64,000 nt of DNA from Methylacidiphilum kamchatkense Kam1 (GTDB taxonomy: Bacteria > Verrucomicrobiota > Verrucomicrobiia > Methylacidiphilales > Methylacidiphilaceae): the NCBI RefSeq assembly GCF_007475525.1, contig NZ_CP037899.1, positions 1,054,001 through 1,118,000 on the forward strand. Reading direction: 5' to 3'. Position numbers and translations under genes: made by a program. Position 1 is the stretch's first letter, and each line of letters starts with the position of its first letter. Shown here piece by piece: positions 1 through 64,000 of the stretch. The notes beneath the pieces are model-generated. The model did not search any database. It was not told the DNA's origin and saw only the letters and a list, made by a program, of their open reading frames with translations.

Positions 1-1142
1 GAAGGGGTCCCTGTTGCTCAATATGGGGTTGCAGAAACCCCGGAGGCAGCCTTCGACATTGCTTGTAAGCTTACTAAAAGACCTTTGGTTGTTAAAGCAC
101 AGATAGCTGCAGGGGGAGAGGTAAAGGAAGATTTCTTAATGGACTAGAGGGAGGAGTGAAGATTTGTCAAAGTCCAGAAGAAGTCAAACAAATTGCCCAA
201 AGGATGATTGGCTCTATTTTAGTGACTGCTCAAACTGGAGAGCAGGGACAATTAGTTAAAAAAGTGCTTGTTAGCGAATCTATCGATATAAGCTCAGAAA
301 TTTATCTCTCTATCTCCTATAGCCATTCGACTGCTTCGTTGCTTCTCATGGGAAGCCGTGCTGGTGGAGTCGAAATCGAAAAGATTGCTGTGGAAAATCC
401 TCAAGCGATTGTTAAAAAATTTGTTTTGCCTGATTATTCCCTCTGGGATTTTCAAGCCAGAGAGTTTGGATTAGATCTTGGATTCAGAGGTAAGGAACTC
501 GTTGAGCTTTCTCGCATCCTAAAATCGCTTTATAAGACTTTTATCAAATACGATGCAAGTCTCTGCGAAATCAATCCTCTAGCGATGGATAGGGAAAGGA
601 AATTTTGGGCATTAGATGCCAAAATAACGATAGATGACAATGCTTTGTTTAGGCAGAAAGAGCTTTTAGCCTACCGTTTCGAAACGATTTATGATCCACA
701 AGAAGTGGAAGCGATTCGTTCTGGAGTCAACTATGTCGGACTAGATGGTCAGATTGGTTGTATGGTCAATGGAGCCGGGTTGGCTATGGCTACTATGGAT
801 ATTTTGGATCGTTTTGGAGGCAGACCCGCTAATTTTCTTGATGTTGGCGGGGGGGCAGATCAAAAGCAGGTGGAGAATGCTTTTCGTATTTTATTATCAA
901 ATCGGAATTTAAAAGTGATTTTAATTAACATTTTTGGTGGGATCATGCGCTGCGATCTTATTGCGGAGGCAATCGTAGAGGCAACAAAGACTCATCGACC
1001 TTCTATTCCTTTGGTTATACGGCTGGAAGGGACACGAGTCAAAGAAGGAAAAGCAATTTTAGAAAACTCCTCCCTTGAGTATCTCTTCGCCGATGATCTT
1101 GAAGATGCGGCTCGAAAAGCCGTCCAATTCTTAAAAAAATAA
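1..1142 (+). CDS. sucC: Succinyl-CoA ligase beta subunit, 5' partial, one frameshift
   Basis: This is the ATP-grasp and CoA-ligase beta subunit of the TCA-cycle enzyme that interconverts succinyl-CoA and succinate. The N-terminal part is read from base 1 in frame 1 (VAQYGVAETPEAAFDIA, then VVKAQIAAGG) and stops at the TAG at 145-147. The rest is read in another frame (GKGRFLNGLEGGVKIC onward) to 1142. The break lies in the G5 run at 112-116; one more G restores GGRGKG and a continuous ATP-grasp fold. Downstream motifs include NGAGLAMATMD, NFLDVGGGA and NIFGGIMRCD, typical of the CoA-ligase domain. A GTG at 156 could begin a truncated product, but conserved sequence precedes it, so it is not the native start. 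sucD follows after 12 bases, giving the usual sucCD operon. The gene start lies outside the window. Family call is firm; whether the frameshift is real is open. Confidence 0.92.
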
Positions 1143-1154
1143 TTATAAATTCCT

Positions 1155-2045
1155 ATGGCTATTCTGCTAAGAAAAACAGATCGAGTAGTTGTTCAAGGGA
1201 TTACTGGAAAATACGGAGCGTTTCATACGCGACTCTGTATGGAATATGGGACAAAGATAACCGCAGGGGTAACCCCAGGAAAAGGGGGAGAATTTTTCGA
1301 AAATAATGTCCCTATTTTCGATACGCTTAAGGAAGCAAAAGAAAAAACGGATTGCAATGTTGCTCTCATTTTTGTTCCAGCTCCTTTTGCCGCTGATGCG
1401 ATGGTGGAAGCTGTAGATTGTCAGATGGATCTCATTATATGTATTACGGAGGGAATCCCAACCTTTGATATGGCAAAAGTCAAGCGTCTACTCTTTCAAG
1501 AAAATACCCGACTTGTTGGTCCTAATTGTCCTGGAATAATTACTCCGGGAGAATCAAAAGCAGGCATTATGCCTGGATACATTCATAAGCCGGGAAAGGT
1601 AGGGGTTGTTTCAAGGAGTGGCACCTTAACCTATGAAGCGGTATGGCAACTAACACAGTTAGGATTAGGACAGAGTAGTTGCGTAGGCATAGGTGGAGAT
1701 CCGATTCATGGCCTGTCCATTCGGGAAGTTGTGGAACTGTTTTGGGAAGACCCACAGACAGAAGCGGTTCTTATTATTGGAGAAATTGGAGGGGTGGAAG
1801 AACAAGAAGCCGCCAAGTGGATAAAAGAAAATCCAAAGAAACCCGTGGCAGCTTTTGTTGCTGGTCTTACAGCTCCTGTCGGTAAAAGGATGGGACATGC
1901 CGGGGCAATTATTCTTGGACAGTCAGGAACTGTTGCGGCTAAAATTGAGGCATTTAAGGAGGCTGGAATAAAAGTTATCCCCTCTGTGTCTGAAATAGGC
2001 AGAGGAGTGTATGCGGCGATAGAGGAATGGAAAGATAAAAAGTGA
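1155..2045 (+). CDS. sucD: Succinyl-CoA ligase alpha subunit
   Basis: The alpha subunit carries the CoA-binding Rossmann domain (residues about 5-125) and the ligase domain with the phosphohistidine. The sequence shows [13 protein letters not shown] at the N-terminus, [13 protein letters not shown] at the domain join, SRSGTLTYE, and the active-site histidine in KRMGHAGAI (His248). At 296 residues it has normal length. It starts with ATG 12 bases after sucC and is surely co-transcribed with it. No gene follows for over 500 bases, so this is the end of the operon. Confidence 0.96.
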
Positions 2046-2570
2046 TTCTATGGGAAGCGTAGAACGCTTTGCTTCTCTAATTGATAAGTGCATCTTATAT
2101 AATCTTACTGTGCGCTCTGAATTCCGTATTTTAACGCAATCTATACCCTTCTATCGCAAAATATCCCAGAGACAGTTTCGGTAGAAAGCTGGCTATAGCA
2201 AGCCAATTTTATTTCCAATTACTGTAGAAGAATAGGAACAGGCGCACTGAGCTAATGGATAGTCTCAAATAGGCAGAGTAACAGTGAAAGCAAGGGTGTC
2301 CGTTCTTGTCTGTTGTAGATATTGTTGTTGAGCGGCGGTTCTGCTGGGGCTGCTAGAGGTAGTAAAAACCTGCAAAAAGAAGAAAAGTGAGGAGAGAAAG
2401 AAATAAGGTGCCTTGCTTAAAAGTGTGGATAAGGCATTGCTGTCTCTTAGAAGAAAAAGAAAAGGCTAACAGCTTCTTCTCTTATCTTTATTGATAAATA
2501 ATTTAGAATGACTATGTATATAGAGGACAACGCGATGAAACAAATATAAATAAGGTAGAGACTAGAAACG
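2046..2570. other. Intergenic region without a convincing gene
   Basis: These 525 bases separate sucD from aroA-cmk. No frame holds a convincing gene on either strand. One minus-strand stretch around 2270-2375 reads as a short Ser/Thr/Gln-rich peptide, too short to call. The part near 2100-2340 is less AT-rich than the promoter-like stretch near 2480-2570, which could be decayed coding DNA. The aroA-cmk promoter should lie in the last 100 bases. Confidence 0.5.
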
Positions 2571-4643
2571 ATGGCTAATACGAATTCTTATCTTATAGTA
2601 GAGCCGGCTGCTTTTATTAAAGGGGAAGTAAGGGTACCAGGCGATAAAAGCATCAGTCATAGGGCGGTGATGCTTGCCTCTTTAGCTAGAGGCAAAAGCA
2701 CCATCCGCAATTTTCTTCCTTCTGAAGACTGCTTATGCACTCTAAGAGCCTTTGAGGCGATGGGTGTAAGTGTAGAAAAACAAGGGAAAACACATCTGAC
2801 CATTGAGGGAAGGTCTGGAGTCCTTTCTCCTCCTTTTGAAGCCATTGATTGTGGTAATTCTGGAACGATGATGCGACTGCTTGCTGGCATCCTTTCGGCT
2901 CAGCCTTTTTACTCTAAGCTTATAGGAGACTACTCTCTTTCTAAGAGGCCTATGAGTAGGATTATAGAACCTCTCCGAATGATGGGAGCAAAAATTCGAG
3001 CCGATGGACCTAAGGATACCCCGCCACTTATCATAGAACCATCCACTCTCAAAGGCATTGACTATCGGTTACCCATACCAAGTGCTCAAGTCAAATCCTG
3101 TATTTTGCTTGCAGGTCTTTTTGCTTCGGGAATTACTCGGATTATCGAACCGGTAGCAAGTAGAGACCATACCGAAAGACTGCTTGAACAATTCGGAGTG
3201 CGAACAATTAGAGAAAAGGGAGAGATTATTCTGCATGGAGGAATGAAATTAGAGGCTACCGATATAGAGGTGCCTGGAGATTTTTCATCAGCCGCCTTTT
3301 GGATTGGTGCTGCTGCGGCTATCCCTCATTCCGAGCTAAGAGTGCGCTCTATTGGTTTGAATCCAACCCGAACAGGATTGTTAAATATTCTTCTTAGAAT
3401 GGGAGCGCAAATTGAAGAATCTATAGAATCTTATTCGAAAGGAGAGCCTATAGGCAGTCTTTGGGTACGTGGCAATAAATTGAGGGCAACGGTTATTCAA
3501 GGAGAAGAGATTGTTGGGGTGATCGATGAAATTCCCATTTTAGCAGTGGTCGGAGCTTTGGCCGATGGAGTAACGGAAATTCGAAATGCTCAGGAATTAA
3601 GAGTTAAAGAATCAGACAGAATCAAAGCAATTGTAACCAATCTAAGAGCCTTTGGAGTGGAGGTAGAAGAGTTAGTAGATGGGATGAGGATCAAAGGGAA
3701 GAATACAGTGCAAGCAGCAAGAGTAGAAAGTTTTGGAGATCATCGGATTGCCATGGCTTTTTCTATTCTTGCGTTGAGAGCAAACAAGGCTTCTAGAATA
3801 GATGACGTGGACTGTATTGCTACTTCTTATCCAGGCTTTCAGGAAGATTTACGGGCCTTGACCCAATCTTCTACTGAAGGCTGGGTGGAAGAAACTAAAA
3901 AAATCAAACAATTTATTATGGGATCCCAAAAAATTGCCAAAGCTACGGAGCTTGGGAAAAAAGAACTGCCTTATCCTGTCATTACTATTGACGGGACAAC
4001 GGCTTCCGGTAAAAGCACGGTCGCTAAAGAAATAGCCAAGGTGCTCGGATTTACTTATTTTAACACAGGGGCCCTTTACCGTTCAGTAACCTGGAAAATT
4101 CTCGCTTTGGGATACGATGTTCATGACGAGGAGAAGGTCGTCGAAGCTTGCCGAAGGTTAAACTTACGATGTGTTATTCAAAAAGAGGACTCTTTTTCTC
4201 AGGCTTCTATACTAGTAGATGACCAACAACCTACAGAGAAAGAGCTTCGGAGTTCAGAAGTAAATGAAGCTGTTTCGATTGTTGCTTCTTATCGAAAAGT
4301 CAGAGAATGGCTATTGCCTTTTCAAAGAGAACTTGCTTATAAGGAGCCATTGGTGGTGGAGGGCAGGGATATTGGTACGGTGGTTTTCCCTGAGAGCCCT
4401 TATAAGTTTTTTCTTGATGCTAATTTGGAAGAAAGAGAAAAGAGGAGAGAAGAACAAGGTGAAAGAGATAATGTGGCCCAAAGAGATAGATTGGATATAT
4501 CAAGAAGTTCTGCTCCATTACTCTGCCCTGCGGATGCTGTGAAATTAGATACTACAAAGCTTTCTGCTCAGAAAGTGGTCGAAAAAATTCTCGATATTCT
4601 TTGGAAAAAAGGATTAACTATTTCCAGAGTGAAAACGGATTGA
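2571..4643 (+). CDS. aroA-cmk: Fused EPSP synthase / cytidylate kinase
   Basis: This 690-residue protein joins two enzymes. Residues about 1-440 are 3-phosphoshikimate 1-carboxyvinyltransferase (shikimate pathway): VPGDKSISHRAVMLASLARG, DCGNSGTMMRLLAG, LSKRPMSRIIEPLR, ELRVKESDRI and FGDHRIAMAF are all present. Residues about 465-690 are cytidylate kinase, which phosphorylates CMP/dCMP: the P-loop is IDGTTASGKST, followed by FNTGALYRSVTW and VEGRDIGTVVFP. A linker of about 30 residues separates them. In many bacteria aroA, cmk and rpsA are neighbours; here the first two are fused and rpsA lies downstream, beyond plsC and feoAB. The start ATG at 2571 leaves a normal EPSP synthase N-terminus. 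Both halves look intact and active. Confidence 0.96.
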   Translation: MANTNSYLIVEPAAFIKGEVRVPGDKSISHRAVMLASLARGKSTIRNFLPSEDCLCTLRAFEAMGVSVEKQGKTHLTIEGRSGVLSPPFEAIDCGNSGTMMRLLAGILSAQPFYSKLIGDYSLSKRPMSRIIEPLRMMGAKIRADGPKDTPPLIIEPSTLKGIDYRLPIPSAQVKSCILLAGLFASGITRIIEPVASRDHTERLLEQFGVRTIREKGEIILHGGMKLEATDIEVPGDFSSAAFWIGAAAAIPHSELRVRSIGLNPTRTGLLNILLRMGAQIEESIESYSKGEPIGSLWVRGNKLRATVIQGEEIVGVIDEIPILAVVGALADGVTEIRNAQELRVKESDRIKAIVTNLRAFGVEVEELVDGMRIKGKNTVQAARVESFGDHRIAMAFSILALRANKASRIDDVDCIATSYPGFQEDLRALTQSSTEGWVEETKKIKQFIMGSQKIAKATELGKKELPYPVITIDGTTASGKSTVAKEIAKVLGFTYFNTGALYRSVTWKILALGYDVHDEEKVVEACRRLNLRCVIQKEDSFSQASILVDDQQPTEKELRSSEVNEAVSIVASYRKVREWLLPFQRELAYKEPLVVEGRDIGTVVFPESPYKFFLDANLEEREKRREEQGERDNVAQRDRLDISRSSAPLLCPADAVKLDTTKLSAQKVVEKILDILWKKGLTISRVKTD

Positions 4644-4701
4644 GAGAGATCAAAGGTTTTTTCATTAAACAATTTTTTAAAACCGAATTTAGGGCAAATC
4701 T

Positions 4702-5349
4702 GTGAAAAAAGGTTATGCGCTTGCCCGTCTTCTGACTTTAGGTTTTTTAAAACTCTTTTTTGATTTTAAAGTCTATGGACAGGAAAATATCCCCTCTTTT
4801 CCAGTATTGATTGTAGCAAATCATTGTAGCTATCTTGACCCACCCATTGTGGGCTGTGCTTTTCAAAAAGAAATTTACTTTGTTGCCAGGAAAACTTTGT
4901 TTGACAACTTCCTACTTGGAAAACTTATTGGCTATTTAAACACAATACCTCTTGATCGAGATAAACCGGAAGTGGGCTCGTTTCGGCTCATTCTAGATCT
5001 TTTTAAAAAAGAAAAGTCCATCCTTATTTTTCCAGAAGGAACGCGGAGCCCTTCAGGAACTTTGCAAAAAGCTGCTCCAGGGGTGGGATATATCGCTGCA
5101 AAAGCGAAAGTGGCTGTGTTGCCCATAAGGATATTTGGTTCTTTTGAGGCCTTTCCAAGGACAGCTAAAATTCCAAAGCCTCATCCGATCAGGGTAGTCA
5201 TAGGTAAGCATTATTGGCCTATGGCTTGCCCTTCTGGACTTTCTAAGAAATCGTACTACCAGAGTGTCGCTGATGAAATGATGGAAAAAATAGCATCCCT
5301 CCACTTCGATGTTAAAATGGATTCTGTACAAAAGGATTTGCTTGTCTAA
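4702..5349 (+). CDS. plsC: 1-acylglycerol-3-phosphate O-acyltransferase (PlsC family)
   Basis: This 215-residue membrane-associated acyltransferase probably acylates lysophosphatidic acid in phospholipid synthesis. It shows the HX4D catalytic motif in NHCSYLDPP and the substrate-binding block FPEGTRSPSG. An N-terminal hydrophobic stretch (ALARLLTLGFLKLFF) should anchor it. The start is GTG, 58 bases after cmk. The order cmk-plsC-(rpsA) is common, so co-transcription with the upstream fusion is likely. The exact acyl acceptor cannot be told from sequence. Confidence 0.88.
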   Translation: MKKGYALARLLTLGFLKLFFDFKVYGQENIPSFPVLIVANHCSYLDPPIVGCAFQKEIYFVARKTLFDNFLLGKLIGYLNTIPLDRDKPEVGSFRLILDLFKKEKSILIFPEGTRSPSGTLQKAAPGVGYIAAKAKVAVLPIRIFGSFEAFPRTAKIPKPHPIRVVIGKHYWPMACPSGLSKKSYYQSVADEMMEKIASLHFDVKMDSVQKDLLV

Positions 5350-5384
5350 GCGAAATTTTACAATATTAGTAAAACTATACTTAG

Positions 5385-5663
5385 ATGATTGAAAAAGAAA
5401 GGAAAGCTAACAGCGATAGGAAAAATACTATTTCTCTAGCCGAAGCGGATATTGGCTCTATCTTTTATGTCCATTCGATAGAGGGAAACGCCGTCGAATG
5501 TCATCGGCTTAGGGAGTTGGGATTTTGCGAAAAGGCAGAAGTCGTAAAGATTGCTCATGGAGCGATGACGGTTTGTTTGGTTTGTGGCTCGAAGATAGGG
5601 CTAAACAAGGTATTAGCAAAAAGAATCTTCGTTACTTCTGCCAAAAAAGATTCGGCTATTTAA
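5385..5663 (+). CDS. feoA: FeoA-like SH3 domain protein
   Basis: This 92-residue cytosolic SH3-like protein is thought to assist FeoB in ferrous iron uptake. The fold signature is seen in SLAEADIGSIFYV, the LRELGFCEKAEV turn, and CGSKIGLNKVLAKRIFV. It starts with ATG 35 bases after plsC and stops 81 bases before feoB. Placement directly before feoB supports the call. Confidence 0.88.
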   Translation: MIEKERKANSDRKNTISLAEADIGSIFYVHSIEGNAVECHRLRELGFCEKAEVVKIAHGAMTVCLVCGSKIGLNKVLAKRIFVTSAKKDSAI

Positions 5664-5744
5664 TAGCATACAAAGCTTGTCTTTTTTTTGTTTTAAGGGA
5701 AGTAGTTGTTATAGCGTTCTTTTTGTTTTTATTAGCTTGTTATT

Positions 5745-7862
5745 ATGGCATTGGTAAAAAAAGATGAGCGGGTTTTCAAATCAGATTCAGCCAGTAAGCT
5801 TTTCACTTTTGCTCTTGTAGGCAATCCAAACAGTGGAAAAACCACTTTATTTAACGCTCTGACAGGCTTAAGGCAAAAGATTGCAAATTATCCGGGCGTT
5901 ACCATTGAAAAAAAAGTGGGGATTTTTTACACTCTTTATGGAGAAAAATGCCAACTGATCGATCTACCGGGAACTTATAGCCTTCTGCCTAATTCTCCTG
6001 ACGAGAAAATCACGACTGAAGTGCTTTTAGGTTTGAGAGAAGACACTCCTAAACCTGACGGCATTATCTGTATTGTTGATGCTTCCAATTTGGAAAGAAG
6101 TTTGTATCTAGTTAGCCAAATTCTGGAATTGGACAGACCTGTAGTCATCGTCCTCAATATGATCGACGAACTTGCGGCCAAAGGGTGGGAAGTGGATTGT
6201 CGGGTACTTTCCCAAAAGTTTAACTGTCCTGTGGTTCCCTGCCAGGCAAATAAAAAGAACGGTATCGTTCAGTTAAAAACGGTGTTAAGTAAAGAAATCG
6301 CTCGCTCGAAACCTTTTGTTCTGAATTATCCAGATTTTATACAGGAAGAAATTACGACCCTTGAAAATCAGAGTGAAATTCAGGGAATTGGCCCAATTAG
6401 TAAAATAATGCTTCTTCTTCTTTTGCTTTCTCCAGATCCTGAAACAACAGCAAAGTTGTTTCGTATGGATTTTCTCATTCAGCCAGTAAAACGGGCTCAG
6501 GAAAAAATCGGGAAATTAAAGCCCAACTGGAGGGATGCCGTGGTTAGGGAAAGATTCCTAACTTTGCAGCATCTTGTGAAAGGTGCTGTCAAAAAAGGGG
6601 TACATCTTTCTAGAGGCTTAAGTGATATGATCGACCGTTATGTGGCACACCCCTTTTGGGGATGGTTGATCTTTTCTATGGCGATGGCATTGATGTTCCT
6701 AGCGGTTTTTGGGATGGGATCTTATCCAAAAGACTTAATAGATGCAGGAATGAGAGCTATTTCAGAAAAGTTTCAAGCGGTTTTCCCTCCTGGAGAACTA
6801 AGGGATCTTATAAGTCAGGGAATCATTGGAGGAGCTGGCAATGTAGTTGTCTTTTTGCCTCAGATCCTTGTGCTATTTTTCTTCATTGGCTTATTAGAAG
6901 ATACGGGCTATATGGCTAGAGCAGCCTTTTTAATGGATAAACTCATGAATGCGGTAGGTCTTCATGGCAAATCTTTTTTGCCTTTACTTAGCAGTCATGC
7001 CTGTGCGATTCCAGGGATCCTTGCTGCTAGGACAATAGACAATCCTAAAGATAGGCTTTTGACTATCCTCATAGCTCCTTTTGCTAGTTGTTCAGCTCGC
7101 CTTCCCGTTTATGTTCTTATGTGTGGTGTGCTCTTTTCTCAACATTCCCATCCAGTTTTATGGAGTTCCTTTACTATTTTCTTTCTCTATATTTTGGGTA
7201 TAGGAGGGGCTTTTTTCTTTGCCTGGATCTTTAAAAAGACTCTCTTTAAAGGCAAACAGTCCTTTTTACTTTTGGAATTACCCCCCTATCGTCGCCCATC
7301 AATAAAGTCGATTGGCTTACAAATGTATGAAAGGGCCTTAGCATTTCTCAAAAGGGCCGGAACGATCATTGTTTCGGTTTCTATTCTGTTGTGGTTTTTA
7401 ACCTCTCATCCAAAATTTCCTGGAGAGTCTTCTTCCCAAGCACTTTCACATAGCTTTGCTGGGAGAATAGGACATTTTCTTGAGCCAGTCATTAAACCTC
7501 TAGGTTTTAATTGGAAAATTGGCGTAGGGCTCTTAAGTGCCCAGGCAGCCAGGGAAATGTTCGTCAGCACCATGGGGGTAATTTATACAGGAGAGGAAAC
7601 CAAGGAGAATATTCTTCCTTTGGCTCAAGCTATGCGCAAGGATAAATGGCCAGATGGGAAAGAAGTGTTCAGTCCTTTAACTTGTTTTTCTTTGATGATC
7701 TATTTTGCATTTTCCTTGCAATGTTTAAGTACTGTTGCTGTTGTGAGACGAGAAACAGGTTCCTGGAAATGGGCGCTTTTTCAGTTTGCTTATATGACTT
7801 CCTTTGCTTATTTTTGTGCTTTCCTATTTTATCAAATAGGTTTATTATTAGGTTTTAGTTAA
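5745..7862 (+). CDS. feoB: Ferrous iron transport protein B
   Basis: FeoB imports Fe(II) across the inner membrane. The N-terminal G-protein domain (residues about 20-180) shows G1 GNPNSGKTT, the switch region NYPGVTIEKKVG, G3 DLPGTYSL and G4 NMID. A helical spacer follows, then the polytopic membrane part from about residue 300, with the Gate motifs FLPLLSSHACAIPGI and FASCSARLPVYVLMCG. Length (705) is normal. It sits in a feoA-feoB-small-protein cluster inserted between plsC and rpsA. Fe(II) uptake fits an acidic or micro-oxic habitat. Confidence 0.96.
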   Translation: MALVKKDERVFKSDSASKLFTFALVGNPNSGKTTLFNALTGLRQKIANYPGVTIEKKVGIFYTLYGEKCQLIDLPGTYSLLPNSPDEKITTEVLLGLREDTPKPDGIICIVDASNLERSLYLVSQILELDRPVVIVLNMIDELAAKGWEVDCRVLSQKFNCPVVPCQANKKNGIVQLKTVLSKEIARSKPFVLNYPDFIQEEITTLENQSEIQGIGPISKIMLLLLLLSPDPETTAKLFRMDFLIQPVKRAQEKIGKLKPNWRDAVVRERFLTLQHLVKGAVKKGVHLSRGLSDMIDRYVAHPFWGWLIFSMAMALMFLAVFGMGSYPKDLIDAGMRAISEKFQAVFPPGELRDLISQGIIGGAGNVVVFLPQILVLFFFIGLLEDTGYMARAAFLMDKLMNAVGLHGKSFLPLLSSHACAIPGILAARTIDNPKDRLLTILIAPFASCSARLPVYVLMCGVLFSQHSHPVLWSSFTIFFLYILGIGGAFFFAWIFKKTLFKGKQSFLLLELPPYRRPSIKSIGLQMYERALAFLKRAGTIIVSVSILLWFLTSHPKFPGESSSQALSHSFAGRIGHFLEPVIKPLGFNWKIGVGLLSAQAAREMFVSTMGVIYTGEETKENILPLAQAMRKDKWPDGKEVFSPLTCFSLMIYFAFSLQCLSTVAVVRRETGSWKWALFQFAYMTSFAYFCAFLFYQIGLLLGFS

Positions 7863-7887
7863 GTAGGTGAATTTAGGGAACTATTAA

Positions 7888-8028
7888 ATGAAATGGCAGA
7901 GTGTGATTAGTGGTATTCTTGTATGCATGGCCTTGATTTATCTAATATGGATTTACAGGAGAAAGGGCAGTGGTTCATGTGGCTGTGACAAATGTATAAA
8001 AGAAAAAAAGGTAGATCCATTCTCTTGA
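7888..8028 (+). CDS. Small FeoB-associated Cys-rich membrane protein
   Basis: A 46-residue ORF begins at ATG 7888, 25 bases after feoB. One transmembrane segment (about residues 5-23, VISGILVCMALIYLIWIY) is followed by a basic stretch and the cysteine cluster GSCGCDKCIKEKK. This layout matches the small FeoB-associated Cys-rich membrane proteins found after feoB in many bacteria. The role is unknown, perhaps metal handling or complex assembly. Size, position and composition all agree, but no enzyme function can be assigned. Confidence 0.75.
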   Translation: MKWQSVISGILVCMALIYLIWIYRRKGSGSCGCDKCIKEKKVDPFS

Positions 8029-8156
8029 GATCTAGCCTAACCGTGACAGCTCTTGATTTTTTCTTTATTCCTAATTTTTTTCTAATAAGAGACATTTTTT
8101 TTAAGGAGCATTGAAAAAAGGAAAAGTTACAAAAGTTATAATAAGAGAGGATAAAA

Positions 8157-9833
8157 ATGGCAGAAATGACTTTAGCGTCGATTCCTGATTTTGTAGAAGG
8201 TAGCATTGTCAAAGGAAGGGTTGTAGACAAAAATTCTAAGGAAGTGGTTGTAGATATTGGCTACAAGTCCGAAGGTATCATTCCCCTAAGCGAATTTGAA
8301 GAGCCTGAATCGATACAGGTTGGACAAGAAATAGAAGTTTTATTGGAGAGCTTGGAAAATGAAGAGGGGATGGTTGTCCTTTCTAGGCAAAAAGCAGCAC
8401 AGAAACAGAATTGGGATAAGATCTTAAAAACATTTGAAGAAGGTGGGACGATTACTGGAAAAGTTAAACAGGTTGTTAAAGGAGGATTAATGTTGAACAT
8501 TGGAGTGGAGGCCTTTTTGCCTGCTTCTCAGATCGATGTAGTCCCGCCCAAAAATTTGAAGGAATATGAAGGAGCTACTTTAACCTGCAAAATCGTCAAA
8601 ATTAGCGAAGAAAGAAAGAATGTCGTTTTATCAAGAAGAGAAATCGTAGAAGCAGAGAGAAATCAAAAAAGACTTCAATTTTTGGAAAAAGTCCATGTTG
8701 GGGATCTTGTAAAAGGAGTAGTCAAAAACGTTACGGATTTTGGAGCTTTTATTGATTTGGATGGCATTGATGGGCTTATCCATATTACAGATATGAGCTG
8801 GGGTCGTATCAATCACCCTTCTGAAATTCTTAAAGTAGGTCAAGAAATCGAGGTGGTTGTCATCGATGTGGATAGAGAAAAGGAAAGGGTTTCTCTTGGA
8901 CTAAAACAGAAAACGCCAAATCCCTGGGAAAATATAGAGGAAAAATATCCTGTAGGCACAAAGGTCAAAGGGAAAGTAGTCAATCTTGCTCCTTATGGAG
9001 CCTTTATAGAACTTGAACCTGGAATTGAAGGGTTGGTGCATATTTCAGAAATATCATGGACACAAAAGATAACAAAACCAAGTGAAGTCCTTTCTATGGG
9101 GCAAGAAGTAGAAGCGATGGTGCTTGATATAAACAAGGCAGAACAGAAGCTTTCTTTAAGTCTAAAGGCTTTGGAAGTAAATCCATGGGATAAAGCCTCT
9201 GAACTTTATCCTCCTGGTACCATCGTCAAAGGTAAAGTGAAGAACTTTTCAGCTTATGGTGCCTATGTTGAATTGGAAAATGCTTTAGATGGTTTCATTC
9301 ATGTCAATGACTTGTCATGGACAAGAAAAATCAACCATCCTTCAGAAGTCCTTAAAAAAGGGGAAGAAATAGAAGCAAAGGTGCTAGAGATTGATAAAAC
9401 CAATCAGAAAATCCTTCTTGGAATCAAGCAGTTGACAGAAGATCCATGGAAAGAAATTGAAAAGAAATACAAGGTAGGAGAAATAGTTAGCGGAAAAGTG
9501 AGTAAAATTGCTAGTTTTGGTGCATTTATTCAACTTGCTGATGAAATCGATGGACTAGTACATATCTCTCAGATAAGTGCGGATCGGGTAGCTAAAGTGA
9601 AGGACGTGCTGAAGGTTGGTCAAGAGGTGAGTGCTAGAATAATTAAAATTGATAAAGAGGAACGTCGCATTGGTCTTTCTATTAAAGCACTTCATTATAC
9701 CCCTGAACAGCTTGAAAAAGAAAGAGAAAAGATGGAGTTTAGTAGGCCAGCTGAAGAGCTTGGATCTTTAGAAGATGCATTCAGCAAAGCAGAAGAAGAT
9801 TATCGGCCTGGAGAATCAAAAAAGAAAAGTTAA
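8157..9833 (+). CDS. rpsA: 30S ribosomal protein S1
   Basis: This 558-residue protein has six S1 RNA-binding repeats at about residues 15-80, 97-165, 183-250, 268-336, 354-423 and 440-510. The last four carry the typical VKGxVxNxxxFGAFI(E/D)L core and GLVHIS/GLIHIT elements. It binds mRNA on the small subunit and helps initiation. Its location downstream of cmk is ancestral. The Lys/Glu-rich C-terminus (EDYRPGESKKKS) is normal for the family. An AT-rich leader of about 130 bases precedes it. Confidence 0.97.
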   Translation: MAEMTLASIPDFVEGSIVKGRVVDKNSKEVVVDIGYKSEGIIPLSEFEEPESIQVGQEIEVLLESLENEEGMVVLSRQKAAQKQNWDKILKTFEEGGTITGKVKQVVKGGLMLNIGVEAFLPASQIDVVPPKNLKEYEGATLTCKIVKISEERKNVVLSRREIVEAERNQKRLQFLEKVHVGDLVKGVVKNVTDFGAFIDLDGIDGLIHITDMSWGRINHPSEILKVGQEIEVVVIDVDREKERVSLGLKQKTPNPWENIEEKYPVGTKVKGKVVNLAPYGAFIELEPGIEGLVHISEISWTQKITKPSEVLSMGQEVEAMVLDINKAEQKLSLSLKALEVNPWDKASELYPPGTIVKGKVKNFSAYGAYVELENALDGFIHVNDLSWTRKINHPSEVLKKGEEIEAKVLEIDKTNQKILLGIKQLTEDPWKEIEKKYKVGEIVSGKVSKIASFGAFIQLADEIDGLVHISQISADRVAKVKDVLKVGQEVSARIIKIDKEERRIGLSIKALHYTPEQLEKEREKMEFSRPAEELGSLEDAFSKAEEDYRPGESKKKS

Positions 9834-10251
9834 AAGACCTTTCGTAGAGCCCAAGTTGGTAAAACTAAACATACCGAATAGGTTTTTTGGGCTTGACCAC
9901 ACTCTTGCTACTAAACACCATTATTCTTGAACAAAATAGGATGTAAGGCTTTTAGACAAGGCTAAGAAGAAGAAATCGACAACAGGATTTCCGTATTTAT
10001 TGCTACCTACAAATAGAGAGCACTTTTTGCTCCCTCTTCTTTTCTGTCGATTTCTTGATAAGTCATCCTTTCAATGAAGTTAGAGAAAAAAACACATTTT
10101 ATTGCATCTCCATATTTTCCACTATGCTAAGCATAGGGGAAAAATAGTGTCAGTTTTTAGAGATTTCTTCTCTATTGTTTTTTTTGTTAAATACTTTATC
10201 CTAAAAGAATAGAACTTATAATTTTTTATTTTAGAATACAGAGGACATATC
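9834..10251. other. Intergenic region with two inverted repeats
   Basis: No gene is visible in these 418 bases. Two symmetric elements are. AAGAAATCGACA at 9970-9981 is repeated inverted at 10045-10056, with a 63-base interval. A tighter hairpin lies at 10115-10144: CTATGCT-A-AGCATAG flanked by TTTTCC and GGAAAA that can extend the stem. A weak 7-bp pairing AGCCCAA/TTGGGCT around 9848-9890 may end rpsA transcription. The 10115-10144 hairpin is about 110 bases upstream of the oxidase operon, so it could be a regulatory site or a barrier to read-through. Confidence 0.55.
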
Positions 10252-10506
10252 ATGACAGATCAAGAGACAGCTTTATCTGGACAATATGAATGTCAAACGG
10301 GGTTGACGGGGATTGTTCTATTTTATTTTTTTGCTCTTAGTTTAATTTCATTTTTAGGATGGGGCTCTTTAAATATTTTTCTTGAGGGGATGGGGAAACC
10401 CATGGATGGCTTGTATGCATTGATCTGGCTTATGGTTTTTTTTGTGGTGGCTGGATTTTTTTCTAGGCAGCTTCGTTGTTTGCTCTCAAAAGAGATCGAA
10501 AGTTGA
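10252..10506 (+). CDS. Small two-TM protein at head of oxidase operon
   Basis: This 84-residue protein has two predicted transmembrane segments (about 21-41, IVLFYFFALSLISFLGWG; and about 54-72, YALIWLMVFFVVAGFF). I do not recognise the family. It stops 21 bases before the CoxIIa-like gene and is on the same strand as coxB and coxA, so it is probably an accessory or assembly subunit of the ba3-type oxidase. This is inferred from context only. Confidence 0.6.
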   Translation: MTDQETALSGQYECQTGLTGIVLFYFFALSLISFLGWGSLNIFLEGMGKPMDGLYALIWLMVFFVVAGFFSRQLRCLLSKEIES

Positions 10507-10527
10507 TTTTTAAAAAGGAGAAAATGT

Positions 10528-10683
10528 ATGAGCGAGGCTCAACTAAAACCAAAGCAACAGCAAGTAGCCCCAGAAAAAAAAATTCCTCCTCCTGTTGGAA
10601 CTCTTTTTGTTTTGATCCTCTATCTTGCCATTCTTGTTGGGATGTGGCTTTTCATGTTTTTTGAAATGGTCGGAAGGAGGTAG
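10528..10683 (+). CDS. Cytochrome ba3 oxidase subunit IIa-like protein
   Basis: A 51-residue ORF starts with ATG 10528 behind an AAAAAGGAG ribosome-binding site. A Pro/Gln/Lys-rich N-terminus (residues 1-22) leads to one transmembrane helix (about 25-47, LFVLILYLAILVGMWLFMFF). In ba3-type oxidases the helix missing from a short subunit II is supplied by a separate single-helix subunit IIa; size, topology and position just before coxB fit that. The stop TAG is five bases before the coxB ATG, so the two are likely translationally coupled. A longer ORF in another frame over the same DNA is a shadow. Confidence 0.75.
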   Translation: MSEAQLKPKQQQVAPEKKIPPPVGTLFVLILYLAILVGMWLFMFFEMVGRR

Positions 10684-10688
10684 TTTAG

Positions 10689-11171
10689 ATGGAAAAACTA
10701 GAAAAAATTTATGTCTGGCTTGCAGTAGGCATACTTTTGGCTTTCATAGTAGCTCTTATTTATGCCTCGGTAATTTTGGCTGTTAGGGTTCCTACTGATG
10801 TTGGTCAGATCGTTCCAAATCCTGGAGAGGCTTTGGCTTCGGCAACTATGCGAACCCCACCATTTGATCAGCCAGGAGTTCAGGAAGTGGCTCCTGGAAA
10901 ATATAAAGTCGTGGTGCTCGGACAAGCCTGGATGTTTAATCCTCCTTCAATAGAACTTCCCCTAGGGGCTGATGTTACCTTCTATGGGACTAGTTTGGAT
11001 ATCGATCATGGTTTTTTCATTCCTAATACAGATGTGAATATGATGCTTTTACCTGGACAGGTTTCTATCCTTAGGCACAAATTTGATAAAGCTGGAGTTT
11101 ATCGAATTATTTGTCATGAGTACTGTGGTACCCTGCACCATCTCATGACTGGAACTATTACTGTAAAATAA
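10689..11171 (+). CDS. coxB: ba3-type cytochrome c oxidase subunit II
   Basis: This 160-residue subunit carries the CuA centre that accepts electrons from cytochrome c. It has one N-terminal helix (about 8-31) and a cupredoxin domain on the outer face. CuA ligands are visible: His in DIDHGFF and the block CHEYCGTLHHLM with two Cys, His and Met. Its short length and single helix are typical of B-family (ba3) oxidases. It lies between subunit IIa and coxA. Confidence 0.93.
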   Translation: MEKLEKIYVWLAVGILLAFIVALIYASVILAVRVPTDVGQIVPNPGEALASATMRTPPFDQPGVQEVAPGKYKVVVLGQAWMFNPPSIELPLGADVTFYGTSLDIDHGFFIPNTDVNMMLLPGQVSILRHKFDKAGVYRIICHEYCGTLHHLMTGTITVK

Positions 11172-11187
11172 CACTAGAAAAGCAAAG

Positions 11188-12873
11188 ATGAGCGCTATTG
11201 TTCAAGCCCAAACTGAAGTGGTCCAAGACCCAAAACATTTTGAACTTTCCCCTGCAAACCGCCGCTGGATCTTATGGTTTATCCTTTTTGGTTTCGCTGC
11301 GCTAGCCTTTGGGGTTTTTCAGGGTTTTGTCCAAGGATTGAATTATGCAGGGATTAGCCTTTTTACGTTTTTGCCTGGGATGAAAACCTATTATGAAGGG
11401 TTGACAGCCCATGGAGTGCTTAATGCTTTTATATTCACTTTTGCTGAAGCCAATGGATGGCTTTCTTTGACCACGGCTAGAGCTTTAGGCAGGAACCTAA
11501 ACTCAAAATTACTTGCTTTGTCTTTTGTATTATTGGTGTTGGGAACAGTGTTTGCTGGAATTCCTATATTTCTTGGCAAGGCCAGTGTGCTTTATACTTT
11601 CTATCCGCCGTTACGAGCCCATTGGGCATTTTATTTTGGAATTGCGCTAGCGGTAGTTAGTACTTGGATTATTTCCGCTGCCCAACTATGGGCTCTAGCA
11701 GAATGGAGAAAGGAACATAAAGGAGAGAGGATTCCTCTCATGGCTTATGTTTCAATAATGACCTATATCATGTGGGATATTTCTTCTTTGGGCGCAGCAA
11801 GTGAGGATCTTTTCCTTTTGCTCCCTTGGTCTTTGAATCTCCTTCCAGGTTCTGATCCACTTTTGAGCCGAGTACTCTTTTGGTATACGGGCCATCAGAT
11901 CGTCTACTATTGGTTACTTCCTGCTTATGTTTCATGGTACATCTTCATTCCCAGGATGGTTGGTGGTAAGCTCTTCAGTGACTCTCTTGCTCGAATTGCC
12001 TTTATTATGTTTGTGGTCCTGGTACCTGTAGGATTCCACCATCAATATACTGATCCAGGGGTAGGTAATTACTATAAGATTGCCGTCCTATTCCTCACCT
12101 TTGGGATAGCTTTCCCTAGTCTCCTTACCGCATTTTCTATCATGTATGCCTTAGAAATTGGAGGCAGAGCCAATGGAGGAAAGGGGATACTTGGTTGGTT
12201 CTTAAAACTGCCATGGACCAACCCTGCTGTGAGCGCTCAGGTCTTGGCCATGATCGCTTTTTTGCCTGGAGGAATAACTGGAATCATGAATGCTAGCTAT
12301 AATATGAATCTTCTGGTCCACAATACGACTTTTGTTCCTGGGCATTTCCACCTTACCCTTGGTTCGGCCGTTACTCTTTCTTACTTTGGAATCGCTTATT
12401 GGCTTATTCCTTATTTAACAGGGAGGAAGTTAGTATTAGAAAAAATCGCAAAATGGCAGCCGTGGGTGTATTTTCTTGGTATATTGATTTTTGCACGAGG
12501 CGAGATTTCTGGTGGAATACTGGGTATGCCAAGAAGAACTGCTTTAGCTATTATCAATTATGAGCCTTTACCGGGCTGGAAACTGGCCGGTGCGCTGACT
12601 GGAATTGGTGGGACCATTATGTTCATTGGCTGTGTGCTTTTCTTTCTCGTTATTTTCTTTACTTTGATGCAAGGCAAAAAAATGGAAAGCACAGGGGATT
12701 TGCCCTTTACTGAAACCTACCTTGGGGCTGCTCCATCAGGGTGGCAACTGATACTCGATAAACTCTCTTATTGGGTTTTACTCTCTTTTATTTTAATTGC
12801 TTTGGTCTACGGTCCTTTCTTGCTTACACACCTGCCGCCAAAATTAACTTCTCCACCTTTTCAGGGATTCTGA
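11188..12873 (+). CDS. coxA: ba3-type cytochrome c oxidase subunit I
   Basis: Subunit I holds the haem and haem-CuB active site that reduces oxygen to water and pumps protons. The 561-residue polytopic protein shows a haem ligand in TAHGVLNAF, the His-Tyr pair in GHQIVYYWLLPAY, the CuB histidines in FHHQYTDPG, and the haem histidines in VPGHFHLTLG. The sequence is of the B (ba3) family, which has high oxygen affinity and a single proton channel. No subunit III or haem-synthesis gene lies nearby, as usual for this family. Confidence 0.95.
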   Translation: MSAIVQAQTEVVQDPKHFELSPANRRWILWFILFGFAALAFGVFQGFVQGLNYAGISLFTFLPGMKTYYEGLTAHGVLNAFIFTFAEANGWLSLTTARALGRNLNSKLLALSFVLLVLGTVFAGIPIFLGKASVLYTFYPPLRAHWAFYFGIALAVVSTWIISAAQLWALAEWRKEHKGERIPLMAYVSIMTYIMWDISSLGAASEDLFLLLPWSLNLLPGSDPLLSRVLFWYTGHQIVYYWLLPAYVSWYIFIPRMVGGKLFSDSLARIAFIMFVVLVPVGFHHQYTDPGVGNYYKIAVLFLTFGIAFPSLLTAFSIMYALEIGGRANGGKGILGWFLKLPWTNPAVSAQVLAMIAFLPGGITGIMNASYNMNLLVHNTTFVPGHFHLTLGSAVTLSYFGIAYWLIPYLTGRKLVLEKIAKWQPWVYFLGILIFARGEISGGILGMPRRTALAIINYEPLPGWKLAGALTGIGGTIMFIGCVLFFLVIFFTLMQGKKMESTGDLPFTETYLGAAPSGWQLILDKLSYWVLLSFILIALVYGPFLLTHLPPKLTSPPFQGF

Positions 12874-13418
12874 AAAAAAAAGATCCTGCAACAGAGCTCC
12901 TTGGTTTTTTGTCTAATCTTGTATTACTTTTTGTCGTTGATGTCTTCCTCCCTGTATCAATGTTGGTGATTTGTAATGTATTGATGCTAAAGCCCATCTA
13001 CTCACCTCTGCATTGCGCTAAGATGGATCCAGTTGATCGCAACAAAACAGTTGCTCATTTCATTGGCCGAACAGGGGAGAAAAAAATTGCTTCGCTCTTT
13101 AGAAACTATTTATTTTTCAAACCAAAGATTAACTTTTTCCATCCATGAAGTTTTTTTAAATATCAGAATATTTAGGCTAAAAAAAGAAAAAATGGCTCCT
13201 TTGCTTATAGAATCAAGAGTCCTGAGCAATGGAATTGTAACAAAAATGTAACGTGCAAGGAATTATTGATTTTGTTAAAAAAAGGAAGCGGAGGATGGGC
13301 TTTAAAATAAAAAAATAGACGGGAATAAGAAGGTCTGGAATTTGCTTTTTATAATAGGAGAGTAGTAATAATTTTAGCTAAGAGTAAAAATGAGGAAGAA
13401 CGATCACAAGAGGTTAAA
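12874..13418. other. Intergenic region, no supported gene
   Basis: These 545 bases follow coxA. Overlapping open frames exist at 12771-13148 and 13033-13251, but their peptides are low-complexity, have no ribosome-binding site and resemble no family I know. The final 150 bases are AT-rich and probably hold the promoter of the next gene. It may contain a decayed gene. Confidence 0.45.
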
Positions 13419-14453
13419 ATGAATCCTTTTTTTTATAATTGTAAGACAAATCGCTATCTCTGGCGAACTTTCTTATGGAAACTGTGCCTAAGTCTTTTAC
13501 CTTTTTGTTTTCTTGGTTTTTCACTTTATGGACAAGAAATACCTGTTGTGGATACTAATCCGCCAGTTACAACTCAGGAAAATCAGACGGTAAATGATGC
13601 TTCTTCAGCAAGCTTAAATAATAGTGCCTCTACCGTTTCTGCAGATACTCAGGTTAGAGCCGAAGGTGACGCTGAGAATACTTCTTCTCAACAAGATACA
13701 GCTTCTCAAGCTCCATCCCAGAAAGAAGGAAATGAAATAAAAAATCCAAAAGAAATAAGTAAGGAAGAAGTCTTGGGTCCTAAAACTGGAATTTATTTCG
13801 GTATTTTTGGAGGTGCTGCCTTCCCAATGAGTAATGGAATTAGTGCTTTGAATTCTCCACCCTTGTTTTCTGCTGGTGGAAAAACACATGGAGATACTGC
13901 TGGAGTAGGAGGAATTCAAGTTGGTTATAACTTTTCTTCCTACAAGCTAGATTCTCATGGCGATTATTGGCTTCAACCGGCTGCTCAATTTGAAGCTTTT
14001 TATATAGGTCAAGAAAATATTTCTTCTACTTTAGTAGGAGGAGTTGCAGGCACCACCATGACTAACACTCCGTATGGTTTTAATTCTCAATTAAATATGG
14101 GCATCTTTGTTTTTGATGGTGTGATTCGATTTGTAAATCCTACTAAGATTGTTCCCTATATAGGAGGAGGTATTGGTGGGGCTTATCTCGATTCTTCAGG
14201 AACTAACTTTATTGCTCCAGGTGGAATAAATTATCTTTCCGGTCATAGCTACTCTCAAGGAGCATTTGTAGGGCAAGGACTTGCTGGAGTACAATACAAT
14301 TTTACCGATCATTGGACTGCTTTTATTGAATATAAAATTCTTTGGATAAAAGAAACGGAATTTTCCTATCAAATGATCAATGGAAATACCATGTTAATAA
14401 AATATCCTCAGTCTTTCAACATGGCCCTTGGAGGCATCCGATATAATTTTTAA
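13419..14453 (+). CDS. Secreted outer-membrane beta-barrel protein
   Basis: A 344-residue protein with a signal peptide (hydrophobic segment about 20-38, LCLSLLPFCFLGFSLYG, cleaved near GQE). Residues about 40-120 are Ser/Thr/Gln/Asn-rich and probably disordered. From about 125 the sequence alternates as in a barrel (GIYFGIFGGAAFP, IGGGIGGAYLDSS, GQGLAGVQYNFTDHWTAFIEYKIL) and it ends in GGIRYNF with the terminal Phe typical of outer-membrane proteins. It resembles OmpA/OmpW-like small barrels, but I cannot name the family. It stands alone between two long intergenic regions. Confidence 0.7.
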   Translation: MNPFFYNCKTNRYLWRTFLWKLCLSLLPFCFLGFSLYGQEIPVVDTNPPVTTQENQTVNDASSASLNNSASTVSADTQVRAEGDAENTSSQQDTASQAPSQKEGNEIKNPKEISKEEVLGPKTGIYFGIFGGAAFPMSNGISALNSPPLFSAGGKTHGDTAGVGGIQVGYNFSSYKLDSHGDYWLQPAAQFEAFYIGQENISSTLVGGVAGTTMTNTPYGFNSQLNMGIFVFDGVIRFVNPTKIVPYIGGGIGGAYLDSSGTNFIAPGGINYLSGHSYSQGAFVGQGLAGVQYNFTDHWTAFIEYKILWIKETEFSYQMINGNTMLIKYPQSFNMALGGIRYNF

Positions 14454-14949
14454 GAGAAGGTAAAGATTTTTAGATGATCTTGAGTTGCAACAACGCAATC
14501 ACCATAGTGCCCTATCGATCTGGAAGAAAGCAGACGCTTCTTCATTGATTCTTCCCTCTAGATTCAACTGCTATATCCTGAACTAAAAATTTTTCTTTTA
14601 GCTATGCATTTAATGGATAGTGCCATAGGCAGCTTTTTGTCGTAGCCGAGCAATATGCCTGTCAGAACCCATGCGGTCATAGAGGCTCTTCAATAGGAAA
14701 GGAATTGCACACTTATTTACATTCTTTTTCGATGGCAATGAAAAAATATGATTTTTTTAGCTTTATTTTGTGACTCTTAAAAAGCAAACCTTTTGAATTG
14801 GAAAAATATATAATATGTAGAAAAAATATTATGTCTTGTATTTTCAGTAATTTTTCATGAAGAGAAAGATCTTATATGGGAAGAAATGGAAAAATGATAG
14901 ATAGAGAGAACTAATAGCGGATTATCATAGTTTATATTTTATAAAAAAG
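14454..14949. other. Intergenic region with a possible gene relic
   Basis: About 500 bases hold no intact gene. On the minus strand around 14702-14623 a short stretch reads SLYDRMGSDRHIARLRQKAA, protein-like but only about 30 codons between stops, so it may be a relic. The final 250 bases are strongly AT-rich and likely carry the promoter of the next gene. Confidence 0.4.
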
Positions 14950-15736
14950 ATGATCCAGAAAAAATCGATTGAAAGCACACCTTTTGATAGCCCTCAATCC
15001 TTGTTCAATTCTTCTATAAGTTCAGAATTTTCTAAGGGGAAAGACCTTCTCGTAATCGACATTGGGGGGCATAATGTCAAGGTCTATTGTTCAGAAGTAG
15101 ATGACGTGAAAAAAATACCTTCAGGGAAAGATTTTACGCCTAAAAAACTTATCGAAGCAGTCCAGGAAGATATTTTGAAAAAAAAATATTCAAAGATTGC
15201 CATCGGTTTTCCAGGGCCAGTCAAAGAAAACAAACCAATAGAAGAGCCAAAACATTTGGGGTTAGGTTGGAAAAATTATGATTTTACAGCTGCTTTTGGG
15301 TTACCTTGCAAAGTAATTAATGATGCGGCGAATGCAGGCATTAGGATGTTATTGGGGAGGAGCTATGCTATTTTTAGGCCTTGGGACAGGACTTGGATCA
15401 GCTCTTATTGTTAAAGGTACTCTACAGCCTCTTGAACTTCAAGCTTGTCCCTATCGCAAAGGCAAAACGGTAGAGGAATATGTGAGTACAGAAGGATTAA
15501 AAGAATTAGGTCATAGAAAATGGAATCGACATGTCCTTAAAGTGATTGAGCTTTTCCGATATATGCTCCAAGTCGATTATATAGTCGTAGGGGGAGGAAA
15601 TTCCAAATTTCTTACTGATTTGCCTTCAAATACATTATTGGGTAGCAATCAATTTGCATTTTTAGGAGGAATTAGGCTTTGGGAAGGGATTCCTAAGAAA
15701 TTTTGTTCAAACACGGTTTTTCGTCCTAAGCACTAA
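14950..15736 (+). CDS. ROK-family glucokinase, polyphosphate-glucokinase-like, one frameshift
   Basis: Two overlapping frames together encode one sugar kinase of about 261 residues. The first (from ATG 14950) has the phosphate loop VIDIGGHNVKV, GFPGPV, GLGWKNYDF and the catalytic Asp in VINDAA. The second continues QALGCYWGG, LFLGLGTGLGSALIV and DYIVVGGGNSKF. The join needs removal of one base near 15331 (AA to A), restoring NDAA-MQALG. The layout and length match polyphosphate/ATP glucokinases of the ROK superfamily, which make glucose 6-phosphate. The ROK zinc-type ExGH motif is replaced by ELQACPY. Family is sound; phosphoryl donor is unknown. Confidence 0.82.
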
Positions 15737-15959
15737 TTTTTACTGATGCATTTTACAAAATCTTCTAAGAAATATTGGATAAAGGATAGAAAGCAACAAA
15801 GCTTTTCGATGCTACAAGGAGGAGGTTTTTCAGGGGAAAAATTTTTTGCCACCCAGTCAACAAATTTTCCAAGACCCAACAATTATAAATAGCTTTTCCA
15901 AAAAAGTGTGATGATCTTACATGTATTGACATATTTCCTTATTTTAATACATTTATAAA

Positions 15960-16142
15960 ATGAAAATAGTAAAAGCATTACTTGTTGTTCTAGCGTTTAT
16001 ATTGCTGTTTTTTGCTCCACATCTGACCCATCTTTTTGAAAGGACTCAAAGACAAGTTGTAGAGAATAAAGCTATTGAGAATGGATTGGAAAGGATGCAA
16101 AAAGAACAGCAGGCTAAGATTCCTTCTCCCTCGCAGCCTTAG
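15960..16142 (+). CDS. Small single-TM protein of unknown function
   Basis: A 60-residue ORF with one N-terminal hydrophobic helix (about 4-22, VKALLVVLAFILLFFAPHL) followed by a charged, helix-prone tail (FERTQRQVVENKAIENGLERMQKEQQ) that may form a coiled coil. I do not recognise it. An AT-rich promoter-like stretch precedes it and a convergent gene follows 53 bases later. The composition looks like a real membrane-anchored peptide, but no function can be given. Confidence 0.5.
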   Translation: MKIVKALLVVLAFILLFFAPHLTHLFERTQRQVVENKAIENGLERMQKEQQAKIPSPSQP

Positions 16143-16195
16143 ATAAAATGTTATAATACAAAATGAAAAATATTCTACCCATTTGGAGGGGATGG

Positions 16196-17458
16196 TTATT
16201 GCGCATAGAAAATCCGGTAAATGATATTATTCCCATCATCAGCTAAAAGAAGACTTCCATCTGGCAAGAATAATAGTCCGCATGGTCTTCCCCAGGTTTT
16301 GGAAGGATAAGGATTAAGCAAAAAGCCAGTCAAAAAATCTTCATAATATCCTTTTGGCCGATGGTTTTCTCCAAAAGGAACAAAAACAATCTTATATCCA
16401 GTCGCCTGCTTTCTATTCCAGGAGCCATGAAAAGCCACAAAGGCCCCATTTTTGTAATGTTCTGGCAAGTTAGAATCAGGGGGAGGAAAGGCTAACCCAA
16501 GAGCTGCAGAATGACTTTGAAAGAGAACATCAGGAGTTTTTGTTGATTGTATAAGCTCCTTTGCTTTCGTTCCTTCAATTCTATTTTTCCAACGTGGATC
16601 GATGAATTCAGGGCTTAAGTAGCAATAAGGCCATCCATAAAATTCCCCTTTCTCGACTCGTGTTAGATAATCAGGCACAAGATCATCACCAAGCCAATCT
16701 CTTTCGTTTACTGTAACATAAAGATCCGAGCTATGAGGATAAAAGGCAAGCCCCACCGGGTTTCTTAAACCTCTGGCATATATCTCTGAGCTGTTTGATT
16801 TTATTTTTAAGGCTACTATGGATGCCCTCGGAGGAGGATCTTCATCCACATTGGTTTTTGAACCTACCGTAACAAAAAGAACTTGTCCATCTGGAGACAA
16901 AGCTAAAGTCCGACTCCAATGATTGCCACTCCCTGGCAGAGAAAGAATCTTTCTCCCTCTTCCTTCTAGTTTTTTTTGCCCTTCTTTGTAAGGAAAGACA
17001 AGCACACCATCGGTGTTGGCAACATAAAAAGAATCCTTCGAAAAGACCATTCCAAAAGGTAAGTGGAGACCATTAGAAATATCAGCAAAAATTGAAATTT
17101 TATCTACAACGCCATCTTTGTCGTTGTCTTCAAGCAGCATGATTCGGCTTGAGTAAGATTCAGCGACAAGAACATCTCCTGTAGGCGTTAGGGCAAGCCA
17201 TCGAGGATTATCTAAATCCTTAGCATAAATATTTACTTTGAATCCAGGAGGAAGATGAAGAGTGGCTTTAGCAGGTGGTGGAACAATTTGAGGCCAGTTG
17301 TTTGAACCCTGGACAACAGGTTTTGGAAGTTTTTGAAGATCAATCGTGATTTTCTGAGGACTCATGTTTTCGCTGATGAGTATGGCATGGGTCTTTTCTA
17401 TCCATAACAAGCATAAAAAGACAAAGAAAAGGACTATTATTTTATTCCAGGCATTCAT
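16196..17458 (-). CDS. PQQ-type soluble sugar (sorbosone/glucose) dehydrogenase-like protein
   Basis: A six-bladed propeller of the sorbosone/PQQ glucose dehydrogenase superfamily, probably periplasmic. Blade motifs are clear: NPRWLALTPTGDVLVAESYS, NGLHLPFGMVF, RGLRNPVGLAFYP, LYVTVNERDWLGDDLVPDYL and FLPDGSLLLADDGNNIIYRI. It has no CxxCH haem motif. I chose the ATG at 17458 because it gives a clean signal peptide (MNAWNKIIVLFFVFLCLLW); the upstream ATG at 17503 would add 15 charged residues and overlap the preceding gene by 17 bases. Substrate and true PQQ dependence are unknown. It follows the PEBP gene on the same strand and is likely in one operon with it. Confidence 0.85.
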   Translation of the reverse strand: MNAWNKIIVLFFVFLCLLWIEKTHAILISENMSPQKITIDLQKLPKPVVQGSNNWPQIVPPPAKATLHLPPGFKVNIYAKDLDNPRWLALTPTGDVLVAESYSSRIMLLEDNDKDGVVDKISIFADISNGLHLPFGMVFSKDSFYVANTDGVLVFPYKEGQKKLEGRGRKILSLPGSGNHWSRTLALSPDGQVLFVTVGSKTNVDEDPPPRASIVALKIKSNSSEIYARGLRNPVGLAFYPHSSDLYVTVNERDWLGDDLVPDYLTRVEKGEFYGWPYCYLSPEFIDPRWKNRIEGTKAKELIQSTKTPDVLFQSHSAALGLAFPPPDSNLPEHYKNGAFVAFHGSWNRKQATGYKIVFVPFGENHRPKGYYEDFLTGFLLNPYPSKTWGRPCGLLFLPDGSLLLADDGNNIIYRIFYAQ

Positions 17459-17486
17459 TGCAGCGGGTTTTTTTTGTATAGATCGA

Positions 17487-17996
17487 TTATCTAGATGCAG
17501 CAAAAGTCCCCATTAGCTCTGCAGAAGCAAGCACATGACCATGGATTTTTTTTAGTAGATCGCTTTTGGTGGATCCTTTCGGTAAATTCAATGTTTGATC
17601 GAGCGCATAAACCCGAAAATAATATCGATGAACTCCAGATGGGGGAGCGGGACCGTCGTATCTGGTGTTACCAAAATCGTTTCTGCCTGGGACAGCGCCA
17701 TCAGGTGTTTGTCCCTTTTTTATCGTATGGACATCAGGTGGTATATTCCATAATACCCAATGTACCCAAGTTCCTCGTGGAGCATCAGGATCATCCATAA
17801 TGAGTGCTAAGGACTTTGTGTTTTGTGGAACATCTTCCAATTTCAATTCTGGAGATTTATTTTCAGCACCATAAGCACAGAAAGAAGGTAATGGCTGACC
17901 ATTTTCAAAATCAGGTGAAGACAACTTCATAGACAATCCTTTGTTTATGTAAAAAGTAAAGAAGACAATAGAAAGGAACAACCACTTAGCGGCCAT
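17487..17996 (-). CDS. Secreted PEBP-family protein (YbhB/YbcL type)
   Basis: A 169-residue phosphatidylethanolamine-binding-like protein. It has an N-terminal signal segment (MAAKWLFLSIVFFTFYINKG) and the family core: MDDPDAPRGTWVHWVLWNIP, GRNDFGNTRYDGPAPPSG and HRYYFRVYALD. The role of bacterial PEBP proteins is poorly known; binding of a small anion is likely. It lies just upstream of the sugar-dehydrogenase gene in the same direction. Confidence 0.9.
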   Translation of the reverse strand: MAAKWLFLSIVFFTFYINKGLSMKLSSPDFENGQPLPSFCAYGAENKSPELKLEDVPQNTKSLALIMDDPDAPRGTWVHWVLWNIPPDVHTIKKGQTPDGAVPGRNDFGNTRYDGPAPPSGVHRYYFRVYALDQTLNLPKGSTKSDLLKKIHGHVLASAELMGTFAASR

Positions 17997-18069
17997 AATT
18001 TTTTTTAACTGGTAGCTGCTTGAAAATCAAGCCCATTGAGAATAAGAATAACAAAGGAAAGAAAGCAAG

Positions 18070-18600
18070 TTGAATACAAAGAAGGAATGGAAAGCTCTAG
18101 TCTGGTTGATTGTTTTCCTTTTTTTCTTCAGCTCCTTTGGCCGAGGGCAAAACTCAAAAATCGATTTTACTGCCCTTGATAAGGAAAGTGAAGAAATTGA
18201 GATCAACCCCCAAGACCCTTGGAAGAGGGATGAAGTTATTACTCCACAAGAACTTGTTGAAGCTTTGAGAAAAGGCAACGAAAAAAAAGATCTTGTTATT
18301 TTCCATGTGGGTTTTTCTTTTCTTTACAAAGCTAGTCATATCCCAGGATCGATTTATGTTGGTTCAGGAAAAGACAAAGAGGGGATTGCTAGTTTAGAGA
18401 AAAAAGTCTCTGGGCTTTCCAAGAATCAACAGATTGTTCTTTATTGCGGATGCTGTCCATGGAATCAGTGTCCCAATATTCGGCCAGCATTTAATGCTCT
18501 TAAACAAAAGGAATTCACAAATCTTAAAGTTCTATTTATTCCTCATGATTTTGCTCAAGACTGGATTAGGAAAGGCTATCCAATTGAAAAGGGATTATAA
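18070..18600 (+). CDS. Secreted rhodanese-like protein
   Basis: A 176-residue protein with a signal peptide (WLIVFLFFFSSFGRGQ) and a rhodanese domain (about 55-170). The SHIPGSIYV element and the active-site loop VLYCGCCPWNQCP are visible; the loop is Cys-rich, with four cysteines in about nine residues. Such periplasmic domains often carry or sense sulfane sulfur. The start is TTG; it gives the best signal peptide and follows AAAGGAAAG. It is divergent from the PEBP gene. Substrate unknown. Confidence 0.82.
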   Translation: MNTKKEWKALVWLIVFLFFFSSFGRGQNSKIDFTALDKESEEIEINPQDPWKRDEVITPQELVEALRKGNEKKDLVIFHVGFSFLYKASHIPGSIYVGSGKDKEGIASLEKKVSGLSKNQQIVLYCGCCPWNQCPNIRPAFNALKQKEFTNLKVLFIPHDFAQDWIRKGYPIEKGL

Positions 18601-18656
18601 AATGATACCTTTTACTATTTTTAATAGTTGAAGGAAATCTATTTTCCCCTTTTATT

Positions 18657-18986
18657 ATGGATACTATGAAAAGAAAAATTAATTTATCTTTTCTCCTTGC
18701 TGCTATTTTTGTTGTGATTTTTGGAGGGGAGTTTGCAAGAGCTGATATGATGCTTACGACTAAAGGGTATCGACTCACAATCCTTCCAATTATGGGGGCA
18801 GAAAAGGTGGAAGTTCCAGAAGGGAAAGTCAAGGTAAGAGAGCTTGCCGAATTGTCCCTCGATAATAAGAAATCTTCTTCAAATATCCAAAAAGATTTTT
18901 CGAAAAAAGCAATAGAGAAAAAATGCCCTTATTTTGTTTTAAATAATAAGGGCATTGATCAAGTAACAAAGCTGGCATTAAAGTAA
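18657..18986 (+). CDS. Small secreted protein of unknown function
   Basis: A 109-residue ORF with a signal peptide (INLSFLLAAIFVVIFGGEFARA) followed by an 85-residue Lys-rich mature part. I do not recognise the fold. ATG 18666, three codons in, is an equally good start. It lies 56 bases after the rhodanese gene and might be co-transcribed. Its 3' end contains a perfect 12-bp inverted repeat that looks like the terminator of the convergent gene. Confidence 0.55.
   Translation: MDTMKRKINLSFLLAAIFVVIFGGEFARADMMLTTKGYRLTILPIMGAEKVEVPEGKVKVRELAELSLDNKKSSSNIQKDFSKKAIEKKCPYFVLNNKGIDQVTKLALK
18918..18956 (-). terminator. Rho-independent terminator of the DUF4242 gene, inside the opposing CDS
   Basis: AATGCCCTTATT (18922-18933) and AATAAGGGCATT (18945-18956) form a perfect 12-bp stem with an 11-base loop. 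Read on the minus strand the stem is followed by six Ts (plus-strand A run 18918-18923). It is 37 bases beyond the stop of the minus-strand gene at 18993, the right place for its terminator, and lies within the plus-strand gene ending at 18986. Confidence 0.75.
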
Positions 18987-18992
18987 TAGATG

Positions 18993-19271
18993 TTATTTAT
19001 GTTGAGCAGTAAAGGGGGATATAATATTTTTAATCTCTGCAATTCGATTGGCAGGAAATCCTCCTTGAGCTGCATGTTCTCGAATGGTTTTTTCATCTGG
19101 AGCAATATAAATACAATAGATTTTATCTCCAGTAACGTAACTTTCTATCCATTGAATTTGTGGGCCCATTTTATCTAAAATCGAACAGGATTTGGCGGAT
19201 ATTTTGGCAAGCTCTTCATTCGATAAATTGCCTGCCCCAGGAATCTCTCTTTCAATAACATATCTAGGCAT
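18993..19271 (-). CDS. DUF4242 family protein (SCO4226-like)
   Basis: A 92-residue cytosolic protein matching DUF4242: MPRYVIEREIPGAGNLS, GPQIQWIESYVTGDKIYCIY, APDEKTIREHAAQGGFPANR. A Streptomyces member, SCO4226, binds nickel, but the general role is unknown. The gene stands alone with its own terminator. Family assignment is firm; function is not. Confidence 0.88.
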   Translation of the reverse strand: MPRYVIEREIPGAGNLSNEELAKISAKSCSILDKMGPQIQWIESYVTGDKIYCIYIAPDEKTIREHAAQGGFPANRIAEIKNIISPFTAQHK

Positions 19272-19370
19272 ATCATTCCTTTCTTGTTAAAAATTGCGTT
19301 TTGTAAATTATAAAATAAAGAATTAGCCTATTCGATTACTTGTTGGCAATCATTTTTTTTTCGGGTGCTA

Positions 19371-19403
19371 CCATGCCCTCAAATTTTAGATTTGAGGGCA
19401 TGG
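19371..19403. repeat. Perfect 14-bp hairpin
   Basis: CCATGCCCTCAAAT (19371-19384) and its exact reverse complement (19390-19403) flank a 5-base loop. No T-run follows on either strand, so it is not a classical terminator. It stands alone in the 500-base gap between the DUF4242 gene and amtB and might be a regulatory or mobile-repeat structure. Confidence 0.6.
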
Positions 19404-19696
19404 ATCAAAATTCACAATATGCTAAAAGTACATTAGCGTTGTGAACTTATACTCGATGCGGAACGAACCGACATGCTCCCTACGGAAATTGGAAACAGAG
19501 GATCAATTGCAGAGAACACAAAAGTAAACTGATTGAAAGATTCCTTATCTTCTTAATCTTGGGCAAGTTTGGTTTTCATACAATAGGCTAAAAAACAAGG
19601 AGCCTACGCTATTAGTCTCTTTTATGGAAAATTGTTAGGCTTCCATGTTAATCACTTTTTGATATAGGTTGCGATATATCGGAAAGCATACCGAAT

Positions 19697-19743
19697 AAAA
19701 AAGACGCAAAAGGGCTTCATGCATTCCCTATGAAGCCCTTTTT
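19697..19743 (-). terminator. Terminator downstream of amtB
   Basis: AAAAGGGCTTCAT (19708-19720) pairs with 19730-19742 through 13 bp around a 9-base loop. On the minus strand a T6 run (plus A6 at 19697-19702) follows after five bases. It is 30 bases beyond the amtB stop codon. The stem ends in A/T runs on both sides, so it could work in both directions. Confidence 0.8.
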
Positions 19744-19772
19744 ACTTTTACAAAGAGGAGGTAGGTAGGATA

Positions 19773-21329
19773 TCAGATTGAATAGCCTTGTTCCCCATGC
19801 TCAGAAATATCAAGCCCTTGAGCTTCTACTTCTTCATCAACTCGTAATCCGACAAGAGCTTTTACAACAAAACCAATGATAACAGAAGCCAGAGTAGCAA
19901 TAACAATAGTGATCAATATTGCTTTTAACTGAGCTATCCACAAAGTACCACTTGTGATGCTTGCTGCCAGACCATTTTTCTTTGCCACTGCTTCACTTAA
20001 CAAATTGGCATTTACAGTAGGATCGACAAAGACTCCCGTTAAAAACGCTCCAAGCATACCTCCGACTCCATGAACCCCGAAAGCATCGAGTGCGTCATCG
20101 TATTTTAAAAGGGGTTTAATAACTGAGCAGGCAAAATAAGGAATGATCCCTGCGGCCAGTCCAATTATCACTGCCCCTGTGCTATTAACAAAACCGCAGG
20201 CTGGAGTGATAGCCACCAGACCAGCTACCGCTCCCGTAGAAAACCCAAGAACTGTAGGTGTTCCCTTTAGGGTATATTCAAGCATAGGCCAAGTAAGAGA
20301 AGCTACCGCCGTGGCAAGTGTAGTAGTCATAAAGGCGTTGGCAGCAATCCCATCCGCTGCCACTGCACTACCCGCATTAAATCCATACCATCCAATCCAA
20401 AGGATGGCTGCTCCGACCATACAGTAGGTCATGTTATTAGGAATTATAGGTTCTGTTCCAAATCCCTTTCTTTTGCCAAGCAATAGAGCCAGGATCAATG
20501 CTGACCATCCTGAAGTCATATGGACCACTGTTCCTCCAGCAAAATCAATAGCAGGAATCTTTGCGCCAGAGTTAAATACCCCATTCATCATGCCGCTTGC
20601 TCCCCAAACCATGTGAGCTTGAGGAAAATAGACCAAAAGCATCCATAATGTTATAAAAATTAAAACAGCTGAATACTTCATCCGTTCTGCAATGCCTCCC
20701 ATGATTAAAGCTGGAGTAATAACCGCAAACATCATTTGAAACATGCAGTAGACATTTTGAGAGACCCAGAAGGAATAGTTTGTATTCGGGGCTGAGTCGA
20801 CTCCTTTAAGGAAGAAATATTCCGTACCACCAAGAAAATAACCAAGTGGACTACCTGAAAAATTCGTTCCAAAAACAAGACTATACCCGATTGCCCACCA
20901 AAGTACAGTTACAAGCCCTGTAATACCCAAGCATTGAGCAAGCACTGAAAGAATGTTTTTTGACCGCACAAGTCCTCCATAAAAAAGAGCCAGACCCGGA
21001 AGGGTCATAAAAAGGACCAGCGCAGTAGAAGTCAGAAGCCAAGCATTGTGTCCCGGTCCTGAACTTCCCGCAATCTTGCTTCCCGAGGGGTCAGAATTGG
21101 TGATATAGGCTTCCAGGCCTGCAACGCGTTGTTCCAGCGTTGGAGGTGGAGAAGGTGCTTGAGTGGCTGCCGCTGGGCTTTGTTTATGTGTAAAAACAAT
21201 TCCCATGGCTATTAATAGAATTGCAGCCAAGATCCCTAAAAAAATAAATGCTTCCATTTTGGGACGACTTCGATCTATAATGACAGTAGAAGAAGGATTT
21301 TTCATCGAAAAATAATAAGCAAAATCCAT
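19773..21329 (-). CDS. amtB: Ammonium transporter
   Basis: A 518-residue Amt/Rh channel for ammonium uptake. It has a long N-terminal extension: a signal-like helix (about 26-46, AFIFLGILAAILLIAMGIVF), a Pro/Ala-rich periplasmic spacer, then 11 core helices. Core motifs: GLALFYGGLVRSKN, DFAGGTVVHMTSGWSALI, GFNAGSAVAADGIA and DDALDAFGVHGVGGMLG with the twin-His pore residues. The start is unsure: ATG 21329 or an internal Met at residue 25, neither with a strong ribosome-binding site. No glnK gene is next to it, which is unusual; a divergent PII-like gene lies 6 kb away. Confidence 0.94.
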   Translation of the reverse strand: MDFAYYFSMKNPSSTVIIDRSRPKMEAFIFLGILAAILLIAMGIVFTHKQSPAAATQAPSPPPTLEQRVAGLEAYITNSDPSGSKIAGSSGPGHNAWLLTSTALVLFMTLPGLALFYGGLVRSKNILSVLAQCLGITGLVTVLWWAIGYSLVFGTNFSGSPLGYFLGGTEYFFLKGVDSAPNTNYSFWVSQNVYCMFQMMFAVITPALIMGGIAERMKYSAVLIFITLWMLLVYFPQAHMVWGASGMMNGVFNSGAKIPAIDFAGGTVVHMTSGWSALILALLLGKRKGFGTEPIIPNNMTYCMVGAAILWIGWYGFNAGSAVAADGIAANAFMTTTLATAVASLTWPMLEYTLKGTPTVLGFSTGAVAGLVAITPACGFVNSTGAVIIGLAAGIIPYFACSVIKPLLKYDDALDAFGVHGVGGMLGAFLTGVFVDPTVNANLLSEAVAKKNGLAASITSGTLWIAQLKAILITIVIATLASVIIGFVVKALVGLRVDEEVEAQGLDISEHGEQGYSI

Positions 21330-21388
21330 GCCAATATTTTTAAATGAGATGGCTTAAAAGTTTATTATTTTTTTCTTTTTTTTATAGT

Positions 21389-21437
21389 ACACAACTAATA
21401 GTATTTTCAAACAATCAATCTACATTATATAGCGTGC
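21389..21437. promoter_or_regulatory. Two NrdR-box-like sites upstream of nrdA
   Basis: ACACAACTAATAGTAT (21389-21404) and ACATTATATAGCGTGC (21422-21437) each match about 12 of 16 positions of the NrdR consensus, with starts 33 bases apart, close to the three-turn spacing seen for paired NrdR boxes. They lie 53-101 bases before the nrdA start. NrdR represses ribonucleotide reductase genes in many bacteria. Matches were counted by eye, so this remains a proposal. Confidence 0.4.
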
Positions 21438-21489
21438 TTTATTGTGAAAAGAATTAAGTTTAGTATAGTTATTTTATATTAGGAGGACG

Positions 21490-24321
21490 ATGATGGATCA
21501 CCAACAGCTTTTTTTTTCTGGTTTTGATTACGGTCTTTCTAATTTGTCAATAGTCAAAAGAGATGGTCGAGTGGTCCCTTTTGATATTGGTCGAATCTAT
21601 GCTGCTGTTGAAAAAGCGTTTCGGGCGGAAAGAAAGAAAAGCACAGGGGATACTCTTTCCAGAGAAGATCTTTTAGCTATCGAAGAGATTACCAACCGAG
21701 TGGCGATAAAATCAGCAGCACTAGCCAATCGAGGAGAAAGGCTTGAAGTAGAACGGATACAGGACCTTGTTGAACTGACGCTTATGGAGCTGGGACACCA
21801 TACCGTAGCCAAGCGTTATATCCTCTATAGGGCAGAGCGAGGCAAGGCTAGAACTATACAGAATAGAGAAGGCGCGTCGATCCACATGATTGATAGGCAT
21901 GGAAATACTGTTCCATTGGATTTGGCGTGGATACATCGGATGCTTATGGAGGCTTGTAGAGGTCTTGAAGATCGCTGTTCGTGGAGGGATCTTGCTGAAG
22001 AGACGGTTCGAGGCCTTTACGACAACATAAAAGAAGAAGAAATCCTGCAAGCTATGATTCTTACGGCCAGGACATGGGTAGAAAAAGAACCTGCATATAC
22101 TTATGTGGCTGCGCGACTGATGTTGAGTAAAATCTATCAGGAAGCTCTTTTAATCGTTCCTAGTATCCATGAGACAGCAGCCTACCATAAGGCTTATTTT
22201 CCTAATTATGTGGAATATGGAGTAAAGATTGGTCGATTATCTCCACAGTTGCTTGAATTTGATCTTGAAAGACTGGCTCAAGCTCTCAAGTTGGAAAGAG
22301 ATAGACAATTTACCTATTTAGGCCTACAGACCCTTTACGACAGATATTTGCTCCATCATGAAGAAAGGAGATTTGAAACACCTCAATATTTCTGGATGCG
22401 GGTAGCAATGGGCTTGGCTTTGAACGAAAAGTCGGATAAAGAGTCTTGGGCAATTACTTTTTATGATACTCTCTCAAGCTTTCTTTTCATGTCCTCTACT
22501 CCCACCCTTTTTAATTCTGGAACCGTGCATCCGCAGCTAAGTTCTTGTTATTTATTGACTGTAGAGGATGATCTAGAAAGTATCTTCAAGGTTATTTCTG
22601 ATAACGCGAAGCTTTCTAAGTGGGCTGGAGGATTAGGCAATGATTGGACCAATGTGAGGGCGACTGGTTCATTGATTCGTGGCACAAATGGGAAAAGTCA
22701 AGGGGTAATCCCTTTCTTAAAAGTGGCTAATGATACGGCTGTTGCTGTAAACCAAGGCGGTAAAAGAAAAGGGGCCTTGTGCGCTTATTTGGAAACCTGG
22801 CATTTAGATATAGAAGATTTTTTAGAGCTTCGAAAAAATACAGGAGATGAGAGACGGCGCACCCATGATATGAACACCGCAAATTGGATCCCAGATCTTT
22901 TTATGAAAAGGGTCCTAGAAAACGGCAGCTGGACGCTTTTCAGTCCAAGTGATGTGCCCGATCTGCATCATCTCTATGGAAAGGCTTTCGAGAAAAGATA
23001 CCTCGAATACGAACAGATGGCAGATAAAGGAGAAATCAAATTATTCAAAAGGGTTTCAGCCATGACCCTTTGGAGAAAAATGCTTACCCTTCTTTTTGAA
23101 ACTGGCCATCCTTGGATTACCTTTAAAGATCCCTCTAACATTCGGTCTCCTCAAGATCATGTTGGGGTTATCAATAGTTCGAATCTTTGCACTGAAATTC
23201 TTTTGAACACTAGTGCCGAAGAAGTCGCTGTTTGTAATTTAGGATCAGTGAATCTTCTAGCTCACTTGGACGAATCGAATAATATAGACGAAAAAAAGCT
23301 CGAGAACACAATCAATATCGCTGTCCGAATGCTAGACAATGTGATTGATATCAATTTTTATCCAATTCCTGAAGCCAAAAATTCTAATTTAAAACACAGA
23401 CCGGTAGGTCTTGGCATTATGGGATTTCAAGACCTACTCTATAGGAAAAAAATTCCTTATGCTAGTGCTCAGGCTGTGGAACTTTCCGATCGGCTTATGG
23501 AGATGATTTCCTATTATGCTATTCTTTCTTCGTGCAATCTAGCAAAGGAACGGGGAGCGTATCCTTCTTTTCGTGGTTCGAAATGGGACAGGGGATTATT
23601 ACCCATCGATACTATTGAATTGTTGGAACAGGAAAGAGGGGGATTTGTAGAAGTAGACAAAAGCAGCACCAAAGATTGGGATTTTGTAAGAAAGAAAATT
23701 AAAGAGCATGGACTAAGAAATAGCTGCCTTTTAGCTATTGCCCCTACAGCTACAATCTCCAATATTACGGGAGTTTCTCAGTCGATAGAGCCGAGTTACA
23801 AAAATCTATACGTCAAATCAAATCTTTCTGGAGATTTTATTAGTATCAATCCTTACTTGGTTGAAGACCTGAAAAAACTGCAACTTTGGGATCAGGAAAT
23901 GGTCGATGATTTAAAATATTATGATGGATCGGTTAAATACATCGAAAGAATACCCGAGTCTCTTAAGGAACTATATGCCACTGCTTTTGAAATTGATCCT
24001 TCGTGGCTTATCGAATGCGCTAGCCGTAGACAGAAATGGATCGATATGGGACAGTCTCTAAACCTTTATATTGATGAACCGAGCGGTTGGAAAATTTCTC
24101 AAATGTATATCTTGTGCTGGAAAAAGGGTTTAAAAACAACCTATTATCTGAGATCAAGGGCAGCAACAACTGTTGAAAAGTCGACTCTAGATATAAATGT
24201 TCGAGGCATTCAGCCACGATGGATGAAAAGTAGGAGTCCTTCTTCAAACATCAAAGTAGAAAGAGAAAACAAAGAAAAAAACGCTTGTGCTCTTGATTCA
24301 GAATGCGAAAGCTGTCAGTAA
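21490..24321 (+). CDS. nrdA: Ribonucleoside-diphosphate reductase alpha subunit, two ATP-cones
   Basis: The catalytic R1 subunit of class I ribonucleotide reductase, 943 residues, longer than the roughly 760 of E. coli NrdA. The extra length is explained by two N-terminal ATP-cone domains: one from about residue 18 ([20 protein letters not shown]) and one from about 130 ([20 protein letters not shown]). The barrel shows SSCYLL, the NLCTEI active-site block, [25 protein letters not shown], and a C-terminal redox pair in SECESCQ. A strong AGGAGG site lies ahead of the ATG. nrdB follows directly. Duplicated ATP-cones suggest elaborate dATP/ATP control. Confidence 0.96.
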
Positions 24322-24363
24322 GCAGGCATAGCCAATTTGAAAAATAGATATGGGAGGTACATT

Positions 24364-25419
24364 ATGAGCTGTTGTGTAGGTGGCGGCGGTCGACCTTATG
24401 ATCTTACCAAAAGAATCAATGTACAGGAAAAAAGATTGATTAATTGTAAGGCTGTAGATGTTAATCAGCTAATGCCCTTAAAGTACAAGTGGGCATGGGA
24501 ACACTATCTAAATGGATGTGCGAACAATTGGCTTCCTTCGGAGGTCCCTATGCAAAGGGATGTGGAACTTTGGAAATCCAATAGGCTTTCTGATGAGGAA
24601 AGGCTTGTCATTATGAGAAATTTAGGATTTTTTGCTACCGGAGAAAGCCTTGTTGGCAACAACATTGTCCTGGCGATCTTCAAGTTCGTTACCAATGCGG
24701 AAGCAAGACAATATCTGCTAAGACAAGCTTACGAGGAGGCTGTCCATACCCATGCTTTTCTCTATATTGTCGAATCTCTTGGGCTCGATGAAAGAGAAGT
24801 GTTTAACATGTATCATGAGGTTAACTCCATTTCAAATAAAGACCAATTTGAGATGGCTCTGACAGAAGATATTCTTCGGAGCGATTTTAACACTGAAAGT
24901 GTGGAAAATATCCAAAAATTTGTAAAAAATCTTGTCGGATTTTACGTCATTATGGAAGGAATCTTTTTTTATAGTGGCTTTGTCATGATTTTATCTTTTC
25001 ATAGACAAAACAAAATGACGGGGATTGGGGAACAATTTCAATATATCTTGAGGGATGAAACCATTCATCTTAATTTTGGTATTGATCTAATCAATGGAAT
25101 AAAAGAGGAAAACCCTGAAATATGGACAGTTGATTTTCAGAAAGAGATCGAAGCGATGATCGATCAAGCCGTTTTGCTTGAATATGCCTACGCGAAAGAT
25201 TGTTTACCACGGGGAATTTTAGGACTTAATAGTGCGCTCTTTAAAGATTATGTCGAATATATTGCGGATAGAAGACTAGAAAGAATCGGGTTTAAAGCAA
25301 AATATGGCTCTAAAAATCCCTTTCCGTGGATGAGCGAAGTAATGGATCTAGTGAAAGAGAAAAATTTCTTTGAGACTCGAGTAACGGAGTATCAATCAGG
25401 TGCTGTTTTAAATTGGTAA
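24364..25419 (+). CDS. nrdB: Ribonucleotide reductase beta subunit, class Ic (Mn/Fe, radical Tyr replaced by Phe)
   Basis: The R2 radical-generating subunit, 351 residues from ATG 24364, chosen because GGGAGGT lies seven bases ahead; a TTG at 24337 has no such site. Metal ligands are Glu94, Glu125, His128, Glu198, Glu232 and His235. The position of the E. coli radical Tyr122 is Phe132 (EEAVHTHAF), and the first ligand, Asp84 in E. coli, is Glu94 (ATGES). Both changes define class Ic R2 proteins such as that of Chlamydia trachomatis, with a Mn(IV)/Fe(III) cofactor; all seven positions sit exactly +5 from the chlamydial numbering as I recall it. It forms an operon with nrdA. Confidence 0.95.
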
Positions 25420-25480
25420 TTCTTTACTCCTATTTTTATTTCCCTAAAAACGATGTTTTTATAGTTTTAATAAAAAAAAT

Positions 25481-26767
25481 ATGCATCATTTTTATTATAG
25501 AGATTCTGAGTTGTATGTGGAAGATGTGCCAGTTTTAAGTCTTGTCAAAGAGTATGGAACCCCGCTTTATATCTATTCTGCTCAAACAATTATTGATCAT
25601 TACACCAGATTTGAAACGCTATTGGAACCTCTTGATCATTTAATTTGTTATGCTGTCAAAGCCAATTCTAATCTTTGGATACTAAAATTGCTTGCTAACC
25701 AGGGAAGCGGGTTTGATCTTGTCAGTGGAGGTGAGCTCTATAGGGTTCTTCGTGCCGGAGGGGATCCGAAAAAATGCACCTTTGCTGGCGTTGGGAAAAC
25801 CCGATCTGAAATTGAAGAAGCTCTGCGTGTGGGTATTTACAGTTTTATTGTAGAAAGTGAAGAAGAGCTTTTAACGATTGATGCCATTGCGAAGAAGCTG
25901 TCCATACAAGCTCCTGTAGCCTTTCGAATTAACCCTGACGTGCAAGCTGCTACCCATGCAAAAATTACTACGGGCAGTGAGGTCAATAAATTTGGAATTG
26001 CTTTTTCTCAAGTTTCGGAACTTTTTGACAAATGTTCCAAGCTTGATGGGGTTTTTCTTAAAGGCATTCAGATCCATATCGGTTCGCAAATACAACAGGT
26101 AGAGCCTTTTTTGCAGGCAATACAAAAAGTCCTTCCTCTTGTTGAAAAGGCAAGGCAAAAATATGGAGCGGAGTTTTTAGATATTGGGGGAGGCATTGGA
26201 ATAGTATATGAACAAGCCATAGAAAGTGGTAGAGAAGATTGGTGGAAAGAAAGAAAAGAGTCTTTGACGCTGGCTCAATATGTTGAATCGATCCTTCCTT
26301 TAGTCAAACCGCTTGGCATGAGGCTCTTGGTTGAACCTGGAAGAGTTCTTGTTGGAAATGCAGGCATATTGGTCAGCCAAGTTCTTTATGTTAAAAAAGG
26401 GGGAGCTAAAAAGTTTATAATTGTTGATGCGGCAATGAATGATCTTGTCAGACCTGCTTTTTACGACGCGTATCATCAAATTATTCCACTAAGAGAACAG
26501 TTGGACCCGAGGATGGAAGTTGTCGATGTTGTGGGTCCGGTCTGCGAATCTTCTGATTGTTTTGCAATCGACAGACTTTTACCCAAAGTGCAGGCCGGAG
26601 AGTATCTTGCTATCTTCAGTACGGGTGCCTATGGTTTTTCCATGGCTTCTAATTATAATTCTAGACTCAAACCTGCAGAGGTGATGGTTTCAGGTAAGAC
26701 AGTAAAATTAATTAGAAAACGAGAAAGCTACCAGGATCTCGTTGCCCTGGAAGAAGAGTTGACTTAA
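25481..26767 (+). CDS. lysA: Diaminopimelate decarboxylase
   Basis: The last step of lysine synthesis, converting meso-diaminopimelate to lysine with PLP. The 428-residue protein shows the PLP lysine in CYAVKANSN, SGGELYR, HIGSQI, the phosphate-binding GGGIGI, EPGRVLVG, and GPVCESSD with the catalytic Cys contributed across the dimer. It ends in GAYGFSMASNYNSRLKP, normal for LysA. Length and motifs are complete. Confidence 0.96.
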   Translation: MHHFYYRDSELYVEDVPVLSLVKEYGTPLYIYSAQTIIDHYTRFETLLEPLDHLICYAVKANSNLWILKLLANQGSGFDLVSGGELYRVLRAGGDPKKCTFAGVGKTRSEIEEALRVGIYSFIVESEEELLTIDAIAKKLSIQAPVAFRINPDVQAATHAKITTGSEVNKFGIAFSQVSELFDKCSKLDGVFLKGIQIHIGSQIQQVEPFLQAIQKVLPLVEKARQKYGAEFLDIGGGIGIVYEQAIESGREDWWKERKESLTLAQYVESILPLVKPLGMRLLVEPGRVLVGNAGILVSQVLYVKKGGAKKFIIVDAAMNDLVRPAFYDAYHQIIPLREQLDPRMEVVDVVGPVCESSDCFAIDRLLPKVQAGEYLAIFSTGAYGFSMASNYNSRLKPAEVMVSGKTVKLIRKRESYQDLVALEEELT

Positions 26768-26809
26768 AAAGGGATTGTTAAAAGGTTGGGAATAAAATAA
26801 AAAAAGAGG

Positions 26810-27339
26810 ATGAACTGGCGGATCGAAACAAAAAAACGGCCGTTCTCTTGATCGATCTTCAGGATAAACTTTTATCTGTGATGGAGAATCGGGATAGGGT
26901 TGTGCAGAAAGCCGTACAGATTGTCAAATTGGCAAAATTATTTTCACTACCTCTTTATATCACCGAGCAGGTACCTGAAAAATTAGGTACGACTTGTAAG
27001 GAGATTCTTGAAGTAGCTGGAGAAGTTCCTAGGCTCTCGAAAAATACGTTTTCGGCAAGCCCCGTCTTGCCTGCTGATATTCCAAAAAATATTCTTGTCT
27101 GCGGAATAGAAACTCATATCTGCGTACGCCAAACAGTGTACGATCTGAGAATGAGAGATAAGACCCCTTATGTGTTAGGAGATGCTATTAGTTCAAGAAA
27201 TCAAATTGACCATCAGTTGGGGATAGAAGAGATGAGGCAGGATAGAGTTTTGATTAGTTCAGTTGAAGCGATAGCATGGGAAATGATCGAAAAAGCTGAA
27301 GGAGACTTTTTCAAGGAATTTCTTTCTATTTTAAAATAG
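26810..27339 (+). CDS. Isochorismatase-fold cysteine hydrolase, probable N-terminal frameshift
   Basis: A cysteine hydrolase with the Asp-Lys-Cys triad: Asp in LLIDLQDKL, Lys in LSKNTFSAS, Cys in CGIETHICVRQT. The reading frame with the triad has no ATG or GTG upstream before the stop at 26779-26781; TTG 26848 would cut off the first strand. ATG 26810 in the neighbouring frame reads MNWRIETKK, and one extra A in the A7 run at 26830-26836 joins it to TAVLLIDLQ. I therefore propose ATG 26810 with a one-base deletion. It ends nine bases inside the convergent PII-like gene. Substrate unknown. Confidence 0.78.
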
Positions 27340-27711
27340 GATAGAGGTTTGGGGTAGCTGTGAAATATGTTTCTTGGTCAAGGAACTAGTGGCAACGATC
27401 AGATAAACCCTAGAGATAGGAGTAATAGTTATTTTGCCACCTGAGTTTTTGTCTATATTTATAATATTATCAAGCGCAGTAAGGATCGTTTGCAGCTTGT
27501 TTTTGTGGACAACAATTTCTAATTTATAGAGTGTTTTTAATACTGGGAAATATTCGTCGCCTCTATATTTTTCGATTCTATTTTCTTCTTCCTCTAAACC
27601 TTTAACTTTATAAATTGTAATAGAAAAGATCTCTTCTTTGAATAAATTTTTTCTTATTTCCCCTAGTTTAAAAGGTTTGACGATCGCCTCTATTTTCAGC
27701 AAAGAATCCAT
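27331..27711 (-). CDS. Divergent PII-like nitrogen regulatory protein
   Basis: A 126-residue PII-family protein. The first strand KIEAIVKPFKLGEI and the T-loop element KYRGDEYF (compare YRGAEY) are kept. The region matching the GRQKG element with Gln39, which helps bind 2-oxoglutarate, is replaced by LEEEENRIE, and the B-loop TGKIGDGK is altered to KNSGGK. The tail (LTKKHISQLPQTSILF) is unusual. It may sense nucleotides or another ligand rather than act as a classical GlnB/GlnK. It does not adjoin amtB or glnA and overlaps the convergent hydrolase gene by nine bases. Confidence 0.75.
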   Translation of the reverse strand: MDSLLKIEAIVKPFKLGEIRKNLFKEEIFSITIYKVKGLEEEENRIEKYRGDEYFPVLKTLYKLEIVVHKNKLQTILTALDNIINIDKNSGGKITITPISRVYLIVATSSLTKKHISQLPQTSILF

Positions 27712-27807
27712 AAAAGTAAAAGAGAGAAATTTAAGTCAATCGTAACTTTTAAAAAGCAATAATTATGCCATCAATCAGGCAAGAAAAGCGGTGGAAGACA
27801 AAAATTT

Positions 27808-28235
27808 ATGGAAACTCAAGAATCAAACTATTTTAGTGAATTAGAAATAAGAAGTGCGAAACACTCACAATTTATAAGTTTAACAGATAAGATTGAAGAA
27901 GAAATTCAACATCGGGGTTGGTATGATGGTCTTTTGCACATTTTCATTCCTCATACAACAGCTGGGATAACGATTCAGGAGGATGCAGATCCCAATGTCA
28001 TAAAAGATATTCTTTATGTTCTAGACCGGATCGTCCCATGGCACGATCCTTCCTACCACCATACCGAAGGCAATACTGCAGCTCATATTAAAACAGCTCT
28101 TTTAGGGAACTCTGTACATTGTAATGTTAGGGGGGGCGGTTGAGATTGGGGAGATGGCAGGGGATTTTTCTTTGTGAATTTGATGGTCCTAGGACAAGAA
28201 AAGTTCAACTTACCTTCCTTCCTTTCAATAAGTAA
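27808..28235 (+). CDS. YjbQ family protein (UPF0047), one frameshift
   Basis: The YjbQ family has reported thiamin phosphate synthase activity in some members; the physiological role is unclear. The first frame has [32 protein letters not shown] and ALLGNSV, then stops early at VRGGG. After the G7 run at 28130-28136 another frame continues [19 protein letters not shown] and [13 protein letters not shown] to TAA 28233-28235, which is the normal YjbQ C-terminus. One extra G gives a full protein of about 142 residues. Starts with ATG 27808. Confidence 0.88.
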
Positions 28236-28347
28236 GCTTTTTATAAAGAGGTGGCCATGGGGAGGGCATACCCATTCTTTTAAAGGGATGAGATGAAAAG
28301 AGTACCAATATAGAAATCGTCTTTTTTGGGAGATAGGAAAGGGTTAT

Positions 28348-29262
28348 ATGCTCTGGATCATAGGAAGTTGTAATATCGATGTGACAGTCAAAGTAGAAAG
28401 GTTCCCTAAAGAAGGAGAAACAGTCCTAGCTCTAGAATCACATATTTCTGTTGGGGGAAAAGGAGCAAATCAAGCGGTGGGAGCAGCTGTATGGAAAATC
28501 AAGCCGAAGCTTATAGCCTCTGTCGGAAGTGATCCTTTTGGCCAGCAAGTATTTCAGACACTCCAGCAATATGGAGTGGATACGTCCTTTATTGTAGCAT
28601 CTGACAAGCATCCTACTGGCATGGCATGGATAGAAGTAGATAAAATTGGCAACAACCGGATCACAGTTGTTCCCGGAGCTAATGCCGATCTCCTTGCTGG
28701 ACAAATCCTCCCAAAATTGGTTTCTTTAAAAGAGACCGATTATGTATTAGCTCAGTTAGAGATTCCTGTGAAGTCCGTCGAATCGTCGTTTGCCTATGCG
28801 AAAAGAAAAGGAGCGACAACTATTTTGAATCTTTCTCCCTCTTTCGAAGGACTCGAAGTTCTTCTATCTTTAACCGATTTGCTAGTGCTTAATGAGAAGG
28901 AATACTGTCAATTGACTAAGATTTCTTCGTTTTTGGAAACTATGGAAGAAGCTAAAGCCCATTTTTTCCGTTATGGAATCACTGCATTGGTTGTAACAGC
29001 AGGAGAATTAGGTGCATTTCTGTCTATGAAAAATAGATCCTTTGTCCATTTCCCAAGCCCTAAAGTTCAGGTTGTAGATAGTTCTGGTGCTGGAGATGCT
29101 TTTTTGGGAACATTCAGTGCTTGGATGGAAATGGGAAAATCCATAGAAGAAGCTCTGAAAGCTTCTGTAATTTCTGGCTCTTTAGCCTGTTGCCGTTTAG
29201 GAACGATGAATGCTATTCCAGATCCCAAGCAAGTGTTGCAACTTTTGAAAAATGGCATATAG
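28348..29262 (+). CDS. rbsK: Ribokinase (PfkB family)
   Basis: A 304-residue PfkB-family sugar kinase. Motifs: GSCNIDVTVKVERFPKEGE near the N-terminus, the signature GGKGANQAVGAA, NLSP, LNEKEYCQLT, and the C-terminal signature DSSGAGDAFLGTF with the catalytic Asp. It probably phosphorylates ribose; related sugars cannot be excluded because no ribose transporter is present. ATG with GGAGATAGG upstream. Confidence 0.86.
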   Translation: MLWIIGSCNIDVTVKVERFPKEGETVLALESHISVGGKGANQAVGAAVWKIKPKLIASVGSDPFGQQVFQTLQQYGVDTSFIVASDKHPTGMAWIEVDKIGNNRITVVPGANADLLAGQILPKLVSLKETDYVLAQLEIPVKSVESSFAYAKRKGATTILNLSPSFEGLEVLLSLTDLLVLNEKEYCQLTKISSFLETMEEAKAHFFRYGITALVVTAGELGAFLSMKNRSFVHFPSPKVQVVDSSGAGDAFLGTFSAWMEMGKSIEEALKASVISGSLACCRLGTMNAIPDPKQVLQLLKNGI

Positions 29263-29307
29263 TTGTTGTTAAAAAAATACAGAAAAAGTGCTGTGGAGGG
29301 AGGGAAA

Positions 29308-29550
29308 ATGATCACGTACGTTTATGAGACTATTCCTACAAAAGAAGGAGAAGAAATAAAACGATACGAAATTGAACAGAGTATTACAGATAAGCCATTA
29401 ACCCATCATCCTGAAACAGGCGAACCGATTCAACGGATAATTTCTGGAGGATTAGGGGTACTTACCTCCGCCAAAAAATCCTCGGTGTCTTCCTCTTCTC
29501 ATCCATCCTCAAGTTGTGGGTGTGGGGGAGGATGCGGTTGCTCTCATTAA
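29308..29550 (+). CDS. FmdB-like small protein lacking the usual zinc cysteines
   Basis: An 80-residue protein from ATG 29308, preceded by GGAGGGAGG; a TTG at 29263 is less likely. The pattern MITYVYETI...RYEIEQSITDKPLTHHPETG...IQRIISGGLG follows FmdB-family zinc-ribbon proteins, but the two CxxC pairs normally present are gone. Instead a Ser-rich linker leads to a Cys/Gly cluster, SCGCGGGCGCSH, at the C-terminus. The cluster may bind metal. FmdB proteins are putative regulators; this variant's role is unknown. Confidence 0.7.
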   Translation: MITYVYETIPTKEGEEIKRYEIEQSITDKPLTHHPETGEPIQRIISGGLGVLTSAKKSSVSSSSHPSSSCGCGGGCGCSH

Positions 29551-29638
29551 AAGAGACACATCTTTTCTGTAGCCCAGAAAGGACTTCTTTTAAATTATTT
29601 ATAAGTTTTTCTTTTTAACTAATGTTAATAAAATAACA

Positions 29639-30082
29639 TTATTGACTTTCGATAATTTCTGATTCTAATTCTACAGCCCCTTTTAAAGATTGAGTAATCA
29701 AGCAATTTTCTTCTGCTTTACGCAATAACCTTCGAGCTTTCTCTTTATCTGTGCCTGGAGGGACAAAAAGTTTGGTTTTCAGGGAAAAATGGACAAAATA
29801 CCTTACCCCATCTTTTCGATCGAGAGTTCCGTCAGCTTGACATTCAATTTTATGCCAGCGAAAATGATTCGCTTCGGCAACAGAATCGAATGTTAAAATC
29901 AAACAGCTGGATAATGAGGCAGGCAAGAGGGTTTCCGGTGACCATGTGTTCTTAGGTCCTCCATATTGTACAGGAGCGTTGATTTCAATGGGCGGCAAAT
30001 CTTCATCTATACCTCTTGCAATAAGATTTCCAAAGGGACCTCCAGAGGTAACAACTTTATAGTGATGGGGAAGTGGATGCAT
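29639..30082 (-). CDS. OsmC-family thiol peroxidase-like protein
   Basis: A 147-residue OsmC/Ohr-fold protein. The two redox cysteines are present, one in PASLSSCLILTFDSVAEANH and one in ENCLITQSLKG. Such proteins reduce organic hydroperoxides or handle thiols. The opening element GGPFGNLIARGIDEDLPP is like the YhfA/OsmC branch rather than Ohr. Convergent with the FmdB-like gene. Confidence 0.88.
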   Translation of the reverse strand: MHPLPHHYKVVTSGGPFGNLIARGIDEDLPPIEINAPVQYGGPKNTWSPETLLPASLSSCLILTFDSVAEANHFRWHKIECQADGTLDRKDGVRYFVHFSLKTKLFVPPGTDKEKARRLLRKAEENCLITQSLKGAVELESEIIESQ

Positions 30083-30446
30083 GTCATCACAATATCAAAA
30101 TTCTCCGGTTCATCAAATTATTTCTTGTGCTGTCTCAGCAAATAGAAGAAAATCTTATTTTAAAAAGAAAAATTTTTTTATTTTTCAAGCTTCATACCAA
30201 AAGAAAAAAGATTAACTGATCTTTGTAATTTACTGAATTACAAAGACATAATAATTTTACATATTTTTTTTGTAAAAAGGGGAATTAGATATTTTTTCTT
30301 TTTTCTATCTACTAATTTAAACGGAATACCCATAACTTAATTAATTTTAATAATATGTATTCATTTAATATTTTAAGAAAAATTGTTGACATTAATTTTT
30401 ATTTTTTTTAGAAGAATAAGTTTTAAATAAATGTGTTTAAAATATT
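30083..30446. other. AT-rich intergenic region
   Basis: A 364-base stretch between divergent genes, very AT-rich (runs of A and T, several near-palindromic TTAATTAATTTTAATAA segments). No gene is visible. A TTGACA lies at 30386-30391, but the matching -10 element is poor. It must hold promoters for both the OsmC and RlpA genes. Confidence 0.5.
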
Positions 30447-30809
30447 ATGTTTTTATTATTTTTCCTTTTTTCTCTTTTTCCTTTTCATAAAAAAGCTATT
30501 TCCCATATGCCAACAGAGGTTAGGCTAAGAGGGCTGGCTTCTTGGTATGCGGAGCCTGGTCATGTGGGAAGAAAACTTGTAAAAGAACACAAGTTTACAG
30601 CTGCTCACAGGAGCTTGCCTTTTGGAACATATGTTGAAGTTCACAATTTAAAAAATAATCGAACAGTCATTGTTTGTATTGATGATCGGGGACCATTCAT
30701 TAAAAACAGAATCATTGATTTGTCAAAGCCTGCAGCTGAAAAGCTAGAAATGATCCATTCGGGCATTGTTCCTGTGGAATTGAAAGTGATTCGATATGCT
30801 GCTTATTGA
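30447..30809 (+). CDS. rlpA: RlpA-like double-psi beta-barrel protein
   Basis: A 120-residue protein with a signal segment (MFLLFFLFSLFPFHKKAISH) and an RlpA domain: GLASWYAEPGHVGRKL, FTAAHRSLPFGTYVEV, and VCIDDRGPFIKNRIIDLS with the conserved Asp. RlpA cleaves or binds denuded peptidoglycan at septa. There is no lipobox and no SPOR domain, so this is a minimal form. Confidence 0.86.
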   Translation: MFLLFFLFSLFPFHKKAISHMPTEVRLRGLASWYAEPGHVGRKLVKEHKFTAAHRSLPFGTYVEVHNLKNNRTVIVCIDDRGPFIKNRIIDLSKPAAEKLEMIHSGIVPVELKVIRYAAY

Positions 30810-30826
30810 ATAAAGATTGGAACTTT

Positions 30827-31498
30827 TTATCCATTAAAGATTCCATGAATCATAAAATGGAAATCTGAGATTTGTTCCACAGTAAAGGAGAGATTTTTAG
30901 ATTGGATTTCTTGACTTATCTCCTCGATTGTAAAAGAGGCAAGTAGGGAATTAAAAAAGTCTCTTTTTAAAAGAAAGGGAGCATTGCCGACATAGCTTTC
31001 AGTCAGCAGTCTGGCTTTTTCTATTGATTCAGGCCGAATAAGATCTACGAAAAAAATAAAAGCTCCTTTTTTAGCATACTTTTTGATTGCTTGCCATACT
31101 AATGTTAGCCTTGGCAAATGATGTAATAAGCTATTGCTAAGCAGAACATCAAAAGGAGCTGGATAGGACCAGGTTGGAATTACCCCTTCAAAAAGTTGAA
31201 TGGAATGGGAAAGATGATATTCTTCGATTCTTTTTCTCCCAATAGAGAGCATTGAAGGGGAACCATCAACACCGATAATTTTTGCCCTTGGAAATCTTTT
31301 GGCAAAGCGAATGGAAATGTCAGCTGTCCCACAGCCCATATCGAGAACTAAACCTTCATTAAAAGCAGAAAAAATGGCGGCAAATCGCTCGATAACTGCC
31401 TGATGAGCAGTGGAAAAGTCTGCCGAAGCATAGGCTAAAGCTTGATGAGGATCCAGCATTAGTTCAGGCTCAAGCGTTCTTTCCATTGATTTATGCAA
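30827..31498 (-). CDS. Class I SAM-dependent methyltransferase
   Basis: A 223-residue methyltransferase. SAM-binding motif I is VLDMGCGTADISIRFA, the acidic end of strand 2 is KIIGVDGSPSMLSIGR, and the post-II motif is FDVLLSNSLLHHL. It is closest in layout to UbiE/trans-aconitate-type enzymes; the substrate is unknown. It is 45 bases downstream of the globin gene on the same strand and could be the end of that transcript. Confidence 0.82.
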   Translation of the reverse strand: MHKSMERTLEPELMLDPHQALAYASADFSTAHQAVIERFAAIFSAFNEGLVLDMGCGTADISIRFAKRFPRAKIIGVDGSPSMLSIGRKRIEEYHLSHSIQLFEGVIPTWSYPAPFDVLLSNSLLHHLPRLTLVWQAIKKYAKKGAFIFFVDLIRPESIEKARLLTESYVGNAPFLLKRDFFNSLLASFTIEEISQEIQSKNLSFTVEQISDFHFMIHGIFNG

Positions 31499-31543
31499 TC
31501 TATTATTTATGAATTTCTTAAGTCTCTGAAGGTATTATCTCTG

Positions 31544-32347
31544 TTAAGGGAAAGTAAGCAAAAGGGTTTTGATTTTTTCTGCTGCCTTTCGAAGCAAAAG
31601 AGTAATCATGCCTTCATAAGACTTAGTGGGATAAAGGATCCCAATGGCCGAATGGGGGCCAGCCATGCAAATGTAAAGTTGTACCTGGCTGCCAGTGATC
31701 TTTGTTTCCAATATATTTCCTGCTCCTGCTAATTCACATAGCCTTTTGGCATGTCCAATAGTGGAACTAACAACGGAAGCAATAATGTTTGAATAGTTTG
31801 AGAAACTGCATCGACTAACTGTAGCTCCCTTATTTGTAGAGATGACGATACCAAGAATATCCGGGTTCGCTGCAAAAAGATCAGATATTATTTGAGAAAG
31901 CTCTTGTTCTAGATACCGTACGAGATATTCGAAAGATTTGCTTTTTTTATGTTCCTCAATCATAACCTGGGCCAGCGTTTCATAAGCCTTTATCCAGGTT
32001 TGTTCCAATTCTTTTGTCCATTCTTTCCCAATAATTTTTCCAAGCGTCCAAATAAGAGTGTGACCAATCAAAGGATAATGTTCCACTTCCACTCCATACT
32101 TCACATGCCGACGGGCTAATTCCTTTGCAGCATCCAAAGCCGTATCGATATCTTGAAGGTTTAAAACTATCCAATTTAAGACATCTATTAGTTTTCTACC
32201 TTGTTTCTCAATATTCTCTCTAAAAAGAGATCGTACATTAGGTTCTACCTCAAAGAGCCTTTTGTAAAAAAGTAGCCCTGCTTCATCAGCCTTATCTATC
32301 ACATAGAGCCAACTTTTTTGGATTAGTTTTATTTGCTCTTGAGTCAT
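31544..32347 (-). CDS. Globin fused to a roadblock/LC7-like domain
   Basis: A 267-residue protein. Residues about 1-135 form a single-domain bacterial globin: B10 Tyr28, E7 Gln49 and proximal His81 (RRHVKYGVEVEHY), the Tyr/Gln distal pair expected for NO or O2 chemistry. Residues about 148-267 (LSQIISDLFAANPDILGIVI ... KAAEKIKTLL) resemble a roadblock/LC7 domain, usually a dimeric partner of small GTPases. The fusion suggests a globin with a signalling or scaffold role. It lies 157 bases after the receptor gene of the nitrate operon on the same strand, so protection from NO made during nitrite reduction is plausible. The globin is certain, the second domain likely. Confidence 0.85.
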   Translation of the reverse strand: MTQEQIKLIQKSWLYVIDKADEAGLLFYKRLFEVEPNVRSLFRENIEKQGRKLIDVLNWIVLNLQDIDTALDAAKELARRHVKYGVEVEHYPLIGHTLIWTLGKIIGKEWTKELEQTWIKAYETLAQVMIEEHKKSKSFEYLVRYLEQELSQIISDLFAANPDILGIVISTNKGATVSRCSFSNYSNIIASVVSSTIGHAKRLCELAGAGNILETKITGSQVQLYICMAGPHSAIGILYPTKSYEGMITLLLRKAAEKIKTLLLTFP

Positions 32348-32504
32348 AAAAAGAAAATTAATTTACAATTTTTGTAAATGAAGCTATATAAAATAAATTT
32401 ATTTTCTTCAAGATGTTCTTTAATGTTCTTTAACTCGTTGAGAAGCTTCATACCAAGGTAGTCCTCGGAAAAAGTAAAAAGAAATTTTTTCTGAAATTAA
32501 GAAT

Positions 32505-34928
32505 CTAAAACAAATAACTTAAGGTTCCCTGAATCCAAAATGGCATTCCTGGAACAATATTAGCGTAATCAAAAATTCTTGCCGCTTGAATTCCTACCCC
32601 AAAAGGTAACCAGTATTTATTATCGGTCGTGTTGAAAAGATAAAGGGAAAATTGCCAGTGGGGTAGGGAGTAAAAAAGCCGTGTTCTAATAATAAATTCA
32701 GGGGGAATGGAATCAGCATAGTTATACCCAAGAAATTGTCTACTCAACCAACTAAGCCCAACCGTAAATCCTAATCCTGAAGAAGAAACATAGTTGATCA
32801 TGCCATCTATAACATTTGTAGGCCAGCCAATAAATGGATAAACGCCAGCAGGGAAAAAAGCATTGTTGTTTAGAGGTAAAGAAAATAGTAGTGCCTCACT
32901 GGTAGAGTAAGTTTGAGTTTCTAAGGGGCCATGACCGACATTTTTCCAGTCTTCAATCCCATATTGGTATGCATAGCCCAGCCGACAGAGCAATGATTGG
33001 TAAGGTTTATAAGAAAAGTCTAGTTCAAAACCACTCACTGTTGTCTTTGTAGGAGTCAGTCCTACATTATCGATCCAAAGGTCTTGAGAAAAAATTGTGC
33101 CATCAATGAACAACCGCTTATTTAGAATGTTTAATTTTATGCCAGATTCATAGAGCTGATCGCATTGATGGAAGGATTGGGAATTAAAAAGAGGAGAGTA
33201 CCCGCCAAGAACTGCTGCATCAGTAGTATATTCGATGATGTATGTAAAATAAATGTTCATCCAATCAAATGGAATGTAACTAGGACTGATTGAAAAGAGG
33301 GGAAGGGATTGGGTTGTTTTGAAATCCTTAAAAAGTATTGGAGGAGTTCCAGGAGGAGTTTGAGCCTGTACAAAGTAGTTGGTATCTCTTAGCCCTAAAG
33401 AAAGGCTCCAAGATTGGTTTAAGCTTATTGTTTGCTGTATAAAAGGAGCTATAGAGAAAAAAAAGCTATTTGTTGATCCTCCAGAACTATTTAAAGGATT
33501 AAAAAAATAGCCATTTGGGGCTCCAGGAATTGGCCAAAGCCCCCCAAATTTTGCATGGGGATTTAGGAGATTCTTTTGGAAAAAAGAAGAAGAAAGCATA
33601 TTCCAGCTAGTAGGAAAGCTTGAAACCATATCCCAACTATTTGCTCCGAAAAAAGAGGTGGCTACATAATCGAGATTTCTTTGGACATGCCATTCAATGC
33701 CACTATCCATCAGATCAGTGAATGAAAAAGCTGAATTAGCTTCTGGAAATTCGATATTGGCAACACACTCCGTTCGGTGCCCAATTTCATAATCTCCCCT
33801 ATTCGAAAGACAATAATAAACAGGTGGCTGCAGGAGTTGTTCCCGGTTATACCACACAAGGGTATTGTCTAAAATCTTTAATCGGTCATTAATTGAAAAT
33901 CTCTGAATCAACTGTAACATTCCCAGCAAAGCCTGAGCCCCGCCTTCAGGATTTTGAAGGAGGATCCTACGGCTGATTGGAAGAAGAGGACCGGCATAGA
34001 AGGAATAGGGAGGGTTATTTAGTTGTCCCACATTGATTAAGGAGGGTGAAAGAGATCCAGAAGAATAGAGACCATTTTCAATTAAGTTTTCCGTTGGCCT
34101 ATTCATCCACATAAAAAGGGGAGTATAGTCATAGGTGCCGAAATCGCCGAGAAAATCGACTCGATAGTTCTCTGAAGAATGAATTCCTACATTAAAATAT
34201 AGGTTTTGTTGATCGTTGTGAACATATTGATAATAATTTCCATTTTCCATACCTTGATAACTGATTCTATAAGCAATATTTGGAAAGATTGGTCCTCCTA
34301 TGTCTATGAGCCACATATATTTTTCGTACATCCCAGTGGTCCATTGAGCTGATCCACGAAAAGAATCGAAATAGGGTTGTTTTGTTAAATAGTTGGTCAC
34401 TCCAGAGCTTGTTTGAGTGGCTCCAAAGATTGCTTGTGCAGGACCTTCGATAAAATCGAACGATTCAATCATGTTCCAATTCATCGGGATTCCTTGGAAG
34501 GCGCCATTTTGGATGTTCATTTCAATGCCATTAATATAGGGAATAGAAGGATAGCCTCTTGAGAAGGGAGCTATCCCTAGTCCGTAGTTTACCGATGAAT
34601 AAGCAGAAGGGATATAAAAGGCCATGCTTAGAGGATCTAAAAAAGGCTGCAATCCCATCCCTAGCGCCTGAATGAGTGTTTTGTTAATTGTAAAAACGGT
34701 GCGAGGAGTATCTAAAATGTCCATTGGTCCGAAACCTTCCGAAGGGGAAATCAAAAAGGAAGTCTTTTCTTTCGGTTCTATTGGTACTTGCCCTTTGACT
34801 TTTATTGGTGGTACGGCTAAAGCATCTCCTGCCACAGCATTGGCTGTGGAACCCACTCCATTAGAAGGATAAAGACAAGTGATTAAAAAAAGGGGAGTCA
34901 GATAAAATACAATCTGCCTCTGGCTCAT
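32505..34928 (-). CDS. TonB-dependent outer-membrane receptor in the nitrate operon
   Basis: An 807-residue receptor with a signal peptide (IVFYLTPLFLITCLYPSNGVG), a plug domain (about 60-200, PRTVFTINKTLIQALG ... GATQTSSGVTNYLTKQPYFD) and a 22-strand-type barrel ending in WIQGTLSYLF. Its start codon overlaps the stop of the nitrate transporter gene (ATGA at 34925-34928), so it is translated with the nitrate genes. I see no clear TonB box. The substrate is unknown: iron or haem for sirohaem enzymes, molybdenum, or an organic nitrogen compound are candidates. A tonB gene lies at 45867-46592. Confidence 0.88.
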   Translation of the reverse strand: MSQRQIVFYLTPLFLITCLYPSNGVGSTANAVAGDALAVPPIKVKGQVPIEPKEKTSFLISPSEGFGPMDILDTPRTVFTINKTLIQALGMGLQPFLDPLSMAFYIPSAYSSVNYGLGIAPFSRGYPSIPYINGIEMNIQNGAFQGIPMNWNMIESFDFIEGPAQAIFGATQTSSGVTNYLTKQPYFDSFRGSAQWTTGMYEKYMWLIDIGGPIFPNIAYRISYQGMENGNYYQYVHNDQQNLYFNVGIHSSENYRVDFLGDFGTYDYTPLFMWMNRPTENLIENGLYSSGSLSPSLINVGQLNNPPYSFYAGPLLPISRRILLQNPEGGAQALLGMLQLIQRFSINDRLKILDNTLVWYNREQLLQPPVYYCLSNRGDYEIGHRTECVANIEFPEANSAFSFTDLMDSGIEWHVQRNLDYVATSFFGANSWDMVSSFPTSWNMLSSSFFQKNLLNPHAKFGGLWPIPGAPNGYFFNPLNSSGGSTNSFFFSIAPFIQQTISLNQSWSLSLGLRDTNYFVQAQTPPGTPPILFKDFKTTQSLPLFSISPSYIPFDWMNIYFTYIIEYTTDAAVLGGYSPLFNSQSFHQCDQLYESGIKLNILNKRLFIDGTIFSQDLWIDNVGLTPTKTTVSGFELDFSYKPYQSLLCRLGYAYQYGIEDWKNVGHGPLETQTYSTSEALLFSLPLNNNAFFPAGVYPFIGWPTNVIDGMINYVSSSGLGFTVGLSWLSRQFLGYNYADSIPPEFIIRTRLFYSLPHWQFSLYLFNTTDNKYWLPFGVGIQAARIFDYANIVPGMPFWIQGTLSYLF

Positions 34929-36235
34929 TTTTTTCTTTTTTCGATCTCCCCTTTCTCTTTGGATTCAAAAGATAATAAAGGGAAGAAAGAGAATTTCTTG
35001 CTTTTATACAGACTTTCCAAAAAAGGATAGGAAGGGAAAGGTCTTTTGCCTTCTGACAGCAAGATGATTGAGATGATTCCGCAAATTAACACACAAAGCG
35101 AAAAGAGTCTGAAACCAAAAGAACATGAACCAAAAGATTCTTTGATTTTTCCCAGAAAAATGGGTAAGAGAAAACCGCCAATACCTCCTGCAGCTCCGAC
35201 AACTCCTGTCGTTAAGCCAATATGGGAGGCAGTTTGCGTGCCCACCAATTGAAATATGGCTCCATTAGCTAGGCCAAGACATCCCATCATAAAAAATATT
35301 GGAGTTAATTCTAGAAGCAGAGGAAAGTAAAAGGAGGGAAGAAAAGCAAAAAAGCTACCTAAGCTAAACAAAAGAAACAATACCTTTATTCCGCCCAATT
35401 TGTCGGCTATGGCTCCACCTAATGGCCTTAAAAGGCTTCCAGAGGCAATAAGCAAGGTTTGAAGTCCACCCGCCTCCACTTTCTCTACTCCATACTCATC
35501 GACAAGAAAGAATCCCAGATAGCTTGAAAAACCTATAAAACCACCAAATGAAAGGCTATACAAAAGGGATAAAAGCCATGTCTTTTTCTGGCAGAGCACT
35601 CGAATGATACTTTCCCCAGTCATTCTTTCATTCTGGAGACGAGGAGCATCTTCAGCAAAGAAAAGCACGAAAAGGAAAACAATGAATAAGAGGAGGAAGA
35701 AAAAGCCGAAAACCGAATGCCACCCGTATCTGTGTGCAATCATAGGACCGAAAAGTGTGCTAAGAAGCGTGCCGCTATTTCCACTTCCAGCCAGTCCTAA
35801 AACAAGTCCTTGGTGTTGCGGCAAAAACCACCTGCTTGCCATTGGAATGGCGACGGCAAAACTTGCTCCAGCAACTCCAAGAAGGATACCGATGAGATAT
35901 ATTTCTTTAAGAGTATGGGCAAATACAAAACCCCAGACGAGGGGGATAACCGAAACTCCCATGGCAATAAGAGCCGTTTTTTTCCCTCCAAAGCCTGATT
36001 CAGCTATTCCCAAGGCAATTCGTAAACCGCTCCCAGATAAAATAGGTAGAGCCACCATAATCCCTTTTTCTAGTGGTGTCAGCTTCAGTTCATCTGCTAT
36101 AAAGGTCCCCACAGCCCCTAGAATCACCCAAATGGCAAAACTGATATCGAAATAGAGAAAAGAAGAACAAAGGGTCAAAAGGCTTTGTTTATTGATAAAG
36201 ATATTAGGAAAGAAGGGCGTTTTCATGAGAGCCAT
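34925..36235 (-). CDS. Nitrate/nitrite MFS transporter (NarK/NrtP type)
   Basis: A 436-residue major facilitator with 12 predicted helices. The N-terminal half shows FAIWVILGAVGTFIADEL and GVAGASFAVAIPMASRWF; the second nitrate-signature-like segment is GVVGAAGGIGGFLLPIFLG. These glycine-rich segments mark the nitrate/nitrite porter family. The start overlaps the nirD stop (TAATG at 36233-36237). It should import nitrate for NasA. Confidence 0.9.
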   Translation of the reverse strand: MALMKTPFFPNIFINKQSLLTLCSSFLYFDISFAIWVILGAVGTFIADELKLTPLEKGIMVALPILSGSGLRIALGIAESGFGGKKTALIAMGVSVIPLVWGFVFAHTLKEIYLIGILLGVAGASFAVAIPMASRWFLPQHQGLVLGLAGSGNSGTLLSTLFGPMIAHRYGWHSVFGFFFLLLFIVFLFVLFFAEDAPRLQNERMTGESIIRVLCQKKTWLLSLLYSLSFGGFIGFSSYLGFFLVDEYGVEKVEAGGLQTLLIASGSLLRPLGGAIADKLGGIKVLFLLFSLGSFFAFLPSFYFPLLLELTPIFFMMGCLGLANGAIFQLVGTQTASHIGLTTGVVGAAGGIGGFLLPIFLGKIKESFGSCSFGFRLFSLCVLICGIISIILLSEGKRPFPSYPFLESLYKSKKFSFFPLLSFESKEKGEIEKRKK

Positions 36236-36594
36236 TACGTTAGGCTAATGGTGTTTGAAGCCATGGGGATTTTTATAAAAATCTGGTGGTTTTTTACAAA
36301 GGTAGGATAAACTTTAATTCGAAACTTTTCAGAGATTGTGCAGTTGCCCGTTTCAAAAGAAAAAGGGTAAGCATGAAGTGGACAAATGAAGATCTTTTCG
36401 TCACAGAGAGCTTCGGCAATTGGCCCTCCTTGATGTGGGCATTTGCCTTCGACGGCCCATATTTTTCCCGAATGGGTTTTAAAGAGGGCAATTTTTATCT
36501 TTCCAATTCGAAAGCATCTACCTATGCCACTGACTAGTTCGTTGATATGACATACTTGATAGACCCTTTCATTATCCAGTATATTGCTATTCAT
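36235..36594 (-). CDS. nirD: Rieske-type nitrite reductase small subunit
   Basis: A 119-residue Rieske [2Fe-2S] protein. Cluster ligands are CPHQGG (Cys, His) and CPLHAYPF (Cys, His), both complete. NirD pairs with NirB in NADH-dependent nitrite reduction to ammonium. It starts 22 bases after nirB and its stop overlaps the next start, confirming one operon. Confidence 0.9.
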   Translation of the reverse strand: MNSNILDNERVYQVCHINELVSGIGRCFRIGKIKIALFKTHSGKIWAVEGKCPHQGGPIAEALCDEKIFICPLHAYPFSFETGNCTISEKFRIKVYPTFVKNHQIFIKIPMASNTISLT

Positions 36595-36616
36595 TATTCG
36601 TTCTCCTTTTAGGATT

Positions 36617-39058
36617 TTAGGAAATGGGATTGGGACAGCTTGTTTCAGAAGTAAATTGATAGGGAAATTCTTCCTGTTGCGCAGCTTTCCAAGGATCCTC
36701 GTAGGCTGCTATTGCCTGTTCTATTTCTCTGTCCAATCTGTTTTTTTCGGCTTCAGGAGCTGAAAGTATTGCAGATCTTATTGCTTCTATTCCCAGTCGT
36801 TCAACAAAACTATAGCTCCTTTCTGCATATTTTGCGTTTTCTCGATAGTATTGAATGAAGCGGCCGATACATAAAAGTGCTTCCTCATGATCCTTAGCGA
36901 TTGTGAGAAGATCTCCAGCTCGAACCCTTGCCCCTGCAGCCCCTCCAATATAAATTTCCCAGCCTGTTCCAATAGCTACAGCCCCAATGTCTTTGACCGT
37001 GGCTTCTGCACAGTTCCTCGAACAACCACTTACCGCAAGTTTAAGCTTTGCTGGAGTTTCTACTCCCTGAAATCTCTTTTCAATTGCTATCCCAAGCTTA
37101 GTAGAATCGCCTACACCAAATCGGCAAAATTCGATTCCTACACAGGTTTTGCAGGTTCTGAAAGCTTTCGTATAGGCATGACCGCAATTCATTCCCAGCT
37201 CTTTCCATACCAAAGGCAGTTGCTCTTTTGTTAGTCCAAGCATGTCTATTCTTTGGCCTCCTGTAATTTTTATCATGGGGATCCTGTATTTTTCGGAGAC
37301 ATCAGCAATTTTTCGTAGTTGCTCAGGAGTGGTGATGCCTCCATAGATTCGGGGTACTACCGAATAGGTCCCATCTTTTTGGATATTTGCATGCACTCGG
37401 TCATTGATGAATCTCGCATCTGGTTCTTCTTTGTATGATTTGCCCCAGATGGTTTTTAAAAGGCTGGCTAAAGCCGGTTTGGAGGCAGCTTCTTCTTTTC
37501 CTCCTGCTAGTTGTTGAAAGACAGCTGAAACACTTCTTAGTTGTCTTTTTTTAATCTCTTCGATCAATTCTCTTTTTCTCAAAGGAATGCAAGGTACATA
37601 ATAATGAATGGAAGGATCATCAGAAATTGACTTTTGAGTTGTACTCTCAAAGAGTCTTTGCACAAGACCCTTGCAACTGCCACATCCAGTTCCAGCTCGA
37701 CTAATGGTCATGACTTCTTTGAGGGTAGAAGGACCTTTTTGAATAGCTTGTAAAATTTCTTTTTTCGTTACTCCATTGCAGTTACATACTTGAAAATCCT
37801 CTGGTTTGTTTTCTATTGTTTCTTCTTTTGTTATGATGGTTCCTTCGGTTAGAAGATCTTTTGGAGCACAGGTTAGGGGGAGGGATTTTTCGTAGAACTG
37901 CAGTGCGTCTAATGCGTGAGATGAAGGTCCAAGGAAAATTCCTCCAACAATCTTCTTTTCATTGATCACGATTTTCCTATAAATTCCTCGGTTTGGTTCG
38001 GCATAGAGCACAATCTCTTCCCCACCTTCTGGTTCAATGCGACCAAAAGAAAGAAGATCGATTCCGGCAACTTTCAATCGAGCAATTGGCAGAGAACCAT
38101 TGTAGCCTTGTGTATGGGCTTTGCCTAAGAGTGATCGTGCGGCGATAGCGGCTTGCTGCCAAGCAGCGGCAACTAAACCGTAGGTTTGGCCATTAAACTC
38201 GATGCATTCGCCTATAGCAAAGATCCCAGGATGAGAAATCGATTCCATACGAGAATTGACAAGAATGCCTTTATTTACAGCGATCCCGGAGTTTTTAGCC
38301 AAAAGACAGTTTGGTTCAATTCCTGTAGCAATAACAACAAGATCTACTAGGGCTTCTTTGTTGTTTTCAAATAAGATGGCCAGGCTATTGCCTTTATTTT
38401 CTATGCCGATCGTTCTTGTTTTTGTCGAGACTTGGATGTTAAGTTTTTCTAACTCCTGTTTTAAAATAGCTCCCGCCATTTCATCGAGCTGCTTTTCCAT
38501 CAAATGGCCCATAAGATGAATAAGACTGACCTGTAGCCCTCTTTTCATTAAACCAAAGGCTGCTTCTATCCCTAGGAGTCCTCCGCCAATGACGATTGCC
38601 TTTTCTGCATCAAAAAGGAGCCTGAGAATATTGTTACAATCGTTGATTTCTCTAAATGTGTATATTCTCTGGGCAAGTTTTCCTGATTGATCGAAAATCC
38701 CAGGCAGTTTAGGGATCGATGGAACACTCCCTGTGGCCAAGAGAAGTTTGTCATATGGAATTTTTTCTTTTTCAGTCCATACTCTTTTGTTGATAGGATC
38801 GATGTGTAAGGCTTCACAACAGGGTCTGACCACAATTCTATGCTCTTGAAACCATTGTAAGCTTTTAAGTTCAATTGCCTGAGGCTCCGTTTCCCCAGCA
38901 AGTACACTGGAGAGCAAAATTCGGTTGTAGCCAACCCTGCTTTCCTTTCCAAGCAGAGTAATCTGATAGTGCTCTATCCCTCCGATTTCGACCAGTTCTT
39001 CCAGGAATCTTATAGCGGCCATTCCGGCACCAATGATGAGGAGTTTTTCTTTTTTCAT
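36617..39058 (-). CDS. nirB: NADH-dependent assimilatory nitrite reductase large subunit
   Basis: An 813-residue sirohaem enzyme that reduces nitrite to ammonium. Domains in order: FAD/NADH oxidoreductase (about 1-400; LLIIGAGMAAIRFLEEL, VIGGGLLGIEAAFGL), a BFD-type [2Fe-2S] domain (about 420-470; CNCNGVTKKE, GTGCGSCKG), then the nitrite/sulfite reductase ferredoxin half and the [4Fe-4S]-sirohaem domain with cysteines in KTCVGIEFCRFG and SGCSRNCAE. Length is normal. Its ATG overlaps the restored nasA stop (TAATG at 39056-39060). Confidence 0.95.
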   Translation of the reverse strand: MKKEKLLIIGAGMAAIRFLEELVEIGGIEHYQITLLGKESRVGYNRILLSSVLAGETEPQAIELKSLQWFQEHRIVVRPCCEALHIDPINKRVWTEKEKIPYDKLLLATGSVPSIPKLPGIFDQSGKLAQRIYTFREINDCNNILRLLFDAEKAIVIGGGLLGIEAAFGLMKRGLQVSLIHLMGHLMEKQLDEMAGAILKQELEKLNIQVSTKTRTIGIENKGNSLAILFENNKEALVDLVVIATGIEPNCLLAKNSGIAVNKGILVNSRMESISHPGIFAIGECIEFNGQTYGLVAAAWQQAAIAARSLLGKAHTQGYNGSLPIARLKVAGIDLLSFGRIEPEGGEEIVLYAEPNRGIYRKIVINEKKIVGGIFLGPSSHALDALQFYEKSLPLTCAPKDLLTEGTIITKEETIENKPEDFQVCNCNGVTKKEILQAIQKGPSTLKEVMTISRAGTGCGSCKGLVQRLFESTTQKSISDDPSIHYYVPCIPLRKRELIEEIKKRQLRSVSAVFQQLAGGKEEAASKPALASLLKTIWGKSYKEEPDARFINDRVHANIQKDGTYSVVPRIYGGITTPEQLRKIADVSEKYRIPMIKITGGQRIDMLGLTKEQLPLVWKELGMNCGHAYTKAFRTCKTCVGIEFCRFGVGDSTKLGIAIEKRFQGVETPAKLKLAVSGCSRNCAEATVKDIGAVAIGTGWEIYIGGAAGARVRAGDLLTIAKDHEEALLCIGRFIQYYRENAKYAERSYSFVERLGIEAIRSAILSAPEAEKNRLDREIEQAIAAYEDPWKAAQQEEFPYQFTSETSCPNPIS

Positions 39059-41198
39059 TATTTTTTTTCCTTTCTTATTGCAGTATGCGTGGTTTGCCCT
39101 GTAGGGGATTGAATCTTAGCTGCACACAGCTTGAATGAAGGCATTTTGGAAAGAGGATCAAAAAGGGATAAAGTCAGCGCATTGGCTTCTGCCTGTGCAT
39201 TGGAATAAAAAGGGATAAAAAGAGTGTCGAGCCGTAGATTAGGAGATAACTTTGCTTTGAAGTATCCTTTCCCCTTTTTGTTTCTACCAAGACATATTGA
39301 CCATCTTTTATTCCAAAATGACGCGCAACGGCTGGGTTTATCTCAACGATTACAGAAGGTTCCTTTTCTTGGAGTTTTTGAATAAGCCGGGTCTGAACCC
39401 CTGTTTGGTAATGATATAAAGTTCTTCCTGTTGTGAGGTAGAAAGGATATTCGCTGTTTGGTTCTTCAGGAGAAGCGATGGGATGAACGGGATGAAATTT
39501 TGCTTTTCCGTTATCTGTTGGGAATCTTTTGGGAAGGAAGATATCTTTTTGACCTTTGCTTAGGAAAGAATGGCATGGCCAATACAGTTCTTCTCCTCTA
39601 GAAAGCCTTTGGTAGGTAATTGCAGAATAATCTGCAGCTGCTCCAGCGGTAGCTCTTCGAAGTTCTTCAAAGATGGCTTGTGGATCTGAAGAAAATCTTA
39701 ATCCAAAGCCAAACTTTTCAGCTAGTAAGTGAATGATTTCAAGGTCTGTTTTAACGTGTTTTGGGGGATCTAAGATTTTTGGTCTGAGCAAGACACGGCC
39801 TTCTAGATTTGTAACTGTACCTGTTTCTTCAGCCCAAATTGCTGTGGGTAAAACAACATCAGCCATCGCTGCCGTTTCGGAAAGGAAAGGATCACATACA
39901 AGGAGAAATTCCAACTGAGGGAAAAGCCGCTTGAGCTTTGAATTATTCGGAGACGATACAATAGGATTGGCTCCAAAAACGAGCATCGCTTTAATACCAT
40001 GCGGCTTTTCAAGGGACTCAAAAATTTCGGTTACACTTTTGTCAGAAGATGGTAGGTCCTTTTCATCGATTTGCCAGAGTCTGGAGATATATTTCCTGTC
40101 GAATAAATCAAGATTGCTTCGAGCGCCTGGCAGTTGATCAGGTTTGAGCCCTAATTCTCTGGCTCCTTGCCCATTGCCTTGACCAGTTAAAGTACCAAAT
40201 CCTGAATTTACCTTTCCTACAATTCCAAGAGCTAGAGAAAGGTTGATAAAGGAAAGGACATTAAAGACCCCTTGAGTTTGCTGTTCACACCCCCTTCCAG
40301 TAAGAATGACAATGTTCTTTTCGGTTCCTAAAAGTTCAGCTACCCTGAATAACTCTCTTTGAGAAATACCCGTCAGAGTTTCGACTTTGGCAGGCCAAAA
40401 AGAAGAAACAGAGTTAAGGATTTTTTCAAAACCATAAGTGTAATTACGAATAAAAAAGTGGTCGATCTTGTTCTTTTGGATCAACAGATAAAGCAAACCA
40501 TTGGCTAGGATTCCATCGGTTCCGGGTTTTATTTGCAGATGCACATCCGCATAGGTAGCTGTTGGGGTAGGCCTTGGATCAATAGCTATGATTTTTTTGT
40601 TCCTTTTTTTCAAGCAGTCAAAATGGGTCCGAATGGGAGGCATGGTTTCCAGTGGGTTTGTTCCAACCAGTAAGAGCAAATCAGTATGGGCAATATAGTC
40701 GATGGGAAAGGGTAGCCCTCTATCTATTCCCAAAGCCATTTCAAGAGCTTTAGATGCCGAAGCCATGCAATATCTTCCGTTGTAATCGATTGCTGAAGTT
40801 TGCAAGACAACACGGGCGAATTTTCCAAGGAGATAAGCTTTTTCATTGGTTAGACTACCGCTCCCATAAACGAATATAGAACTATTTCCCCAATGGGATC
40901 GAATCTGGGAAAGCTTTTCTACTATAAATGAAATAGCCTCTTCCCAATTAGATTCTCTGAAGGCATTATCTTTTTTGTATCGGATGAGTGGATTAAGAAC
41001 TCTTTTAGGATGCCTAATTAAGGCAGTGGCCTGCCATCCTTTAATGCAAATTTCACCTTTATTTGTAGCAAAGTCTCTTGGTTCTACCCTAAACTCATGG
41101 CTATCCTGGACAACCCATATGGCACACTGATAACTACAAAAGGGACAATGCGTTGGATATTTTGTATAGATTCTTTCTTTATTATGCTTTTCTATCAT
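39058..41198 (-). CDS. nasA: Assimilatory nitrate reductase catalytic subunit, one 3' frameshift
   Basis: A cytosolic molybdopterin enzyme that reduces nitrate to nitrite. No signal peptide. The N-terminus has the [4Fe-4S] motif HCPFCSYQCAI with a fourth Cys in GEICIKGW; molybdopterin-binding blocks include GNGQGARELGLKPDQLPGAR and FGANPIVSSPN. The continuous frame stops at 39174 after VLVETKRGKDTSKQ. In the neighbouring frame the expected C-terminus continues GYFKAKLSPNLRLDTLF and FYSNAQAEANALTLSLFDPL, to a TAA at 39060-39058 overlapping the nirB start. One more G in the minus-strand G4 run (plus C4, 39271-39274) restores it, giving about 713 residues. The clean TAATG junction argues that the longer form is native. 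Confidence 0.93.
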
Positions 41199-41608
41199 GT
41201 TTCGTTTGAAACAAGAAAAGCAAATAATATTCCTTATTTAACAATTTGGTTAAAATATTCCATGAAATCTTTGGAATCAATCTATTACATAAACGCATAT
41301 ATCATCTCATATCTATGATATAAAGTTATTATATTCTTTAGCACTGGATTCATTTCGCATGGTTATGGGATCAAGGTCGTTTTTGATTAAATGGAGAGAA
41401 AATGAGAGGATAGAGAAAAGGTTTGCTCTTAAGATGGATTGGTTTTATAGGAAAGGGACAGTCGTAATGAAAAGGGATGAGATTGCGTTAAAGCATGGAA
41501 TAGGTCTTCGAAAAAATCTTTAAAAAAAATTCTTAGCTAATTTAGCTTGATTCAAGCTATTAGCGTGCTTCCTATTGACAGCCATTTTTCTGTTTTTTCT
41601 AGAATGAT
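41199..41608. promoter_or_regulatory. Upstream region of the nasA operon
   Basis: This 410-base gap precedes nasA (minus strand) and follows the NasS-like gene. No gene is visible. The nasA-proximal 150 bases are AT-rich and promoter-like, with a small palindrome GTTTC-GTTT-GAAAC (41199-41212) touching the start codon. A terminator-like hairpin lies at the other end. It should contain the nitrate-responsive promoter of the nasA-nirBD-transporter-receptor operon. Confidence 0.5.
41522..41564 (-). terminator. Terminator-like hairpin between the NasS-like gene and nasA
   Basis: On the minus strand GCTAATAGCTTGA pairs with TCAAGCTAAATTAGC around one base, with a two-base bulge, and is followed after about five bases by a T8 run (plus A8 at 41522-41529). 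It lies 45 bases after the NasS-like stop. It probably ends that transcript; it could also be an attenuator in the leader of the nas operon. Confidence 0.65.
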
Positions 41609-42709
41609 TCAAATAGAAATGGGCAAGGTATTTGTTTTTTGTTGAGCTACTATTTTTTCGGCTTGCTTATAAATTTCGGTATCAAAAAACGATCGGCTTT
41701 TTCTTTCTCCTATCTTTAATAATCCCGAATTTACCATTTCATTAACAATCCACTGTTCCTTTTCTTTTGAGGGGCAATTGGCATTGCCTTGACTAAAGAC
41801 ATGAAATGCCTGTCCTGGAATAAAGATATTTTTTCCCATTCGAAAAGGTCCAATAAGGCTGTGTTGAAGCACTTCAAGAGGCTGAGCAATCCATCTTCCA
41901 TAGTGCAGCATGTCGGCCAAATCCTGCCTGTTATGAGGGCTGTCTGCCCATTGGCAGGCTTCTATAAGACAGCCAACAATCCGTATATGTTCTTCCCTTT
42001 TTCTTTCTTTGTACTTTGCATTTGCAAGCAACACTTTTTCGGGATGTCTAGGAGCTAGGTCAAGACTTGTAGCCACACAAAAACCCGTTTTTTCGAACAG
42101 TGAAACAGAATTCCATGGTTCTCCAACACAAAAGCCATCAATAAACCCTTCTTTGAGGTGAAGAGGCATTTGGGGAGGAGGTAAGGGAACAAAGCGAATA
42201 TCTCTTTGTGGATTTAATCCTATCTTTTGAAGCCATCGGAGAAGGAGAAAATAGTGGCTTGAAAAAGTGGAGGCTACCCCAAAAAGTAGGGGAAAGGTGC
42301 TGGTAGCCTTTATAATCCTTCCATAGTTTTCAAGAGGTTCATTTTCTAAGATCGAGCCATATTTTTTGGAAAGAGTGATTGCATTGCCATTAAGATTCAA
42401 AACGAAGGCCGTTGAACATCGACAGGGAACCGATTTTAAACCATAGTTCAAGACTATGGGCAGACCACAGACGGCTTGAGCAAAATCCAACTCTTCATAG
42501 ACAATCTTCTCCCGGATCGTTGCCCAGCCAGGCTCAGGGCTAAGTTGAACGTCAAAACCCCATTTTTTAAATAATCCCATTTCTAAAGCTACGACCAACG
42601 GAGCACAATCGATCAAAGGAATGTAACCAATGGTTATTTTAGATCCTATTCTCAATGTCCTAACTCCTCGGGTTGTGTCCCTTTGTCCATACTTTGTCTC
42701 TTTTATCAA
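41609..42709 (-). CDS. Cytosolic NrtA/CmpA-like nitrate-binding protein (NasS-like)
   Basis: A 366-residue periplasmic-binding-protein fold of the NrtA/CmpA/SsuA group: KITIGYIPLIDCAPLVVALE, GLFKKWGFDVQLSPEPGWA, GLPIVLNYG, and GFIDGFCVGEPWNS. It has no signal peptide or lipobox, so it should stay in the cytosol. No ABC permease or ATPase is nearby; nitrate entry is by an MFS protein. This matches NasS, the cytosolic nitrate/nitrite sensor that sequesters the antiterminator NasT, but no nasT gene is in the window. It lies between the nas operon and a divergent LysR gene. Confidence 0.85.
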   Translation of the reverse strand: MIKETKYGQRDTTRGVRTLRIGSKITIGYIPLIDCAPLVVALEMGLFKKWGFDVQLSPEPGWATIREKIVYEELDFAQAVCGLPIVLNYGLKSVPCRCSTAFVLNLNGNAITLSKKYGSILENEPLENYGRIIKATSTFPLLFGVASTFSSHYFLLLRWLQKIGLNPQRDIRFVPLPPPQMPLHLKEGFIDGFCVGEPWNSVSLFEKTGFCVATSLDLAPRHPEKVLLANAKYKERKREEHIRIVGCLIEACQWADSPHNRQDLADMLHYGRWIAQPLEVLQHSLIGPFRMGKNIFIPGQAFHVFSQGNANCPSKEKEQWIVNEMVNSGLLKIGERKSRSFFDTEIYKQAEKIVAQQKTNTLPISI

Positions 42710-42721
42710 GCAGTTAGAATG

Positions 42722-42741
42722 CCAAATGGGGATCCAAATGG
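42722..42741. promoter_or_regulatory. CCAAATGG direct repeat in the NasS-like/LysR divergent promoter
   Basis: CCAAATGG occurs at 42722-42729 and again at 42734-42741, spaced 12 bases start to start, within the 79 bases between the divergent NasS-like and LysR genes. A repeat about one helical turn apart in a LysR divergent promoter could be an operator. Seen in sequence; function inferred. Confidence 0.35.
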
Positions 42742-42788
42742 ATATTGAATAACATGTATAAATAGAATAGGATTTATAAAAAAATAGT

Positions 42789-43700
42789 ATGGCTTATCCC
42801 ATCGATAGTCGAGCTCTTTACATTTTTGTCAATACTGCTGAATCCGAAAGCTTTTCACAGGCCGCAAAATCATTGCATCTGAGTCAACCGGCTGTGAGTC
42901 GAACAATCCAATCGTTAGAAGAAGAATTAGGATGTCGACTTTTTGATAGGGAAGGAAAGAATCCTTCGCTTACGGCTATTGGGAAAGAATTTTTAGTCTT
43001 AGCAAAAGAAATTTTGGCAGGAATGGAAAAAGCCAGAATTGATATAGAAAATCTTAAAAGGGAAGGACCCAAAAAAATTGTTTTTTCAACAAGCTCGCTT
43101 AGTTGTCAATATTTCATTCCACAGCTTTACAGGGAATTCCAAGAAAGTTTTCCAGACTGCCTTTTCTCAATCATTCCAGCCAATTCTCCTTTGGCGATTG
43201 AATTGGTCGAACAGAAAAAAGTGGATTTTGCCCTTACCATTAAGCCAATAGTTCCCTTTGAAGGATTGGCTATGCTAGAACTTTTCCAGGATGAAGTCCT
43301 TTTTCTAGTTAGCTCTTTTCATCCGCTTACTCGAAAAAAGGACATTTCTAAAAAGGAGATAGAAACTGCTCATTATTTGATAAAAAATAAGAACGATACT
43401 ACTTTTCATATTGTAGAGAAGGCATTTGCCGAACAATCTTTGTATCCAAAAAATTTCATCGAATTAGCTGAAACCGGCTCCATTAAGGAGATGGTCAAAA
43501 TGGGTCTTGGGATTGGTATTTTACCAGGTTGGATTGCCAAAGAAGAACTAAAAAAAGGCAAGCTTCTCTCTCTTTCTTTAATTGCCAGACCTATTATCAG
43601 AAAATGGGTCTTCGTATATAAAATGGGAAGAAAACTCAGCCTTTTGGAAACCACTTTTTTGGAGCTCTGTAAAACAATTCTTCCTAAAAAAGTAAGCTGA
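42789..43700 (+). CDS. LysR-family transcriptional regulator, likely of nitrate assimilation
   Basis: A 303-residue LysR regulator. The winged HTH is at residues about 8-66 (FVNTAESESFSQAAKSLHLS, QPAVSRTIQSLEEELG, LFDREGK), followed by a co-inducer domain with SCQYFIPQLYREFQESFP and MGLGIGILPGWIAKEEL. Divergent orientation to the NasS-like gene, upstream of the nas operon, suggests a nitrogen-responsive activator comparable to NtcB. It starts ATG and its effector is unknown. Confidence 0.86.
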   Translation: MAYPIDSRALYIFVNTAESESFSQAAKSLHLSQPAVSRTIQSLEEELGCRLFDREGKNPSLTAIGKEFLVLAKEILAGMEKARIDIENLKREGPKKIVFSTSSLSCQYFIPQLYREFQESFPDCLFSIIPANSPLAIELVEQKKVDFALTIKPIVPFEGLAMLELFQDEVLFLVSSFHPLTRKKDISKKEIETAHYLIKNKNDTTFHIVEKAFAEQSLYPKNFIELAETGSIKEMVKMGLGIGILPGWIAKEELKKGKLLSLSLIARPIIRKWVFVYKMGRKLSLLETTFLELCKTILPKKVS

Positions 43701-43794
43701 TTAAACTTGGTGGACTTTCTTTTTTCTTTTACTCTTCTTCAATACTAAAAGATTTTTTTTCATAAAATTCATAAAAAAATCAAAGGAGCCGCCT

Positions 43795-44637
43795 ATGGAT
43801 GTTGCTAATGAAAAAAACGAGCGGGCATTTGACTTTATTCCTCTTAATGAAAGAGAACAGAAGCCTAGAAAAGTTGGCCTCACTGAAATCCGTGGACCTT
43901 ATTACACCCCTGTTGGTAAGCACTATCTAGAAGATTTATTCGACACAATGGGAAACTATATTGATATTCTTAAGTTTGCTGGGGGCTCTTTTACATTGAT
44001 GTCTAAAAGAGCCCTGGAAGACATCATAAACCTTTGCCATAGTCACAATGTTTTGGTATCCACGGGAGGATTCATCGAAAGAGTATTGACGATGGGGTCA
44101 GAATTGATTGACAACTATGTGAATGAGTGCAAATCGATCGGTTTTGATATTATTGAGATTTCAGCTGGCTTTGTTACCGTTCCATTTGATGATTTGCTTC
44201 GCCTCGTTGAAAAAGTGCAAAAAGTGGGCTTAAAAGTGAAACCGGAGGTAGGAGTACAGTTTGGAGCCGGAGGGGCTACTAGAGCTGAAGAACTAGAAGC
44301 AGAAGGAATAAAAAGTACAAAATGGGCAATCAAACAGGCAAAAAGGTTTCTAGAGGCTGGGGCCTATCTAATAATGGTAGAATCAGAAGGGATCACTGAA
44401 AATGTTGCTGTGTGGAAAAGGGAGATTATAGCAGAGTTTATTGATCAACTAGGATTGGAAACACTAATGTTCGAAGCAGCTGATCCAGAGGTATTTTCTT
44501 GGTATATTAAGGACTATGGCCCGGAGGTGAATCTTTTTGTCGATCACAGTCAGATTGTTCAATTAGAATGTTTACGGTCAGGGATTTGGGGAACGAAAAG
44601 CACTTGGGGTCGAGTAGTGACATATAAAAAGTCATAA
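43795..44637 (+). CDS. Phosphosulfolactate synthase family (ComA/HSA32-like)
   Basis: A 280-residue TIM-barrel of the ComA family. Motifs: GLTEIRGPYYTPVG, YIDILKFAGGSFTLM, STGGFIERV, IEISAGFVTVPFDDL, KPEVGVQFGAGG, VESEGITENV, and FVDHSQIVQLECLRSG. ComA adds sulfite to phosphoenolpyruvate in coenzyme M synthesis; plant HSA32 is a paralogue for heat tolerance without known activity. No comB, comC, comD or comE gene is visible, so coenzyme M synthesis is doubtful. GGAGCC precedes ATG 43795. Confidence 0.88.
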   Translation: MDVANEKNERAFDFIPLNEREQKPRKVGLTEIRGPYYTPVGKHYLEDLFDTMGNYIDILKFAGGSFTLMSKRALEDIINLCHSHNVLVSTGGFIERVLTMGSELIDNYVNECKSIGFDIIEISAGFVTVPFDDLLRLVEKVQKVGLKVKPEVGVQFGAGGATRAEELEAEGIKSTKWAIKQAKRFLEAGAYLIMVESEGITENVAVWKREIIAEFIDQLGLETLMFEAADPEVFSWYIKDYGPEVNLFVDHSQIVQLECLRSGIWGTKSTWGRVVTYKKS

Positions 44638-44711
44638 AAAGGTCAACGGACTATTTTCTAAGGATAATTATCTGTGTTTCTGGAATCTCCTATTTGTACA
44701 AAAAAATGAAT

Positions 44712-45215
44712 TCAGTCGTGAGAAATTTTTGGTGGTTCAACGGTTACTAAAGTAATGATGAAGTTTTTCTCTGAATTTTGGACAATGGCAGCGACTTTTG
44801 CGGGAGTTGTCGCAGGTATGGAGAATGTTGCTGGAGCTTTTTTAATGAGGTTGTTTAGTGATTTTTTGGGACTGACAATTAAAACAAATGTTTTTGTTCC
44901 CTCCATCCTTTTATTAGAATGAACTTTAGGAGTTTCTTCTAATATTTGGAATTTAGATCGTAAGGGAATCGCTTCGATGACTTCAGGAGCAATGACTGAT
45001 TTAAAGGCAAATTCTCCATAAGACCAAAGGTTTTCACGGAGTTCCCCTTGGATATCGGCAAGTTTTGGGATTTCTTCTATTGGAACCAAGTGGGAGTTTT
45101 CTTTACTAAACCCAAGTCTTTTATATTCTTTTAGAGCCGTATTTTTTTCTGCCGCATAAGAAAAAGCCAAGAAGAATAAAAATATCCAAACAAAGGATAA
45201 AAAAGCATGTTTCAT
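44712..45215 (-). CDS. Secreted protein of unknown function, paralogue of the next gene
   Basis: A 167-residue ORF with a signal peptide (FLSFVWIFLFFLAFSYA). I do not recognise the family. It shares ENLWSYGEFAFKS and a closing TVEPPKISHD with similar elements in the upstream gene (SNLWVYGKFEAQS, MISPPQILSQ), so the two look like diverged duplicates. It lies four bases after that gene, third in a run behind tonB. Confidence 0.55.
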   Translation of the reverse strand: MKHAFLSFVWIFLFFLAFSYAAEKNTALKEYKRLGFSKENSHLVPIEEIPKLADIQGELRENLWSYGEFAFKSVIAPEVIEAIPLRSKFQILEETPKVHSNKRMEGTKTFVLIVSPKKSLNNLIKKAPATFSIPATTPAKVAAIVQNSEKNFIITLVTVEPPKISHD

Positions 45216-45218
45216 CGT

Positions 45219-45812
45219 TTATTCTTGGGACAATATTTGAGGAGGGGAAATCATTTCTAACTCCATGAGATGATACCCAGCGTCTGTTTTCATATTTACA
45301 AGGACCCTTGCAGGGGCCTCTGGAGAGATATAAAGAATGGAATTCTTTTTAATTGGAGGACAGCTCGAATGAACGACTAGAATCACATGATCGAGGTGCT
45401 GACTGCTGAAAAATGCTGGAACGCCGATCAATGGCCAAAAAATGATACCTGCACCCACAGCCATTCCAGAAGAACTGGCTATTCTCTTGGTCTTATCTCC
45501 AGCTATCAAACATACAATTAACCCATCTTGTGGACCACTTTGTGCTTCAAATTTTCCATAGACCCAAAGATTGGAAGGACAAATCCCTCGTTTTTGTATC
45601 GCTGCCGAGCGAAGGCGTTGAACTTTAAATAGTTCTTTTTTGTTTTCAATTAGGTAGCCAGTTTCACTCTCTTTTGAGGTTACCTTCTTTTGGATACTAT
45701 TCTTCTTGTTTATCTCCTGATTGTTAGCGAAGACTAAGGAAGAAAAGACCAAAAAAAGGGTATAAAAAAAGACGATCCAATACTTTTGAAAAATAGACAT
45801 GAAATCTAGCAA
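45219..45812 (-). CDS. Secreted protein of unknown function next to tonB
   Basis: A 197-residue ORF with an N-terminal hydrophobic segment (YWIVFFYTLFLVFSSLVFA), then a Lys/Glu-rich stretch, a NLWVYGKFEAQS block, a Gly-rich hydrophobic segment (SSGMAVGAGIIFWPLIGVPAF) and a C-terminal beta-rich part. Not recognised. It follows tonB by 54 bases and precedes its paralogue by three. An envelope role linked to TonB is possible from context. Confidence 0.55.
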   Translation of the reverse strand: MLDFMSIFQKYWIVFFYTLFLVFSSLVFANNQEINKKNSIQKKVTSKESETGYLIENKKELFKVQRLRSAAIQKRGICPSNLWVYGKFEAQSGPQDGLIVCLIAGDKTKRIASSSGMAVGAGIIFWPLIGVPAFFSSQHLDHVILVVHSSCPPIKKNSILYISPEAPARVLVNMKTDAGYHLMELEMISPPQILSQE

Positions 45813-45866
45813 AACGGTAGCTAACTATAGGAAAAAAAAAGCGTCCATCAAGATTAAAATAGATTT

Positions 45867-46592
45867 TTACCGAGGAATATAACTTGTCTGATAGTATTTT
45901 TCATTGGATAGGGGAGGAGAATCATCCAGTTCGAAGGTTACCGCTTCTTTAATGACCCGATTAACATGCAGTGGAAATTTCCAATGGGAATCTATCCAAT
46001 CTTTTGCTGTTTTATCAAGAAGAGGATATCCAGAAGAGCGAACGATTTGAGAGTTGACGATTTTTCCTTTCCGCACATCGAGCAGAATAACGACCGTCCC
46101 TTCCATATGCCGAAGACGAGCTTCATATGGATAAGGGGGTGGGGAAAGGAAAGAAGTGGATAAAGAATATTGAATATACTCTTTGTTAGGTTTGTTAGGC
46201 GTATGGAAAGCGCATCTTTTTGTTTGAGATTGAGGAATAGCTCGCGGACTATTCAGGAGGTGTTTCGGTCCTTCCGGATTAGCTGGCAACGGAGAAGGAA
46301 TAGGGGGAAGAGGAGGTTTTGGGGCTTCAGCAATAGGGAGAGAAGAAGAAGAATGCTCTGAACTGGAAACAAGGTCAATAAAAGAAGAAGAATCTGTTTG
46401 AGAAAAATAATTACTTTTTTCTATTTCAGAACTATTCTTGTTTGGAAGAGAAATCAGTGCTAGCAATCCATGAACGCTGGCAGCTAAAAACATACAAAGT
46501 AAATAGGCCAGTTTTTCTTTTGAAAAATAACCAAAAGCTTTAGCAATCATTTCTTTTTCTTTTTTTACTTGTAAAAGCAAAAAGCATGCCAA
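45867..46592 (-). CDS. tonB: TonB energy-transducing protein
   Basis: A 241-residue protein with one N-terminal helix (about 30-48, LAYLLCMFLAASVHGLLAL), a Ser-rich then Pro-rich periplasmic region (PKPPLPPIPSPLPANP), and a C-terminal TonB domain from about 140: PPPYPYEARLRHMEGTVVIL, SQIVRSSGYPLLDKTA, HWKFPLHV. It links the ExbBD motor to outer-membrane receptors; exbB and exbD are not in the window. It may serve the receptor at 32505-34928. Met15 (46550) is an alternative start. Confidence 0.85.
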   Translation of the reverse strand: MACFLLLQVKKEKEMIAKAFGYFSKEKLAYLLCMFLAASVHGLLALISLPNKNSSEIEKSNYFSQTDSSSFIDLVSSSEHSSSSLPIAEAPKPPLPPIPSPLPANPEGPKHLLNSPRAIPQSQTKRCAFHTPNKPNKEYIQYSLSTSFLSPPPYPYEARLRHMEGTVVILLDVRKGKIVNSQIVRSSGYPLLDKTAKDWIDSHWKFPLHVNRVIKEAVTFELDDSPPLSNEKYYQTSYIPR

Positions 46593-46788
46593 TTTATAAC
46601 TCTCTAATTACAAATGACTTAATGATGCCTTTCTGCTCGTTTTTTAATTGCTTACGTCAAGAGCTTGTAAATTGCAGAAAATGGTTTTAGGCTGTTGGAA
46701 TTGAAAAAAAAATTCCGAAAGGAAAAGTTGGGAATATAAACTGCCTGACAGGGAAAGAATATTAGAGAAATGCACTACTGGAGGACAT

Positions 46789-48315
46789 ATGATGGGTGAG
46801 TTACCTGTTTTTTGCGGTAAAGAAAAAGAGCTTAAAGAGGCAATACAAAAACAAGAGAAGATTACTTTAGATACTACTGGAATTGATTTCGAGCAGATAA
46901 AAAGTGCCGCATCCATTGCTCTTCATATGCATCAGCCTTTAATACCAGCTGGCGGTACAGACTTAAGATCTGCTCGGATAATCAGTAACTTACAGTTCAT
47001 GCTGGAACATTTGGGGGAGGGCGATAACCATAATGCGCCTGTTTTTCAGTGGTGCTATCAACGAATGGGAAAGTTTATTCCTGAATTACTCTCGCAAAAT
47101 AAACAGCCCAGGGTGATGCTCGACTATTCGGGTTGCTTGCTTTATGGCTTTGAACAAATGAGAAGTCGAGATATCCTGGATGCACTCAATACTCTTGCTA
47201 ACGATACTGCTTGTCGAAAAGCAACAGAATTTCTCGGAACAGCCTGGGGACACACCGTAGCTCCTTCCACTCCAATTCAGGATTTTCGTTTGCATGTTGA
47301 AGCCTGGCAACAACACTTTGGTAGTCTTTTTGGCTTTGAGGCTTTGTCTCGTGTCAGGGGATTTTCTCCACCAGAGATGGCCCTTCCCAACCATCCTGAT
47401 GTTGCCTATGCTTTTGTGAGAACACTGTTAGATTGTGGATACAAATGGGTTTTAGTTCAAGAGCATACGGTGGAAAGACCGGATGGTCATCCTCTGTCCT
47501 TTAAGCATATTCCTCATCGACTTGTTTGTGTAAACGCCAACGGAGAGGTAGCTTCGATCATTGCTATTATAAAAACTCAGGGATCCGATACAAAGTTAGT
47601 GGGTCAAATGCAACCATGGTATGAGGCTAAGGGTCTTAACCGTATTCAATTTTGTGGTAAAGCTCTCCCTCCACTCGTTACCCAAATCGCTGATGGGGAG
47701 AATGGAGGAGTCATGATGAATGAATTTCCCTCGAAATATTTTGAAGTTATAAGAGAATCTTCTTATAGTCCTACCCCGGTTGTAAACGTTAGCGAATATC
47801 TTGCTTATCTCGAACAGTTAGGACTAAAACAAGAAGACTATCCTCCTATTCAACCGATCCATCAACATTATCTTTTTCAAAAGTTCGAACCAGGGGATGG
47901 CACACGAAAACTTTCCGAAACAATCGTAAAGATAAAAGAAGAAAATCCTCGTTTTTCCATGGAAGGAGGAAGTTGGACGAACAACATTTCTTGGGTGAAG
48001 GGTTACGGAGATCTCCTTGGTCCAATGGAACGGTTAAGTAGCCTTTTTTATGAAAAAGTACTTCAAAAGGGAATTTCTTCAAATGAAGAGAAGTACAGGC
48101 AAGCTTTGTTTTATCTGCTAGTGAGTGAGACAAGTTGTTTTAGATATTGGGGTACAGGACTCTGGACTGAGTATGGAAAAGAAATTTGTAGACGAGGGAT
48201 CGAATTTATAGAAAAAATTTTTAGAAAAAACAGTAGCTTTATAAAGACACTTAGAGGCTATTTTAAAAGATTTTCTTTGCTTTGCCGACCTTGTTTGTAC
48301 CATTCTTCTAGGTAA
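46789..48315 (+). CDS. Glycoside hydrolase family 57 protein
   Basis: A 508-residue cytosolic protein with the GH57 region-1 motif ALHMHQPLIPAGG, followed by FLGTAWGHTVAPSTPIQDF, GFSPPEMALP, KWVLVQEHTVE, MMNEFPSKYFE, and SWTNNISWVKGYGDLLGPME. GH57 enzymes act on alpha-glucans (amylases, branching enzymes, glucanotransferases). The C-terminal basic segment is unusual. GGAGGACAT precedes the ATG. Substrate cannot be told. Confidence 0.82.
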   Translation: MMGELPVFCGKEKELKEAIQKQEKITLDTTGIDFEQIKSAASIALHMHQPLIPAGGTDLRSARIISNLQFMLEHLGEGDNHNAPVFQWCYQRMGKFIPELLSQNKQPRVMLDYSGCLLYGFEQMRSRDILDALNTLANDTACRKATEFLGTAWGHTVAPSTPIQDFRLHVEAWQQHFGSLFGFEALSRVRGFSPPEMALPNHPDVAYAFVRTLLDCGYKWVLVQEHTVERPDGHPLSFKHIPHRLVCVNANGEVASIIAIIKTQGSDTKLVGQMQPWYEAKGLNRIQFCGKALPPLVTQIADGENGGVMMNEFPSKYFEVIRESSYSPTPVVNVSEYLAYLEQLGLKQEDYPPIQPIHQHYLFQKFEPGDGTRKLSETIVKIKEENPRFSMEGGSWTNNISWVKGYGDLLGPMERLSSLFYEKVLQKGISSNEEKYRQALFYLLVSETSCFRYWGTGLWTEYGKEICRRGIEFIEKIFRKNSSFIKTLRGYFKRFSLLCRPCLYHSSR

Positions 48316-48531
48316 ATTTTATCTTCTTTCTAATAGAAAAGTTTTTGTTTAAAAACAGATCACTTTTCTCTTCTTTTCAGTCTTTATAAGGAAAGCAGCC
48401 TTAGATTGAAAAATTAACATTTTCTTATTTTTCTAAGTCCCAACACCAATTTTTCTTCAGAGATAGAATAAATTTCTGGGAATAAAGCCTTCTGCTTTTT
48501 GCTTGTGTCTTTTAGAAGATCCATTTTTGTC

Positions 48532-49958
48532 ATGAAAAAATTGTATCTATTTTTCCATCGTATTACTTGTTGTGTTTGTGTCTTAAGCTTTTGGTCTTTG
48601 GAAGAGTTTTGTTTTGCAGGCAACGAAGATGATGGCGTTATTATTGATAAAACAAAAGAAAAGAATCAAAACTTGCCGAATGTTTCTCCAACTGAGATTT
48701 TCAATAAACTATCCAATAGAAAAGACCCATCTTTAAGTACTCAAAATATACCCACTTCGATAGCTCCGGAAACGGTTGTTTTGGGTAGAGAACCTTCTCT
48801 GCTTCTACCCTGGGAAAATAGCAAAGTAGATTTAGATTCTCGAGAAATATGGTCGGACAAAATAGCAGCTAGTGATGCTCCAGCTGGCCTAATGGGAACC
48901 GCTCATATGCATAGGAAATACCAACCGATGATTGGTTTCTGGTGGATGTATATGAACATGGGGCCAGATTATTATCAGGGGAGCGATGCAATGAATCTCA
49001 ATGGATTAGAAGCCATACGCTTTGCTGGTAAACCCGTGGCTATGGGTGATGTTTCGATGTTTATGGAACAGTACATGCCGATGCTCATGCTTGGATTGAC
49101 GGACAATTTAACTTTTATGGCAATGTTTCCCATATGGAACAAGCAAATGGATATGGTAGGATTGCCCATGGGCGGATTTATGTCAGGAGGAATGCATGGA
49201 GTGGGGGAATGCATACTGGTTCTGGAGGATTCCCTTTACAGCCTATGCCTCTAGGAAGCCGCATGTCTATGAAAGCTGTTGGCCTTGGAGACGTTAATTT
49301 TCAATGGATCTATAAACTGTTAGATTTCCATAGGCATAGGCTTCAAATCAACTTCGGTTTTTCAGCTCCTACAGGATCGATTGATGAAACAATGTCTGAT
49401 ATGGCTGGACACCGTGTTTTCCCTTATGACATGCAGCTTGGTTTAGGTGTCCCAGCTTTCATTGGGGCGGTAACGTATCTTGGACAAAGCGAAGCGAGGG
49501 ATTGGGGATGGGGGGTGCAAGGTTATACGACTGTTCCTCTTGGTCGAAATTCTCAAGGGTATGCATGGGGAAATTCGTTTTTTGGAAATGGCTGGATTGC
49601 TTATAACTTTACCGATTGGATTTCTATTAATGTCAGTGGTGTTGGTTCCTATCAAGGTGGGATTCATGGGGCTAACCCTGTTAACGAACTTTCAATTCGA
49701 ACAGCCCCTTTTATTGCAATGCCTGATATCGTTGCAACTTGGACAGGTGGAGAATGGGCTGGAGCAGCCTTAGGTATGAATATGAGGATGCCAGGTTTCG
49801 CAAGAGAAGGCTTCCAAAAAGTAGCAATCTCTCCAGAAAGTGCCTTGCAAGGAAATTTCCTTACGGCTCAGATTGTCAAACCCGTTTATCAATCTTGGAA
49901 CGGTGTTCAATATGGAATGAACTGGATGGCAACTTTATCATGGCAATGGTGGTATTGA
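48532..49958 (+). CDS. Met/His-rich outer-membrane transporter-like protein, one frameshift
   Basis: A barrel-type protein of about 475 residues once one frameshift is repaired. The first frame from ATG 48532 has a signal peptide (LYLFFHRITCCVCVLSFW) and runs to GGFMSGGMHGVG; the second continues GMHTGSGGFPLQPMPLG and VGLGDVNFQWIYKLL to 49958, ending LSWQWWY with an aromatic terminus. The break is in the G5 run at 49203-49207; one more G gives a continuous reading. The middle is very rich in Met and His (MYMNMGPDYY, EQYMPMLMLG, MPMGGFMSGGMHG). It resembles the putative transporters related to the phenol-degradation MetA family. A role in copper handling is conceivable. Confidence 0.75.
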
Positions 49959-50145
49959 AAATTCTCCTTAGGGCTCAAGCATGATTCTTGCCTACAAGCA
50001 TCGTACTTGTGATTTGAACTAAAGGCAGGCAATATCTACTGTCCGTGGATGGGAGTAATCTATCATGTGCTTCTTCATGTTTGAGCGCTAATTGAAAGAG
50101 AGGTTGAAAGGCCCAACACTATGATAGTGGCGCGACGCGGGAATA
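49959..50145. other. Short intergenic region before the insertion element
   Basis: These 187 bases hold no gene. The last part (about 50130 on) becomes GC-rich as the insertion element begins, so the host/element border lies near 50130-50146. Confidence 0.4.
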
Positions 50146-50167
50146 CCCATCCATTTCAATGGATGGG
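50146..50167. repeat. Left-end hairpin of the IS605-type element
   Basis: A perfect 10-bp palindrome with a two-base loop, located 10 bases beyond the tnpA stop codon. In this family Y1 transposases recognise such subterminal hairpins on single-stranded DNA. Confidence 0.7.
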
Positions 50168-50177
50168 ATGAAAGCGT

Positions 50178-50589
50178 TTACTTGACTTGGCATTCCGATA
50201 TGTATCTGCGCACAACCTCCGCAGAGACGCTTCCGGCAGTACCAACGTAGTCCGCCTGCGTCCAGAGCTGCTCATGTCCGCAAACCTTTTTGAGCTTTAG
50301 AAACCGTTCCCGCAATTTCCTCGACGGGTAGTCTTTCAGCAGACCAACGATGGTCGCTGGAGCCCATCGCGGCGGTGCGGATACCAAACAATGGACATGG
50401 TCGATATCGGTTTCCAAGGCCAGCAGTCTAAATCCGTGTTGCGCACAACACTCCGCGATAAACCGTTTGCAGGCGCTTTCCACCTCGCCGACCAACACTT
50501 TTCGGCGATATTTCGGAATCCAGACGAAAGGATAAGCAATCTGGTAATGCGTCCATCGCGTTTTTCCTGCCTTGCAGGGGCTCGTTCAT
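50178..50589 (-). pseudogene. tnpA: IS200/IS605 Y1 transposase TnpA, one frameshift
   Basis: A Y1 HUH transposase of about 136 residues. The main frame (from 50498 down) has the HUH motif DIDHVHCLVSAPP and the Tyr-bearing helix VSAEVVRRYISEC. Its N-terminus continues upstream in frame as WTHYQIAYPFVWIPKYRRK, which is conserved. The initiating ATG at 50589 (MNEPLQGRK) lies in the next frame; removing one base from the A5 run (plus T5, 50561-50565) joins them. So the gene is nearly intact. Confidence 0.85.
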
Positions 50590-50612
50590 AACACTAGCAT
50601 ACCAGAAGTAGA

Positions 50613-51853
50613 ATGGGTACGCATACTGTTTCTAAAGGGCATTCCCCGACGTTTGCCATCCCTCATTCGGGATGGGCAGATGGAATCTGCTCGCCTCTGG
50701 ATCTTGTGCCGGGACATGCACCTTGCAGCTAGGCTCAAAAACCAGCCATGGCCTAGCAAAAGCCAGTTTCACGAAGCAACCAGAGGAGGTAAATTCTCCC
50801 TGCACTCGCAGCGTATTCAGCAAGTATTTCGAGCAGTTGAGGCTGCTGTGCAGTCAGCCAAGAATAATCGCAAGGCTGGACGCCAGAACATCCGTTACCC
50901 CTACAAGGACAAATGCTTCTACCCGTTGCTGTAGCCAGCCCAAGCCATGCATCTGGAAGAACATCGCATTGAGTTGCCGATGGGACGCGGCCGACCATCC
51001 TTGAGGCTTCCACCCCCGGAGTGGCTGAACACTCCTTGCGCATGTAAAATTGTCTGGAATGGGATTCATAACGAACTGCCTGTTACTGTCAGCGAGGCTG
51101 ATGAGTATTTGACTGCTTCGGTGTCAGACGAAAAACGGGCCACGGCAGATCTAGGGCAAATTCATCAAGCGGCAATTGTATCCAATGATGGCAAGGCGCT
51201 GGTCGTTTCCGGACGCGGGATTCGTTCTCTGAAGCGATTGCACAGCAAACAGCTTGGCGAAATCCAGAAAAAGCGTTTGCGCTGTGCAAAGGGTTCGCGG
51301 CGTTGGCGCAAGCTTGGGCGGAGAGGCGCGAAGCTCACGTTGCGTTGCAAACGCCCTATGCGTGTGATCTCCGTCACAAGGGGACACGTCAAGTCATCGA
51401 CTTCTGCAAAGAGCACGAAATACAGTCGCTTTTCGTAGGCAACCCAGATGGGGTGAGAAAAAACCGAGCTGGTCGTCATCATAACCAGCGCATGAGCCAG
51501 TGGGAGTACGGTGCAAGAAAGACCGCATCGTGTGCTTCATCGGGGAGGAGCGTGGTACGTCCAGCCGATGTCCTGTATGCGGCCATCGCCATAAACCGAA
51601 AGGACGCAACTGGTGATGGAAAGCGTGTGGATTCAAAGGCCACAGGGATATCGTGGGCGCAGTGAATATGCATGCAATTGCCTATGGTCAGGTGGTGTTG
51701 TTTCCAAAACGCATCACGTATCTAAGTCTGGGAACTATCCGGCGTAGTAGTAGCCTAGACACGGGCCGAAGTTGTTTAGCCGAATCGCAAGCGTCAAGCA
51801 CCACGCCGGAAACGGCGCGGGTTCCCTCCGGGAACTGCCTCTATAGCTTGTGA
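50613..51853 (+). pseudogene. tnpB: TnpB (RNA-guided nuclease ancestor of Cas12) pseudogene
   Basis: TnpB fragments in shifting frames. Recognisable parts: SLIRDGQMESARLWILCRDM, KAGRQNIRYPYKDK, a TAG at 50932-50934 where Trp is expected (PLL-stop-PAQAMHLEEH), the RuvC Asp block DLGQIHQAAIVS, SGRGIRSLKRLHSKQLG, then a frameshift near 51350-51375 to DLRHKGTRQVIDF and GNPDGVRKNRAGRHHNQRM, another shift near 51515, the zinc finger CPVCGHRHKPKGRNW with TGA at 51614-51616, and GFKGHRDIVGAVNMHA. A further shift lies near the start. These are too many lesions for sequencing error alone; it is a true relic. Confidence 0.85.
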
Positions 51854-51867
51854 GACGTGGCTAGAAG

Positions 51868-51890
51868 CCCATCCCCTTTAGGGGATTGGG
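51868..51890. repeat. Right-end hairpin of the IS605-type element
   Basis: CCCATCCCC and GGGGATTGGG pair with one bulged base around TTTA. It lies 15 bases past the last tnpB codon. In this family the right end also gives rise to the 3' end of the omega/reRNA guide. Confidence 0.6.
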
Positions 51891-52243
51891 AGTATCACTG
51901 TCAAACCTGAGGGGGAACATCATCGTCATAGTGCATTGGAACTAGCTGATGTATTTTAGCCGTGAGATTCTGGCAACGGATCATATACTTGATGAAAACC
52001 AAGGAATATTATAGTGGAGAAGGATCTGGCTGTAAGCAGGTTATTAAAAATTCAAAGCTGATCTGGTACATGGTCTACATAGGTTTGGCCTAGCTTGAGC
52101 AGGGACTTGCCTATGATAAAATAGTGGTATGGGATGTTAGTCGGTGAAGTCGAACCTTTGCTTTCGAATACCAAAATATAAGAACATTTTTAGCCTGTCT
52201 TTAGACAAATGAAAATAGATGTTCTAAGGTATGTTTTTGATGA
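51891..52243. other. Intergenic region, no supported gene
   Basis: These 353 bases between the insertion element and the methyltransferase gene hold no continuous frame with protein character. Base composition is intermediate, so part may be old mobile-element debris. Confidence 0.4.
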
Positions 52244-53263
52244 TCACTTTTTAGCAGCAACTATCAGCGGAGAATGGTAGCCAATATCATAGTAAGAAAA
52301 TTTTGTAAATCCAACTTCTCTTAGCCATTCTTCATATTCTTCTGCAGAATAAATACCCCCTTCTTTTGTATTTACCAGCATGCGTAGTCCAAAGAGCACA
52401 GCTTCTATTGGTTCAGTGCGCTGACGGTTCGGTAAAAATTCTAAAATGGCAATTCGCCCATCAGTATCTATAATTTTTGCAATTTTTTTAAATAATCTCC
52501 GGCTTTTGTTTTCTCCTTCTGAATGGAGGATATGACCAAAAATTACAAGGTTGAAATTTTTCTGAGGATATTCAATCTCCTCAATGTTTCCAGCTAAAAA
52601 CTCATAGCGATCTTCCATTCCATGTCTTTGAACATAAGCTTGAGTATAAGCAAGGACTTTGGGAAAATCCACTGCTGTAACCTTTGTTTGTTTATTAGCC
52701 AAGGCAATAGCAAGACTCCAAACAGCCGATCCACAGCCTATATCTAACACTTCAAGTGTATGGGAAGAAGTAGCTTCTCCAATAATTGCTTGTGCTGCCT
52801 TTACTGCAGGATTCCGATGCAAAATATGAAGAAACCTAATCAGCTTTGGAAAGAACTCTTCAGCTTTGCTTTGCGTTTCTACTCCTTCTGGAGGGCCTCC
52901 TTTGAGAACCGCCTCGGTCAACATTTTCCAGTCTTCATTAAGAAATGAATCTTGTAAGAAATCACCAATGTAATCTTGGCTCTCCTCAACTAACAACTCT
53001 TTGGAAAGGGAAGAAAGTTGGTAGCTTTCTTTGTCTTTTTCAAGAAGGCCTAATGCCGTAAGCCCATCCAGAAAAAAACTAAGGCCTCTTAAGCTTGCTC
53101 CCGTGATATTGGCTATTTCTCTAAGAGTCATTTTATGATTGTTAAGGATCTTAAAAATGTGCAGTTGAAAAGCGGTTTTTAAAATATGATTTGCTCTTGT
53201 ATCATTAATAAATGTAAAGAGATGTAAAGGATTGAAAGGAAATTCAAAAGAAGTCTTGCTCAT
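52244..53263 (-). CDS. O-methyltransferase-like SAM-dependent methyltransferase
   Basis: A 339-residue enzyme with an N-terminal winged-helix dimerisation domain (about 20-95; KMTLREIANITGASLRGLSF) and a C-terminal SAM fold (about 165-335): motif I VLDIGCGSAVWSLAIA, strand 2 VTAVDFPKVLAYTQAY, and NLVIFGHILHSEGE. This layout is that of small-molecule O-methyltransferases (hydroxyneurosporene/acetylserotonin type). No biosynthetic cluster is next to it; substrate unknown. Confidence 0.85.
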   Translation of the reverse strand: MSKTSFEFPFNPLHLFTFINDTRANHILKTAFQLHIFKILNNHKMTLREIANITGASLRGLSFFLDGLTALGLLEKDKESYQLSSLSKELLVEESQDYIGDFLQDSFLNEDWKMLTEAVLKGGPPEGVETQSKAEEFFPKLIRFLHILHRNPAVKAAQAIIGEATSSHTLEVLDIGCGSAVWSLAIALANKQTKVTAVDFPKVLAYTQAYVQRHGMEDRYEFLAGNIEEIEYPQKNFNLVIFGHILHSEGENKSRRLFKKIAKIIDTDGRIAILEFLPNRQRTEPIEAVLFGLRMLVNTKEGGIYSAEEYEEWLREVGFTKFSYYDIGYHSPLIVAAKK

Positions 53264-53754
53264 ATTATATTGGGTTTACTATTTTTTTAAAATAAAGTAA
53301 ATCTAATAAAGATATCGGTAACTATCACCCCACACACAAATTTGGCTTCTTTCTGCTTTTTTTATCTACTTCAGGCTGTATCTTTTTATTAGTTTTTTTT
53401 ATAACAATATGCTCTTTCTCAGATTGGAAACATGACGCAGGTCGATTTCGAAGCTTGGCTAGTCACGAGGATGTAGAAAAGACTACGATTTGATGGCAAG
53501 ACTCATTCGGTCATGATCTACTAGTGTGGCTGGTAGCTTAGGCATCTGTTGCTGGCTATGTGTAAGAGGACATATCTAGCCAGTGGAGCAATTCTCCATC
53601 GCATTCTCAATGCAGCGATCAATTTATGGAATTTGGTCATGAGTTCTACTGTCTTGAGCCTGTGGTAAGAAAGCTATAGCGGACAAAGGGTAGGGCGAGT
53701 GTGCAATCGGCCACGACGGGCTAGCTAGTCAGCTTTTAGTCTATTTAGACAGTA
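53264..53754. other. Intergenic region, possible decayed DNA
   Basis: About 490 bases without a gene. The first 140 bases are AT-rich promoter-like DNA for the methyltransferase. From about 53430 the composition shifts to higher GC with many in-frame stops (a short MTQVDFEAWLVTRM reading near 53431), as expected of eroded foreign or coding DNA. I cannot name a source. Confidence 0.4.
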
Positions 53755-54408
53755 TTAAGGAGATCCTTTGGAAACGGAAGATTCTTCAAATAGACCAAAA
53801 AGTCTATCTCCAGCATCCCCTAAACCAGGAAGAATAAAACCGTTGGGATTGATTTCACGATCCACACATCCAGTGATAATTTCAACATCGTCAAAGGCCT
53901 GCTGGATTTGTTTAATTCCTTCGGGACTTGCGATGCAACAGACGACTCTGATGGATATGGCCCCACAGTCTTTTAAAAATTTAATCGTTTTGACCATGGT
54001 ATGCCCTGTCGCTATCATAGGATCGAGAATGAAGATATGATGATGGGGCTTTATACTGGGAATTGGCCCATAATAAAGGGTACTTTCTAATGTCTTTTCA
54101 TTTCTTACGGCTCCTAAAAAAAAGACTTGGGCTTCTGGAATAAGCAACTGAAAACTTTTTAGCATGCCAAGACCCGCACGAAGAATTGGAGTTAGGATGA
54201 TTTCTTGACCAAAAATAAATGTCGAAGTCTTTTCAAGAGGAGTCTCGATTTCAGTAGGCTCCAAGGAAAGACTTTTAGTGGCAAAGGAAGCTAATATAGA
54301 AGAGACTTGATCCATGTAAAGTCCAAAAAGGCTTTTGGGTGTGTTCTTATCTCTGAGTCGTGTTAACCGATCAATAAGCAAAGAATGTTCTATTATCTGT
54401 AATGACAT
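53755..54408 (-). CDS. upp: Uracil phosphoribosyltransferase
   Basis: Salvage of uracil to UMP with PRPP. The 217-residue protein has the PRPP loop ILDPMIATGHTMVKTI, ILTPILRAGLGML, and the uracil-binding C-terminus DREINPNGFILPGLGDAGDR. Length and motifs are normal. It is divergent from hemB. Confidence 0.95.
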   Translation of the reverse strand: MSLQIIEHSLLIDRLTRLRDKNTPKSLFGLYMDQVSSILASFATKSLSLEPTEIETPLEKTSTFIFGQEIILTPILRAGLGMLKSFQLLIPEAQVFFLGAVRNEKTLESTLYYGPIPSIKPHHHIFILDPMIATGHTMVKTIKFLKDCGAISIRVVCCIASPEGIKQIQQAFDDVEIITGCVDREINPNGFILPGLGDAGDRLFGLFEESSVSKGSP

Positions 54409-54489
54409 TTGATTTTAAAGCTGTACTTTCAAGTAATAAAAGCAATATTCTTTCCACCTTTACTAGATTCTAAGTAATATTTAAAAGCT

Positions 54490-55500
54490 ATGAAAGAAAA
54501 ACAACTCGATCTATCGAGAAGGCCTAGAAGATATAGGGCAAGCAGACAAATTCGAAGCTTACTTACAGAAACCCAGCTGACAATCAGTGATCTGATTTGC
54601 CCTTTGTTTATTCAGGAAAAAAAAGGCAAGGAAGAGATTGGCTCGATGCCTGGCATTTTCAGGTATTCTTTAGAAAACCTTTTAGAAGTCTGTTCGGAAC
54701 TCCGAGAAAAGGGGATTAATGCTGTGGCCTTATTTCCATGTGTTCCAAAAGAAAAAAAGGATGATAGTGGCTCTCTTGCTCTGGATCCAGAAGGATTAAT
54801 CCCAAAAGCAGTTTCAGCGATCAAAAAAAACATTCCTGAGCTTCTTGTTATCACAGACGTTGCATTAGATCCATACACGACCCATGGCCATGATGGATTA
54901 TGGAATGAACAGCTAGGCGATGTGGATAACGATGCGACTGTCGAAATATTAACAAAGATGGCGGTGATGCTTGGGAAAATGGGAGCTGATTTTGTAGCTC
55001 CTTCAGACATGATGGATGGAAGGGTCGGTCAAATAAGAAAGGCTCTCGATTCCGAAGGATTAACGAAAACAGGCATTCTTGCTTATTCAGCTAAATTTGC
55101 TTCAGCCTTTTATGGACCATTTAGAGAAGCGGTTGGTTCTGCAAGAAAAAGGGGATATTATCTTGATAAAATGACCTACCAACTTAATCCTTCCAATAGG
55201 AGAGAAGCATGTTTAGAAGCACTGCTCGATGAAAAAGAAGGTGCCGATATTCTCATGGTTAAGCCTGCTGGCCCCTATCTTGATATTATATACCAAATTA
55301 GACAAAATACCCTTCTGCCCGTAGCGGCCTATCAGGTATCGGGAGAGTATTCGGCAATTGTGGCTGCGGGCTTAAACGGTTGGCTAGATCCTAAAAAAGC
55401 TGCTATTGAATCGTTAGTAGCTATAAAACGGGCGGGGGCCGATATCATATTAACATATTTCGCTCAATCATTGGCAAAAGATCCTTCATTTAATCTTTAA
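54490..55500 (+). CDS. hemB: Delta-aminolevulinic acid dehydratase (porphobilinogen synthase)
   Basis: Condenses two aminolevulinate molecules to porphobilinogen for haem and sirohaem. The 336-residue TIM barrel has both Schiff-base lysines, in YSAKFASAFYGPFREA and MVKPAGPYLD. The metal region reads DVALDPYTTHGHDG, without the cysteines of zinc-type enzymes, so it is a magnesium-type HemB. It is followed almost directly by glnE. Confidence 0.96.
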   Translation: MKEKQLDLSRRPRRYRASRQIRSLLTETQLTISDLICPLFIQEKKGKEEIGSMPGIFRYSLENLLEVCSELREKGINAVALFPCVPKEKKDDSGSLALDPEGLIPKAVSAIKKNIPELLVITDVALDPYTTHGHDGLWNEQLGDVDNDATVEILTKMAVMLGKMGADFVAPSDMMDGRVGQIRKALDSEGLTKTGILAYSAKFASAFYGPFREAVGSARKRGYYLDKMTYQLNPSNRREACLEALLDEKEGADILMVKPAGPYLDIIYQIRQNTLLPVAAYQVSGEYSAIVAAGLNGWLDPKKAAIESLVAIKRAGADIILTYFAQSLAKDPSFNL

Positions 55501-55510
55501 TTTGGAATGT

Positions 55511-58087
55511 ATGGAAAATTTTGGTCGATTTGTAAACAAAGAGATAGCATTGGAAGCTTTTCAGGATTTTTCGGAGTTTGCTAGAACTCAATTCAAAGCT
55601 CATCCAGAATGGGAAGAGTGGCTGAAAAGTCCTGAAATTTCTGATCCTACCCATTACCGTGGTCTTGGTAGACTTAAAATCGATTGGGAAGAACTAGCAA
55701 ATGGTTCTTTAAACTTACAAAATCGTATAGAGGCTTTAAAAAAGCTGAAACAAAGGGAAATTCTCCGAATCGGTTTTTTCGATTTTGCTCTTGTATGGAG
55801 TCTGGAAAAGGTACTAAAGGCTCTCTCTTTGCTTGCTGATTTTTCCATAGAGATCATTTTGGATCTGGCAAAAGCGCAATTGGGATTTCCAGCCTTGCCT
55901 TTTGCTATTTTATCCATGGGAAAGTTGGGTGGAAAGGAGCTCAACTACAGTTCAGATATTGATCTCTTATTTCTTCATAATGGGTCGAACGGTCATCATG
56001 ATATGGCTAATCGACTGGGGAAAAAAATCGTTCAGCTCTTCTCAATGGCTTATGGCGGTTTCTATAGAATAGATCTCCGACTAAGGCCTGATGGGAATAG
56101 TGGGATACTTGTTCCATCGATCAAATATTGTGAATACTATTATTCGGCTTTGGGTGAGAGTTGGGAAAGAATGGCTTTGATTAAAGCAAGAAAATCGGCT
56201 GGAGACAGTGCTTTGGCTTATGAATTTGAAATTCTTCGCTCCCTATTTTCTTTTCCAAGGCATATCACTGAGGAAATGTTTGAAGAGGTTTTTGAAATAA
56301 AGTCGAGGATAGAAAAAGAACTTTTGGATGAATCTACCAAAAAAAGAAATATCAAACTTGGAGAAGGTGGAATACGAGAAATAGAGTTTATTGCCCAGTC
56401 CTTTCAAGTGGTATATGGAGCACGTTATCCCATTCTCCAGAGTAGGTCCACCCTCGAAACTCTGGAAGCCTTGACTGAATGCCAATTAGTTCCAAGAAAG
56501 GAAATGGAAGCACTTAAATTAGCCTATTATTTTTTTAGACAAGTGGAAAACAGACTGCAAATGGTGGCGGATCTTCAGACACACTTGATTCCTGAAAATA
56601 CTGATCAAAAAAGAGCTATTGCCTCCTCTTTGGGTCTAGAGCTTGAGCTCTTTGAAGAAAAACTAGAAACATATCGAATGACTGTTCGAAGGTTGTTTTC
56701 ATCGGTTTTCCCACTTTCAAAGGAAAAAGGAGAATCTATCTTTCATTTTGAAATCTTTCCTGATCCTCAAAAAGCCTATAAAGACATTCAATCTTTATTG
56801 GACAGTGATCCGATCAAGCCTTCTGCGCGTGCTTCGAAATCTTTAAAAAGGCTCTATCCAATCCTAGAAGAGACATTGAAAAAAACCGTAGATCCAAATC
56901 TTTGTTTAAGCCGATTTGTGCAGTTTGCTGAAAAATATGGGACCAAGGCGATGCTTTTTGAATCCTTCGCGTCAAGCCCCAAGGCACTGGAACTTCTTTT
57001 GCGGCTTTTTGATTCGAGTTCTTTTTTTACCGAAATTCTTTTGTCTCAACCAGACTTGTTTGAGGAAATATGCCGAAGCGATGGACTTTATACAAAGAAG
57101 ACAGTCGAGGATTTTTTCAACGAATTGACCTGGATCAAAAAAGATCACCGGACCAAATATCGCCTTTATAGAAAAGGGGAACTCTTCAGGATATTTTTGA
57201 GAGATATCCTTGGAATTGCCTCTCTTGTTGACATAGAAGAGGAATATACAGCACTTGCCGAAGCCATTCTTAAGCATGCATGCAATCTTTGTCATGCACA
57301 GTCTAACGCAATCATTGGAGTGGGAAGGTTTGGGGGGAGAGAACTTGGATATGGTTCGGACCTGGATTGTCTCTTTATAGGGAATAATTTGAATGGAGCT
57401 TTAGAACTGAATCGTTTTGTTTCTGAAATGCTACCAAGTGGCATTCTCTACAATTTTGATTTTAGGTTAAGGCCTCATGGAGAAGGTCCCATTGTACTTG
57501 AGGAGGAAATGTATGAACATTACTACCGGTCTGTAGCCATGTTTTGGGAAATTCAAGCCTTACATAGAGCTCGCTTTGTTTGTGGAAACGAAGAACATGG
57601 TAGGAGATTTATCCGGTTTGTTGACGACTTGTGGGTAGATTGGAGTCGGAGAATCCCATGGAAGGAGTTTTTTGAACTCCGTGAGAAGATCCAAAAAGAA
57701 AGGGATAGTTCTGTACCTATTGAATGCCGGATCAAAACAGCACCAGGAGGTCTTATGGATATCGAGCTTGGATTCCAAATTTGGCTAATGGGTAAGCAAA
57801 TACGAGAACCAAGCATGTGGAAAGCTTTTTTACTATTAGAAAAAGAAGATGCGCATACTGCTCGGTTAGCTAGAGAGGGCTATGTCTTTCTTAGGCGGAT
57901 CGAATCGGTTATGAGGCGAGAAAGAAATAGCCCCATAACGGTATTGCCTTTAGACGAAATAGCAAAAGAAAAACTGGCTCGGATGCTTGGCTTTGATTCC
58001 AAAACCAACTTTATGGAAGCCTATTTCAGGACTCTTGAATCAAATCGGTTGGTGTTTGAGAAATTAACTTCTCAAAAGCTTCCTTAG
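55511..58087 (+). CDS. glnE: Glutamine synthetase adenylyltransferase/deadenylase
   Basis: Controls glutamine synthetase by adding or removing AMP. At about 858 residues it is somewhat shorter than E. coli GlnE (946). Two nucleotidyltransferase domains are present: the first with SMGKLGGKELNYSSDIDLLF and the second with GVGRFGGRELGYGSDLDCLF, each with its Asp pair. ATG 55511 is chosen over TTG 55502; the start is 10 bases after hemB, so the two are coupled. The 3' end overlaps the convergent rnc gene by 62 bases. Confidence 0.93.
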   Translation: MENFGRFVNKEIALEAFQDFSEFARTQFKAHPEWEEWLKSPEISDPTHYRGLGRLKIDWEELANGSLNLQNRIEALKKLKQREILRIGFFDFALVWSLEKVLKALSLLADFSIEIILDLAKAQLGFPALPFAILSMGKLGGKELNYSSDIDLLFLHNGSNGHHDMANRLGKKIVQLFSMAYGGFYRIDLRLRPDGNSGILVPSIKYCEYYYSALGESWERMALIKARKSAGDSALAYEFEILRSLFSFPRHITEEMFEEVFEIKSRIEKELLDESTKKRNIKLGEGGIREIEFIAQSFQVVYGARYPILQSRSTLETLEALTECQLVPRKEMEALKLAYYFFRQVENRLQMVADLQTHLIPENTDQKRAIASSLGLELELFEEKLETYRMTVRRLFSSVFPLSKEKGESIFHFEIFPDPQKAYKDIQSLLDSDPIKPSARASKSLKRLYPILEETLKKTVDPNLCLSRFVQFAEKYGTKAMLFESFASSPKALELLLRLFDSSSFFTEILLSQPDLFEEICRSDGLYTKKTVEDFFNELTWIKKDHRTKYRLYRKGELFRIFLRDILGIASLVDIEEEYTALAEAILKHACNLCHAQSNAIIGVGRFGGRELGYGSDLDCLFIGNNLNGALELNRFVSEMLPSGILYNFDFRLRPHGEGPIVLEEEMYEHYYRSVAMFWEIQALHRARFVCGNEEHGRRFIRFVDDLWVDWSRRIPWKEFFELREKIQKERDSSVPIECRIKTAPGGLMDIELGFQIWLMGKQIREPSMWKAFLLLEKEDAHTARLAREGYVFLRRIESVMRRERNSPITVLPLDEIAKEKLARMLGFDSKTNFMEAYFRTLESNRLVFEKLTSQKLP

Positions 58088-58754
58088 CAGCTCGAAGTTC
58101 AGCTTCTTTCTTGCTTTTCCCCGATCCTTTACCTAAAACTTGATTTTTCCAAAGCACCTCCACTTCATACCATTTGTTGTGTGCTTCTCCGCTTTCCAAA
58201 ACAATTCGGTAGACGGGCAGTTCCATTCCTTTTTTTTGTAAAAATTCCTGTAACAAGCCTTTTGAATTTTCATATTCTAAAAAAGCAGAGGGGTCTTTGT
58301 GTAATTCTACAAATAATGGCGAGAACAGTTGGAAGACAAAGGACTTTGCCTTTTCCCACCCTCCATCTAGATACAATGCTCCTATAACTGACTCTAGGGC
58401 ATTAGCCAGATTCGAAGGTTTGGTTCTCCCTTGATTTTTTTCTTCCCCTTTTCCCAACCTTAAATATTTACCGATTCCTAAAGAAGAGGCCAATAGAGAA
58501 AGAACTTTTCGGCTGACCAATTTTGCCCTGAGTTTAGTCAGTTTTCCTTCATCAAAAGAGGGAAAAATTTCAAACAGCTTTTCTGTGATAGCAAGCCCCA
58601 AGACAGCATCTCCTAAAAATTCTAATCTTTGGAAATCTTTGCCCGTTGTTTTCATCGATTCAACAAAGTAGGAAGGATGCGTTAAAGCTTCTTCCAGTAA
58701 TTGATTATTTCTAAATGTATGACCGAGTCTGTCTTCTAATTCTGCAAGATACAT
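58026..58754 (-). CDS. rnc: Ribonuclease III
   Basis: Cleaves double-stranded RNA, including rRNA precursors. The 242-residue protein has the catalytic signature RLEFLGDAVLGLAI and ALESVIGALYLDGG with the second Glu, and a C-terminal dsRNA-binding domain (about 165-235; NSKGLLQEFLQKKG, GSGKSKKEAELRAAKEAFE). Its last 20 codons are antisense to the end of glnE. Confidence 0.95.
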   Translation of the reverse strand: MYLAELEDRLGHTFRNNQLLEEALTHPSYFVESMKTTGKDFQRLEFLGDAVLGLAITEKLFEIFPSFDEGKLTKLRAKLVSRKVLSLLASSLGIGKYLRLGKGEEKNQGRTKPSNLANALESVIGALYLDGGWEKAKSFVFQLFSPLFVELHKDPSAFLEYENSKGLLQEFLQKKGMELPVYRIVLESGEAHNKWYEVEVLWKNQVLGKGSGKSKKEAELRAAKEAFEKLISQTPTDLIQES

Positions 58755-58786
58755 CGATACTATAATTTTTTTGTGATTAGTTACTT

Positions 58787-59710
58787 TTATATATTTTCAT
58801 TAGCTCTGGGATGACAACGGTGATGAATCTCTTTAAGATGTTTTAAATTCACATGGGTATAAATTTGTGTGGTTGCTATGTTGGCATGACCAAGGAGTTC
58901 TTGGATAATCCTTAGATTGGCTCCGTTTTCTAAAAGATGGCTTGCAAAAGTGTGTCGAAAAAGATGAGGATAAACCCTTTTATCAACACCAGCCTGAGTA
59001 GCATACTGGATCACCAACTGCCGAATTCTGGATCGAGTTAAGGGTTTGCCAAGGCGACTTAGGAAAATTTCTCCCTCAGACTTCTTTTTCACAAAAAAAT
59101 TTCTTCCTTTTAAAATATATTTATCAAGAGCTTCTTTTGCACATTTTCCTACAGGGATGGCTCTTTCTTTGTTCCCTTTTCCACAAACCCTTATTTGAGA
59201 ACGTTCTGGGTTGTAAGCTTCTAACTTCAAGCTAATGAGTTCAGAGACTCTAAGACCGGAACTGTAAAGTAGCTCTAAAATGGCTTTATCTCTCCATCCT
59301 AAGGGATTGTTAGGGAATTCTAAATTAAGAATTTTTTCAATTTCTTTCTTTGTTAAAAACTGTGGCAATCGAGATTGGATGGAAGGAAGTTCTTTTTTGT
59401 ATAATGGATTTTCCTTAATCTCATTTCGGTCTTTGAAAAATTGAAAAAAATGACGAAGGGCAATAATTATAATTTTTATGGAACTATGAGCTAGTCCCTT
59501 CTTACTCTCTTCTCTCAAAAACTGTTCCACATGACAGCTTTGGATTTTTTGAAGGGTAAGTTGTTGAGAAGCAGCCCAAAGGGCGAATTTTTCTAAAACT
59601 TGTCGGTAAAGTAGTTGTGTATTGACCGAGTGGCTTTTTTCTATAGCAAAATAGGCAAGTACTTTTTCTATATTTTCATTCCACCTATCAATAGCTGTAC
59701 TTTGTTTCAC
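58787..59710 (-). CDS. Tyrosine recombinase XerC/XerD-like
   Basis: A 307-residue site-specific recombinase. An N-terminal SAM-like core-binding domain (about 10-95) precedes the catalytic domain with Arg in SGLRVSELISL, HLFRHTFASHLLENG, the LGHANIATTQIYTHV block with the nucleophile Tyr. Length and layout fit XerC/XerD, which resolve chromosome dimers; which of the two is not clear. It sits in a housekeeping cluster, so it is not obviously an integrase. Confidence 0.9.
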   Translation of the reverse strand: MKQSTAIDRWNENIEKVLAYFAIEKSHSVNTQLLYRQVLEKFALWAASQQLTLQKIQSCHVEQFLREESKKGLAHSSIKIIIIALRHFFQFFKDRNEIKENPLYKKELPSIQSRLPQFLTKKEIEKILNLEFPNNPLGWRDKAILELLYSSGLRVSELISLKLEAYNPERSQIRVCGKGNKERAIPVGKCAKEALDKYILKGRNFFVKKKSEGEIFLSRLGKPLTRSRIRQLVIQYATQAGVDKRVYPHLFRHTFASHLLENGANLRIIQELLGHANIATTQIYTHVNLKHLKEIHHRCHPRANENI

Positions 59711-59720
59711 AGTTTTTACT

Positions 59721-60431
59721 CTAAGAGTTTAATGAACCTAGGGTTTGTGGATCCCTTACGTCTACGCAACTACCAGCTATTAAAAAGCCATAGAGTTTGC
59801 CATGTTGAGAAAACATTCTTAAAGCATCTGTCAGCTCATATTCTCCGCGAGGGGATAGACTAAGGTTTTCCATAAAGTCGAAAATCTTTGGGCTTATTAA
59901 ATAGATGCCTGCGTTGTAAAAGGCTCCTTTAGAAAGGGCAGGGTCTTGAGGTTTTTCTATAATATCAATAATTTGACCATCAGAACTTATAAAAACAGCC
60001 CCTCCCTTGGATAGGTCGTTTCCATCAGTCAATCCCACAAGCCCATCGCCTTTATATGCGCGAACCATCCGACCATATTCTCTACGGTCGCCTAAGAGAA
60101 TATCTCCATAGGACAAAAAGAAAGGTTCATTTGAGATCAAATCCTTAGCAACCAGTGGGGCTTTTCCGGTTCCATCTTGTTTTTTTTGAAATCGGTAATC
60201 AATCTTTATGCCCAAAAATTGACCCTCTTTAAAATATTCTTGAATTTTCTCAGCTTTGTATCCAACGACTATACAAAAATGTTCGACCTTTGCTTCCTGA
60301 TGCAGTCCCAGAATAATCCATTCTAGTATGGGCTTCCCTTTAACCATAAGCATCGGTTTAGGCAAGTCATGGGTTAACGATCCCATTCGAGTTCCTTTAC
60401 CGGCAGCCAGAATAATCGCTTTCATTGCCAC
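59721..60431 (-). CDS. Sugar-phosphate nucleotidyltransferase
   Basis: A 236-residue single-domain nucleotidyltransferase: the signature ILAAGKGTRMGSLTHDLPKP is followed by MLMVKGKPILEW, LSYGDILLGD and GAFYNAGIYLISPKIFDF. Related to glucose-1-phosphate thymidylyl/uridylyl and mannose-1-phosphate guanylyltransferases. Partner pathway genes are absent, so the sugar is unknown. Its start overlaps the rdgB end by 10 bases. Confidence 0.86.
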   Translation of the reverse strand: MAMKAIILAAGKGTRMGSLTHDLPKPMLMVKGKPILEWIILGLHQEAKVEHFCIVVGYKAEKIQEYFKEGQFLGIKIDYRFQKKQDGTGKAPLVAKDLISNEPFFLSYGDILLGDRREYGRMVRAYKGDGLVGLTDGNDLSKGGAVFISSDGQIIDIIEKPQDPALSKGAFYNAGIYLISPKIFDFMENLSLSPRGEYELTDALRMFSQHGKLYGFLIAGSCVDVRDPQTLGSLNS

Positions 60432-61015
60432 TTTTTTTCTTCAAGAAAAGCCTTTAATTGTTGACAAGCTTTTCCACGATGACTGATCATATCCTTTTGT
60501 TGTTCAGTCAGCTCAGCCATTGTTAACGAATATCCTTGAGGAATAAAAATAGGATCATATCCAAATCCTCTATGCCCTTTTGGTTCAGTTGCTATTATGC
60601 CATAACAAAAAGCAGTCGTTTCAAAAAGAATTTTTTTTTGTTTGACCAAGACCAACGAGCAAACAAATCTTGCGGATCTATCTAACGATTTTGCATTCTG
60701 GAGATTACGAAGTAGTTTTACAATGTTTGCTTTGCTATTAGCCTTTTCCCCCGCATATCGGCTTGAGTGAACCCCTGGTTCGCCCTTGAGAGAGGTAACT
60801 TCCAAACCTGAATCATCGGAAACAACCAGATCACTATATACGGCTGACAAAGCCATGGCTTTAAGTCGGGCGTTTTCTAAGTAGCTTGTAAAAGATTCTT
60901 GAGGCAAATATCGTCTGAGCTCTTCAGATAGAAGGACAACAACATTTGGGTAGAGAAGACGAGAAAATTCCTTCCATTTGTTTATGTTCGAAGAGGCCAA
61001 TAGGAGTTTATGCAT
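60422..61015 (-). CDS. rdgB: XTP/dITP diphosphatase (RdgB/HAM1 family)
   Basis: Removes non-canonical purine nucleotides such as dITP and XTP. The 197-residue protein shows LASSNINKWKEFSRL, VSDDSGLEVTSLKGEPGVHS with the catalytic Asp, SSRYAGE, and GHRGFGYDPIFIPQGYS. It is the first gene of a minus-strand run rdgB-nucleotidyltransferase-xer-rnc. Confidence 0.95.
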   Translation of the reverse strand: MHKLLLASSNINKWKEFSRLLYPNVVVLLSEELRRYLPQESFTSYLENARLKAMALSAVYSDLVVSDDSGLEVTSLKGEPGVHSSRYAGEKANSKANIVKLLRNLQNAKSLDRSARFVCSLVLVKQKKILFETTAFCYGIIATEPKGHRGFGYDPIFIPQGYSLTMAELTEQQKDMISHRGKACQQLKAFLEEKKWQ

Positions 61016-61168
61016 GCCTAAATAAAATTTTTCTATCTTGTTTCTATCCTTATAACATAGTCAAATTTTTCCTTTAGTCTTTTTCGCATGAATATATTAT
61101 AGAAAAAAATAATATTTTTTAAAAAAAATATTAGCTTTAAATTATATTATAATAGAATTTCAATCATA

Positions 61169-61568
61169 ATGTCAGTCAAAAAAAAATTCTATAAAGATAT
61201 TTGTTTATGGAACATTGAGAAAAGGACAATGTAGGAATTCTATTTTGAGTTGTTGCGAGTTTATAGGATTAGGTATTTTATATCATTTCCTTATGTATGA
61301 TTTGGGAGAATATCCTGCTATTATTCCTGGAAATGGAAAAGTCAAAGGAGAACTCTATGTTGTTAATAAAGAAATCTTGAAAGAACTCGATTATATTGAA
61401 GGAGTTCCTTTTTTGTTTAAAAGAGAAAAGGTGTGTATAAGATTGTTAAATTCTGAATATCATCAATTGGAAGCTTATGCATATGTATATTGTAACAAGA
61501 TACAAAATAAACTATTAATTGAACATGGAGATTGGATAATATATAAAAAAAGCTTTTTTTCTGAATAA
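61169..61568 (+). CDS. Gamma-glutamylcyclotransferase-like (GGCT/AIG2) protein, probable frameshift
   Basis: A small GGCT-fold protein of about 132 residues. The substrate loop FVYGTLRKGQ is visible, then DLGEYPAIIPGNGKVKGELY, ELDYIEGVPFLFKRE with the catalytic Glu, and EAYAYVY. The frame with YGTLRKG has no start codon upstream before a TAA at 61167-61169. ATG 61169 (MSVKK) is one base out of frame; removing one A from the A9 run at 61178-61186 gives MSVKKNSIKIFVYGTLRKGQ. Function in glutathione or gamma-glutamyl turnover is likely by family. Confidence 0.75.
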
Positions 61569-61801
61569 AAATTGATTTATTGCATTTTAAAAAGTAAATA
61601 TTAAACTATTTTTTTATTGGCTGTCTTTTTTTGTCCGATGGGCTTCCAACTCAAAGATCCAAATGCCTTTTGCTAGAAGATCCTTTTGCCAGGTTCCTTA
61701 CGCATTTCTTTTTGTCCTAGCGTTAGGATTTTTTTCTTTGCTCCATCCTCTCAGAAAGAAAATTTTCTTTTCCCAAAATTTTTACTCTTTTGATCCAATC
61801 C
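61569..61801. other. Intergenic region after the cyclotransferase gene
   Basis: These 233 bases, AT- and T-rich, hold no gene. They lie between the convergent cyclotransferase-like and HNH-protein genes. Confidence 0.4.
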
Positions 61802-61929
61802 CTATTCCTTGATCGTCCAACCTAGAAGGACTTCACTAAGCTTTGCCACCTCCCCGTTGCAAGGAGCAAGCTCAAGCAAACAACAACCTATGGGTTCGGC
61901 TAAAAATGCGTTCGTTGGCGCATGATTCT

Positions 61930-63258
61930 TTATCTTTCCTTGCTTCTGTTCTCGATGGATTGTTGTTGAGGGGGAGGGGAGAAGAGAAAGGGTGTTGGTC
62001 TTTTCTCCTTTTGTATTTTCTCTATGCTTTTCTCTGGATCTTTTAGCTCTACGTTCCCATGGTAGCTTGCTAGGCCTATTTCCTGTTGGATTTTGGCAAG
62101 GCATTCTGCTACACTAAGGCCCTGTCTTGATTGAGAGGCGAGCCCTTTGGCCTCTTTTTCTTCCTTAGCTGCATCAGCTTTTTGTCCTGAGTCTTTTTCG
62201 AGTCCAAACGCTCTTCCTGTTGGCCTTTCTTTTTCCTCTGGCTTTTCCCTTTGTTTTTCTTTCTGCAGGGCCACTTGTTGGTCTTCCCTAGTGGCCGATG
62301 CGCTTGCTCTCACATATTCATGGTTAAAAGTGGGAGCAGGGGAAGAGAGTCGGTCCATGAACTCTTCGACTCTCTCCGAGGCTATGCTTCCAAAAAATCC
62401 ACCCACCCCCATTCCTACTACTCCTCCAGCCATTGTCCCAATTCCAGGAAAGAGCACTGAACCGAAGATCGCGCCTGCTGACCCGCCAAGACTGCTTCCC
62501 ATCAGAGGCAAACCAACCCTTGAGAGCGCTTTACCAAAAGATTGAGCCCAATGGCCTGTTTCCTTCCCCTCCCGAACAGCCGCTTTTGCTTCTTCGCCTA
62601 TGCCTAAAAGTGTTAGGGCTGTTCCTATCCATCCGAAGAATTTACTCTTCTTGAGCGGCTTCGCTTTGTCTTTTAATTCATAGTTTTTTTCAACCTCTGC
62701 TACATGTTGCCCTACCTGCTCCTTCGAATAATTCTTAGGTTCGAGAATTTTTTGCTCGGTATTACCTACTTCATTTGCCGTAGCCATGGGATAGAAGAGT
62801 CCATTATCTTTATTATAACTATATCCAATGACTTGATGAATAAGCTGTGGATAACCAAGCTCTTGGCCCACTCCATCTTCAGGATAGCCTTGGTACTTAT
62901 ATCCTAGCGTTCTCAGTACCCTTTCATATACATCATCGATATGTTTGTTTTTAAAATCGTGAATTTCCTTTCGCATCAACACGAAATTATCCCAGGCATT
63001 GGGATCCTTTAGAAACCCGGAGAGAAAAGTAGGAATCGAATGATCTACTGTCCAGCCATCGGGCACCTTGCCTAATTTCATCTTGTCTATTTCCTTATTA
63101 GGAATCCCCAGCTGTTCCAATAAATTCCTATGTCTTGTCGCAAGCGTTTTGAGATATTCCTTTTTTACTTTATTTTCGAATTCAGCCTCTTTTTCCTTTA
63201 CTTCTTTTGGGTGGATTCTTTTGACTCTAACGGGTTTCCAGGATTGTTCTTCGGGCAT
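61930..63258 (-). CDS. HNH-nuclease-like protein with glycine-zipper membrane segment; candidate toxin
   Basis: A 442-residue protein I do not know as a named family. Residues about 20-115 form a possible HNH/beta-beta-alpha-metal nuclease: DGWTVDHSIPTF (Asp72-His73), Asn91 in AWDNFVLM, His100 in KEIHDFKNKHID. Residues about 205-300 are Gly/Ala-rich and hydrophobic with glycine-zipper repeats (MGSSLGGSAGAIFGSVLF, GTMAGGVVGMGVGGFFG), as in proteins that insert into membranes. The C-terminal 130 residues are Lys/Glu/Gln-rich. A neighbouring frame continues past the stop down to 61802 (PTNAFLAEPIGCCLLELAP, VAKLSEVLLGWTIKE) and looks protein-like, so the true C-terminus may be longer after a frameshift near 61960-62000. 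A SUKH-like gene lies 69 bases upstream. No secretion signal is visible. Confidence 0.65.
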   Translation of the reverse strand: MPEEQSWKPVRVKRIHPKEVKEKEAEFENKVKKEYLKTLATRHRNLLEQLGIPNKEIDKMKLGKVPDGWTVDHSIPTFLSGFLKDPNAWDNFVLMRKEIHDFKNKHIDDVYERVLRTLGYKYQGYPEDGVGQELGYPQLIHQVIGYSYNKDNGLFYPMATANEVGNTEQKILEPKNYSKEQVGQHVAEVEKNYELKDKAKPLKKSKFFGWIGTALTLLGIGEEAKAAVREGKETGHWAQSFGKALSRVGLPLMGSSLGGSAGAIFGSVLFPGIGTMAGGVVGMGVGGFFGSIASERVEEFMDRLSSPAPTFNHEYVRASASATREDQQVALQKEKQREKPEEKERPTGRAFGLEKDSGQKADAAKEEKEAKGLASQSRQGLSVAECLAKIQQEIGLASYHGNVELKDPEKSIEKIQKEKRPTPFLFSPPPQQQSIENRSKER

Positions 63259-63327
63259 TGGGCATCTCCTTTTTTCTATTTATATAGGACATGCCCCCGC
63301 AGAACTGTTCTTTGCGTGCCAGCGTTT

Positions 63328-64000
63328 TCAATCACCAAATAAAAAAACTTCGGTTTTTAAAAAAGAAGAAAAATCGGAGTATTCCTCGCAAAATTCAGGA
63401 TAATAGAAGTGGAGTTTGAAAAAGCACTGCCGGCGAGGATCATAACAGTACGTAATCTCTAGGAGATCTCTATCCTGCCCGAAGATGAAATACTGCAGGC
63501 GCTCCTCTTGCTTTTCGTCATACTCCTCTTCTTCTACTTTGCTCCTATAGTAGCGATTATGGGGAATGAGAAAGTCGCTGTTAAGAAACCGAAAAGGCTC
63601 CTCATGCTCTTCAGTCCTTAACCATTCGGTAGGGGAGTCTTCGTCGGGAATGTGGAAGAATATCGAATAGTCGGTACGGAAGCCGTTACTAAAGGCGAGA
63701 AACTTTTTATAAAACTCTGGAATCGGAAATCCAAATTCTTTAAGAAACCGGCGGTTTGCTTGCTCAATCGCCTTGAAAGAAGCGGGCGGAAGAAAGCTTC
63801 CTTCGATGGATAATTGTTCAGCCATTCGTGCTTTTTGAATCACCTGGATTTCCCGAGCTTCTAACAGTCTTGGAGCAGGCTCAAGATAACGAAAAAAATA
63901 TTCCAGTTCGGCTTTAAGCAACGAGTACAAATCCGAATAAAAAATATTTTTCCCTTCGGGAGGAATCTTTTCTCCTTCAGGATAGAAAACCCCAAAATAT
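63328..64000 (-). CDS. SUKH-like (SMI1/KNR4) protein, candidate immunity protein, 5' partial
   Basis: An acidic, aromatic-rich protein. The core pattern GFPIPEFYKKFLAFSNGFRT, then FFHIPDE, ends with YYPEFCEEYSDFSSFLKTEV, and resembles the SMI1/KNR4 (SUKH) superfamily, common as immunity proteins to nuclease toxins. The frame stays open beyond TTG 63930 up to the window edge (FYPEGEKIPPEGKNIFYSDL), so the gene probably begins past 64000. It is on the same strand and 69 bases upstream of the HNH-like gene. The fold call is moderate; the immunity role is inference. Confidence 0.55.
   Translation of the reverse strand, partial: YFGVFYPEGEKIPPEGKNIFYSDLYSLLKAELEYFFRYLEPAPRLLEAREIQVIQKARMAEQLSIEGSFLPPASFKAIEQANRRFLKEFGFPIPEFYKKFLAFSNGFRTDYSIFFHIPDEDSPTEWLRTEEHEEPFRFLNSDFLIPHNRYYRSKVEEEEYDEKQEERLQYFIFGQDRDLLEITYCYDPRRQCFFKLHFYYPEFCEEYSDFSSFLKTEVFLFGD

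Follow-up and report, generated by a model that had tools for sequence, protein, structure and literature searches.

The nitrate locus of Methylacidiphilum kamchatkense Kam1 raises the question of why a gene for a TonB-dependent outer-membrane receptor (TBDT) should stand last in an assimilatory nitrate operon, and whether the globin gene following it belongs to the same unit. In the initial annotation, nasA, nirB, nirD, narK and the receptor gene were described as joined by stop/start overlaps and, together with the globin, as a possible integrated nitrate-use module. The supply of metals for nitrate assimilation usually counts as a general function of the cell; with a receptor coupled to narK, it would become a dedicated and testable step in methanotrophs living in acid, where metal chemistry is unusual.

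Gene content and junctions of the nitrate locus

All coordinates are positions in the window, i.e., the whole 64,000-nt stretch of Kam1 DNA that was analysed (NZ_CP037899.1, 1,054,001 to 1,118,000). The gene order identified here is nasS-like, nasA, nirB, nirD, narK, TBDT, globin-Roadblock and methyltransferase, whereby every open reading frame was found where it had initially been placed and the identities of NasA, NirB, NirD, the NarK-family MFS transporter and the globin with its Roadblock domain were matched by Pfam/NCBIfam models:

42789..43700 (+): LysR-type regulator, divergent from the nasS-like gene (Pfam HTH_1 and LysR_substrate)
41609..42709 (-): NasS-like nitrate-sensor protein of the NMT1_2 family (PF13379, E 5e-64)
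39174..41198 (-): nasA, assimilatory nitrate reductase, 674 aa as deposited (NasC model NF047855, 679 bits, below the cut-off of 1100)
36617..39058 (-): nirB, nitrite reductase large subunit (TIGR02374, 742 bits, above cut-off)
36235..36594 (-): nirD, nitrite reductase small subunit (Rieske_2 and NirD-type matches)
34925..36235 (-): narK-type nitrate/nitrite MFS transporter (TIGR00886, E 1e-67, below cut-off)
32505..34928 (-): TonB-dependent outer-membrane receptor (TBDT), 807 aa, assigned by family profile; ATGA overlap with the narK stop
32362..32411 (-): conserved promoter-like block 5' of the globin gene (five-species column conservation)
31544..32347 (-): globin-Roadblock/LC7 protein, HGbRL ortholog (PDB 3wfw, E 7e-69, residues 1-134; Pfam Globin and Robl_LC7)
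30827..31498 (-): SAM-dependent methyltransferase, directly 3' of the globin gene (ORF list and Pfam; adjacency in five of five genomes)

Judged by protein families and neighbourhood comparison, the grouping of nasA, nirB, nirD and narK provides the gene content of a Nas assimilatory nitrate operon. Adjoining the LysR gene, a ComA-like phosphosulfolactate synthase is encoded (43795-44637), which is present in all five Methylacidiphilum genomes compared, namely Kam1, G014, strain Yel (G020), G024 and M. infernorum V4 (G036).

Alignment of nasA with its four counterparts in these relatives revealed a one-base deletion in Kam1 (within 39262..39287, minus strand; GTAGAAACAAAAAGGGGAAAGGATAC), which cuts off the C terminus, so that nasA is not intact in the deposited Kam1 sequence: the final ~34 residues are off-frame and the stop lies at 39174, 115 bases ahead of nirB. 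The TAATG at 39056-39060, previously read as the nasA/nirB join, therefore fails for the deposited ORF and contains a stop only in the nasA frame of the relatives, where nasA runs into the nirB start via TAATG (G014 and Yel) or ATGA (V4). The Kam1 frameshift is likely a sequence error, because Kam1 is said to grow on nitrate and because the authors of its PacBio-only genome suspect a frameshift in hyhL to be an error (PMC6688271). The TAATG proposed for nirD/narK (36233-36237) is present in the Kam1 sequence and was found only there among the five genomes, the relatives coupling nirD and narK otherwise. Likewise present is the ATGA of the narK/TBDT junction (34925-34928), which is kept in all five genomes, and the gap between the TBDT and globin genes does amount to the 157 bases initially counted.

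The receptor gene, its relatives and its proposed role

Taken alone, the 807-aa Kam1 protein yielded no Pfam or NCBIfam match, and the single-protein PDB search gave no or weak matches; an AlphaFold2 model calculated from two sequences, the second being the strain Yel fragment, reached a pLDDT of 24.5 and was discarded. A family profile was built from an alignment of 24 relatives, and its search against the PDB identified the colicin I receptor and, as ferric-siderophore receptors, FetA (3qlb, E 1e-19) and FptA. Among the aligned relatives the Plug domain PF07715 was matched by 21 of 24 and PF00593, used as a check for the 22-strand beta-barrel, by one of 24. At family level, the earlier assignment to the TonB-dependent class was hence borne out, and the protein is, as judged from its sequence family, a TBDT. 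By the family profile it has the Plug domain in common with FetA, the enantio-pyochelin receptor, and with FptA, whereby the relationship is distant and the best match spans the plug region. Close to the N terminus, PPIKVKG resembles a TonB box by eye, and TonB genes are located in the window (45867-46592) and elsewhere in the Kam1 genome.

The order nasS-nasA-nirB-nirD-narK-TBDT-globin-methyltransferase was identified in five of five Methylacidiphilum genomes. As the entire neighbourhood is colinear across the genus, in a block larger than the nas genes, gene order by itself says little about function. For the pair of Kam1 and its near relative G014, dN/dS amounts to 0.16 for the TBDT, 0.18 for narK, 0.14 for nirB and 0.06 for the globin; the TBDT is thus under purifying selection and as constrained as narK and nirB are. 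Together with the overlap kept in all five genomes, this value is stronger evidence than gene order and documents more than chance. In two of the five genomes the TBDT frame is interrupted, by an in-frame TGA in G024 and by a one-base insertion in strain Yel; the remaining frame is open in both copies, and sequencing error is a possible cause. The disrupted frames weaken the idea of a fully integrated module and count against a strict need for the receptor.

Outside the genus, 44 further nitrate loci of Verrucomicrobiota (20 nirB-anchored, 20 nasS-anchored and four from the same family) yielded no TBDT, a count which rests on profile search and motif scan jointly, as the profile misses some distant TBDTs and the motif scan, recovering about 8 of 11 known paralogs, was used only alongside it; the motif hits obtained looked like chance. 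As had been assumed, a receptor of this class is accordingly not standard in nitrate operons, and since it is missing from these 44 loci, the TBDT at the nas locus is, on sequence grounds, a Methylacidiphilum-level addition among the sampled genomes. In Methylacidimicrobium (L096, L097) the order is LysR/nasS-nasA-nirB-nirD-globin-narK, without a TBDT, and a literature search found no published report of a nitrate operon containing a TBDT. In one Methylacidimicrobium genome (G028), ORFs recognized by eye as nifE- and nifN-like (L096:91-2709) lie at a distance of about 4 kb from the nas operon.

The TBDT family comprises about 12 copies in the 2.2 Mb Kam1 genome, among which the nas TBDT forms a long-stemmed clade of its own in the tree; support for its position among the paralogs is weak. 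One paralog lies within the NiFe-hydrogenase cluster, after two subunits and ahead of hypB, which fits receptors placed with metalloenzymes, and other paralogs adjoin unrelated housekeeping genes. Only the hydrogenase context was telling: no ligand clue came from the contexts near the nas-TBDT branch, from the nearest sister-genus paralogs or from the xoxF regions, and no metal-handling gene lies next to the nas TBDT. Beside the NiFe-hydrogenase genes, a single ORF (L119:5663-8500; Kam1 C1:812662-815496) was observed to encode a HypC-like domain followed by a TBDT; it is intact only in Kam1, and the fragmentation of this one hydrogenase-linked paralog in G014 and Yel counts against the metal-chelate reading set out below.

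The reading preferred here, considered to have about an even chance of being correct, is that a nitrate-inducible nas operon gained a coupled metal-chelate TBDT in Methylacidiphilum, with HGbRL and the methyltransferase forming a separate sensing unit. One member of the expanded TBDT family would thereby have become the last gene of the nasA-nirB-nirD-narK operon and, as the overlap suggests, would be translationally coupled to narK and made together with the nitrate enzymes during nitrate use. Nitrate itself would pass the outer membrane passively, entry via porins and NarK being established for these families; NarK would carry nitrate/nitrite across the inner membrane, and NasA and NirBD would reduce nitrate to ammonium. 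The TonB-driven TBDT would probably import a metal chelate required by NasA/NirB, as suggested by the receptor family, the metal need of both enzymes and the sister paralog in the hydrogenase cluster. Iron (for sirohaem and Fe-S clusters) would be the most likely ligand metal, followed by molybdenum for NasA; since the low pH of these habitats keeps ferric iron in solution, an iron-siderophore role is weakened. The narrower proposal that the TBDT is nitrate-induced and dedicated to one metal, i.e., a molybdenum or iron chelate, for NasA/NirB is rather doubtful; if true, an acidophile would tune its metal import to its nitrogen source.

Against the preferred reading, it has to be weighed whether a duplicated TBDT landed behind narK by positional accident, using the nas promoter for some general uptake that has nothing to do with nitrate and decaying in some species. 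Such an origin is in line with about 12 paralogs in 2.2 Mb, with other paralogs standing beside unrelated housekeeping genes, with the interruption of two of the five nas copies and with the nas loci of sister genera being devoid of a TBDT, whereas the narK/TBDT overlap in all five genomes, the dN/dS of 0.16 and the distinct long-stem clade formed by the nas orthologs argue against it; it is held as a tentative, lesser possibility. The position within a nitrogen operon would also suit import of a nitrogen compound (an organic nitrogen source or a nitrogen-bearing chelate) as part of the nitrogen supply, and TBDTs with non-siderophore substrates are known. However, neither a hydrolase, an amidase nor an inner-membrane importer is present among the neighbouring genes read, NarK is a nitrate/nitrite carrier and metal-chelate receptors are the closest matches of the family profile, which leaves this reading quite improbable.

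The globin-Roadblock gene and its probable transcription unit

The Kam1 protein combines a globin domain with a C-terminal Roadblock/LC7 domain and thus possesses the HGbRL architecture, and its alignment with PDB 3wfw revealed Lys52 to be kept. For M. infernorum HGbRL, the original report describes a site-swapped dimer with Lys-His haem (hexacoordination), a putative sensor function and an operon shared with a methyltransferase (PMC4476040; PDB 3wfw/3wfx). A methyltransferase gene adjoins the globin gene in all five Methylacidiphilum genomes. The gap between TBDT and globin genes measures 151-160 bases across the five species, and the promoter-like block (32362..32411) lies in its later half, reading TTGAAG ... 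TATATA/TATAGC, then ACAAAAATTGTAAA; here, roughly 35 of 50 columns are invariant in the five species, as compared to about 15 of 100 columns before. A strict sigma-70 scan did not call the block, and the consensus promoter/terminator scan, being not above shuffled expectation, was not used as evidence. Because the gap holds this conserved block and because an operon with the methyltransferase has been published, HGbRL and the methyltransferase probably form a transcription unit separate from the nas operon, and the inclusion of the globin in the coupled nas transcript is not supported. An inverted repeat (TTTACAAAAATTGTAAA, 32362-32378) lies 5' of the globin gene in Kam1, and this palindrome is not kept in V4 and G024.

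The globin had further been regarded as a possible remover of NO formed from nitrite; a role as a plain scavenger disagrees with the putative sensor function and the Lys-His haem given for its M. infernorum counterpart, and sensing is the better supported role. The HGbRL unit would accordingly sense a gas (NO or O2) and signal rather than add a further step to the pathway. What persists of the integrated nitrate-use module is the TBDT as part of the nas set, which has the same place and the ATGA in all five genomes, while the globin, with its own promoter-like block, is not supported as a member of one transcript and the broken TBDT frames in two of five genomes speak against full integration.

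Globins go repeatedly with nitrate genes in Verrucomicrobiota: HGbI-like globins were identified between nirD and narK in Methylacidimicrobium nas clusters, and also inside those of three other verrucomicrobia. The well-studied HGbI is identical in V4 to the solved protein over 132 residues; in M. infernorum, its gene (L094:15104-15499) is encoded on the opposite strand between nasS and nasA. These placements, together with the Bradyrhizobium japonicum narK-bjgb-flp-nasC operon, whose single-domain globin Bjgb was tested and removes NO (PMC4724949), favour the idea of a shared transcript of the Kam1 globin and the nas genes, with the globin detoxifying NO formed from nitrite. Yet HGbRL is fused to Roadblock and has no reductase partner gene alongside, its gene stands behind a gap of 151-160 bases that holds the conserved promoter-like block, and the M. 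infernorum counterpart is described as a sensor with Lys-His hexacoordination, by which co-transcribed detoxification becomes unlikely. In G014, a second, stop-bearing globin-Roadblock copy was observed about 11 kb from the first (L102:6106-6921). According to PMC4476040, HGbRL is unique to Methylacidiphilum, against which stands a 49% homolog in a sister genus (G008).

Comparison with known nitrate systems

Concerning regulation, the NasS-like protein shows no signal peptide by eye and has no ABC partners alongside; its counterpart in M. fumariolicum SolV was annotated as nitrate-binding protein tauA (PMC5623727). Divergent nasS-like/LysR pairs (41609-43700 in Kam1; L096-L098, L185, L186, L224-L243) were observed in all five Methylacidiphilum genomes and three Methylacidimicrobium loci, and the same pairing was found in 20 of 20 NasS-anchored loci of other Verrucomicrobiota. 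ANTAR (NasT-type) proteins were found in none of 13 family genomes and in one of 289 phylum genomes, the single match indicating that the search works. With a LysR gene beside nasS in place of the ANTAR partner of the NasS-NasT system, these findings suggest that a NasS-LysR nitrate switch probably replaces NasS-NasT in Verrucomicrobiota.

The nasA/nirBD/transporter clusters of SolV and M. infernorum V4 encode the same enzymes as that of Kam1, and RNA-seq of SolV documented that nitrate raises the expression of the nitrate/nitrite transporter and assimilatory reductase genes 9- to 45-fold (PMC5623727). Conservation of the nas cluster was reported for three strains (PMC6688271). TonB is nowhere mentioned in the main texts of both reports, in which the receptor is thus not described, and PMC5623727 makes no mention of a globin. 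M. infernorum HGbRL resembles the Kam1 ortholog in its globin and Roadblock domains, Lys52 and the neighbouring methyltransferase gene and differs from it in sequence; the available portion of PMC4476040 draws no link to the nitrate operon. The B. japonicum narK-bjgb-flp-nasC operon is alike in grouping assimilatory nitrate reductase, NarK and a haemoglobin and in its NasS-type sensor (PMC4724949). As described, it contains no TBDT, unlike the Kam1 locus, its regulator is NasS-NasT and its nitrite reductase NirA is encoded at another locus. Moreover, its single-domain globin works with the flavoprotein Flp, whereas the Kam1 globin is fused to Roadblock and the ORF list of the Kam1 nas cluster holds no flavoprotein gene, i.e., by sequence the pair of globin and flavoprotein reductase appears to be lacking there. 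Not described in the literature searched, the arrangement at the Kam1 locus is real and represents a variant, at the level of the genus, of an operon already known.
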